In this document: one piece after another, positions 1 through 36,616 of the stretch | How the letters are laid out: each line of letters starts with the position of its first letter | Numbering within the stretch: position 1 is the stretch's first letter | Origin: Desulfobulbaceae bacterium | GTDB lineage: Bacteria > Desulfobacterota > Desulfobulbia > Desulfobulbales > Desulfobulbaceae | NCBI GenBank assembly: GCA_011389815.1 | Contig: JAABTP010000027.1 | Coordinates: 1 to 36,616 of the forward strand | DNA: 36,616 bases | Reading direction: 5' to 3' | Notes under the pieces: model-generated | The model's database searches: none | Told to the model about the DNA's origin: nothing | What the model saw: the letters and a program-made list of their open reading frames with translations, nothing else | Position numbers and translations under genes: made by a program

Positions 1-38
1 GAGAGCCTCCAACCTGAGGGCTGTCGGGTTATTGCGCC

Positions 39-614
39 TTATGTCCATTTTACAGAAAGGCTGTCAGGGGCCTGTATTAACTCAGCAAGATTTTTCTTTT
101 CTTTAGAAAGTTGACAGTGCTGTTTTTCGCGATATTCATCCAACTCCTTATCGCCCTTGATCAGTTGCTCTATTGCAATGATCATATCATTTGAAAAATC
201 ATGCTCAGGAAATCGATACTGCAGACCCCATAATGAAACACAAACGGTACTATGCTCTGGGTAGCCTTGTTCGTAGAACCTTTTGATAGAAGAATATTTA
301 TCCCGAAATTCCGTGTATGGAATTTCCAGTTTACGATGTGCTTTTAACTCCTCATACAGAGAAACAAGTTTTTCTAGGGTCATAGAGGAGAAATTGGATT
401 TGCAGAAATCTTTGATTCGATATTTTAGACTCTTTTGAACATCAAACTTGCCACTTTTTAATTGCTTACGCGGAAGACTGGAATAGTCAACTGTATCGGG
501 CTCAAGAAATTCTTGCCAGGTTGATATTTCACCAAGTAAAAGCCTGCCAGCAGCACAAGCCAAATTGGCATTCCGTATGATCAAGGCTTCCTTATCCCGT
601 CCTTTTGTTTTCAT
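39..614 (-). CDS. Hypothetical protein, partner of a BrnA-like antitoxin
   Basis: A 191-residue soluble protein that I do not recognise. No signal peptide or membrane segment is visible. It is rich in Lys, Glu and Leu, with mixed helices and a short aromatic stretch (SLWGLQYRFPEH) near residues 127-138. The C-terminal third is strongly charged and probably helical. It starts 17 bases after the stop of the BrnA-like antitoxin gene, so the two are probably co-transcribed, antitoxin first. No clear Shine-Dalgarno precedes the ATG at 614, which fits coupling to the upstream gene. The context suggests a toxin or an effector controlled by the antitoxin, but the protein has neither the size (about 90 residues) nor the look of BrnT. 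That role is inference only. Confidence is for being a real gene. Confidence 0.6.
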   Translation of the reverse strand: MKTKGRDKEALIIRNANLACAAGRLLLGEISTWQEFLEPDTVDYSSLPRKQLKSGKFDVQKSLKYRIKDFCKSNFSSMTLEKLVSLYEELKAHRKLEIPYTEFRDKYSSIKRFYEQGYPEHSTVCVSLWGLQYRFPEHDFSNDMIIAIEQLIKGDKELDEYREKQHCQLSKEKKNLAELIQAPDSLSVKWT

Positions 615-631
615 TTCAAGTCACTTGGAGA

Positions 632-940
632 TTAATGAGCATTACCAGCCGCTGCCAGCTCCTCTCTGATAATTTTTCGCAAAATTTCTTCAAAACCATT
701 CTGTTCGGCAATATCCAGCCTGACGATTCTTTTCAAGGTCTCATTGATAAGATGATGGTAGCCCTGCTTTCCGCCCTTTGTTTTAAAATACCGGACAACC
801 TCGGCATCAAGCGCAAGAGTGATGCGCTGTTTTTCTTCATCAGGTTCGAGGTTCCGACGCAAAACAGCCCGGTCGAAATCCGCCTGCGTCACTTGCGGGT
901 ATTCATCCGTAGAGGTTTTTGAAATAGAGTCTCTGTTCAT
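632..940 (-). CDS. BrnA-like (ribbon-helix-helix) antitoxin, orphan
   Basis: A 102-residue protein whose C-terminal half matches the BrnA/CopG-type antitoxin pattern. A short N-terminal segment with TQADFDRA is followed by RITLALDAEVVRYFK and GYHHLINETLKRIV. In BrnA proteins this region forms a ribbon-helix-helix DNA-binding and dimerisation fold. The ATG at 940 has a good ribosome binding site (GGAGGG, about 9 bases upstream). The BrnT toxin gene, which normally precedes brnA, is absent; instead an unrelated 191-residue gene follows on the same strand. The protein probably represses its own promoter through the palindrome at 956-973. Family assignment is from motif appearance. Confidence 0.72.
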   Translation of the reverse strand: MNRDSISKTSTDEYPQVTQADFDRAVLRRNLEPDEEKQRITLALDAEVVRYFKTKGGKQGYHHLINETLKRIVRLDIAEQNGFEEILRKIIREELAAAGNAH

Positions 941-955
941 GCTTATTTGCCCTCC

Positions 956-973
956 GTATAGAGATTACCATAC
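956..973. promoter_or_regulatory. Imperfect palindrome, candidate operator of the BrnA-like gene
   Basis: An 18-base site with outer arms GTAT and ATAC and an imperfectly symmetric core lies 16 bases upstream of the antitoxin start, next to its ribosome binding site. Ribbon-helix-helix antitoxins commonly bind such sites to repress themselves. The assignment is inference from position and symmetry. Confidence 0.3.
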
Positions 974-1021
974 TCCGGGAAAATCAGGTGGCAGAATATC
1001 TTGCAAAACTCCTTTCACTCC

Positions 1022-1900
1022 TCAACCCGCTTTACGCGCCAAAAAAATACCATAACAGGAAATACTATCAGCAAAAAAATGAAATTGATCCCGTGTGGAA
1101 TACCAATGATTCTTTGCCTGCTCAGAGCAAACACCAAGGCGATGCGACCAAGCCGCAACCGGATATACTACCTTGGCAACCTGATGCATTCGTAATGAGG
1201 TTGGCAAGATATTTTCCGTAATTTCATCAAAGCTGATATCCTCAAACCCGCTCTCTTCAAGATACCTGCCAAACTGATCCACGTTGAGCACATTCGGTAC
1301 TGCCCAACCAAGCATCCAGCGATTCAGCATCTCCTGTTCATCTTCAGATAACTCTGCCTGTTGCAAAAAACCATCCGCAACAACCAGTCGTCCTCCCGGC
1401 TTAAGCAACCGTGCAGCCTCTTCAAGAAGTTTCTTCTTATCCAAAGCATAACAGCTGCTTTCCAGCACCCAGACCACATCAAAGGACACAGGATCAAGAC
1501 AGGTATCACTGAAGTCTTTACAGAAAAATTGACAAAGATGATCAACATTATTTTTTCGGGCAAAACGCTCTGCCAGGGGAATATGCTGCTCGCAAAGCGT
1601 TACTCCGGTGACTCGGCACTTCATTGTTTTTGCCAGCCAGACCGCGCTGCCGCCAGTGCCGCAACCGGCGTCAAGAACAGTGTCTTCCACAGATATCCGG
1701 GCGGCTTTTGCCATAACAGCATTCATGCGCTCCAGAGCATCCCTATGATCCTTTCTTTGAACGCCTTCCCAATGCCCATCCTCCCAATACCCGTAGTGAA
1801 TATTATTGGTTCCCAGCGAGTACATCTGATGAGGAAAGGTAAAGTTATTGTAATACTCAATAATGTTTTTGTTCATCACATCGTGAACAATCGCTGTCAT
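1022..1900 (-). CDS. SAM-dependent class I methyltransferase
   Basis: A 292-residue Rossmann-fold methyltransferase. Motif I is LDAGCGTG at residues 76-83, the adenosine-binding acidic strand end follows (VTGVTLCEQHI), and the post-II region reads FDVVWVLESSCYALDKK, then LLKPGGRLVVADG. This is the Methyltransf_11/UbiE-like layout. The N-terminal block with YYNNFTF and NIHYGYWEDG resembles small-molecule methyltransferases of the tocopherol/sarcosine-type group, so a metabolite substrate is more likely than protein or nucleic acid; the substrate cannot be told. I chose the ATG at 1900 because AGGAG sits 8 bases upstream, whereas the open frame reaches back to 1951 without a ribosome binding site. 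No neighbours suggest a pathway. Confidence 0.82.
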   Translation of the reverse strand: MTAIVHDVMNKNIIEYYNNFTFPHQMYSLGTNNIHYGYWEDGHWEGVQRKDHRDALERMNAVMAKAARISVEDTVLDAGCGTGGSAVWLAKTMKCRVTGVTLCEQHIPLAERFARKNNVDHLCQFFCKDFSDTCLDPVSFDVVWVLESSCYALDKKKLLEEAARLLKPGGRLVVADGFLQQAELSEDEQEMLNRWMLGWAVPNVLNVDQFGRYLEESGFEDISFDEITENILPTSLRMHQVAKVVYPVAAWSHRLGVCSEQAKNHWYSTRDQFHFFADSISCYGIFLARKAG

Positions 1901-2013
1901 GACTTCACTCCTGAATACATACTGGATCTCAGAGCCTTCCTGATATCTCAAATACTTAATACAAGCTATCCCCTTGCCAGAGCCTTATTCCCGGAAAGGC
2001 CGCTCACCCTCAC

Positions 2014-2094
2014 TTATCCTTTGGCCAGCGAACGAATAAACGGCCCCACAGCCTCTGGCCCTTCTTTATTCATCAACTTAATCATCGCCATCCC
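2014..2094 (-). pseudogene. Detached second copy of the trpA 3' end (26 codons plus stop)
   Basis: Read on the minus strand this segment encodes IKLMNKEGPEAVGPFIRSL followed by AKG and a TAA stop. It aligns without gaps to the last 27 codons of the intact trpA (3024-3104), ending in IGG and TGA there. By hand count 62 of 81 bases agree, with 35 of 36 in the core encoding EGPEAVGPFIRS. It has no body of its own: upstream lies the Rpn gene, whose last codons and stop (2078-2080) overlap this fragment in another frame. It is therefore a severed trpA tail, either the original end displaced by insertion of the Rpn gene or a tail brought in with it. Confidence 0.85.
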
Positions 2095-3019
2095 CCTTTT
2101 TCAACCCCTGAAGCTCTTCAATCGATAACCCTGTAATCTCCGCAATTGCCTCTATATCCAAGCTCCCGGAAGCAAGCAGCTTGACCGCAACTTCTCTTTT
2201 CCCCTCAATTTGCCCTTCGGCCCTTCCTTCGGCCCTTCCTTCGGCCCTTCCTTTCTCCTTTCCTTTTCTTTCACCCTTGATGACCCCTATGGTATAGGAT
2301 GATTCCACCATACTTGCCTGATAATGAAGATCATCCTGATATCTTTCATAGGCCAGACGCTCTTCTTCGGGAAGCTTCAATATATCCAGTTCCTGCTTGG
2401 CCTTCCTGATCCCCTTGGCCTTGAAATCCTCCCTGATCTCTTCGTTTTTCAGGAAATAGATCCACTCGTCAAGGCTGTCTTTAGCTATATCATCAAAGTT
2501 GTTCACTTTGATCAGATAATACTCCGGGAATATTTCATGAATTTTACTTTTCCCGTAGAGTTCCTGCTGCTCCTCGGAAAGTTGCAAGAGATCCTGAGAG
2601 TGAAGACCTTTGAACGCTGTTGTTCCGTGGTAAATATAATCGCTGCCTTGGCCCAGATCAAAATAGAGGATGTTTATGGAGATAACCTTGACTATCTCCG
2701 AGTACGCAGCACTTTTTTCGATATGTTCTGTTATAACTTTCGAGGTGCCGAACACTATCCTTTGGAGATAATCGAATTCCCGGTCGTACTGGACCTCAAT
2801 GATGATAATCTCTTCTTTATCATTCTTTACTTTCAGATCCACCCTGTTAAACTTATCCTTGCTGTCCTCCTTGTTGCTTTCACTTTCGAGCAGCTCAAGA
2901 ATACGTATATTTTCTCTGAGGAGTTCGCTGAGAAAACCTTCAAGTATCTCGAAGTTGGCTTTGCTCCTCAACAACTTCTTCATTGCCCAGTCAAAACTGA
3001 TCAGTTTCCGTTTCGACAT
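2078..3019 (-). CDS. Rpn family recombination-promoting nuclease (PD-(D/E)XK)
   Basis: A 313-residue protein of the Rpn/PDDEXK family transposase group (YhgA-like). The N-terminal phrase ISFDWAMKKLL is typical, and the nuclease core shows VDLKVKNDKEEIIIIEVQ near residues 60-80, carrying the catalytic D...ExQ. The C-terminus has a Gly/Arg/Glu-rich spacer (EGRA three times) and a helical tail with ITGLSIEELQGL, as usual for the family. Known members in E. coli are DNA endonucleases that raise RecA-independent recombination. The ATG at 3019 follows a G-rich ribosome binding site and lies only 4 bases after the trpA stop. Its 3' end runs into a second trpA tail, so the gene sits between two copies of that sequence. 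Its role here is probably selfish or recombinational. Confidence 0.85.
   Translation of the reverse strand: MSKRKLISFDWAMKKLLRSKANFEILEGFLSELLRENIRILELLESESNKEDSKDKFNRVDLKVKNDKEEIIIIEVQYDREFDYLQRIVFGTSKVITEHIEKSAAYSEIVKVISINILYFDLGQGSDYIYHGTTAFKGLHSQDLLQLSEEQQELYGKSKIHEIFPEYYLIKVNNFDDIAKDSLDEWIYFLKNEEIREDFKAKGIRKAKQELDILKLPEEERLAYERYQDDLHYQASMVESSYTIGVIKGERKGKEKGRAEGRAEGRAEGQIEGKREVAVKLLASGSLDIEAIAEITGLSIEELQGLKKGDGDD
2218..2253 (-). repeat. 12-bp repeat, three copies, inside the Rpn gene
   Basis: Three perfect tandem copies of CGGCCCTTCCTT (plus strand) encode the Glu-Gly-Arg-Ala repeats of the flexible spacer in the Rpn nuclease. Copy number at such spacers in this family is often variable because of slippage. 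Confidence 0.85.
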
Positions 3020-3023
3020 TTTA

Positions 3024-3797
3024 TCACCCCCCAATAAGCGAACGAATAAACGGCCCCACCGCCTCTGGCCCTTCCTTATCCACCAATTTGATGGTCGCAG
3101 TCCCGATAACCGCCATATCCGCCTTGCCCTCCAGCAGGGCCACATCCTCACGGCTGCTGATCCCGAAGCCCACTGCAAGCGGCAGGTTCGTTGCCCGACG
3201 GCAACGCAGGAGATATTGCGAAAGGCCGTCGTCCATTGCGGTCTGCTTGCCCGTCACTCCCTTACGGGCCACGCAGTAGACAAACCCACTACCCTGCCCT
3301 GCCACCTCAGCCATGCGTTCGTCCGTTGAGGTCGGGGTAAAAAACATAATGGCCGCCATATCCTTTTCCCTGGCCAGACACAGATAGTCTTGCCCCTCTT
3401 CCGGCGGCAGGTCAGGAATAATAAAACCCTTCATGCCGATATCCGCTGCCCGGTCAATAAAGGTATTCAGGCCGTAGCGGAACACAATGTTGTAATAGGT
3501 CATAAAAAAGAAATGAACCTGAGGGAAATCCTCCACTATCTCCTTGGCAAAGGCAAAGCTATCCTCAACCCGAATCCCGGCAGCCAGAGCATCCTGGTTG
3601 GCCTTGAGGATCACCGGGCCGTCCGCCATAGGCTCGGAAAAGGGAATCTGGATCTCAATGCAATCCACCCCGTTTTCCGCCATCTGACGAATGACCTCCC
3701 GGTTGACCTCAAGTGATGGGTATCCCAGAACCAGATGGGTCATGAGAAGGATGGGCTTTTTTTCCAGTCGTTGCTGTAAATCCTGTTGTATATTCAT
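3024..3797 (-). CDS. trpA: Tryptophan synthase alpha chain
   Basis: A 257-residue TIM-barrel enzyme that cleaves indole-3-glycerol phosphate to indole and glyceraldehyde 3-phosphate, normally passing indole to TrpB. The catalytic acids are visible as Glu48 (CIEIQIPFSEP) and Asp59 (MADGP). The phosphate-binding end has AVGFGIS and later MAVIGTATIKL. In the family signature the Gly after Glu-Leu is replaced by Gln (EIQIPF), which occurs in a divergent trpA clade as far as I recall. The ATG at 3797 has AGGA about 9 bases upstream. No other trp genes lie in the window. The last 26 codons are duplicated downstream of the neighbouring Rpn gene, so this C-terminus may be a rebuilt one. Confidence 0.93.
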   Translation of the reverse strand: MNIQQDLQQRLEKKPILLMTHLVLGYPSLEVNREVIRQMAENGVDCIEIQIPFSEPMADGPVILKANQDALAAGIRVEDSFAFAKEIVEDFPQVHFFFMTYYNIVFRYGLNTFIDRAADIGMKGFIIPDLPPEEGQDYLCLAREKDMAAIMFFTPTSTDERMAEVAGQGSGFVYCVARKGVTGKQTAMDDGLSQYLLRCRRATNLPLAVGFGISSREDVALLEGKADMAVIGTATIKLVDKEGPEAVGPFIRSLIGG

Positions 3798-3849
3798 GGT
3801 GCTGTCCTGAAAGTATATTTATAAAATTCCCGTTTGCAGGTGCGGAATT

Positions 3850-3908
3850 GTAGGGGCAGACCTGCGTGTCTGCCCGGCATAAGGGCGAACACACAGGTTC
3901 GCCCCTAC
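3850..3908. repeat. Palindromic repeat of two tandem hairpins
   Basis: A 59-base element in the gap between trpA and the DUF4838 gene. The outer arms are inverted copies starting GTAGGGGC and ending GCCCCTAC. Each half also folds on itself with a perfect 8-bp stem: GGGCAGAC with GTCTGCCC (3854-3875) and GGGCGAAC with GTTCGCCC (3883-3904). The bases that differ between halves change in pairs, so pairing is preserved. This looks like a REP/MITE-type interspersed element; I see only one full copy in the window. It could also act as a bidirectional transcription or RNA-stability barrier. Confidence 0.8.
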
Positions 3909-3911
3909 TGG

Positions 3912-6353
3912 TCAACGCGCAGCGTAGATAAAAGGTCGGCGAAACATACCGGCAAAATGATGCCGACTGTTCAGCCGCAGGGCAAGGATATTCTTACCCT
4001 GTTTGATCTTGCCGGTCAAATCAACATCCCACTCAAAGCGGTAATCGTTGTTCCACCAGAGCGGATTCTGTTCACGGTGGGCCACTTCCTCGCCATTGAC
4101 ATAGAGCCAGCATTCGTTGAACAGACCGGGGAAACGGAGGTGCAGCTTCTTATCGACCTGCTCTGCCGGGATGTCCACCTCAATGCGATACCAGGCATAG
4201 CCAGTATAGCTCTGCCGATCTGGATTGCGCACCCCCTGGGCCTGCATGTACAGGTCTGTCCGCAGCATCTCCCATTCAGTCGCCGGGTAGTCCTTGAGCA
4301 GATCCAGAGTATAGGTTCCCCGGTTTGCCTGCCAGAAGGTCAAATCCACCGGCTCAGTGGCAAAATTCTTTTTCACCCCGATATTCTTCGGATCCCGCCG
4401 AAAGGCCCATTCCAGGGGCAGCTTGAGCACCAGTTTCCCCTTATCACCGTTCACCCATTGCTCCAGCTCACGGTATTGCCGAACCTCACCAGGCCACCAG
4501 GCATAGCCCTTGTTTTCCACCTTCATGCCCTTATAAGTGGTAAAGGTGCCGTTCATGGCCGTGAGTTTTTCCCGGATAACCAGGGCCTTTTCGCCAAGCT
4601 GCACCGCCTTTTTATAGTCAATATCAGAGGCCGCCGCCTTGACCATTGCCAGGTACAGGGTTGTAATATCACAGCTCATCCGGGTAAAGGCTATTCGATC
4701 AAGATAGAGCTGTTCATTACGGGAAAGCGATTTCTTTTTGCGCAACGGTTCAAGCAAGGTCTCTGCTTCTTTCATCCGCGCCTTCATGGTCTTGAGCAGG
4801 CCGGAGGTATAGATGGTCGGGGCAAGGAAATACTCGTGCTCGGTTACGATAGTTTGCTCCCAGGTCTGAAAGATGGCCTCCCAATATTCCCGCATCGGTT
4901 CAGCGGCCGGTCCATAGAATTTGGGATAAAACGCTGCCAGTTCAGCCTGGATATCCACATCCGGGTTCCACATCAGCTGCCCACGGAGATAAAGATTGAG
5001 AAAGGTGGTGGCAATGGCGTTGCGGGATTCCGTATGAATTCCCAGGATTCCGGCCTTGCGATAATGCTGCACATCCTGGACAAAGGCCTGATGGGAGGGA
5101 TTGGGGAGATCGCGCCAAACCAGCATCCCCTGATCGTAATCATAGATCGCCAGCCGCCCATCCATCACCTCAGCCCATGTATAAACAAAATCCTTATACT
5201 CCTGCCGGGGCGGCGACTGGAGGGAATCCATACCGTGAATAGGATCAATATCAATGGGAGCCAGCTCACAGAACAGGGATTTCTCTGCCTTCATCTCCTG
5301 CACAGGAGGGATGGTCATATTGGTATAGGCAAGAAAACCGATCTTGGCCGGACTGTCCGGGTATTTTTTCTGAAGAGTGTCAGCCACATTATTATACAGC
5401 TCCAGAAAGGGATCAGTCATACTCCAACGGAGATAGTACTTATCCCATTGCAGTTTCATCAGCTTTTTATCACCAGGATAGGTAGACTCGTACACGCCGT
5501 CCTCCATACTCAAAGAAAAGCTCTCGCCAGCAGCGTACTTCTCTTCCACCTGCTTCACGATATGTTCAGCTGTTTCCGGGGCTGTCAAGGGGATACGAAA
5601 AATGTCCTTATTCAAATCCCGAACATACTTACCCAAAGCATGTCCAGTGGGCGGAAAATCACCTTTCCCCAAGGTCATGAAATTATGTCGCTGAAAATCT
5701 TCCATGCCTGTACGGTCTCCAAGCCAGGAAATCCAGTAGGATCGGATCTCAAAAGGCGGGGCATAAGTATAATTGAGTTCACCGATAGTCAGACGCGGCT
5801 TTTTGGGGATACATTCACCGAATTCCGTGGGCAGATACCATCGACAGCCCCAACGGCGCAGGAGTTCTATGACTGCATAATAATGGCTGAGATCGTTACT
5901 GCCAGCCAGATAGAGTCGATTATCTTTCCGTCGGAGGACAATGGCATCGCTGCGTAATAATCCTTGAACCGTGACTGGCTTTTGCAGGGCTGCAGCAAGA
6001 GACTTGTCCGCCTTTAATGCCTCCTGCCCGATAAGGAGAACAGGGTGTTTTCCCTGAAGAGCGGCGGCAATGGTCTCCGGGGTGTTGGCAATGGCCGGAG
6101 TGGCACCGGACATCATGCCGATATATTTCACCAGATCCTCAGCAGCCAAGAGTTCGTTAAGGCCAGCATTATCGGCAACCACAATAACAGCACTGGTCTT
6201 GCCTTTATCAGCAATGACTAACTCCTGTACGCTTTGCCCTTTTTTTTTCTTAGTTGCAGCAAAGGATTGCTCCGACCAGCCTGACCTCGTTCCAAAGACA
6301 ATAAGGATCCCTAGGAGAAGCGCATGGAAGATCAACAAATATTTTCGATTCAT
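3912..6353 (-). CDS. Exported DUF4838 protein, glycoside-hydrolase-like
   Basis: An 813-residue exported protein. An N-terminal hydrophobic segment (YLLIFHALLLGILIVFG, residues 5-21) acts as signal peptide or anchor. Residues about 45-180 resemble the alpha-glucuronidase-type N-terminal domain (AAEDLVKYIGMMSGA, YAVIELLRRWGCRWYLP), followed by the DUF4838 catalytic-barrel-like region (GHALGKYV, PSHQAFVQDVQHYRKAGILGIH). The C-terminal 200 residues look like a beta-sandwich carbohydrate-binding domain (LHLRFPGLFNECWLYVNG). DUF4838 proteins are believed to act on polysaccharides; the substrate is unknown. A GAGAG ribosome binding site precedes the ATG at 6353. It is the last gene of a compact minus-strand operon with two DUF218 proteins and a nucleotidyltransferase, consistent with envelope or exopolysaccharide metabolism. 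Confidence 0.8.
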   Translation of the reverse strand: MNRKYLLIFHALLLGILIVFGTRSGWSEQSFAATKKKKGQSVQELVIADKGKTSAVIVVADNAGLNELLAAEDLVKYIGMMSGATPAIANTPETIAAALQGKHPVLLIGQEALKADKSLAAALQKPVTVQGLLRSDAIVLRRKDNRLYLAGSNDLSHYYAVIELLRRWGCRWYLPTEFGECIPKKPRLTIGELNYTYAPPFEIRSYWISWLGDRTGMEDFQRHNFMTLGKGDFPPTGHALGKYVRDLNKDIFRIPLTAPETAEHIVKQVEEKYAAGESFSLSMEDGVYESTYPGDKKLMKLQWDKYYLRWSMTDPFLELYNNVADTLQKKYPDSPAKIGFLAYTNMTIPPVQEMKAEKSLFCELAPIDIDPIHGMDSLQSPPRQEYKDFVYTWAEVMDGRLAIYDYDQGMLVWRDLPNPSHQAFVQDVQHYRKAGILGIHTESRNAIATTFLNLYLRGQLMWNPDVDIQAELAAFYPKFYGPAAEPMREYWEAIFQTWEQTIVTEHEYFLAPTIYTSGLLKTMKARMKEAETLLEPLRKKKSLSRNEQLYLDRIAFTRMSCDITTLYLAMVKAAASDIDYKKAVQLGEKALVIREKLTAMNGTFTTYKGMKVENKGYAWWPGEVRQYRELEQWVNGDKGKLVLKLPLEWAFRRDPKNIGVKKNFATEPVDLTFWQANRGTYTLDLLKDYPATEWEMLRTDLYMQAQGVRNPDRQSYTGYAWYRIEVDIPAEQVDKKLHLRFPGLFNECWLYVNGEEVAHREQNPLWWNNDYRFEWDVDLTGKIKQGKNILALRLNSRHHFAGMFRRPFIYAAR

Positions 6354-6377
6354 CTCTCAATAGATGGTTTGCCTTTG

Positions 6378-7148
6378 TTAGTCTTTTACCGTCTCTGTCA
6401 GCAGATACACCCAATAGCCGATATACTCCTTAATGCCCTTGGTTGTCATCTCCAGTGCCCCGGCCTGGGGTAGCCAGTCCAGGAAAGAAGGAGCACGTTC
6501 GACCAATTGGTAATCTGTCGCTGCCGGGATTACAAACACTCCAATCCCGTTAAAAATCGCTTCAGCCCGCCGCATATGACTGGCCGAAGTCACCAGCAGG
6601 ATATTTCTGATTCCTCTTTGCTGAAAAATCTCCTGGCAATACAGGGCATTCTGCTGAGTATTTCTGCTCTTGGTCTCCAGTAGCATCTTGTCTGCCGGGA
6701 TATCCATGAGTTGCAGAATATCTGCCATATCCTCGGCTTCAGATCTATATCCTGGCGCATTACCGCCGGACAGGACAAGAAGAGGAGCCTTTTCTGCCTT
6801 AAAAAGACGGGCCGCATGGACAATCCTGTCAACTCCGCCACTGAGATCGGTCAGGCCGTTTCCGGGAACCATTCCCCGAGTGACACCACCCAAGACAACA
6901 ATCGCCTCAGCCTTGGGCGTATCCTGAACAGCAACCGGTGGATAGTGTCGCTCCAGAGAATGCATGACCAACTCAGCAGTCTTTTGTGTAGAAGCCCCCC
7001 AAAGAACAATGACGGACAGCAATAAGGTCAATCCGGCAATCCATTTTCTGTTGCCCCGCAAAAAAATAAAGGAAACAACAATAAGACCGATCCCCATGCC
7101 CAGAGGATAAACAGGCAGGGGAAGCAGTTTAGTCAGCAAGTATCTCAT
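6378..7148 (-). CDS. ElyC/YdcF-like DUF218 membrane protein
   Basis: A 256-residue protein with two N-terminal membrane segments (about residues 12-32 and 36-52) and a DUF218 domain: AIVVLGGVTRG, RIVHAARLFKAEKAPLLVLSGG, and LLVTSASHMRRAEAIF. The size and two-helix N-terminus match E. coli ElyC, an inner-membrane factor needed for normal peptidoglycan and lipid-carrier metabolism. The start ATG at 7148 overlaps the end of the preceding DUF218 gene by 20 bases, indicating translational coupling. The domain probably faces the periplasm. The reaction is not known for certain in this family. Confidence 0.82.
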   Translation of the reverse strand: MRYLLTKLLPLPVYPLGMGIGLIVVSFIFLRGNRKWIAGLTLLLSVIVLWGASTQKTAELVMHSLERHYPPVAVQDTPKAEAIVVLGGVTRGMVPGNGLTDLSGGVDRIVHAARLFKAEKAPLLVLSGGNAPGYRSEAEDMADILQLMDIPADKMLLETKSRNTQQNALYCQEIFQQRGIRNILLVTSASHMRRAEAIFNGIGVFVIPAATDYQLVERAPSFLDWLPQAGALEMTTKGIKEYIGYWVYLLTETVKD

Positions 7149-7737
7149 AATGTCGTACTAATATAATGAAGGTTTTAGTCATTTCTGTCCAGATTGTCTT
7201 GAGCGTTTTGTCATCCTGCCACCATTGTTCATTCGGTGCCAGTCGGTGGCCAAAGGCCCCGGAACTGACCACGCGAACCTGAACTTCACTTCTGGCAAAT
7301 TGATGTTTAAAAATCAAGGAAGCCCTACGGGTATGATAGGGGTCTGTCACAACAAGCATCTTTTCTATGTTATGATCAAGGCTGTATTGCTCTGTTATTT
7401 CCGCATCAGTAAAGGTATTCTGTGAACCTTCCAGAATGGTTATTTTTCCTGTTGTTGCGCAGTCCGGGCAGAGCCGCTGTAACATGGCTGCCCAGTCACG
7501 CTTTGCTCTATCCACCAGGACCAGATGGTTAACAAACCCGGATTCATACAACGATAACCCCTTGCGAAGACGACTTCCTCCGCCTCCACCAAGCACAACA
7601 GCAATATCCGCCTGCGTGACTGGCTCATCCACAACAAGCAGAAAAGGGGCATAGCGCATAAATACTCCCCCGCTGACCATAATCAGCACAGCACCACACA
7701 ACATACCAAGGAAAAAAGCAGGTAGTCGAGCTTTCAA
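7129..7737 (-). CDS. SanA/YdcF-like DUF218 protein with one membrane anchor
   Basis: A 202-residue DUF218 protein with one N-terminal hydrophobic segment (FFLGMLCGAVLIMVSGGVF, residues 8-26). The domain shows ADIAVVLGGGGGSRLRKGL, ILEGSQNTFTDAEI and MLVVTDPYHTRRASLIF, the usual family landmarks. It lies 19 bases downstream of the nucleotidyltransferase gene and overlaps the next DUF218 gene by 20 bases. Two different DUF218 proteins encoded side by side suggests two steps or two partners in one envelope process rather than a recent duplication, since they share little beyond the motifs. Confidence 0.78.
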   Translation of the reverse strand: MKARLPAFFLGMLCGAVLIMVSGGVFMRYAPFLLVVDEPVTQADIAVVLGGGGGSRLRKGLSLYESGFVNHLVLVDRAKRDWAAMLQRLCPDCATTGKITILEGSQNTFTDAEITEQYSLDHNIEKMLVVTDPYHTRRASLIFKHQFARSEVQVRVVSSGAFGHRLAPNEQWWQDDKTLKTIWTEMTKTFIILVRHYEILAD

Positions 7738-7756
7738 CTCATGTCCTCTTTCTCTG

Positions 7757-8974
7757 CTATTTACGGAAAAAAATAATCAGCCCTTCAGCAACACGCCGGA
7801 TGTATAACCAGGGCAAAAAAAGCTTGTTTTCTTTGTGATAACGCCAGAGCATAAACTTTGGTGGGGGAAAAAAATTTTGCACAACATACAACAAACGCTT
7901 CTGCCAGGTGGACAAGCCCTGAAGTTCAAGCAATGCCTGTTTTTTAACACCATCATTTCTGCTGCTTCCTAAAAGATGGGCAAAGGCCTCCTGAGTGTTT
8001 CCAGAGGTGTTTTTTTCGTACAGGATAGTCTGGAGGCTTTCAGGGCAGACCGTGCCAAACCAGTACTGCGCTGTTTTTAGGGCATCAACACAAAGTGAAA
8101 TAATCTGAAGTTCTTTAATCCGCTGAGAAAACCGCATGCCCTCTTGTTCTGTCAAGGCCTGAAACAGCAAATGAATATCATACAACCAGATCAACCGATC
8201 ACCGCTATGGGAAAAATGACCGGCCCGATGAAAGCAGGCAAAGATTAACGCATCAACCTTAGTCAAGGTGTGGGCATTTTCTCCCAAAATTGGAATAGCC
8301 TCAGCTTGTTCAAAAATTTTTCCGTTAGCAAACTCCTGACTGAACTGACGATTGCAATTACTCACCTGCCAGTGAATATCATAGCAGCATCTTATCCCTT
8401 GCTCGCTTTTTCGGGCATAACTCATCTGGGTGTTGATATAATCCACCTGTGCTTCATGAAGAGGAGCATAACCTGATTCCTGCATCAGGCTCGCTGTTTT
8501 TTCACGATCTTGTGCCAGGATAAGCAGGTCAGTATCACATCTCGGGCGCAGGCCAGGTTCTGGATACAGGATATAGGATAACGGCGTCCCTTTCAGGAGA
8601 AGTGGGTTGATACCACGGTCTGCAAAAGTGGCCAGCAACTGTCGAAGATCCAGTTCAGTGACCATTTCAACGGCACTCTGCTGTAAAGATAACTCTCTCA
8701 GTCGCTGAACAAGAGATTGCGGCCAAGTGGTTCCTGGCTCTCCTGCTACTTTCCGAAACAGAAGCGGTGCCATTCCCTGAGTGACAACGTCCTGAAAAAA
8801 AATCTCCTCTGAAAACGTTTCTTGAGCAGTTTCATGAACAGGCCAATGCACTGTCTCTTCACAAAATACCCGGCGCAAGAGTTCACCACTCTCTGGATGC
8901 AATCCCCGAACAGTCACCCTTCTTTTCTCCTCCGAGCTAGGCCTGCTCAATTTTTTCTGCTTATAACCTTTCAT
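7757..8974 (-). CDS. Nucleotidyltransferase family protein (NTP_transf_5-like)
   Basis: A 405-residue protein of the uncharacterised nucleotidyltransferase family often found in exopolysaccharide clusters. The core reads INPLLLKGTPLSYILYPEPG and then RCDTDLLI, the latter carrying the acidic pair expected in a polymerase-beta-type active site (D.D). A later block with YDIHWQVSN supplies a further acidic residue. No membrane segments are seen. It is the first gene of the operon 8974-3912. The start is uncertain: the ATG at 8974 has no convincing Shine-Dalgarno. Its likely role is sugar or glycerol transfer in surface polysaccharide synthesis, from family association only. Confidence 0.75.
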   Translation of the reverse strand: MKGYKQKKLSRPSSEEKRRVTVRGLHPESGELLRRVFCEETVHWPVHETAQETFSEEIFFQDVVTQGMAPLLFRKVAGEPGTTWPQSLVQRLRELSLQQSAVEMVTELDLRQLLATFADRGINPLLLKGTPLSYILYPEPGLRPRCDTDLLILAQDREKTASLMQESGYAPLHEAQVDYINTQMSYARKSEQGIRCCYDIHWQVSNCNRQFSQEFANGKIFEQAEAIPILGENAHTLTKVDALIFACFHRAGHFSHSGDRLIWLYDIHLLFQALTEQEGMRFSQRIKELQIISLCVDALKTAQYWFGTVCPESLQTILYEKNTSGNTQEAFAHLLGSSRNDGVKKQALLELQGLSTWQKRLLYVVQNFFPPPKFMLWRYHKENKLFLPWLYIRRVAEGLIIFFRK

Positions 8975-9068
8975 ATACCCAAGCAGTATACTGTATCCCG
9001 CAGATGACTCAAGATATTTCCCCAGAGACTGAGAGTACGTTCTTTTTCAGAACAAAAAACGGTATTCC

Positions 9069-9097
9069 TTGAACCCTCCTGCGCAGTGTTATATACT
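9069..9097 (+). promoter_or_regulatory. Sigma70-type promoter upstream of valS
   Basis: TTGAAC and TATACT are separated by exactly 17 bases, pointing toward valS. The transcript would have a leader of about 130 bases. Within it, 9150-9182 can form an imperfect hairpin with outer stem ATTGCT/AGCAAT. I see no T-box or leader peptide with valine codons. Confidence 0.6.
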
Positions 9098-9232
9098 AGC
9101 TGCTTTACATTTACTTGACATTATCCTCAATTTTTCCTCATTCGTAATCATTGCTAATGAGGCATTGAGCCATTTGAGCAATCTTCATGTTTCGTTATCC
9201 CTCCCCAAGAGAAGGGATCGGAGTTACCTATT

Positions 9233-11926
9233 ATGACAGAAAAAAATATCCCGGCACAGCCTTCCGCCAAATACGATTTGCCCAAAGCCTACGAGTTTGA
9301 GGAAGCCGAACAACGCTGGTACGAATACTGGTTGGAACATAAAACCTTTAGCGCGGAAATGGCAGAGGGTAAGGATGCTTTCTCCATCGTTATTCCCCCG
9401 CCCAATGTCACCGGCGTGCTCCATATTGGCCATGCCCTGAACAACACCCTGCAGGATCTGCTGACCCGGTATCACCGGATGAAGGGCGACAACACCCTCT
9501 GGGTGCCAGGTACAGACCACGCCGGTATTGCCACCCAAAACGTGGTGGAACGCCAGCTGGCCACAGAAAAAATGACTCGTCATGATCTGGGCCGGGATAA
9601 ATTCATCGAACGCGTTTGGCAATGGAAAACCGATAAAGGCGGCACCATTATCAATCAGCTCAAACGGATGGGAGCCTCCTGCGATTGGGATCGGGAGCGT
9701 TTTACGATGGATGAGGGCTTATCCAAAGCCGTGCGCGAGGTCTTTGTCCGTCTCTATGATGAAGGGTTGATCTACAAGGGCGATTATATCGTCAACTGGT
9801 GCCCGCGCTGTCATACCGCCTTGGCTGATGATGAGGTGGAACATGATCCCACCAAGGGCAAACTTTATCATCTCCGCTATCCCTATGCGGACGGGTCTGG
9901 ATCTGTGATCATCGCCACGACCCGGCCGGAGACCATGCTCGGCGATACAGCCGTGGCTGTCCATCCAGATGACGAACGCTATGCCGGCCTTCAGGAGATC
10001 GGTATTCGTCTGCCTATTGTTGATCGGGTTATCCCGGTGGTTCTAGATCATCATGTCCAACGGGAGTTCGGAACCGGTGCCCTCAAGGTCACGCCTGCCC
10101 ATGACCGGGACGACTACGAGATCGGTCTGCGCCATAATTTGGAACGAATTAAGATCATGGATGACCACGGCATCATGAATGATCAGGCTGGCAAGTATGC
10201 TGGTATGGATCGTTTTGCCTGCCGTGAGCAGATCGTCAAGGATCTGAATGAGATGAGTTTTCTTGACAAGATCGAAGACTATGACCATGCTGTGGGTAAG
10301 TGCTACCGCTGCGCCACCGTGGTTGAGCCCACCACCTCCAAGCAATGGTTTGTCTCGGTACGGCCCTTGGCGGACAAGGCTGTGGCGGCGGTGCGGGAGG
10401 AACGAATCAAGCTCTACCCGGATACCTGGTACAATACCTTTTACTCCTGGATGGACAATATCCGCGACTGGTGTATCTCCCGTCAGATCTGGTGGGGACA
10501 TCGTATCCCGGCCTGGACCTGTAAGGAATGCGGCAAACTCATAGTAGCCCTAGAGGCACCGGATGCCTGTCTTATCTGCGGCAGTTCGGATCTTGAGCAG
10601 GAAACCGATGTCCTGGACACCTGGTTTTCCTCAGCCCTGTGGCCCTTTTCCACTCTGGGCTGGCCTGAACAAACTAAGGAGCTCGCCACCTTCTACCCCA
10701 CCTCAGTCCTGATCACCAGCTTTGATATCCTCTTCTTCTGGGTGGCCCGGATGATGATGATGGGCCTACACTTTATGGACGAAGTTCCTTTCCGGGATGT
10801 CTATCTCCATGCTCTGGTGCGGGATAAGCACGGTAAGAAGATGTCCAAATCCACCGGTAACGTGATTGATCCCGTGGATACGATTGCCCAGTACGGAACT
10901 GATGCCTTCCGCTTCACCCTGACCGCCTTTGCCGCCCAAGGGCGCGAAATCAAGATGGACGAGGAGCGCATTGACGGCTACCGCCGCTTTATCAATAAGC
11001 TCTGGAATGCAGCCCGTTTTGCTCAGATGCACATCAAAAACAGCGATCCGGGGATTGTCGCCGCAGCAGATAAACCTGTTGACCTCGCCCTGCCCCACCG
11101 TTGGATACTCAGTCGCACGGATGCGACCATCCGCGACGTGCGCAAGGCCCTGGACGGTTACGATTTCAACCTGATTGCCTCAGCTCTTTATCAATTTACC
11201 TGGCATGAATTCTGCGACTGGTATGTGGAGTGGATCAAGAGGGATCTGTTCTCTGATGATGAGACCAAACGCGAGCAGGCCAGAGGGGTACTCCTCTGCG
11301 TGTTGGAAAACATCCTGAAAATGCTCCATCCTATCTGTCCCTTTGTGACCGAGGAGATCTGGAGTCAGCTGCCCGGTGAGCGCGGTACAGTTATGCTGGA
11401 GCCTTTCCCGGAGGCCAACCCAGCCTGGCAGGATGCCGAGGCAGAACAGTCCATGCAGCTCTTGATGGATGTCATTTCAGCCGTTCGTACTATCCGCTCT
11501 GAGGCGGATGTACATCCCACAATGAAAGTACAGGCCTCGGTGATCTGTGCTGATGCGGCGCAACGGGAACTGCTCAGTTCCTTCAGCGATGCGCTCGGCT
11601 CCATGACCCGCGCTGAATCGTTGGAGATCATGGAGTCCGGCACAGTACCGGACGATGCCGGACATGTCCTCACCGACAGCGGGGTGGAGGTCTTTGTGCC
11701 GCTCAAGGATCTGATTGACGTGGAAGCGGAGCTGGACAAACTGGCCCGTGAACGCAAGAAGATTGAGCAGGAGCTGAAGCGGGTGCAGGGTAAACTGGGC
11801 AACGAGAAGTTCCTGAATAATGCTCCGGCAGCGGTGGTGGACAAGGAACGGGCCAAACAGGAGGAGCTGGAGACTCGATTGGCGAAGAATGAGGAGTCCA
11901 AGGCGAGATTGATGAAACTCGGCTAA
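9233..11926 (+). CDS. valS: Valine--tRNA ligase
   Basis: An 897-residue class Ia aminoacyl-tRNA synthetase that charges tRNA-Val with valine and edits mischarged threonine. The HIGH motif is at residues 64-67 (PPNVTGVLHIGHALN) and KMSKS at 536-540. The CP1 editing domain is recognised by TTRPETMLGDTAVAV. Zinc-ribbon-like cysteine pairs occur at WTCKECG and CLICGSSD. The C-terminal coiled-coil tRNA-binding arm (LKDLIDVEAELDKLAREREK-like) is complete. GGAG sits 9 bases before the ATG. The gene is monocistronic, with its own promoter and a strong terminator. Confidence 0.97.
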   Translation: MTEKNIPAQPSAKYDLPKAYEFEEAEQRWYEYWLEHKTFSAEMAEGKDAFSIVIPPPNVTGVLHIGHALNNTLQDLLTRYHRMKGDNTLWVPGTDHAGIATQNVVERQLATEKMTRHDLGRDKFIERVWQWKTDKGGTIINQLKRMGASCDWDRERFTMDEGLSKAVREVFVRLYDEGLIYKGDYIVNWCPRCHTALADDEVEHDPTKGKLYHLRYPYADGSGSVIIATTRPETMLGDTAVAVHPDDERYAGLQEIGIRLPIVDRVIPVVLDHHVQREFGTGALKVTPAHDRDDYEIGLRHNLERIKIMDDHGIMNDQAGKYAGMDRFACREQIVKDLNEMSFLDKIEDYDHAVGKCYRCATVVEPTTSKQWFVSVRPLADKAVAAVREERIKLYPDTWYNTFYSWMDNIRDWCISRQIWWGHRIPAWTCKECGKLIVALEAPDACLICGSSDLEQETDVLDTWFSSALWPFSTLGWPEQTKELATFYPTSVLITSFDILFFWVARMMMMGLHFMDEVPFRDVYLHALVRDKHGKKMSKSTGNVIDPVDTIAQYGTDAFRFTLTAFAAQGREIKMDEERIDGYRRFINKLWNAARFAQMHIKNSDPGIVAAADKPVDLALPHRWILSRTDATIRDVRKALDGYDFNLIASALYQFTWHEFCDWYVEWIKRDLFSDDETKREQARGVLLCVLENILKMLHPICPFVTEEIWSQLPGERGTVMLEPFPEANPAWQDAEAEQSMQLLMDVISAVRTIRSEADVHPTMKVQASVICADAAQRELLSSFSDALGSMTRAESLEIMESGTVPDDAGHVLTDSGVEVFVPLKDLIDVEAELDKLARERKKIEQELKRVQGKLGNEKFLNNAPAAVVDKERAKQEELETRLAKNEESKARLMKLG

Positions 11927-11945
11927 CGAGCCGTCAGTTAAAAAG

Positions 11946-11980
11946 AGCTCCCCTGATTTTAATCAGCGGGGGCTTTTTTA
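11946..11980 (+). terminator. Rho-independent terminator of valS
   Basis: A stem formed by AGCtCCCCTGATT and AATCAGcGGGGGCT, with a loop of two or three bases, is followed by a run of seven T. It lies 20 bases after the valS stop codon. Confidence 0.9.
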
Positions 11981-12162
11981 ATTTGCACTCATACACCATT
12001 CCCCCAAAAAAAAGATATCTAGATATTGCCTGCAAACGCTGTTGGTTACCTCACAAAAGCCTAAAAAGGTTCAGCAATCGACAAAAAAGCTTAAAATAAA
12101 AAAGGATGGAAGTCCTGATTCGGTAGGCAGGGCATGTAGAAAAAACGGGGAGGAAAACCGTT

Positions 12163-12200
12163 GAAAAAATAAAGGGCAGACGAGAAACTGTCTGCCCTTA
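12163..12200 (-). terminator. Rho-independent terminator of the cytochrome c gene
   Basis: On the minus strand a perfect 10-bp stem (AAGGGCAGAC/GTCTGCCCTT, 8-base loop, 12172-12199) is followed by TTATTTTTT. It lies about 65 bases after the cytochrome stop. A second weaker ACGG/CCGT hairpin with a T run follows at about 12138-12162. The stem sequence GGGCAGAC/GTCTGCCC is identical to one half of the repeat at 3854-3875. The remaining bases between 11981 and 12263 hold no gene that I can see. Confidence 0.8.
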
Positions 12201-12263
12201 GGCGTGTTGAATGCATGAACGAACACATATCAAACACGGTATGTTATAAACTACAGGAAAAAA

Positions 12264-12614
12264 CTACTCCGCTGCTGCTGGAGCTTCTTCTTCTTCTGCT
12301 GGAGCTGCCTGAGTCTTAATCCACTCAGCCATTGCCAAAGCATCTTCGTCGCTCACATTAGCCTGAGGAGGCATTGGCATAGCTATCCCCTCATACTTTT
12401 CACTTTTACCGCCTTCTTTGATGAATTTGGCCAAATCTTCTGCTGAAGTGTCAGCATTTGCTTTTGCAATATCTGCTACACTCGGGCCCATAGCCTTTTC
12501 GGCCATTTTATGACAGACCATGCAGTTATTACTTTTTAAAAGTTCTTCACTTGCAAAAGCAGAACCAGCAACCAGCAGAGATGCAACAGTAAGGGCAACG
12601 ACACATGACTTCAT
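12264..12614 (-). CDS. Periplasmic class I monohaem cytochrome c (c551/c552-like)
   Basis: A 116-residue exported electron carrier. The signal peptide (residues 1-21, VVALTVASLLVAGSAFA) is followed by a single haem-binding site CMVCH (residues 31-35). The distal ligand is most likely Met81 in the PMPP loop, as in cytochrome c551. The mature domain of about 80 residues is the usual c551 length. It ends in an added Ala/Pro/Glu tail (APAEEEEAPAAAE), which gives the protein an acidic end. I chose the ATG at 12614 because GAAGGAG lies 8 bases upstream and the signal peptide starts there; the open frame reaches 12662 without support. It probably shuttles electrons in the periplasm. Confidence 0.9.
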   Translation of the reverse strand: MKSCVVALTVASLLVAGSAFASEELLKSNNCMVCHKMAEKAMGPSVADIAKANADTSAEDLAKFIKEGGKSEKYEGIAMPMPPQANVSDEDALAMAEWIKTQAAPAEEEEAPAAAE

Positions 12615-12754
12615 GATTTTCTCCTTCTTAAATTGAGATAAGTTAAAATATACAACCTGCAATATAAAATCAGCCCTTCACAGCTCTTTTTATGAGATAC
12701 CTTTCCTGGAGGCTCATTTTAACTGAGGGGCATAAATTTCCGAGTAATATTTCT

Positions 12755-12818
12755 AAGTAACATATGATGTGTACGTCGCTGTTACTTCGAGGTTTGGCCC
12801 CGGTCACAGACCGTGGGG
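12755..12818. other. Structured non-coding stretch upstream of the cytochrome gene
   Basis: The 389 bases between the cytochrome start and the trmH-like stop hold no gene. Two inverted repeats stand out: AAGTAAC/GTTACTT (12755-12761 and 12781-12787) and a GC-rich hairpin with CCCCGGTC, loop ACA and GACC then GGGG after a two-base bulge (12798-12818). They could be part of a long leader of the cytochrome mRNA or a small RNA. I checked the minus-strand version against the c-di-GMP-I riboswitch pattern; it shares only short fragments and does not fit. Confidence 0.35.
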
Positions 12819-13003
12819 AACGCTTTTAATGAACTCTAGAGGATTAATACATACTTACCCTATAGTCAAGTAAAAAAAGCAGCCTCCTATTTCACCAAGC
12901 TCAATCGTAGCCACTCATAAAATGAAAGCGTAAGAACACCTGGACGCACCAACAAACTCTATCAAGCTGAAAAAACGTTTTTTTTGAGTCACTATTTGTT
13001 TTT

Positions 13004-13603
13004 TTACCTTCCACCTGTTTCTGGACAGAAATTCACTCCAGCCTCTTTTTGTGGCAGCCCCTCAGAGATTGGCCTACCGTACTGCCGAATGTACTCATAC
13101 ATCACAATAGACGCCGCTACACTGACGTTCAGGCTCTGGACATGCCCCCATTGCGGAATTGAGATCGTTTCAATATCGGGATACATTGATTTATCAAAAC
13201 TGATACCAAACTCCTCGTGTCCCATGACAAAGGCTGATTTCTTTGCCAACGAGCAACTTCCCAGCAACTTGGAACGACCAGGTTCAAACACAGTACACAC
13301 ATATCTCTTTTCTTTTAGGTACTGATAACAGGAAGAAAAATCTTCATGATGATAAAACGGCACCCAGCGCACAGAGCCCTTAGCTGAATCTGGATTAAAT
13401 GCACTTACCCCCACCAGATGAATCTCACGGGCTCCAAAGGCATCTGCTGTTCTAAAAATCTTACCGATATTAAAATCCGGTTTAAGTCCATCCAATACAA
13501 GGATGTACTCATGCACCCCAGGAGTTGCACTGATAAGGTTTTTTCGTCGTACCTGTTCATAACGGACTGCAATGTCAAATCGTTTATTATAGCGTCGCGC
13601 CAT
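13004..13603 (-). CDS. TrmH/SpoU family RNA methyltransferase
   Basis: A 199-residue SPOUT-class enzyme that probably 2'-O-methylates a tRNA or rRNA ribose with SAM. The three SpoU motifs are present: NIGKIFRTADAFGA with Asn45 and Arg51, FVMGHEEFGIS, and ISIPQWGHVQSLNVSVAAS, which forms the SAM-binding knot. The length is that of a minimal single-domain SpoU protein (TrmL/TrmH range) and there is no RNA-binding extension beyond the basic N-terminus. A strong ribosome binding site (GGAGGAG) precedes the ATG at 13603. The substrate position cannot be deduced. Confidence 0.88.
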   Translation of the reverse strand: MARRYNKRFDIAVRYEQVRRKNLISATPGVHEYILVLDGLKPDFNIGKIFRTADAFGAREIHLVGVSAFNPDSAKGSVRWVPFYHHEDFSSCYQYLKEKRYVCTVFEPGRSKLLGSCSLAKKSAFVMGHEEFGISFDKSMYPDIETISIPQWGHVQSLNVSVAASIVMYEYIRQYGRPISEGLPQKEAGVNFCPETGGR

Positions 13604-13768
13604 ACTTCATTCTTCTCCTCCGGCCATTTTTTATTCTAAGCCGGGTCATTGATAAAAAATATTCATGCCAAAATTTTTGACTCGTTTCTAAAACCCATGC
13701 AATTTACCATTTCTTCAAACTTCCCAAATAGTTTTTTTCTTCCTTCTCGTCTCTTTTGCAGAACTACA

Positions 13769-13797
13769 GTTGTTCTTTTTGCCGACACGTTGTACTC
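13769..13797 (+). promoter_or_regulatory. Possible sigma70 promoter of the TSCPD gene
   Basis: TTGTTC and TACTCT are spaced by 17 bases and end 45 bases before the GTG start at 13843. The match is moderate and there is no competing candidate in the gap. Confidence 0.4.
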
Positions 13798-13842
13798 TAA
13801 GAAAGAAAGTCTAATTAACAGAGTGAGTTCAAAGGAGGCCAT

Positions 13843-14388
13843 GTGGATGTAGAAAAAATATTATCCCCCTGCTGTCAATTATGTGGAGCCGAAGAACCAA
13901 CAGTAGGAATATTCGAATTTCAGGCATGTTCAGCCTGTTGCTCTCTTGTAGAAGCACTTAAAAACAATCCTGCTCTTGTAGAAAAGATATTACCACACAT
14001 CCATAATTATAATACCCTCGACTCCGCCAACGGAACTTTTGTAACCAAGGCCGCAGACCCGGTACTCTCTGATGTATTGGACGGTAAACGCTACCGAACC
14101 ATTGATCGTGATCATAATAAATGGTACCTCTCGGTCAGTGAAGTTGATGGTCAGCCAGTGGAAGTCTTTGCCTCAACAGCCTTTGATCGTGACCATGAGT
14201 TACAATCGCGTATATCAAACCTCACAACAATAACCCGGCTAATATCCTTGATTCTTCGCCATATCTTCCTGGGAGAGAAAATAACCCTGGAAAAATGCCT
14301 GAAACAAATTCAACGAAGTTCTCGTAATAAGAACGACCTGCCAGACATGTTGTATCGTGTTTTGAATCGTTACACCAAAGCCACATAA
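13843..14388 (+). CDS. Zinc-ribbon protein with stand-alone TSCPD-like domain
   Basis: A 181-residue soluble protein. The N-terminus has two cysteine pairs (CCQLCG and CSACC) that should bind zinc. The C-terminal half matches the TSCPD domain known from the end of B12-dependent ribonucleotide reductases: VLDGKRYRT, then GQPVEVFAST, then TRLISLILRH, then KITLEKCLKQI, then DLPDMLYRVLNRY. No reductase gene is nearby, so this is a stand-alone version; its role is unknown and may be regulatory or nucleic-acid/nucleotide binding. The start is GTG at 13843, 4 bases after AAGGAGG; an ATG at 13841 in another frame stops after three codons. It lies 89 bases upstream of the GGDEF/EAL gene, same strand, likely one operon. 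Confidence 0.72.
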   Translation: MDVEKILSPCCQLCGAEEPTVGIFEFQACSACCSLVEALKNNPALVEKILPHIHNYNTLDSANGTFVTKAADPVLSDVLDGKRYRTIDRDHNKWYLSVSEVDGQPVEVFASTAFDRDHELQSRISNLTTITRLISLILRHIFLGEKITLEKCLKQIQRSSRNKNDLPDMLYRVLNRYTKAT

Positions 14389-14477
14389 CGCCAACTCCTC
14401 TTGCGCCCAAAAACTGACCACAACATTTACAATGGCACAAGATTTTTTTGACAAAAAACAAGTAACGTACGTTCCCC

Positions 14478-16922
14478 ATGATTCTCTTTTGTGAAGAATG
14501 CGGTCAGCGAAACACCATCACTCTGACCCCCGCTCTGATTGAAAACAATAGCTTTACCTGTCAATTTTGCGGTTTTCATAGCCCGTTTCCTTTTCTTGAT
14601 CAGAAACGACAAAGCACTGGCAGCAATCCCGGCATTACATGGGATCCAGAAGTAGTGCGTTTAGAGCCGGAACGCATCAACCAGGAACAACAAATCCAGC
14701 TGGTCTTTACAGTCAAAGATACTCCGTCCCCAGAGCTCACAGTAGAACCTTTTCAGGAAGTTGCTGACCTGATTTCAGTCCAAAAAACATCCAAAAATAC
14801 CTTTACAGTAAATATTAACCCTCTGAAAAATGATGACAGATTTTCTCCAGGATATAATGATGTTAGTCTTATTTACTGCGAAGAACACCTTATGAGCTGG
14901 GGCACAATAAATATTGTTTACGAAGAAGAGCAACCAGACACTTCGGTTGAAGAAAGCACAACAACAGATTCTGAACAAAAGTCAACAGCATCCCCTTCTA
15001 CAAAGACAGTGTTGCCAGAAGCAGGAAAGGACACAGCAATCCTGCAGCAACAATTAGCTGAGTATAAAACCCAGCTTCATCAGGCCAAAACCAACGCATT
15101 CAGGCTCCAGAAAGAGTTATCTATTCGTCGTCAGGTCATGGATAATCAGGACTGTGGTATCCTGTTTATTAATCTTGAACAACGCATCGTTTATGCTAAC
15201 CCTGTTTTCCTCAAACGAACTGGCTATAGCTTAAAAGCCATTCAGGCGAAACGAATTGATCAGGTCATCCGATTGGTGGATTCCGAATACTCAGTCAAGG
15301 AGGCAATGAAACAGTCTATACATCAGGATAAATGGGAAGCCAGGGCTTTTCTGAAAGATGCTATTCGCCAGGGTAATTGGCAGGGGCGGCAAGGTAAAGA
15401 TGAGATTGACCAGGCTGAAGAAAAACCCTCTATTATCTCTTTTAAATATTCAGATGGTCAGGAAGAAGGCCAGGAAAAAGGATTTATCTGTCTCTTATAT
15501 TTGGATGAGCCTCTCAGCCGATCTTCACCGCTGAAATGGGATTCGCAGAATACATCTGCTGATCATCTCTCCACCGAAATCACCCATGATTCACTAACCG
15601 GTCTTATTGATCGGCCTTCCTTTCAGCAATATCTGGAAGATGCAATACATGCCGCCCATGAAGATGACAGCAGAATAGGCTTGGTCTACATTGACCTGGA
15701 CCATTTTAAACGCATCAATCAAATCTTTGGTCCTGGCTTTGGTGATAAGATACTCTGTAGTGTTTCCACCATACTCCAGCAATGCGCAAAAGATGCAGGT
15801 GCTGCCCATGTTGCCCGCCTGAGCGGTGATGAATTTGCAATCATCCTTCCACCTCCTGCAAACAAGGAGGATACTGAAAAGCTATCAAAAAATATTATGC
15901 AGCGATTCCGCACCCCGTTGAATAATGAGTCCCGTGCTATTCTTATCCGGCCCAGTGTTGGAATCAGTATGTTTCCAGAGGACGGGGACACGCCATTGGA
16001 TATCCTGCGCAATGCAGATACAGCTATGGAGGCAGCCAAGAGTGAAGGAGGTAACAGGATCCGTGCCTGGAACTCTGGTATGAAAATTCAGGCTGCACAA
16101 AGTCTATACCTGGAAAATGATCTTCGTCAGGCCGTGGCTGATGATGCCCTGATTAATTTCTATCAACCGCAAATTAGTCTGGTTGATGGTTCCATCTCTG
16201 GAATGGAGGCCCTGGCCCGCTGGATTCATCCTGTCAAAGGTCTGGTTTCTCCGGCAGCCTTTATCCCCATTGCTGAAAATACCGGGTTGATTGAAAAATT
16301 GGGTATTGACCTGGTCCGTCAAGCCTGTTTACAAGGGAAAAAATGGCGGGACATGGGTTTTCGAAAATTCATCATGGCTGTTAATATCTCAGGCCGTTTG
16401 CTCCGACGTCAGGATCTGTTCTACCAAATCATGAGTTGCATAGAAAGTACTGGTTTTCCTCCAGAATCACTAGAGGTTGAATTTACAGAAGGCGTGCTTA
16501 TTGAAAATATAGATTTCACTGTTGACCTGATCAGCAAACTGCGGGCAGAGGGCATCAAGTTAGCAATTGACGATTTCGGGACAGGGTATTCTTCACTGAG
16601 CTATTTACAGCATCTCCAGGTCGATAAAATAAAAATTGATCGTTCCTTTATCACTAATGTTACCACCAATAACACAGATGCGGCTATCACTCTGGGTATC
16701 ATTGCCATTGCCCAAAATCTGAATTTCAAAGTTATTGCCGAAGGCATAGAAACAGAGGAACATCTGTTCTTCCTGCAAAGAAACAAGTGTCATGAAGGGC
16801 AAGGCTTTCTTTTTAGCCCTCCTATCCCTGAAAAAGAAATGACAGGGTTATTGCTACGCGATTGCAGTGTTGCACTGAATCATAAACGAATGATTGATAA
16901 ATTTTATTCCATTAAAGCATAA
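14478..16922 (+). CDS. Zinc-ribbon PAS-GGDEF-EAL cyclic-di-GMP protein
   Basis: An 814-residue cytosolic signalling protein. An N-terminal zinc ribbon (FCEECG...FTCQFCGF) leads into a probable beta-sandwich (residues about 50-150), a low-complexity linker, a coiled coil (about 190-215), and a PAS domain (DNQDCGILFINLEQRIVYAN). The GGDEF domain has VYIDLDHFKRIN and SGDEF at 449-453, so the first Gly is Ser and no RxxD inhibitory site precedes it; cyclase activity is doubtful. The EAL domain looks intact: EAL at 577-579, DDFGTGYSS from 698, KIKIDRSFI and VIAEGIETEEH. It is therefore predicted to be mainly a c-di-GMP phosphodiesterase. Ribosome binding site is weak. Confidence 0.9.
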   Translation: MILFCEECGQRNTITLTPALIENNSFTCQFCGFHSPFPFLDQKRQSTGSNPGITWDPEVVRLEPERINQEQQIQLVFTVKDTPSPELTVEPFQEVADLISVQKTSKNTFTVNINPLKNDDRFSPGYNDVSLIYCEEHLMSWGTINIVYEEEQPDTSVEESTTTDSEQKSTASPSTKTVLPEAGKDTAILQQQLAEYKTQLHQAKTNAFRLQKELSIRRQVMDNQDCGILFINLEQRIVYANPVFLKRTGYSLKAIQAKRIDQVIRLVDSEYSVKEAMKQSIHQDKWEARAFLKDAIRQGNWQGRQGKDEIDQAEEKPSIISFKYSDGQEEGQEKGFICLLYLDEPLSRSSPLKWDSQNTSADHLSTEITHDSLTGLIDRPSFQQYLEDAIHAAHEDDSRIGLVYIDLDHFKRINQIFGPGFGDKILCSVSTILQQCAKDAGAAHVARLSGDEFAIILPPPANKEDTEKLSKNIMQRFRTPLNNESRAILIRPSVGISMFPEDGDTPLDILRNADTAMEAAKSEGGNRIRAWNSGMKIQAAQSLYLENDLRQAVADDALINFYQPQISLVDGSISGMEALARWIHPVKGLVSPAAFIPIAENTGLIEKLGIDLVRQACLQGKKWRDMGFRKFIMAVNISGRLLRRQDLFYQIMSCIESTGFPPESLEVEFTEGVLIENIDFTVDLISKLRAEGIKLAIDDFGTGYSSLSYLQHLQVDKIKIDRSFITNVTTNNTDAAITLGIIAIAQNLNFKVIAEGIETEEHLFFLQRNKCHEGQGFLFSPPIPEKEMTGLLLRDCSVALNHKRMIDKFYSIKA

Positions 16923-17007
16923 TTTTTTTATTGTCCTGATTGAAAAACTGGGGTACTCCTCATTACTGAGACCTTTATATCACTTATTTTTAAACACAGG
17001 AGGAAGT

Positions 17008-17679
17008 ATGAAATCTATTTTTGCGGTTAGTTTTTTTGTCACACTCTTGTTCCCAGCAGGGACAGCATTTTCTTACCAATGCGATATACCCGCACCACCA
17101 CCTCAAGTCCAGCCTTGTTCTCTCGGCCAACAAAAACAATGCAAAGAACCACAGTGCAGGCAACATTATCGTAGCGGGAAGAAATGCAATTGCAATAAAC
17201 GTGCGAGATGCACTACGCAGAAAAAACCGTGCAGAGAAAAGATTGTTCGCAAGGACAGTTACCAATGCAAGACATGCAAGACGACATGTAGCACTACAAC
17301 AGAGCAGATTAACATGGTGCAATGCAGACTCTGTGGTACTCGGTACCCTAAAGGAGTTGATCATTACTGCAATAAGGTACCGTGCAAATCATGTGGTCAA
17401 ATATATCCCCGAGGCGTTGAGCATCGTTGTGGCATGAAGCAATGCAGAACATGCGGCACACAGTATAAAAAGAAAAAACAACATGATTGTGGCGAAATTC
17501 GCTGCCAATCCTGCGGAGTCTCTTACCACCCACGTTTTGAACATCACTGTCGAACGCGCCAACAACAAAACAATGACTGTTCGCAAGGCAAACAATGCTC
17601 AACCCAACAAGGCTGTAGTATCACCCATAAAGAAGCAAGAGAAACCCGATGGCATAAGTGGTTTAAAAATCAAAGTTAG
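17008..17679 (+). CDS. Exported Cys-rich protein with four tandem Cys/His repeats
   Basis: A 223-residue protein with a signal peptide (MKSIFAVSFFVTLLFPAGTA, cleavage near residue 22) and 26 cysteines, all after the signal. Residues 26-100 are a Cys/Lys/Gln-rich region. Residues 104-183 are four head-to-tail 20-residue repeats of the form CxxCGxxYxxxxxHxC, each able to bind one metal ion through three Cys and one His. A basic, Gln-rich tail with three more Cys follows. I chose the ATG at 17008 because AGGAGGA lies 5 bases upstream; the open frame begins at 16894. I do not recognise the protein. Export of a zinc-knuckle-like array is unusual; metal binding, disulfide structure or surface adhesion are possible. 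Confidence 0.85.
   Translation: MKSIFAVSFFVTLLFPAGTAFSYQCDIPAPPPQVQPCSLGQQKQCKEPQCRQHYRSGKKCNCNKRARCTTQKKPCREKIVRKDSYQCKTCKTTCSTTTEQINMVQCRLCGTRYPKGVDHYCNKVPCKSCGQIYPRGVEHRCGMKQCRTCGTQYKKKKQHDCGEIRCQSCGVSYHPRFEHHCRTRQQQNNDCSQGKQCSTQQGCSITHKEARETRWHKWFKNQS
17317..17556 (+). repeat. Four 60-bp coding repeats (20-residue Cys/His units)
   Basis: Repeat units begin at 17317, 17377, 17437 and 17497. Each encodes a Cys-x2-Cys-Gly-x2-Tyr-x5-His-x-Cys unit: CRLCGTRYPKGVDHYC, CKSCGQIYPRGVEHRC, CRTCGTQYKKKKQHDC, CQSCGVSYHPRFEHHC. The unit length is constant while the other residues vary, so metal ligands are under selection and the duplication is not recent. Confidence 0.9.
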
Positions 17680-17712
17680 ACAGAAAAAAATGAACTCTCC
17701 ATGCTCTTGCTC

Positions 17713-17737
17713 ATCCTGCCCCCTTCAGGGGCGGGAT
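17713..17737. terminator. GC-rich hairpin after the Cys-rich gene
   Basis: ATCCTGCCCC and GGGGCGGGAT pair around a short loop, 34 bases after the stop codon. No T run follows on either strand, so it may stabilise the mRNA end or act as a weak terminator. Confidence 0.4.
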
Positions 17738-17801
17738 AATAACGCATCTCACTAAAATCAGTTCTACTGCAAAAAGCACTCGTTTCAGGGTGGCTTCACT
17801 T

Positions 17802-18929
17802 ATGCACAATCATCGAGATAAAGCTTCAGCTGCGCCCCTGCTCTCTGTCGTGGTTCCCTGCTATAATGAAGTTGATAATGTAGAGGAACTTACCCATCGC
17901 CTGACCAAGGCTCTTCAAGGAATTGCCTGGGAAGTCATTTTTGTGGATGATGATTCCCCGGATAAAACTAGCCGGAAGGTTGCAGATATGGCCTTTCAAA
18001 ATCCTCGTGTTCGCCTTATTCATCGCATTGATCGGCGGGGACTTACGTCTGCCTGTGTGGAAGGTATGCTCTCATCTTCTGCTCCCTATCTCGCAGTGAT
18101 GGATGCAGATCTTCAGCATGATGAGACCCTGTTGCCAGAGATGTTGACAGCCCTGCGCAGCCAGCAACTTGACATAGTGGTGGGCAGTCGATATACAGAT
18201 GGAGGCGGCATTGGTGGCTGGGATACCAAAAGAGCTGCTTACAGCCGCTTTGCGACCCGCATCAGCCGTTATTTTACCCGCACTGAGCTGACTGACCCCA
18301 TGAGTGGTTTTTTTATGATTCGACGGGAAGCCCTGATGCAACGTGTTCGCAGGCTATCCGGCATAGGTTTTAAGATCCTGCTGGATCTTTTTGCCTCCTC
18401 CCCAACGCCCATGCGTTTTTTAGAGCTTCCTTATACCTTTAAAGAACGCAATGCTGGTGAAAGTAAGCTGGATAATCGGGCCTTACTTGAATTTGCAATG
18501 CTGTTGCTGGATAAGTGGATCGGACACCTGATCCCGGTTCGTTTTGTGGCCTTTACTCTGGTGGGCGGCATTGGTGTGTTTGTCCATTTTCTGGTGTTGC
18601 TCCTTGTCTTTCGCATAACCGGAGCCTCTTTTATGCTGGGGCAGACCTTTGCCACCTTGACTGCAATGACCACCAACTTTCTTCTGAATAACTTCTTCAC
18701 TTATAACGATGTTCAGCTTAAGGGCAGGAAGTTACTGACAGGCTGGTTTTCCTTTACCTTGGTTTGTGGGATAGGGGCAGCAGCCAATGTAGGGATCTCC
18801 TCGTTGCTCTTTCAGCGACAGACCAACTGGATACTTTCAGCCCTGGCAGGAATAGGCGTCAGTTCAGTTTGGAACTATGCTGTCACTGCGGTATACACCT
18901 GGCGAGCACCTTCTCTTGGAACCAAATAA
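17802..18929 (+). CDS. GT2 glycosyltransferase fused to GtrA membrane domain
   Basis: A 375-residue polyprenyl-phosphate sugar synthase type protein. Residues 1-235 are a GT-A family 2 domain similar to dolichol-phosphate mannosyltransferase: SVVVPCYNEVDNV, VIFVDDDSPDKT, the metal-binding VMDADLQHDE, and DPMSGFFMIRR. Residues 240-370 form a GtrA domain with four membrane helices (VRFVAFTLVGGIGVFVHF, then a NFLLNNFFTY motif). It should transfer a sugar from an NDP-sugar to a lipid carrier at the inner membrane, the GtrA part helping carrier flipping. I prefer the ATG at 17802 over the GTG at 17790 because a GGTGG site sits about 8 bases ahead of it. Confidence 0.88.
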   Translation: MHNHRDKASAAPLLSVVVPCYNEVDNVEELTHRLTKALQGIAWEVIFVDDDSPDKTSRKVADMAFQNPRVRLIHRIDRRGLTSACVEGMLSSSAPYLAVMDADLQHDETLLPEMLTALRSQQLDIVVGSRYTDGGGIGGWDTKRAAYSRFATRISRYFTRTELTDPMSGFFMIRREALMQRVRRLSGIGFKILLDLFASSPTPMRFLELPYTFKERNAGESKLDNRALLEFAMLLLDKWIGHLIPVRFVAFTLVGGIGVFVHFLVLLLVFRITGASFMLGQTFATLTAMTTNFLLNNFFTYNDVQLKGRKLLTGWFSFTLVCGIGAAANVGISSLLFQRQTNWILSALAGIGVSSVWNYAVTAVYTWRAPSLGTK

Positions 18930-18997
18930 AACAAATAAAAAATTACAGGGAGCCCCCACAAGCCTCGCAATACAAAAGGTAAATCCCCCATAACTCC

Positions 18998-19288
18998 TTA
19001 TTGCCTTTGCCATATCAAATCCTCTGCAGCTATTTTTTCCTCCAAAACCAAGGTATCAATAAACCCAAGGAGTTTTGCACCAAATTCGGTGCGATGCAGT
19101 TTCTCAGAGCACTCACAAAGCAGCCGGGCTTTGTGGAGATTACCGACCTTCAGCTGTTGTACAGCCTGAATCATTGTGAACTCAGCCTGTTTTTCCAGAG
19201 CAAGAAGATCGGTCAGGTCAGATTTACAACGTCGGCAAACAGGCATGCCCTTAAACCAGGCCCGGCAGACAGGACAACGTTCCATCAT
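18998..19288 (-). CDS. Small zinc-ribbon protein coupled to the Hsp70 gene
   Basis: A 96-residue protein with an N-terminal zinc ribbon (CPVCRAW...CRRCKSD) and a helical remainder that includes a TPR-like helix pair (QAVQQLKVGNLHKARLLC). The start codon overlaps the Hsp70 stop in the arrangement TAATG, so it is translated by coupling and probably made in proportion to the Hsp70. It is the last gene of the module. A role as cofactor or client adaptor for the Hsp70 is inference from position. I do not recognise the family. Confidence 0.78.
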   Translation of the reverse strand: MMERCPVCRAWFKGMPVCRRCKSDLTDLLALEKQAEFTMIQAVQQLKVGNLHKARLLCECSEKLHRTEFGAKLLGFIDTLVLEEKIAAEDLIWQRQ

Positions 19289-21072
19289 TATGATTCCAGA
19301 TAAAAAATCACCTCATTTAACTCATGCATGGATTCGCCGAGCCGTGCCCCATCCGCTACTTTCAGGGCATCACGAATCGCCTCCACCAATTCGACCAGTT
19401 CTTCCTGATCTTCGGTTTCTACGTCGTCCATCAGGGCTTCTGCTTTCTTGATCAATGCCTCAGCCTCAACAGCTTCTTTGGCGTCCTCACCTTGTTTTGT
19501 CTCTTCTTGGTTCTCCTCGTCAACCACAACATATTCACCATCAATATCATAATCAGACTGGCTGCTGAACAATTCACCGATCTTGCCACGGGCCTTGTCC
19601 ATTTCTTTTTTATCCAGCTTGGCCATGGCATTATCAATTTCTATCTTCTTTGATTTGCCAGTACATTTTTCAATGGCCGTGACATGGAGGATGCCGTTCT
19701 TATCCAACTCAAAGGTATCAATTATTTCATTGCCTTCAGGTTTCCGGGAAAGGCCAGTGATCATAAATTCGCCGATCAGAATATTTTCACTGGGAACCGT
19801 GCTTTCTCCTTGATACACTTCAATCTGTACTTTTTCCTGGTTATCATGCACGGTATAAAAGACTTCACTCTTTTTCACCGGGATAGGAGAATTCTTTTTG
19901 ATCAGCGGCACACAGACCATATCGTAGGACATGGATTGCATATTGACTTGCAGAGAAGCTGTAGAAAAGGTGTAGGGTGTAATATCAACCAGCACTGTGG
20001 AAACCTCCTCCCCGCTGATCATACCAGCCTGTACAGCTGCACCAGCTGCAACACAGAGATCAGGATCAATCTCGCAATGGGGAACAAGACCGATCTCTTT
20101 TTCAAAATATTGCTGCACCAAAGGGGTACGGGATGAACCACCGACCAAGAGTACCTCCTCAATATCAGAAGCGGTCAGGTTTGCCCCTTTCAGCGCAATA
20201 TGCACAGCTTCCATGCTTTCCTCAATAAAAGGCGTGATCATCTCTTCATATTCTTCCCGGCTGATCTCCAGATCAAGATGGACCGGTACCCCATCTTTTT
20301 CAAAGAGATACTCTTCTTTTACCGTAACAAAAGGGTTGTCCGAAAGGGTGATCTTGGCCTGTTCTGCTGCCCGGCTTATCCGCGCCTCAGCCTCAGGAGC
20401 CAGGGATATCTCGCCGTGCTCTTCCTTGAGATGTTCAAGCAGGTGTTCAACGATCTTGCGGTCAAAATCATCACCGCCCAAATGGTTGTTGCCGTGGCTG
20501 GCAATGACTTCAATCACACCGTCCTCAATACCGACCACCGAGACATCAAAGGTGCCGCCCCCCAGATCATAGACCATGATCGTCTTGCCCACATGGGCAT
20601 CGCCTTCATAGGCCAAGGCAGCAGCAGTGGGCTCATTAATCATCTTAACCACTTCCAGACCAGCGATTTCTCCGGCCTCTCTGGTTGCCTGCCGCTGGAC
20701 ATCGGAAAAATAGGCAGGCACAGTGATTACGGCCTTTTCAACCTTTTGCTTGAGCTGTTTTTCAGCAATTTCTTTGAGTGACTTGAGAATAATGGCGGAA
20801 ATTTCCTGGGGAGAATACTCTTTTCCTGCCATCTCGACCTGGTCACCACTTCCCATCAAGCGCTTGACTGATTTAATCGTCCGCTCCGGGTAAACTGCAT
20901 ACTGGTTGCGGGCTGCTTCACCAACCAGCAAAGCACCGTCCTGATCAATTCCCACATACGAAGGCAGGATCACGCTGTTCTGGTTTTTCAGCAGGACAGG
21001 ATGGGCGTCCTGAACAACAGCCACTTCTGAGTTGGTGGTTCCAAGGTCAATACCAATAATTATCTCATTCAT
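19288..21072 (-). CDS. DnaK-like Hsp70 chaperone, paralogue
   Basis: A 594-residue Hsp70, about 40 residues shorter than DnaK. The ATPase domain has all landmarks: GIDLGTTNS (7-15), VITVPAYFSD, NEPTAAALAY, VYDLGGGTFDVSV and VLLVGGSSRTP. The substrate-binding beta domain is present (KNSPIPVKKSEVF, VQIEVYQGE, FELDKNGILHVTA), but the DnaK arch Leu-Gly-Ile-Glu-Thr is replaced by FSTASLQVNM. The lid is short and acidic (DEENQEETKQGEDAKEAVE) and there is no DnaK-type C-terminal tail. It is not the housekeeping dnaK: its neighbours are a divergent GrpE, a J-like protein with a broken HPD and a membrane repeat protein. Ribosome binding site is weak (GAG at 9 bases). Confidence 0.92.
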   Translation of the reverse strand: MNEIIIGIDLGTTNSEVAVVQDAHPVLLKNQNSVILPSYVGIDQDGALLVGEAARNQYAVYPERTIKSVKRLMGSGDQVEMAGKEYSPQEISAIILKSLKEIAEKQLKQKVEKAVITVPAYFSDVQRQATREAGEIAGLEVVKMINEPTAAALAYEGDAHVGKTIMVYDLGGGTFDVSVVGIEDGVIEVIASHGNNHLGGDDFDRKIVEHLLEHLKEEHGEISLAPEAEARISRAAEQAKITLSDNPFVTVKEEYLFEKDGVPVHLDLEISREEYEEMITPFIEESMEAVHIALKGANLTASDIEEVLLVGGSSRTPLVQQYFEKEIGLVPHCEIDPDLCVAAGAAVQAGMISGEEVSTVLVDITPYTFSTASLQVNMQSMSYDMVCVPLIKKNSPIPVKKSEVFYTVHDNQEKVQIEVYQGESTVPSENILIGEFMITGLSRKPEGNEIIDTFELDKNGILHVTAIEKCTGKSKKIEIDNAMAKLDKKEMDKARGKIGELFSSQSDYDIDGEYVVVDEENQEETKQGEDAKEAVEAEALIKKAEALMDDVETEDQEELVELVEAIRDALKVADGARLGESMHELNEVIFYLES

Positions 21073-21179
21073 TGTTCAATCTCATTAGTCTTTACACCCC
21101 TTTTTTTTAGAGGGGGAAATATTTATAGCTTCAGGAATTTTTACAAAATAGTAGGACTGTAAAAGTAAGGGGCTTTGTG

Positions 21180-21926
21180 TTAACCCCCTTGTTCTAAGCG
21201 GTTTACCCGAACATCAGCCAAACGCAGAATCCTGTCCTCCTCTTGAAAACCTGTCCGTACCTCAGCACTTACTACTCCATCAGCAAGGTCCGGCAGGGTG
21301 TCTGTACCCACGGCCCGCATGCTATGCGGATCAAAACGTTGATCAAGGGCTGCAACAGGGGTAATATCCCAGGCCAGCAACAGACCGAGGATCCTGTCCA
21401 GCAGCATCTGCTGTCCAGCTCGCATAGAGGCAATCATATCCTGTTCCCGCTGCAGTCTTTCTGCCCTTTTCCTCTGTCTTTCCCTCTGTTCTTGTTCTTC
21501 TTTCCTCATCTGACGACGTGACCAATAGATCTTTCTCTTTTTCCCCTCTGGTTGCGGCTCAGATTCACGAGGTTCCGGCAAGGCACGGATGGATGCGTGA
21601 ATACGGTCATAGAGATCAATTATGCCGTCCAACAGAGGGGCGAGTTCAGGCCCGTCTTGTTCCGCATCCCCGCAAAGATCATTTTCTTCATGCGCTTGCA
21701 AGGCATCCTGCATCTCGACAAATCCCTGTTTTATATGCCGGGATTCAATCTTAACCTCATTTTTCAGGGCCTTAATTTCACTGTACAGGGAAAATAAATC
21801 CAGTTTGTCTGCCGGTTGCCCATTATCATCGGATACAGCTGCCAGATAATCACGAAACCTGCTCACTAATTCTTCTGCCCTGCCTGTCTCCATCTCCGCT
21901 GTTCTGTCTATCGCCATATGTTGCAC
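21180..21926 (-). CDS. Divergent GrpE-like nucleotide exchange factor
   Basis: A 248-residue protein with GrpE architecture. A long helix (LYSEIKALKNEVKIESRHI) is followed by a helical bundle (LLDGIIDLYDRIHASIRAL). A charged insert (RRQMRKEEQEQRERQRKR) comes next. The C-terminal beta domain reads ITPVAALDQRFDPHSMRAV, then VVSAEVRTGFQEEDRILRLA and VRVNR. It should release ADP from the adjacent Hsp70. The basic/glutamate-rich insert between bundle and beta domain is not part of standard GrpE. The translated start is GTG at 21926 or ATG at 21917; neither has a clear ribosome binding site. Confidence 0.8.
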   Translation of the reverse strand: MQHMAIDRTAEMETGRAEELVSRFRDYLAAVSDDNGQPADKLDLFSLYSEIKALKNEVKIESRHIKQGFVEMQDALQAHEENDLCGDAEQDGPELAPLLDGIIDLYDRIHASIRALPEPRESEPQPEGKKRKIYWSRRQMRKEEQEQRERQRKRAERLQREQDMIASMRAGQQMLLDRILGLLLAWDITPVAALDQRFDPHSMRAVGTDTLPDLADGVVSAEVRTGFQEEDRILRLADVRVNRLEQGG

Positions 21927-21944
21927 TAATTATTACACTGCTAT

Positions 21945-22247
21945 CTATATTTGCCGTACTCCCAGAGCAAGCAACTCCTGCAGGGTCTGTTCATCAGGCC
22001 GGTTCTTTGTCGAGACCTTGCTGAGTTCCCGAATCAATTCTTCGGGTTCCGGTAAGGTCTTGTCAAACAGCTCCAGAGCTGCACGATCTTTTTTCGTCTT
22101 TATCTTTTCATAGGCATGGCGGATTCGTTGAAAATCTTCAGGAAACCGTTCAGGGGAAAATTGCTTCACCATGAGCAGATACCCCTGTTTGACAGTTTCG
22201 TCGTTACAATCTTTTGATATGCCTAAGATTTCATAAGGTGTTTTCAT
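21945..22247 (-). CDS. J-domain-like protein with SPE in place of HPD
   Basis: A 100-residue protein that begins directly with a J-like domain: PYEILGISKDCNDETVKQGY, then LLMVKQFSPERFPEDFQRIR and HAYEKIK. The helix II-III loop, where canonical J proteins have His-Pro-Asp, reads Ser-Pro-Glu. His-Pro-Asp is essential for stimulating Hsp70 ATPase in known pairs, so either this is a regulatory J-like protein or the partner Hsp70 has co-evolved. A short acidic and basic tail follows. It lies 12 bases after the large repeat gene and 18 bases before the GrpE-like gene. Confidence 0.82.
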   Translation of the reverse strand: MKTPYEILGISKDCNDETVKQGYLLMVKQFSPERFPEDFQRIRHAYEKIKTKKDRAALELFDKTLPEPEELIRELSKVSTKNRPDEQTLQELLALGVRQI

Positions 22248-22259
22248 AAACGTATATTT

Positions 22260-24803
22260 TTAATGATCACCAAAGAGTTCAAAAAATCTTTCTATATCCT
22301 CTTTGCTCGGTTTTTTCTTTCCTCTATCATCATCGTCATCATCCTCATTTAACATTTCTTGTTCCAATAGCTCAGCCAGCAATGCTATGGGCGGGCCTCC
22401 AGAAAAACCAAATGATGCGTGCTTGTCCAGAAAGTCATCAATTAAATTCACAGTGGCGCTGTCCTTCTGTTGCATAGCCATATGTGAGGCATCTTCCAGT
22501 TCCTCTATATCCTTCCCTGTCAGCCTTTTCTTCCCGGATTCACTCTTCCCGACAACGAGATAGTACTTGAACAAAGGAACATCTGACCAGTGTTGCGCAG
22601 CCTTTTTCCCGTATGCATGCAAAAGGGCAAACTCAGACAGTCGCTGCCAAGCCTGACAAATCATAACAAACTCATCCTTATGCAAGGCAAGGTTCACACC
22701 TTTGTTCAGATAAGGCAACAAAGCAACACGTATTCCCTTCCAGGCCGTAGCCTTATTCCTGTTGCTGTTAACAATGAGAGGAACAAGTTGTAACAGCTCT
22801 TCTTTTTCCGGCGTATTCTTAATAACCGCTTTCAAACGGGTCAAAAGCTTCTTTTTCCATTCCATGGAAACAGACATCAACTCAGCGTCCATGCGGGTCT
22901 GAACACGGGCAACGGTCTGATATTCATACTGTGATTCCCCTTTGTCCAGCAGGGCTTGACCTTCTTTTTCCTTGCCCTGTAACAGCTCTATCAGTCCACG
23001 GGTTATCTCTATCCTGCCTTGATCGGCATTGCCTCGACCAAAGGCGGATGCATGATCACATTCTTTACAGGCCAGGGCATATTTTTCCTGTTTACCAAGC
23101 TTATGGGCATGGTTGATATGGGCATTGATGAGCAGTTCCCGGACCTTTGTGTTGATAGGGTCGATTTTAAGCAATTCTCCGGCAAGACGACTGGCCTTTT
23201 TAAAGGCACTGCGTCCCACTGCTGCTTCAGCACCAAGAAAAAGAATATCCGGTTCCTTGGGGAAATGCTCCAGCATTTTATTCACCCAGCGGTATTGCTC
23301 AGCAGGACTCATGGAAAGAAGCTGATGAATCTTGAGCCAGGTCTGCTTGTCATCAGGATCATAATCCAGACTTTTTTCCAATTCCTTCTTCTGGTCGTCC
23401 CAACGGTATCTAGGGCCATGTATTTTTGCTGTCCAGGTGGCAATATGCCGATGCATCAAAGCGATCTTCAACGCATCATCTGCATTTTTTCTTTTGCTCA
23501 GGATCTGGCTGGCCTGCCGCCATCTTTCCGGGATGTTAGGGGACTCTTCATGTATTTCCAGAGCAAGGGCCTTAAGACGTGCCAATTCAAAGTCATCCTT
23601 AATTGGTCCGAATTTCTTTTCATACATCCGCAGACAAGACAGATCATGAACAAGGAGTTGATACGCTATCTGCTTGATCACCGTATTGTCCAGAGAGACA
23701 CCAGCATTGGCATTGCAAAGACAGCGCATAAATCCAGCCGGGGTTGTTGCATTTTTTTGGAGCGAGGATACAAACTTCAAACTGGCCTTATCCAGCCCTA
23801 AGAGTTCCTGCACTGCCTTTTCTTCTGTCTTGCCAAACGTCTTGGTAATGCTTTCTTTTTCTCCTCCATTCTTTACCAAATGGAGGTACGGTGAAATCAG
23901 CGCAATAAAAGGGGAATCTGCATGAATTTTATCAAAAAATGTCTGAGCCGTTTCCTGATCATCATGAAAGGCAAGCATGCCGTTCAGCGCCATACGAAAA
24001 TTTTTATAGGGTGATCGGAAGGGAAGACCTTGCAGATGCTCCAGAGCTTCGCTATCCTGTCCTAGGCTGTAACAACGCAGAGCCTGCCGGGCATGGGAAA
24101 ATTGGCTGCGTAATGGTGAGTCAGCAGGAATTTTCTGAGCAAGTTTCTCGTTACCGCTGAGCAGTAATGCCGCAAAGGTTTCATCAACCAACTGTTTTTG
24201 CTGTTTGGTCAGAGCATCGCCTGTTTGCTCAAAGAGTTCCCATGCCTTGTCCGGTTGACCATTATGAATCAGCAGGAAGATATGCAGATCCTGCAGTTCC
24301 GGGCCCTGATCAGGAAACTGGGTTTCCATATTATGAAAAATAACAAGAGCCTCTTTATACATGCCTTTGGCTACCAGCTGTTTGATACGACCCTGGAAAG
24401 AAGAACGGAACGGTTCCGCCCACTCTTCATCCTCGCTTTCCTGGCTCAGCCTGCGGAATACCTTGATTGCCTCAGCAAATTTTTCTTGCTTGAGGTAATT
24501 TTGACCAAGGTTGGGCAGCTCTTTTATCGGCATATGAGCAATAGACTTGGCCTTGCTTTTTTTTCTTTTTTTCTGAGGTCGCTTTTTTGCCATTTTTATA
24601 TATGTATCTCGCACAGAACGTAACAACAGATAAAGGAGTACGATGACCAACTTAATAAGGAACAACAATACACGCAGAAAGATGGCTACATACCCTTTCC
24701 ATTGCTTTTTTAAAGCAGACCAAGTACATATCCTTGGCTTTTGTCCCGGTTTATGCTGGTGATCAGAAATACCGCTCACATCCTTTTCCACTTTTTTCAA
24801 CAA
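22260..24803 (-). CDS. Membrane-anchored helical-repeat (TPR-like) protein of the Hsp70 module
   Basis: An 847-residue protein in the longest reading. A strong membrane segment (YVAIFLRVLLFLIKLVIVLL, about residues 38-57) is followed by a very basic stretch (KKRPQKKRKKSKAK) and then about 750 residues of helical repeats, recognisable as TPR-like pairs (YLKQEKFAEAIKVFRRL, MYKEALVIFHNMETQFP, AQALRCYSLGQDSEALEHL-like). The C-terminal end is acidic (Asp run near residue 825). By the positive-inside rule the repeats face the cytosol. The start is uncertain: TTG at 24803 leaves only about 13 bases after the predicted transcription start; GTG at 24779 or ATG at 24593 (without the membrane segment) are alternatives. 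It is first in the Hsp70 operon. Confidence 0.8.
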   Translation of the reverse strand: MLKKVEKDVSGISDHQHKPGQKPRICTWSALKKQWKGYVAIFLRVLLFLIKLVIVLLYLLLRSVRDTYIKMAKKRPQKKRKKSKAKSIAHMPIKELPNLGQNYLKQEKFAEAIKVFRRLSQESEDEEWAEPFRSSFQGRIKQLVAKGMYKEALVIFHNMETQFPDQGPELQDLHIFLLIHNGQPDKAWELFEQTGDALTKQQKQLVDETFAALLLSGNEKLAQKIPADSPLRSQFSHARQALRCYSLGQDSEALEHLQGLPFRSPYKNFRMALNGMLAFHDDQETAQTFFDKIHADSPFIALISPYLHLVKNGGEKESITKTFGKTEEKAVQELLGLDKASLKFVSSLQKNATTPAGFMRCLCNANAGVSLDNTVIKQIAYQLLVHDLSCLRMYEKKFGPIKDDFELARLKALALEIHEESPNIPERWRQASQILSKRKNADDALKIALMHRHIATWTAKIHGPRYRWDDQKKELEKSLDYDPDDKQTWLKIHQLLSMSPAEQYRWVNKMLEHFPKEPDILFLGAEAAVGRSAFKKASRLAGELLKIDPINTKVRELLINAHINHAHKLGKQEKYALACKECDHASAFGRGNADQGRIEITRGLIELLQGKEKEGQALLDKGESQYEYQTVARVQTRMDAELMSVSMEWKKKLLTRLKAVIKNTPEKEELLQLVPLIVNSNRNKATAWKGIRVALLPYLNKGVNLALHKDEFVMICQAWQRLSEFALLHAYGKKAAQHWSDVPLFKYYLVVGKSESGKKRLTGKDIEELEDASHMAMQQKDSATVNLIDDFLDKHASFGFSGGPPIALLAELLEQEMLNEDDDDDDRGKKKPSKEDIERFFELFGDH

Positions 24804-24822
24804 ATTTTTTCAAAACAGCCCC

Positions 24823-24851
24823 GTTATAACATGCCGTTCTTGCTCTTGCAA
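24823..24851 (-). promoter_or_regulatory. Sigma70-type promoter of the Hsp70 module
   Basis: Read on the minus strand, TTGCAA and TATAAC are spaced by 17 bases. The -35 box lies inside a perfect 12-base palindrome, CTCTTGCAAGAG (24843-24854), which may bind a regulator. It does not resemble the heat-shock sigma32 consensus. Predicted transcription starts near 24816. Confidence 0.55.
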
Positions 24852-25091
24852 GAGAGAGCTTTTTCTTTTTTATAAGACAGGTCAATGCAACAACCGCCTC
24901 ACCAGGAGAAATTGGTCACCAAATTACTGTAAGGCTTTCCCAGCATCCTTTTGTGTTATCAAAGTTTCGTCCGTCATCGCTTCCTTATTTATAATCTGCT
25001 TTTTTTGCTCTCTTAACCCAAAACAGGAAAAAACTACCACCGTGTTCTGAAAAAGCAAGGGAAAATTTATGGTCACCTTTTACAGCTTCCT

Positions 25092-25364
25092 GGGGATTAT
25101 CTTACGCCCCTTGGGGATCATCATGCGTCACAGGGGGATCGCCTTGCGCCCCTTGGGGATCGTCTTGCGTCACAGGGGGATTGCCTTGCGTCACAGAGGG
25201 ATTATCTTGCGTCACAAGGGGATTGCCCTTCGTCCCTTGGGGATCATCATGCGTCACAGGGGGATTGCCTTGTGCACCTTGGGGATCGTCTTGCGTCACA
25301 GGGGGATTGCCTTGCGCACCTTGGGGATCGTATTGCGTCACAGGGGGATCTTCTTCAGTAACTC
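25092..25364. repeat. 21-bp tandem repeat, 13 units, open on both strands
   Basis: Thirteen units of 21 bases with consensus GGGGATCGTCTTGCGTCACAG lie head to tail, the last one degenerate. Units alternate partly between endings CACAG and CCCTT, giving a 42-base higher order. Because 21 is a multiple of three, both strands stay open: plus gives heptads such as GIVLRHR, minus gives PPVTQDD and PQGAQGN. The minus-strand frame closes at 25102 and begins at a GTG at 25341 without a good ribosome binding site; the plus frame has an ATG at 25069. The region 24852-25426 shows no other gene. It is a minisatellite, possibly coding for a disordered Pro/Gln/Asn-rich peptide on the minus strand. No spacers are present, so it is not a CRISPR array. 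Confidence 0.93.
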
Positions 25365-25426
25365 CTTAATTTTCTTTGCTGCGTTCTCTCCTGCTCATGA
25401 TGTTGTGTCCAGCTTTACCAGATAAT

Positions 25427-26113
25427 TCAGATATTTCTGTACAGCCCCTGCCGGGCGATATACTCACGCACCTGGAGATCCACCTCTTCCGGTGCCCTGC
25501 CCTGTCGTAGCTCTGATCGAATCATAGTGGAGGAAATATCCTTTGTTAATTGATTCATAAGCAAAAGGATTTCTGCCCCGTCCGGGCGGAGCCAGCGTTG
25601 ATCAGACTCCGCCGGTTGAAAAGAACCAGGAAGACGTTTAATCGCACTCTGCATGGTCGTGAGGGAAATACCTGGGCGGGAAACAACAATAAGATGGGTC
25701 AGACTGAGGAGTTTCTGGTATCGGTACCATCGGTGCAGATCCAGCAGAGAATCCGCACCGATGATGAAATAGCATTTCGGATAAAAGAATCGCTTCTTGA
25801 TCTCGACCAGAGTATCCACCGTATAGGAGGGAAAAGGGAGTTCTGCCTCAATCAGGGAAATGGCAAAACGATCATCGGCCAAGACTGATCTGCCAAGCAC
25901 GGTTTCCAGCATGGCCACCCGATGCCAAAACGAGGCACCAAGTGCAGCCTTATGGGGCGGATCTGCTGCCGGGATAAAGAGCACCTCATCCAGCTCGGCT
26001 TCTACAGCGGCTTGGCGGGCAATAGCCAGGTGGCCGTTATGCACCGGATCAAAGGTGCCGCCGAACAGGCCGATCCGTTTTTTTGCGTTATCTTCCCCCA
26101 CACCTGTTTCCAC
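25427..26113 (-). CDS. nadD: Nicotinate-nucleotide adenylyltransferase
   Basis: A 228-residue enzyme that adenylates nicotinate mononucleotide in NAD synthesis. The nucleotidyltransferase signature GGTFDPVHNGH is at residues 18-28, followed by FIPAADPPHK. The second site ISSTMIR lies near residue 195, and YFIIGADSL is typical of NadD. The longest frame starts at GTG 26113, 6 bases after the proA stop and too close to AGAGGAG; a GTG four codons in, at 26101, is better spaced from that site. It is the second gene of a proA-nadD pair, an order common in proteobacteria and Desulfobacterota. Confidence 0.94.
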   Translation of the reverse strand: METGVGEDNAKKRIGLFGGTFDPVHNGHLAIARQAAVEAELDEVLFIPAADPPHKAALGASFWHRVAMLETVLGRSVLADDRFAISLIEAELPFPSYTVDTLVEIKKRFFYPKCYFIIGADSLLDLHRWYRYQKLLSLTHLIVVSRPGISLTTMQSAIKRLPGSFQPAESDQRWLRPDGAEILLLMNQLTKDISSTMIRSELRQGRAPEEVDLQVREYIARQGLYRNI

Positions 26114-26119
26114 TCCTCT

Positions 26120-27385
26120 CTACTGCCGGACCTGGCCTTCACCATAGACCACAAATTTCTTCGTGGTCAGCTCTTCCAGGCCCATCGGACCATAGGCATG
26201 CAGTTTGGTGGTGGAAATACCGATCTCAGCACCAAGGCCGAACTGGCCCCCGTCGTTGAAACGGCTGGAGGCGTTGATCATCACGGCTGAGGCATCCACC
26301 TCCCGGAGAAAACGCTGGCTGTTAGCATAAGACTCCGTAACAATGACCTCAGTGTGTTGGGAACCATACTGTTCGATATAGGACATAGCTTCGTCCATAT
26401 TTTCCACCACCTTGACAACCATTTTCAAGTCCAGGAACTCTGTACCCCAATCTGCATCCATTGCCAGCTTAATCTCCGGCACCAAGGCACAGCTCTGCTC
26501 ACAACCCAACAGCTCAACCCCAGCTCCCATTAGCTCCTTGGCCGCCGCAGGCAGGAAACGTTCGGCAATATCCTTATGCACCAACAAGCCTTCCAAGGCA
26601 TTGCAGACACCGGGCCGCTGGGTCTTACCGTTGATGGCAATGCGGATACCGGTATCAATATCACCGCCCTCATCAATGTAGAGATGGCAGACCCCCTTAT
26701 AATGCTTGAGCACCGGGATGCTGGAGTTCTCCGTAACAAAACGGATCAAGCCCTCGCCGCCCCTGGGAATGATCACGTCAACAAATTCTTCCTGAGCCAG
26801 CATAGCATTAACCCCGTAGCGATCTGTGACCGGGATAACCTGTACAGCCTCCTTGGGCACCTTATGGTCTTCCAGCACCTTTTGCAATAGGCCAGCCAGG
26901 GCTAAATTGGAATGAATAGCCTCAGAACCGCCCCGGAGCAGAACCCCGTTTCCTGCTTTAAGGCAGAGAGCAGCCGCATCAATGGTCACATTAGGTCGGG
27001 ATTCATAAATCATCCCCACAACGCCCAAGGGCACCCGCATCCGGCCGACCGTGATTCCGCTGGGACGACGCTTCATATCATCCACCTCACCCACGGGGTC
27101 GGGCAGGGCCGCAATCTCTTCCAGCCCCTGAATCATGGAGGCAATGACCTTATCACTGAGTTCCAGGCGATCCAGCATAGCCGGAGACAAACCCTTTTCC
27201 CGGCCTGCGGCCAAATCTTTCTCGTTTTCTCTGCGGATAAAATCCCGCTCGCTCTTGAGCTGTTCAGCTGTAGCCAGCAAGATATCGTTCTTTACTGCGG
27301 TGGAAAGGGCTGCCAGTTTGCGGGCTGCCGCCCTTCCCTTTTCTGCCATAGCGGTGATGAGTTGATCAATTTCCTTATTATCCAT
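26120..27385 (-). CDS. proA: Gamma-glutamyl phosphate reductase
   Basis: A 421-residue aldehyde-dehydrogenase-fold enzyme that reduces glutamyl-5-phosphate to the semialdehyde in proline synthesis with NADPH. The catalytic Cys is Cys261 in RPGVCNALE. Family phrases include VPLGVVGMIYESRPNVTIDA, LRGGSEAIHSN, IPRGGEGLI and the end LHAYGPMGLEELTT. Length is normal. The ATG at 27385 has an AG-rich but not strong ribosome binding site. It precedes nadD by 6 bases; proB is not in the window. Confidence 0.96.
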   Translation of the reverse strand: MDNKEIDQLITAMAEKGRAAARKLAALSTAVKNDILLATAEQLKSERDFIRRENEKDLAAGREKGLSPAMLDRLELSDKVIASMIQGLEEIAALPDPVGEVDDMKRRPSGITVGRMRVPLGVVGMIYESRPNVTIDAAALCLKAGNGVLLRGGSEAIHSNLALAGLLQKVLEDHKVPKEAVQVIPVTDRYGVNAMLAQEEFVDVIIPRGGEGLIRFVTENSSIPVLKHYKGVCHLYIDEGGDIDTGIRIAINGKTQRPGVCNALEGLLVHKDIAERFLPAAAKELMGAGVELLGCEQSCALVPEIKLAMDADWGTEFLDLKMVVKVVENMDEAMSYIEQYGSQHTEVIVTESYANSQRFLREVDASAVMINASSRFNDGGQFGLGAEIGISTTKLHAYGPMGLEELTTKKFVVYGEGQVRQ

Positions 27386-27547
27386 TATCTTTCTTCTTGG
27401 TTGGAGTATTTTTTACTATATTTTTGTTCACTGTCTGCAATGAGTAAAGGCAACAGTGTACCGTATTTCGGAAGGCAGGACAACAGGGTAGCAACGGATT
27501 CGATAACTCAAATGCTGGTCTTTAACTCCAAAAGCTTTGTTCTCAGC

Positions 27548-27577
27548 TTGACAAAGACCTGTTAAAAGCCCTATTAT
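27548..27577 (+). promoter_or_regulatory. Promoter of the toxin-antitoxin operon
   Basis: TTGACA and TATTAT are spaced by 18 bases, 45 bases before the antitoxin start. TTGACA matches the sigma70 consensus fully. Confidence 0.6.
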
Positions 27578-27621
27578 AAGAGTTAATACAAGCTCGTTTA
27601 AATGCACACGGGAGAACAACA

Positions 27622-27870
27622 ATGACAGATCTTGTTTTAAGCAGCAGAATAGCAAGCATATCAGATTTAAAGAAAAATCCTATGAAAGTAGTTACTCAGG
27701 GCCAAGGTGAGTCAGTCGCTATCCTGAACCGCAACAAACCTGCATTCTATTGCATTCCGGCAAAAGCCTACGAAGAGCTGTTGAACAGGCTGGAAGATAT
27801 GGAACTGAATGCCCTTGCAGATACCCGCGCAGGTCAGGAGAGAATCAAGGTGGATCTGAATGACCTATAA
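27622..27870 (+). CDS. Phd/YefM-type antitoxin
   Basis: An 82-residue antitoxin of the Phd/YefM (StbD-like) family. The N-terminal DNA-binding part reads RIASISDLKKNPMKVV, followed by ESVAILNRNKPAFYCIP and AYEELLNRLEDME, the usual hinge into the toxin-binding tail. GGGAG is 7 bases before the ATG. Its last 11 bases overlap the toxin gene, indicating coupled translation. It should neutralise the RelE-like toxin and repress the operon. Confidence 0.88.
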   Translation: MTDLVLSSRIASISDLKKNPMKVVTQGQGESVAILNRNKPAFYCIPAKAYEELLNRLEDMELNALADTRAGQERIKVDLNDL

Positions 27871-28150
27871 TCTTGAATTTCTGACTGATGCTCTGAAAGA
27901 ATGGAAAAATCTGGACGGGACGATCAAAAAGCAATTGAAGAAGAAACTTGCTGAGCGCCTGAAAAATCCCCATGTACCTGCTGACAAACTCTCAGGCAGT
28001 GTCAACAGGTACAAAATTAAATTGCGCTCCGTGGGGTATCGGTTGGTGTATGAGGTTTTGGATGCCGAAATTGTCGTTATTGTAGTGGCTGTGGGAAAAC
28101 GGGAGAAGAGCACAGTGTATAAAAAGGCTGCCAAGCGGAGCAGGGATTAA
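27860..28150 (+). CDS. RelE/ParE-type toxin
   Basis: A 96-residue RelE-superfamily toxin: LEFLTDALKEWKNLDGTIKK, then HVPADKLSGSVNRYKIKLRS, then GYRLVYEVLDAEIVVIVVAV and GKREKSTVY. The basic Lys/Arg residues and the Arg in GYRLVYEV match RelE-type mRNA interferases that cut mRNA at the ribosome. The size is typical. It is encoded 11 bases into the antitoxin gene. The module looks complete and functional. Confidence 0.9.
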   Translation: MTYNLEFLTDALKEWKNLDGTIKKQLKKKLAERLKNPHVPADKLSGSVNRYKIKLRSVGYRLVYEVLDAEIVVIVVAVGKREKSTVYKKAAKRSRD

Positions 28151-28256
28151 CCTCATTCAGCAACTGCCAGTTCCGCATTCTTGCAAGATTCTCTTCCAAC
28201 CGCTTGATGGTCCATTCCAGGCGTTCTCTTCTATGACACCTTCCTGGCCCGGTATT

Positions 28257-28580
28257 TTACAGAGTTGGACGATTATTGAGGATGTCTTGCAGCTTGCTTA
28301 CGTCAGCCTTTTTGCCGGTGTATTCCAGGTTCCAGAGGGCGAGGTCTATGGCTTGGAAGGCGGGGAAGGGGGATGGGAGGTCATCGGGGTCGAAGTTTTG
28401 ATGGGCTTGGATGATTTTGCCGATCAGGGATGCATCGGCTACTCCGTCGGCTATTCTGCTTGCTAAGGCTCGGATGGCTCCTTGGCGGACTTGGTAGAGA
28501 GAAGCATCAAGGAAAAACTTGCCCTGCTGAACGTCTGAATGGCAAGCGATATGCTGACAATTGGCTAGAAAATTTGTTGG
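28257..28580 (-). pseudogene. C-terminal remnant of a helical (HEAT-like) protein
   Basis: On the minus strand an open frame ending at 28257 reads GKFFLDASLYQVRQGAIRAL, then ASRIADGVADASLIGKIIQ, then AFQAIDLALWNLEYTGKK and DVSKLQDILNN before TAA. The alternating amphipathic helices look like HEAT-type repeats. There is no start codon with ribosome binding site, and the frame is cut off upstream near 28580, 70 bases from the YgiQ stop. It looks like the end of a larger gene lost by deletion. The bases 28151-28256 hold no gene I can support. Confidence 0.5.
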
Positions 28581-28650
28581 TATCAGCCACTATGAATGGC
28601 GGGATAAGAGGGTATCAACAGAAAACGTTATAAACAGCAATTTTCAGCAA

Positions 28651-30483
28651 TCAACCTCTTTTTTTCCGAGAGGAGAGTATTCCCTTTTTCATCGAACCCT
28701 TCTTTTTCACAAAAGATCTCCCTTCTCCCTGCCTCTTGCTCGTTCCCGGCCCGGTCAACACCTCCTTTTGCCGCTCCCGGGCCTGATTATCCTTTTCCAC
28801 AAAGCAAGGCTTGCCGGTAAAGGGATTTTCACCAGTCCAGTACATCAGAGTAGACCAGGTTGAGGGCGTAGGCGTAAAAATTTGCACCTGCCTGGGCAGA
28901 ACCCTGAGTTCCTGTTGGGCGAAGTTCTTTAATGCCTGCATATCCTGCTGACGGCAGCCTGGATGGGCCGCAATAATGTAATAGGTCAGGAACTGTTTCA
29001 ATCCTTCTTGAGCGCTCATCCGATTAAACATTTCCCGGAATTTAAGCAAGTTTTCCCGGCCTGGCTTGCCCATGCAGGCCAGCACATTATCCTGACAATG
29101 CTCTGGAGCCACCTTCATCTGTCCGGACACATGATGGCGCACCACCTGACGGAGATATTGAAGCCCGTTTTTCTGATCTGCCAGAATCAGGTCATAACGA
29201 ATACCAGAGGACACCACCACCTGTTTTACCCCTTTAAGCTGGCGCAGCTCCTCCAGCAGGCAAAGCTGCTCGCTATGATCCACCTGCATAGCCTTGCATT
29301 TCTCTGGAAACAGACAACGTTTTTCCGGGCAACTCCCCTTGTTGAGCTTTTTCCGGCATTCCACCCCGTACATGTTCGCAGTTGGGCCACCCACATCATG
29401 AATTCTCCCTTGAAAGACAGGGTGTTTTGTCAGCTGCCTGGCCTCATCAACAAGGGATTTTCTGGTTCGTTGGACAAGAGTTCGGCCCTGATGCACCGCA
29501 ATGGCGCAAAAATTACATTCGCCATAGCAGCCTCGATGGGTGGTCAGAGAAAAAAGGATGGTCTCCAATGCCCGCACAGCACCCTGTTTTTGATGAAAGG
29601 GATGAAGATCCCGCTGATAATCCAGGCTGTGGATATGGTCTAGTTCTTTGGGAGAAAGATGGGGTTGCGGGGGATTTTGAATCAACCAGCGAGTACCGTG
29701 GAGTTGCACCAGGCCTTGGGCAGAGATCGGGTCATTGTTCTCGTAAAAACGGCGAAACATTTGGGTAAAGGCTTTTTTTGCCTGGTTGCTCTTGCCAGCA
29801 ACCTCCTCATAGGCAGGCAGTCTCAGATGGTCTGTCGGCCGCACCGAGGATTGGTAACAAAGCCCACGAATATGGCGCTGATCTTTTCCGTCCCGCAGGG
29901 CAAAAGCCAGCTCCTTTACCGCTCGCTCTGCCATGCCGTAGAGAAGAAAGTCAGCCTTGGCATCCAGGAGGATGGAGCGACGCACGGAATTGGACCAGTA
30001 ATCGTAATGGGCAATGCGACGGAGACTGGCCTCAATGCCGCCGAGGACAATGGGGCAGGTATTTTTAAATTTGCTGCGGATCAGGTTGGCGTAAACCAGC
30101 ACGGCCCGATCTGGTCTGCGATTATTGATGCCACCAGGGGTGTAGTCGTCCTTTTTCCGGGGCTTGCCCGATGCAGTCCGGTTAGCCACCATTGAATCCA
30201 CACAACCACCGCTTACGCCCCAAAAGAGCTTAGGTTCACCGAGACGGCAGATATCATCGCCTTGCACGTTGGGTTGAGCGATGATTCCGACTCGGAAACC
30301 GACATCGCTGAGAACCCGACCAATGACGGCTGTGCCGATAAAGGGGGAATCAATGTAGGCATCGCCGCTGACCAGGACAACGTCCAGACAATCCCAGCCG
30401 AGCTGGTTGAGTTCTTTCTTGGTGGTTGGGAGGAACATGGTTGTTATAAAAAAAAATTGTGAAAAAGAATGCACGGTGCTCAT
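28651..30483 (-). CDS. ygiQ: YgiQ family radical SAM protein
   Basis: A 610-residue radical SAM protein (UPF0313). The [4Fe-4S] cluster cysteines are Cys319, Cys323 and Cys326 in GCYGECNFCAIAVHQGR. Family phrases are frequent: QLGWDCLDVVLVSGDAYIDS, FRVGIIAQPN-like (VGIIAQPNVQG), LGGIEASLRRIAHYDYWS and the C-terminal TPTPSTWSTLMYWTGENP. The basic tail (KKKGSMKKGILSSRKKRG) may bind nucleic acid. The function of the family is not established. The ATG at 30483 has AGGA 5 bases upstream; an internal ATG at 30438 aligns better with the core but lacks a site. Confidence 0.92.
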   Translation of the reverse strand: MSTVHSFSQFFFITTMFLPTTKKELNQLGWDCLDVVLVSGDAYIDSPFIGTAVIGRVLSDVGFRVGIIAQPNVQGDDICRLGEPKLFWGVSGGCVDSMVANRTASGKPRKKDDYTPGGINNRRPDRAVLVYANLIRSKFKNTCPIVLGGIEASLRRIAHYDYWSNSVRRSILLDAKADFLLYGMAERAVKELAFALRDGKDQRHIRGLCYQSSVRPTDHLRLPAYEEVAGKSNQAKKAFTQMFRRFYENNDPISAQGLVQLHGTRWLIQNPPQPHLSPKELDHIHSLDYQRDLHPFHQKQGAVRALETILFSLTTHRGCYGECNFCAIAVHQGRTLVQRTRKSLVDEARQLTKHPVFQGRIHDVGGPTANMYGVECRKKLNKGSCPEKRCLFPEKCKAMQVDHSEQLCLLEELRQLKGVKQVVVSSGIRYDLILADQKNGLQYLRQVVRHHVSGQMKVAPEHCQDNVLACMGKPGRENLLKFREMFNRMSAQEGLKQFLTYYIIAAHPGCRQQDMQALKNFAQQELRVLPRQVQIFTPTPSTWSTLMYWTGENPFTGKPCFVEKDNQARERQKEVLTGPGTSKRQGEGRSFVKKKGSMKKGILSSRKKRG

Positions 30484-30567
30484 CTTTTCCTAAACAGATA
30501 TCAAGCTCTTTTCACGGTACTATTTAAAGATACAGGAGCGGGACAGCCTTTTGGTAATCGGTCTCTA

Positions 30568-30597
30568 TTGTACAAACAGTCTGAGAACGAGTATTAT
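30568..30597 (+). promoter_or_regulatory. Possible promoter of the PIN-PhoH gene
   Basis: TTGTAC and TATTAT are spaced by 18 bases, 58 bases ahead of the ATG at 30656. The leader contains a 34-codon frame from ATG 30613 (MLDALKRKLDSGG...) that overlaps the start of the main gene. Confidence 0.4.
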
Positions 30598-30655
30598 TAA
30601 GAGAAGAAAGCGATGCTTGATGCGCTGAAAAGGAAATTGGATAGTGGGGGTAACT

Positions 30656-31996
30656 ATGACACAACAACACACTCGCAAATCATTTGTCCTGGATACCAAC
30701 GTGATCCTGCATGATTCATCCTGTATCAATCATTTTGACGAGCATGACATCATCGTCCCAATTACGGTACTGGAAGAGCTTGATCATTTCAAAAAAGGCA
30801 ACCAGAGTATCAACTTTCATGCCCGAGAATTTGTCCGCTCTCTGGATGAACTGAGTTCCAACAAACTCTTCAACGGTGGAGTTCCTTTGGGAGAAGGTAA
30901 GGGACGCCTCTCCATTAAACTGGAGCAGGAACCTCATCCTGAATTACGGCGCCATTTCCCGGCTTCTGCAAAACCGGATCACCAGATCCTCAATATCTGC
31001 TATACCTTATATAAGGAAAACCCAGACCATATATTTATTCTGGTCACCAAGGACGTGAATCTGCGCATGAAGGCCAGAGCAGTAGGCCTGATGGCAGAAA
31101 ACTACATCACCGATCATGTTAAAGATTTAGGATCCCTGTATACCGGCACCCGCATTATTGATGAAAGTCCCTTTGGCCTGATTGATGAACTGCATACCAG
31201 TGAGGAAATGCCGGCAAATGATCTGGATGTGCCCCAGGACAACCCGTTAACAGCTAACGAATTTATCATCCTGCGTGAAGCCAATAAATCTGCCCTGGCA
31301 ACCTACCATTCCGGAGAAAATAAGGTACAAATTGTCCGCAAACATAAAGTCTGTGGTATCCTGCCGCGTAATGCTGAGCAGACCTTTGCGGTCCATGCCC
31401 TGTGCAATACCGAGGTCCCCTTAGTCACGGTCAGTGGCAAGGCCGGAACCGGTAAAACCCTGCTGGCCCTGGCATCTGCTTTAGAGCAACGGCAAAATTA
31501 CCGCCAAATCATGCTGGCCCGCCCTGTGGTGCCGCTTTCTAATAAAGACCTTGGTTTTCTACCAGGCGATATCCAGTCAAAGATTGGCCCTTATATGCAG
31601 CCTCTTTATGACAATTTGGCCGTTATCCGAAACCAGTTTCAGGAAAAGAGCAAGATGCACCAGAAGATTCAGGATCTGCTGGAGGAGAAAAAACTGATCA
31701 TTGAGCCGCTGGCCTACATCCGGGGCAGGAGCCTGGTCAAGATGTATATTATCATAGATGAAGCCCAAAACCTGACCCCTCATGAGGTAAAAACGATTAT
31801 CACCCGCGCTGGAGAAAACACCAAGATCGTCTTTACCGGTGATGTCCATCAGATTGATCATCCCTACCTGGATTCCCAGTCCAATGGCCTGAGCTTTCTG
31901 ATTGAAAAAATGCGGGGCCAGCATCTCTACTCCCATATCACCCTGGAAAAGGGTGAACGCTCAACTCTTTCCATGCTGGCCAGTGAGTTGCTGTAG
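30656..31996 (+). CDS. PIN domain-PhoH ATPase fusion
   Basis: A 446-residue two-domain protein of the PhoH2/YlaK type. The N-terminal PIN domain (residues about 8-150) shows FVLDTNVILHD with the first catalytic Asp, then ITVLEELDHFK, and LVTKDVNLRMKA with a later acidic pair, as in RNases. The C-terminal PhoH domain has Walker A GKAGTGKT at 261-268 and Walker B YIIIDEAQN with Asp368 and Glu369, plus VFTGDVHQID. Known homologues unwind and cut RNA. I chose the ATG at 30656 because GGGGG lies 5-6 bases upstream, rather than the GTG at 30644. Confidence 0.93.
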   Translation: MTQQHTRKSFVLDTNVILHDSSCINHFDEHDIIVPITVLEELDHFKKGNQSINFHAREFVRSLDELSSNKLFNGGVPLGEGKGRLSIKLEQEPHPELRRHFPASAKPDHQILNICYTLYKENPDHIFILVTKDVNLRMKARAVGLMAENYITDHVKDLGSLYTGTRIIDESPFGLIDELHTSEEMPANDLDVPQDNPLTANEFIILREANKSALATYHSGENKVQIVRKHKVCGILPRNAEQTFAVHALCNTEVPLVTVSGKAGTGKTLLALASALEQRQNYRQIMLARPVVPLSNKDLGFLPGDIQSKIGPYMQPLYDNLAVIRNQFQEKSKMHQKIQDLLEEKKLIIEPLAYIRGRSLVKMYIIIDEAQNLTPHEVKTIITRAGENTKIVFTGDVHQIDHPYLDSQSNGLSFLIEKMRGQHLYSHITLEKGERSTLSMLASELL

Positions 31997-32102
31997 CCCT
32001 CTGCGTGAAAACTCTGTGCAAAGATGTACCTCACCCGCCCGTTCGCCATTCTCCTTCCTCCCTTGGTGAACGGGCACTTCCCTGATCCTTTGACAAGCAG
32101 GT

Positions 32103-32147
32103 AAAAAAAATCCCTTGGCCAAACCTGAACATTGACCAAGGGATTTT
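32103..32147. terminator. Bidirectional terminator between phoH and the acidic-protein gene
   Basis: The arms AAAATCCCTTGG and CCAAGGGATTTT pair perfectly over 12 bases. On the minus strand the stem is followed by a run of eight T, so it ends the acidic-protein transcript well; on the plus strand four T of the stem could serve phoH. Upstream, CCCGTTC/GAACGGG near 32037-32071 may form another hairpin. Confidence 0.8.
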
Positions 32148-32196
32148 CAAAATAAAGCCATTAATGCATTAAACGGCATGCTGCATCAAGCAGAAC

Positions 32197-32568
32197 CTAC
32201 TCTGCGTCAGGAGCCTCTTCTTCAACCTCGTCCTCGGCTTCACTGTCGTCCCCTTCTTCATCCATCATGTCAGAGGAATCTTCATCACTCTCTTCATCGA
32301 TTTCTTCGAGAGCTTCTTCCTCACCAGCGTTATCCATACCATCTTCAGCAGCTACTTCATCTTTTTCCTCCTCACCCATAGCATTTGCTACAGCCTCACC
32401 GGCTTTTTCCTTAGCAGTCGCCGTAGCAGCATCCGCAGCACTGTCAACAACTGCTGAAGCAGTATCGCCAACAGCTTTAACTACATCGGAGGCAGAGGCG
32501 GTCACGCTTACACACAGTGAAAACAGGACAACCATTACAAAAGATAGAATACCTTTTACGTTCTTCAT
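32197..32568 (-). CDS. Exported highly acidic low-complexity protein
   Basis: A 123-residue protein with a clear signal peptide (SFVMVVLFSLCVSVTASA, cleavage after residue 27 or so). An Ala/Val/Asp-rich amphipathic helix follows (VVKAVGDTASAVVDSAADAA), then an acidic tail from residue 65 where 34 of 59 residues are Asp or Glu. There are no cysteines in the mature part. GGAG lies 8 bases before the ATG at 32568. I do not recognise a family. Possible roles are calcium or cation binding, or an electrostatic partner of basic exported proteins; this is speculation. Confidence 0.82.
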   Translation of the reverse strand: MKNVKGILSFVMVVLFSLCVSVTASASDVVKAVGDTASAVVDSAADAATATAKEKAGEAVANAMGEEEKDEVAAEDGMDNAGEEEALEEIDEESDEDSSDMMDEEGDDSEAEDEVEEEAPDAE

Positions 32569-32814
32569 AAAGAAACTCCAAAAACTTTAATAAAAAAAAC
32601 AGTAGTGCATACAAAGAGGTTCTCACCGTGATAACCCTCTGATCACCTTCCTGGATAAAGTCTATCAGGAACACCAGTCAGATGATTACTGAATAGTATA
32701 TAATATAAAAAAACTTTTGTCAGTAAATAACGTCATGCGCAACCCCTCAATGCCACTTAAAAAACCACTTTTTCTTGCCAAATCCTTCCGCATTAACCAA
32801 TATTTTTATGTGTC

Positions 32815-33549
32815 CTACAATGTATCGCAAAGGAACGTCAGTAGCTTCCGGGACTTTCGCTTAAACTCCTTCCGGGAAAACCGTGGCTGCCAGGGCTGTC
32901 GCCAAACTTCATCGGAAATCAACATGGCTGCTGCCAATTCAACTCCTCTGAAGCTTGCGACCGAGCAGAGGGCGGAAAACTCCATATCCACCCCATAGAT
33001 TCCCTGGTTCGCATATTCAGTAATCTTGGCTTGGGTTTCCCGATACGGAGCATCTGTAGTCCAGATCTTTCCTTGGTGAAAAGGAATATCCGCTACATCC
33101 AGAATAGTTCCCAGATGCGAGCACAGGGCGGAAGAAGGGAGTACCACCCTGCCCTGCTCTGCCTGGTCTTGGTAATGGCGACTGGTTCCTTCTTCAGAGA
33201 GTGCCTCCGTAGGCAGGAACACATCCATCACCCGCAGATCCTCTTGCAAGGAACCACACCAACCATAAAGGATAACCTTCTTCGCACCCAAGGCGATCAT
33301 TTTTTCCAGACACATGACCGCCATCGGAGCACCAACAGCAGGGCCTGCCAAGAAAAGTTTCTCTGAATAATAAAGGTTGGAGTGAAAAAGAAAGGCGCGT
33401 TGCATCTGCGTCTCTTTAGCATAGGCAGCCAAGACAGGGGCCTCTGCAGGATTAACAGCTAGGATACCGATCTCCGGAAGAAGCGGCTCTCCCCTACCGC
33501 ATTCTGGGTTGATAATACAGTCCTGCGCGCTGTGTGCTGTCTTAGCCAA
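32815..33549 (-). CDS. Nucleoside phosphorylase-like protein, start disturbed
   Basis: A protein of up to 244 residues from the PNP/UDP phosphorylase family, which cleaves nucleosides with phosphate. Recognisable parts are IGILAVNPAEAPVLAAYA, LAGPAVGAPMAVMCLEKMIA, KKVILYGWCGSL, and the base/ribose-binding YGVDMEFSALCSVA. The natural start is unclear: the only start codon ahead of the domain is a TTG at 33549 without a ribosome binding site, and the frame continues upstream into the stump of an ABC ATPase (33550-33597). The gene may be translated as a remnant of a fusion or may have lost its start. Nucleoside specificity cannot be told. Confidence 0.75.
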   Translation of the reverse strand: MAKTAHSAQDCIINPECGRGEPLLPEIGILAVNPAEAPVLAAYAKETQMQRAFLFHSNLYYSEKLFLAGPAVGAPMAVMCLEKMIALGAKKVILYGWCGSLQEDLRVMDVFLPTEALSEEGTSRHYQDQAEQGRVVLPSSALCSHLGTILDVADIPFHQGKIWTTDAPYRETQAKITEYANQGIYGVDMEFSALCSVASFRGVELAAAMLISDEVWRQPWQPRFSRKEFKRKSRKLLTFLCDTL

Positions 33550-33597
33550 TTCCGGGTTGTGGGTGACAAGGATGGTGGTCTGATTCTGTGAAAAGAA
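33550..33597 (-). pseudogene. C-terminal stump of an ABC transporter ATPase
   Basis: In frame with the phosphorylase and directly upstream, the sequence encodes TTILVTHNPELAKTAH (running into 33510s). This is the conserved switch/H-loop end of LolD/MacB-type ABC ATPases, with the H-loop His. A TAA at 33598-33600 closes the frame. The rest of the ATPase is missing; the pilin cassette begins 45 bases further on. Confidence 0.65.
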
Positions 33598-33623
33598 TTA
33601 ATGTCCGCAACTCGACAGCTCGT

Positions 33624-33647
33624 TAAAACCGAAGACAACGGATTTTA
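33624..33647 (-). terminator. Weak terminator-like hairpin at the end of the pilin operon
   Basis: AAAATCCG and CGGTTTT pair around a seven-base loop on the minus strand and overlap the stop codon of the last pilin gene. The stem is short and partly A/T. Confidence 0.35.
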
Positions 33648-34175
33648 ATAACGACAGCTCATGGGCAGATGACGGAGCAGAACATCTGTTTTGTTTTCTC
33701 CCTGCACGGTCATACCCTCGGGCACTGAAGCCCGACCGACCACCCAGGCAATCGGCACTGTCGGCGCATCTTCGACAACAGCGGGACGCAGGCTGACTGT
33801 TTTGCCGACAATGTTTTTATTTGCCCTGTTGCCGAGGCTGATATTGATCACGCCGCCTTGGCCCACCGTTAGGCCGGTCACATAATTACCGACAATTTTT
33901 TCTGCCGGAGGCAGTCCTGCGGCGACATTGTCCATCGGCAACTGCTGTGTTTCCTTGTAATACTCCTCCACACCCTTTTGGGCGAATTCCGCCATATTGA
34001 ACGCCTCTTCAAGCTGCGTTCTGATCACCCGGTCCTGATAGGACGGGATGGCGATAGTGGAAAGGATGCCCATGATCGCGATGACAATCATCAGTTCAAT
34101 CAGGGTGAATCCCTGCCTGCTCCCGATCATTTTTCCGACCATTTTGCTGTTCTTGACGATCAGTATCCTGCTCAT
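33645..34175 (-). CDS. Type IV pilin, PilA-like, lacking one disulfide Cys
   Basis: A 176-residue prepilin. The leader ends in SRQG and the mature protein starts FTLIELMIVIAIMGILSTIA with Glu5, the canonical prepilin peptidase site and membrane helix. The end of the protein (IAWVVGRASVPEGM, LPMSCRY) matches the usual pilin pattern, in which WVCG and the last SCR Cys form the disulfide loop. Here the first Cys is Val, leaving a single Cys. The ATG at 34175 has AGGA about 7 bases upstream; the leader is long (22 residues). Last gene of the cassette, 15 bases after the pilC-like gene. Confidence 0.92.
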   Translation of the reverse strand: MSRILIVKNSKMVGKMIGSRQGFTLIELMIVIAIMGILSTIAIPSYQDRVIRTQLEEAFNMAEFAQKGVEEYYKETQQLPMDNVAAGLPPAEKIVGNYVTGLTVGQGGVINISLGNRANKNIVGKTVSLRPAVVEDAPTVPIAWVVGRASVPEGMTVQGENKTDVLLRHLPMSCRY

Positions 34176-34190
34176 CCTGTCATCCTCAGG

Positions 34191-35213
34191 TTATATTGCG
34201 TCGGCCATCGTGAAAATCGGCAGATACATGCTGACAACCAGCACGCCGACCAACAAGCCAATAATAATTAAAACCAGTATGTCCAGCATGCCTATTTTCT
34301 TTGTCGCGACTCTGCTGATATTTCTGCTGTAAAAGGTCGCCGCCTCGCCCATTGCCGCACCGAGCCGCTCCTCTGTCTTGGCTGCCGCCGCTGCCTGGAT
34401 CAGCATTTCCGGGAACAGGCCGCTTTGCCGCATCTGCGCCGACAGATCGGAAATGCCTACCGTCCGGTCGGCCAGTCCTTTGAGCAGGGCGGAATAATGG
34501 GGATTCATGACAGACTCGGCAGCACCTGCAAGCGATTCCCTGAAGGAAAAACCTGCGGTGACCAGCAGCGAGAAATATTGGGCGAATTGGGCCGCCGCTA
34601 TATTGCGCAGGAGCGGGCCGATCACCGGCAGTTTTTCGGCTGTCCGGTGAAACAGCATTCTTGCGCCTGCCAGCAAGGCGACAAAAGCAAGCAGGGACAG
34701 AAGCGGATTGCTCGTAACCGGCCTGCTGATTCCGACAACCAGCTCGGTCAGTGCGGGCAGGGAGCCACCCATGCTGGCGAACATCTCTTCAAAAACCGGG
34801 ATGACAAAAATCAACAAAAGAAAGGCGATGAGACCGGTTATGCTTAAAACAAGCAGCGGATACCACAGCACTGAGCGCAGAAGAGCTGTTCCCGTGACTC
34901 CGACGGCTACGAATTGCTCCTCTGTTTCAGCGGCCTGCTGCAGCATGTCGGCTTTCTGAACATCAGGTAGCCCAGAAGTCAGTATTTTGCGCAATGCGGC
35001 ATTGAAAATATCCTCATGCCGATGCAGGCACTCGGCAAAAGAAACGCCGCCTGCCATCTCTTTTTCTATTTTTCCGGCAATTCTGCCGATCTTCGGCATG
35101 TCCTTCTCCAGCCGCAATACTGTCACCGCTTCCGGCAACGAGGCTCCCGCCTTGAGCAGCACCGCCACCTGCCGATACAACGTGCTACGTTCCCTCAGGG
35201 ACAATCGTGTCAT
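34191..35213 (-). CDS. PilC/GspF-type inner membrane platform protein
   Basis: A 340-residue type II secretion F domain protein that forms the membrane base for pilus assembly. Two T2SSF modules are seen. The first (YRQVAVLLKAGASLPEAVTV, residues about 13-120) is followed by a membrane segment. The second begins FAQYFSLLVTAGFSFRESLA and ends at the C-terminal helix ILVLIIIGLLVGVLVVSMYL. The hallmark Leu-rich start and GG(V/I) motif (MAGGVSFAECL) are present. It is shorter than standard PilC (about 400). GGAG lies 7 bases before the ATG. It is flanked on both sides by pilin genes, with no pilB in view. Confidence 0.9.
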   Translation of the reverse strand: MTRLSLRERSTLYRQVAVLLKAGASLPEAVTVLRLEKDMPKIGRIAGKIEKEMAGGVSFAECLHRHEDIFNAALRKILTSGLPDVQKADMLQQAAETEEQFVAVGVTGTALLRSVLWYPLLVLSITGLIAFLLLIFVIPVFEEMFASMGGSLPALTELVVGISRPVTSNPLLSLLAFVALLAGARMLFHRTAEKLPVIGPLLRNIAAAQFAQYFSLLVTAGFSFRESLAGAAESVMNPHYSALLKGLADRTVGISDLSAQMRQSGLFPEMLIQAAAAAKTEERLGAAMGEAATFYSRNISRVATKKIGMLDILVLIIIGLLVGVLVVSMYLPIFTMADAI

Positions 35214-35233
35214 CAGCTTCTCCGCTTATTTGT

Positions 35234-35725
35234 TTATTTCAGGACAGCAGGAATATATTTGTCGTCAAGATCGGTGCGGTCAATACCATACACCTTCCAA
35301 CCATTTCCGCCCGCTGTCCTGCCGTAAACCCAGTGAACCGCTCCGGTCGGATCATCATCCTGCACCACAGGACGCATAGTCAGAGTTTTTCCTGAAATAC
35401 GTCTGGAATCGTTAAAGGTGATCTGGACAGCACCATGTTCAATGGAAATAGTCTGTTTTTTCGGTAACGATTCATAATACAACGAAGAGCTGTCCTGCAC
35501 GGCCGATGCTGACAGTGCCTGCGCTGTATTTTTAGGAAATTCACCGTGCAGGGCAAGATAGATGAGACTGTCTTGCTTGGCGGAATAAAAAACACCTGTG
35601 ATCGCGCCCATCACCTCGGCCTTGAACAGAGCAATCTGATACGATCTGACCGCAAGGACAGACAGCAACGCGATAATGACAACTACAAGAAGAAGTTCCG
35701 CAGTATATCGCCTAATGTCGGACAT
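35234..35725 (-). CDS. Pilin-like protein with degenerate prepilin site
   Basis: A 163-residue pilin-like protein. The N-terminus has a short basic leader (MSDIRR) and the hydrophobic helix ELLLVVVIIALLSVLAV, but Gly-1 and the Phe-Thr-Leu-Ile-Glu box are replaced by RRYTAELLL, so prepilin peptidase may not cut it. The C-terminal pattern LTMRPVVQDDDPTGAVHWVY matches the neighbouring pilins, but both disulfide Cys of the family are missing (WVYG and IPAVLK). A strong ribosome binding site (AAGGAG) lies 6 bases before the ATG at 35725. Probably a minor pilin or a non-polymerising regulator. Confidence 0.82.
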   Translation of the reverse strand: MSDIRRYTAELLLVVVIIALLSVLAVRSYQIALFKAEVMGAITGVFYSAKQDSLIYLALHGEFPKNTAQALSASAVQDSSSLYYESLPKKQTISIEHGAVQITFNDSRRISGKTLTMRPVVQDDDPTGAVHWVYGRTAGGNGWKVYGIDRTDLDDKYIPAVLK

Positions 35726-35737
35726 ATCCTGCTCCTT

Positions 35738-36130
35738 TCACTTTATTGAAGAGTTCTCTTCTTCCCAAGTGACTGGGCCGGTCGGATCATCCTTGCCGAC
35801 AACAGGATGCAGGGTGATGGTCACGCCGCTCTGCCTGCTGTCCTCTCTGTACTTTATTTCAATATTTCCGTTGCTCACTTTGATGCTGCCCACATATTTT
35901 CCCCGGATTGCCTCAGGCAGACCGAGAGCGGCATTATCCGCCGGAAACACGCTGCGATGATCATAATATTCCATCACTTCCCTGCGCACAGGCTGGGAGA
36001 GCGCATAGCCTTCACAGAGAAAGGCCTTATCCCGATAGGCAATGAAGTTCGGGATGGCCACTGCGGCAAGAATTCCAATAACAGCTATGACAACAGTCAG
36101 TTCAATCAGGGTGAAGCCTTTATTGTTCAT
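35738..36130 (-). CDS. Short type IV pilin, first gene of the cassette
   Basis: A 130-residue prepilin with the very short leader MNNKG and the mature start FTLIELTVVIAVIGILAAVA, which has Glu5. The C-terminal domain matches its paralogues in ITLHPVVGKDDPTGPVTW but stops soon after (EEENSSIK), with no C-terminal Cys. Cys and Asp-rich loops are absent; a single Cys is in FLCEGY. I chose the ATG at 36130 because GGAG lies 10 bases upstream and the leader then fits; the open frame reaches 36250. It is 12 bases ahead of the next pilin-like gene. Confidence 0.9.
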   Translation of the reverse strand: MNNKGFTLIELTVVIAVIGILAAVAIPNFIAYRDKAFLCEGYALSQPVRREVMEYYDHRSVFPADNAALGLPEAIRGKYVGSIKVSNGNIEIKYREDSRQSGVTITLHPVVGKDDPTGPVTWEEENSSIK

Positions 36131-36616
36131 CAGCGTGTTCTCCGAAAAAATAATTGCAAGCGTGAAAGCGCAATCATGCTTTTTATGCCGATAACCTGTC
36201 AAAAAAACCGGCTTAAAGAAAGGGATACCATATTGCCGTTCTGTCCGCAAGTTTTTCAGCTTCTTGCAGGAGAGAAAGACTGCCGGGCGATCCTGCCGTC
36301 GCGCTGCTTAAGCAAGCATGTTTTATAAATACATGCCGGGATGTATTGTGGTTGCATTACGTTATCCTTTCCAACCGATATGAGCTGCACTAATTCTGTC
36401 AATTACGGAGGCGGGCAATCAGCTCCCCACAGCTATGGCAACGACAATAAACAATACCAAGCTGACAAGAAAGACAAAAACCGCCACTTCCCAGAAAATA
36501 CAACTGAGAGAGAGGCCCAGAGCTGTAAGCGAACCCCGTAACGTAACCGTTCACCCCCCTCATTCCACACAAAAAAAGATTGGACAAAAAAAGAAGATCA
36601 CGATAGTTTAAGGGTC
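36131..36616. other. Gene-free stretch upstream of the pilin cassette
   Basis: No gene is convincing in these 486 bases. It should contain the promoter of the minus-strand pilin operon, but I cannot pick a clear -35/-10 or sigma54 site. A 62-codon minus-strand frame (36399-36587) and an overlapping frame that would encode a hydrophobic segment compete with each other, and neither has a start with ribosome binding site. Confidence 0.4.
36306..36336. promoter_or_regulatory. Two palindromes upstream of the pilin operon
   Basis: GCTTAAGC (36306-36313) is a perfect 8-base palindrome, and GCATGT/ACATGC (36316-36321 and 36331-36336) pair around an A/T-rich 9-base core. Together they lie about 180 bases upstream of the first pilin start, a plausible place for a regulator site. 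Nothing identifies the regulator. Confidence 0.3.

What the first reader, a model, noticed from the sequence alone, without database searches (positions are those of the whole stretch)
2014..3104. Rpn nuclease gene bracketed by two copies of the trpA tail
The last 27 codons of trpA (3024-3104) recur without gaps at 2014-2094, just after the Rpn gene; 62 of 81 bases agree and 35 of 36 in the core. The Rpn start lies 4 bases after the intact trpA stop, and its stop codon falls inside the second tail in another frame. This is what an insertion into the 3' end of trpA would leave if the incoming DNA brought its own trpA tail and so kept the host gene working. Rpn proteins are known to promote recombination, so the gene may mobilise itself this way. 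The divergence between the two tails indicates that they came from different trpA alleles.
Basis: partly seen in the sequence, partly recalled or inferred. Interest (0 to 1): 0.72.

Follow-up and report, generated by a model that had tools for sequence, protein, structure and literature searches.

The report
Nuclease gene between two trpA ends
In a cable bacterium a small nuclease gene sits between the working end of a tryptophan gene and a second, altered copy of that end, one example of a recurring way in which toxin and defence-like genes settle beside housekeeping genes without breaking them.

Summary
In detail: the last 27 codons of trpA (3024-3104, minus) recur at 2014-2094 behind an intact PF12784 (Rpn-type) gene; 62 of 81 bases agree, 35 of 36 in the core. 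The host genus is Candidatus Electrothrix. It is not private to trpA or Rpn. Of 119 Rpn hits examined in seven Electrothrix genomes, ten (about eight events) are bracketed by a copy of a neighbouring gene's 5' or 3' end (uvrB, hisI, ppx and others). Other cargo has similar brackets: PIN toxin loci (11 of 30 with flanking repeats), an AAA_21 ATPase pair behind aroK, a mobile-mystery HTH-Fic pair. Short-range repeats outside paralogues number 28 in 480 kb of two Electrothrix genomes, 2 in 480 kb of two sister genera. At the uvrB start two remnants are stacked. Several copies differ mostly at synonymous sites (uvrB dS 0.88, dN 0.07), as different alleles would; at trpA alone this is only suggestive (P 0.018). 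Best reading: additive, homology-anchored integration of short DNA carrying cargo plus a gene end, Rpn being a passenger. Self-mobilisation by Rpn is not supported. Which trpA tail was imported is undecided.

The parts
3024..3797 (-). trpA, intact, 257 aa
   Evidence: Pfam PF00290 E 3e-67, NCBIfam TIGR00262 over cut-off
3024..3104 (-). working trpA tail (T), last 27 codons
3039..3074 (-). core of T, 35 of 36 bases shared with the second tail
2078..3019 (-). Rpn-type PD-(D/E)XK nuclease gene, 313 aa, the cargo; G+C of 2095-3023 is 0.438 against 0.545 in trpA
   Evidence: PF12784 and TIGR01784 over cut-off; G+C
2014..2094 (-). second trpA tail (T'), 62/81 identical to T; overlaps the Rpn 3' end in another frame
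2029..2064 (-). core of T'; identical over its 36 bases to trpA of G018
1022..1951 (-). SAM methyltransferase gene beyond T'
   Evidence: Pfam; no nucleotide match in the fetched trpA loci of the six relatives
978..1030 (-). stretch 85% identical over 54 columns to the DNA directly after trpA in G034; hints that the T' side continues into an old trpA-downstream region

Best explanation
Additive, homology-anchored integration. A short piece of DNA from a related cell carried the Rpn gene next to a trpA 3' end. It recombined with the resident trpA through the shared tail by what amounts to a single crossover (Campbell-like, for instance after the piece had been circularised by end joining). The result is resident gene - tail - cargo - second, truncated tail - resident downstream DNA: nothing resident is lost, one tail completes the gene, the other is left to decay. 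Selection keeps only events that leave the gene whole, so survivors lie at gene ends. Rpn is one of several kinds of passenger, not the engine. Shown: the bracket, its recurrence with Rpn and with other cargo, stacked remnants at uvrB, allele-like divergence at uvrB. Inferred: the single-crossover step, a circular or tandem intermediate, the route by which the DNA enters, and that the trpA case arose this way.
For: Recurrence: 29 of 119 Rpn hits have a flanking direct repeat; 23 of 119 have one within 300 bp on both sides, and 12 of these remain after taking out repeats between neighbouring Rpn-family copies, against 3 of 189 other ORFs (Fisher P 0.0016; the 12 include one interspersed repeat and two pairs of orthologous loci). 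Ten of the 12 are gene ends by inspection. Other cargo: 11 of 30 PIN loci with flanking repeats (looser rule). Region scans: 28 repeat pairs outside internal repeats and two-ORF pairs in 480 kb of G041 and G027, 2 in 480 kb of G058 and G005; by the automatic gene-end rule 7 against 0. uvrB stack: the 265 bp just upstream of uvrB in G018 lie in G041 and G047 just outside the outermost uvrB remnant, so resident DNA was kept. Alleles: uvrB remnant against intact gene dS 0.88, dN 0.073; 67 nonsynonymous changes expected if one allele had decayed, 13.5 seen. Six short pairs pooled (trpA among them): 58 expected, 26 seen. In two young cases the shared segment ends exactly at the stop codon (G027, 403 bp, 99%) or 5 bp before ATG (L176, 119 bp, 98%). 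Precedent: in E. coli, 56 of 60 Lac- clones gave a PCR product for a duplicated homologous end, 14 sequenced ones measuring 109-950 bp, ascribed by the authors to single crossing-over of circularised DNA (passages of PMC3240628).
Against: At trpA alone the allele test is weak (P 0.018, 27 codons), and dS of T against T' (0.49 over 23 codons) is no larger than between species. The decay tests assume an expected dN/dS of 0.525 and Poisson counts. Low dN/dS could also arise if the intact gene was replaced by another allele after the insertion; intact uvrB is mosaic between G041 and G047, 87-99% by window. T ends in GGGGGGTGA like G047, which speaks for T being resident, while 978-1030 speaks for T' lying on the resident side. 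No donor with trpA next to a full Rpn was found: trpA in 0 of 80 named Rpn loci. No circular intermediate can be seen in assemblies.
Confidence: 0.5

Rival explanations
1. [quoted passage not shown] the copies are identical at birth and the one outside the gene decays.
For: Same topology; direct repeats of tens to hundreds of bp; youngest copies 98-99% identical. The term and its link to RM genes are in passages of PMC1643837 and PMC3031569.
Against: uvrB and the pooled pairs have far fewer nonsynonymous changes than decay predicts; repeat ends at start or stop codons in two young cases. Later allele replacement in the intact gene could explain the first point away.
Confidence: 0.27
2. Rpn drives its own spread: the nuclease cuts the target and recombination with donor DNA copies the Rpn gene in, like a homing gene.
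For: E. coli Rpn proteins raise RecA-independent recombination and cut DNA (abstract of PMC5350276); rpnC appears to have been introduced twice between panC and panD (section).
Against: Brackets of a like kind hold PIN, mobile-mystery HTH-Fic, AAA_21-pair and DUF4365 cargo. PMC10327210 section 4 finds no evidence of autonomous transposition. A shared target motif was not searched for.
Confidence: 0.08
3. Homology-facilitated illegitimate recombination of linear DNA: homologous at one end, illegitimate at the other.
For: Known in transformable bacteria with about 1-kb inserts (passages of PMC3240628); proposed for T6SS immunity arrays (passages of PMC5361080).
Against: Generally deletes about as much resident DNA as it inserts; at uvrB the resident upstream DNA is still next to the remnant.
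Confidence: 0.1
4. Chance, or local tandem duplication of trpA followed by deletion and an unrelated Rpn insertion.
For: None beyond possibility.
Against: E about 1e-17; recurrence at other genes; in G000 trpA matches only the intact gene and the 25-codon tail.
Confidence: 0.03

Closest known systems
Insertion with long target duplication of restriction-modification genes in Helicobacter pylori (Nobusato et al. 2000, not read; known here through passages of PMC1643837 and PMC3031569)
   Same: Short gene cluster bracketed by long direct repeats of the target
   Different: Cargo is Rpn, toxin-antitoxin and others; copies can look like different alleles; remnants can be stacked
Prophage e14 in icd of E. 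coli K-12 (passage of PMC11148124: 165-bp icd duplication with 12 nucleotide exchanges)
   Same: One end completes the host gene, the other stays at the far side as a divergent remnant
   Different: e14 is a prophage with an integrase; here a 0.9-kb insert holds only Rpn and the targets differ
Single-crossover integration of circularised DNA with partial duplication of the homologous end (passages of PMC3240628)
   Same: Additive, duplication of part of the homologous end
   Different: Laboratory plasmid DNA in E. coli, not natural cargo
T6SS orphan immunity-gene arrays in Vibrio cholerae (passages of PMC5361080)
   Same: Incoming module shifts rather than removes a resident part; serial stacking
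   Different: There immunity genes are retained; here the remnants are short gene ends
rpn genes of E. coli and other bacteria (PMC5350276 and PMC10327210: abstracts and named sections)
   Same: Horizontally moving single genes for PD-(D/E)XK nucleases
   Different: PMC10327210 reports no identifiable target-site duplications at rpn genes; some PF12784-type genes here have long gene-end repeats

Membership tests
Rpn / PD-(D/E)XK nuclease family transposase (PF12784, TIGR01784) | full-length domain above curated cut-off | tested here: met
   91.8 bits against 27.4 and 84.1 against 52.1
Rpn / PD-(D/E)XK nuclease family transposase (PF12784, TIGR01784) | DNA cleavage and toxicity | not testable with these tools
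   no biochemistry
Insertion with long target duplication | long direct repeats of the target on both sides of the insert | tested here: met
Insertion with long target duplication | comparison with an otherwise identical empty allele | tested here: inconclusive
   five of six relatives lack the insert at trpA, but downstream synteny is too poor for a base-exact empty site
Insertion with long target duplication | copies identical at birth | tested here: inconclusive
   98-99% in the youngest cases; allele-like divergence at uvrB
Homology-facilitated illegitimate recombination | deletion of resident DNA at the illegitimate junction | tested here: not met
   uvrB upstream DNA kept next to the remnant; tested at uvrB only
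Single-crossover (Campbell-like) integration | partial duplication, one copy truncated, nothing resident lost | tested here: met
   duplication and truncation at trpA and others; no loss of resident DNA shown at uvrB only
Single-crossover (Campbell-like) integration | circular or tandem intermediate | not testable with these tools
   not visible in assemblies
Integrase-borne element restoring a gene end (e14 type) | integrase gene in the insert | tested here: not met
   the 942 bp between the trpA repeats hold the Rpn gene and no other gene of note

The most novel reading that the evidence does not exclude
Cable bacteria have a genome-wide, recurrent route by which small defence and toxin-antitoxin cargo is added at the ends of housekeeping genes through single-crossover integration, each event supplying an intact gene end and leaving the other as a fossil; repeated events build dated stacks (resident flank - oldest remnant - cargo - younger remnant - cargo - gene), as at the uvrB start.
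Probability: 0.4. Interest if true: 0.72.

Novelty: new variant of a known kind. Interest (0 to 1): 0.57.

Why it matters
How small genes such as rpn and toxin-antitoxin pairs move without integrase or transposase is an open question; a section of PMC10327210 says that rpn genes show no identifiable target-site duplications. Here a share of PF12784-type rpn genes carries a readable scar: a second copy of the neighbouring gene's end. If it holds up, the scar gives a sequence-only way to find capture events, to order them in time where they are stacked, and to ask whether the copies came from another species. It also warns that short gene-end fragments beside accessory genes may be insertion footprints rather than degraded paralogues.

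Tried and rejected
Tried without result: trpA beside any of 80 named Rpn loci (0 of 80); DNA synteny behind trpA (G027 and G018 share it, G000 and G034 share two short matches); papers on cable bacteria combined with transfer or mobile-element terms (0 papers each); on toxin-antitoxin genes with partial duplication (2 listed, none opened); 'mobile mystery protein' (4 listed, none opened).

Dropped or corrected: L132 and L098 are interspersed repeats. Repeats between neighbouring Rpn copies (L101, L128, L112, L090, L009, L145) and in the C190-type clusters (L014, L150, L134) are not gene-end cases. L125 is an intergenic repeat. L212 repeats part of Rpn as well and is probably a tandem event. 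The FnIII pair was read out of frame and is not used. G039's second trpA match ends at a contig end. Of the 11 PIN loci with repeats I inspected nine, and they include two orthologous pairs (L262/L265, L271/L283); the toxin was taken to lie mid-locus, and five of the 30 loci were short. ORF calls in the scans are crude: labels the trpA case itself 'internal repeat' and the 403-bp G027 case 'two ORFs'. Of its seven gene-end pairs six lie in regions that I inspected: aroK and atpG are clear, 58098 belongs to a segment whose ORFs look like transposases by eye, the three in G027 (two of them at one gene) are unclear; the seventh was not inspected. G005 has a near-miss, a 59-bp repeat at the end of a 118-aa ORF, just under the 120-aa limit. 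So 7 against 0 is weaker than it looks; clear cases, the 403-bp one added, are 3 against 0. I lowered the novel case from 0.42 to 0.40 on this recount. One search missed the trpA repeat through a wrong ORF start; one search mended that. ComEC (PF03772) is present in the host, but the same search also rings in E. coli, so it says little about competence.

Full report
What is in the window. The last 27 codons of trpA (3024-3104, minus strand) recur at 2014-2094, 62 of 81 bases, just behind a 313-aa gene of the PF12784/TIGR01784 family. The nuclease gene starts 4 bases after the trpA stop and its last codons are read out of the second tail in another frame. Core (35/36) and rest (27/45) differ in identity (Fisher P 5e-5), but the core is conserved in the genus anyway, 32-35 of 36 against T.

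Host. G034 and G052 are in the same genus as G000, and their contigs have the lengths of named records of Candidatus Electrothrix gigas AU1_5 and Ca. E. aarhusensis MCF (for instance 30,415 and 18,699 bases). The window is therefore from a cable bacterium.

Relatives at trpA. trpA matched in 47 of 59 genomes of the family, G000 included; 30 loci were fetched. In the DNA held downstream (about 1.5 kb in most, 191-668 bp in three), Rpn appears in 2 of 30: G000 itself and G034. Of the six genus relatives five have a single tail and no Rpn there. G034 has the C-terminal third of an Rpn gene directly after trpA, a 107-codon ORF, and no second tail. G041 has an N-terminal Rpn fragment about 3.7 kb further on. 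Directly behind trpA in G034 lies a stretch that matches window 978-1030, beyond T' and the methyltransferase gene; this hints that T' is on the resident side.

Is it general? PF12784 gave 23 matches in G000 and 9-31 in seven other genomes of the genus. I examined 119 of the 139 listed for seven genomes; G055 was left out as incomplete and weak or fragmentary hits were dropped by hand. 29 of 119 had a direct repeat between the 1 kb upstream and 1.5 kb downstream. Gene-end cases by inspection are ten loci, about eight events: trpA 3' (window); uvrB 3' (L007); hisI 5' (L141); ppx 5', degraded (L012); the start of a CysZ-like gene (L091; below the family's cut-off); the tail of a convergent gene (L079 and L099, orthologous); the tail of a gene with an fn3 domain (L152 and L001); and 27 bp at the start of a 234-aa ORF (L080, short) (names). 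Other ORFs of 250-500 aa in the same loci: 10 of 189 with any repeat, 3 of 189 tight. Among 80 named Rpn loci, the best of 546, seven of them Electrothrix, 11 of 70 testable had repeats, none of the 11 in Electrothrix. L176 (Desulfamplus, 119 bp, 98%, 5' end) and L202 (Desulfuromonadales, tail of a convergent hexapeptide-repeat gene, 87%) are clear; the rest are unresolved.

Not special to Rpn. Of 30 PIN (PF01850) loci in the genus 11 had flanking repeats, and L261, L271, L274, L276 and L283 look like duplicated gene ends. In 280 kb of G041 the aroK 3' end is repeated behind an AAA_21 ATPase gene and a second ORF without Pfam match, and the atpG 3' end recurs around small ORFs. In G027 the last 134 codons of a 745-aa ORF (403 bp, 99%) recur behind a pair that passes the cut-offs for mobile mystery proteins A and B, an HTH and a Fic protein. 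Outside internal repeats and pairs of ORFs, one search counts 16 short-range repeat pairs in 280 kb of G041 and 12 in 200 kb of G027, against 0 in 280 kb of G058 and 2 in 200 kb of G005, two other genera of the family. By the automatic gene-end rule it is 7 against 0, but only two of the six inspected are clear, one clear case was missed by the rule, and G005 has a near-miss. So the trait looks common in this lineage; that it is confined to it is not shown, the more so as Rpn loci of other phyla have repeats too.

Stacking at uvrB. G041 and G047 carry, upstream of uvrB, a uvrB start open for about 100 codons (remnant 1) before a 275-aa ORF without Pfam match, and further out a shorter, weak one (23 residues, E 9e-4; 50 bp at 84%, E 3e-7). 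The 265 bp found just upstream of uvrB in G018 lie just outside the outer remnant in both. In G047, not in G041, the gene outside remnant 1 (DUF4365) is homologous to the one directly upstream of intact uvrB in G052. Two successive additive insertions explain this order.

Alleles or decay? Remnant 1 differs from intact uvrB at dS 0.88 but dN 0.073 (G041; 0.84 and 0.060 in G047). If one duplicate had decayed, 67 nonsynonymous changes would be expected; 13.5 are seen. The remnants of G041 and G047 are 98-99% alike, the intact starts only 87-94%, so the intact gene has taken in other alleles, at the insertion or later; the data do not separate the two. Six short pairs pooled, trpA among them, give 26 nonsynonymous changes against 58 expected (P 2e-6). 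trpA alone gives 9 against 17.7 (P 0.018). Along trpA, G000 is closest or equal closest to G041 or G047 in the first nine 78-bp windows (for instance 6 against 10-18 differences), but equally far, 11-12 differences, from all six in the last 72 bp, as expected if the end was exchanged.

Mechanism. Topology, kept resident flank (shown at uvrB), truncated second copy and ends at start or stop codons in two young cases fit a single-crossover integration. PMC3240628 (passages) reports such products in E. coli, with a circularised molecule as explanation. A staggered break with long target duplication gives the same topology and remains the main rival, above all if intact genes are later overwritten by recombination. 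Rpn may well act as an anti-phage toxin (abstract of PMC10327210) that is worth keeping once captured; nothing here shows that it causes the capture.

Known or new? Long target duplications, e14-type gene-end replacement and single-crossover duplications are known. I did not find in nine searches of open papers their frequency in cable bacteria, the link to rpn cargo, or the stacked remnants; subscription papers were not searched. [quoted passage not shown] about a tenth of the PF12784-type genes examined here have a gene-end repeat that could count as one.

Noticed in passing
L331 (G047) 6.2-10.0 kb and L332 (G041): Two nested uvrB 5' remnants upstream of intact uvrB, with a cargo ORF between them and the gene; the DNA between the remnants differs between the two species.
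   Followed up: partly
L160:3700-4023 (G034, directly after trpA): A C-terminal Rpn piece with its own ATG (107 aa) directly behind trpA, like a free-standing RpnS antitoxin.
   Followed up: partly
window 3015-3035: The last trpA codons (GGG GGG) could serve as ribosome-binding site for the Rpn gene; G034 has GGGGAG there.
   Followed up: no
window 632-940: BrnA-like antitoxin gene (PF14384 over cut-off) beyond the methyltransferase gene; no BrnT partner was looked for.
   Followed up: no
L376:4347-6371 (G027:C1 about 2484347-2486371): Mobile mystery protein A and B genes (HTH and Fic) bracketed by a 403-bp, 99% identical gene-end duplication, among the youngest cases seen.
   Followed up: partly
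L007 (G000 C56): uvrB - Rpn - uvrB tail - 1290-aa ORF - second Rpn (86% identical DNA): a composite locus; in G018 one Rpn follows uvrB.
   Followed up: partly
window 3850-3908 and L132: GTAGGGGCGAACC-type interspersed repeat; the L132 copy has nine matches elsewhere in the fetched Rpn regions, one in the window. The window place was read by eye.
   Followed up: no
window 34043-34112 and 36049-36118: A 69-bp, 77% direct repeat near the end of the window.
   Followed up: no
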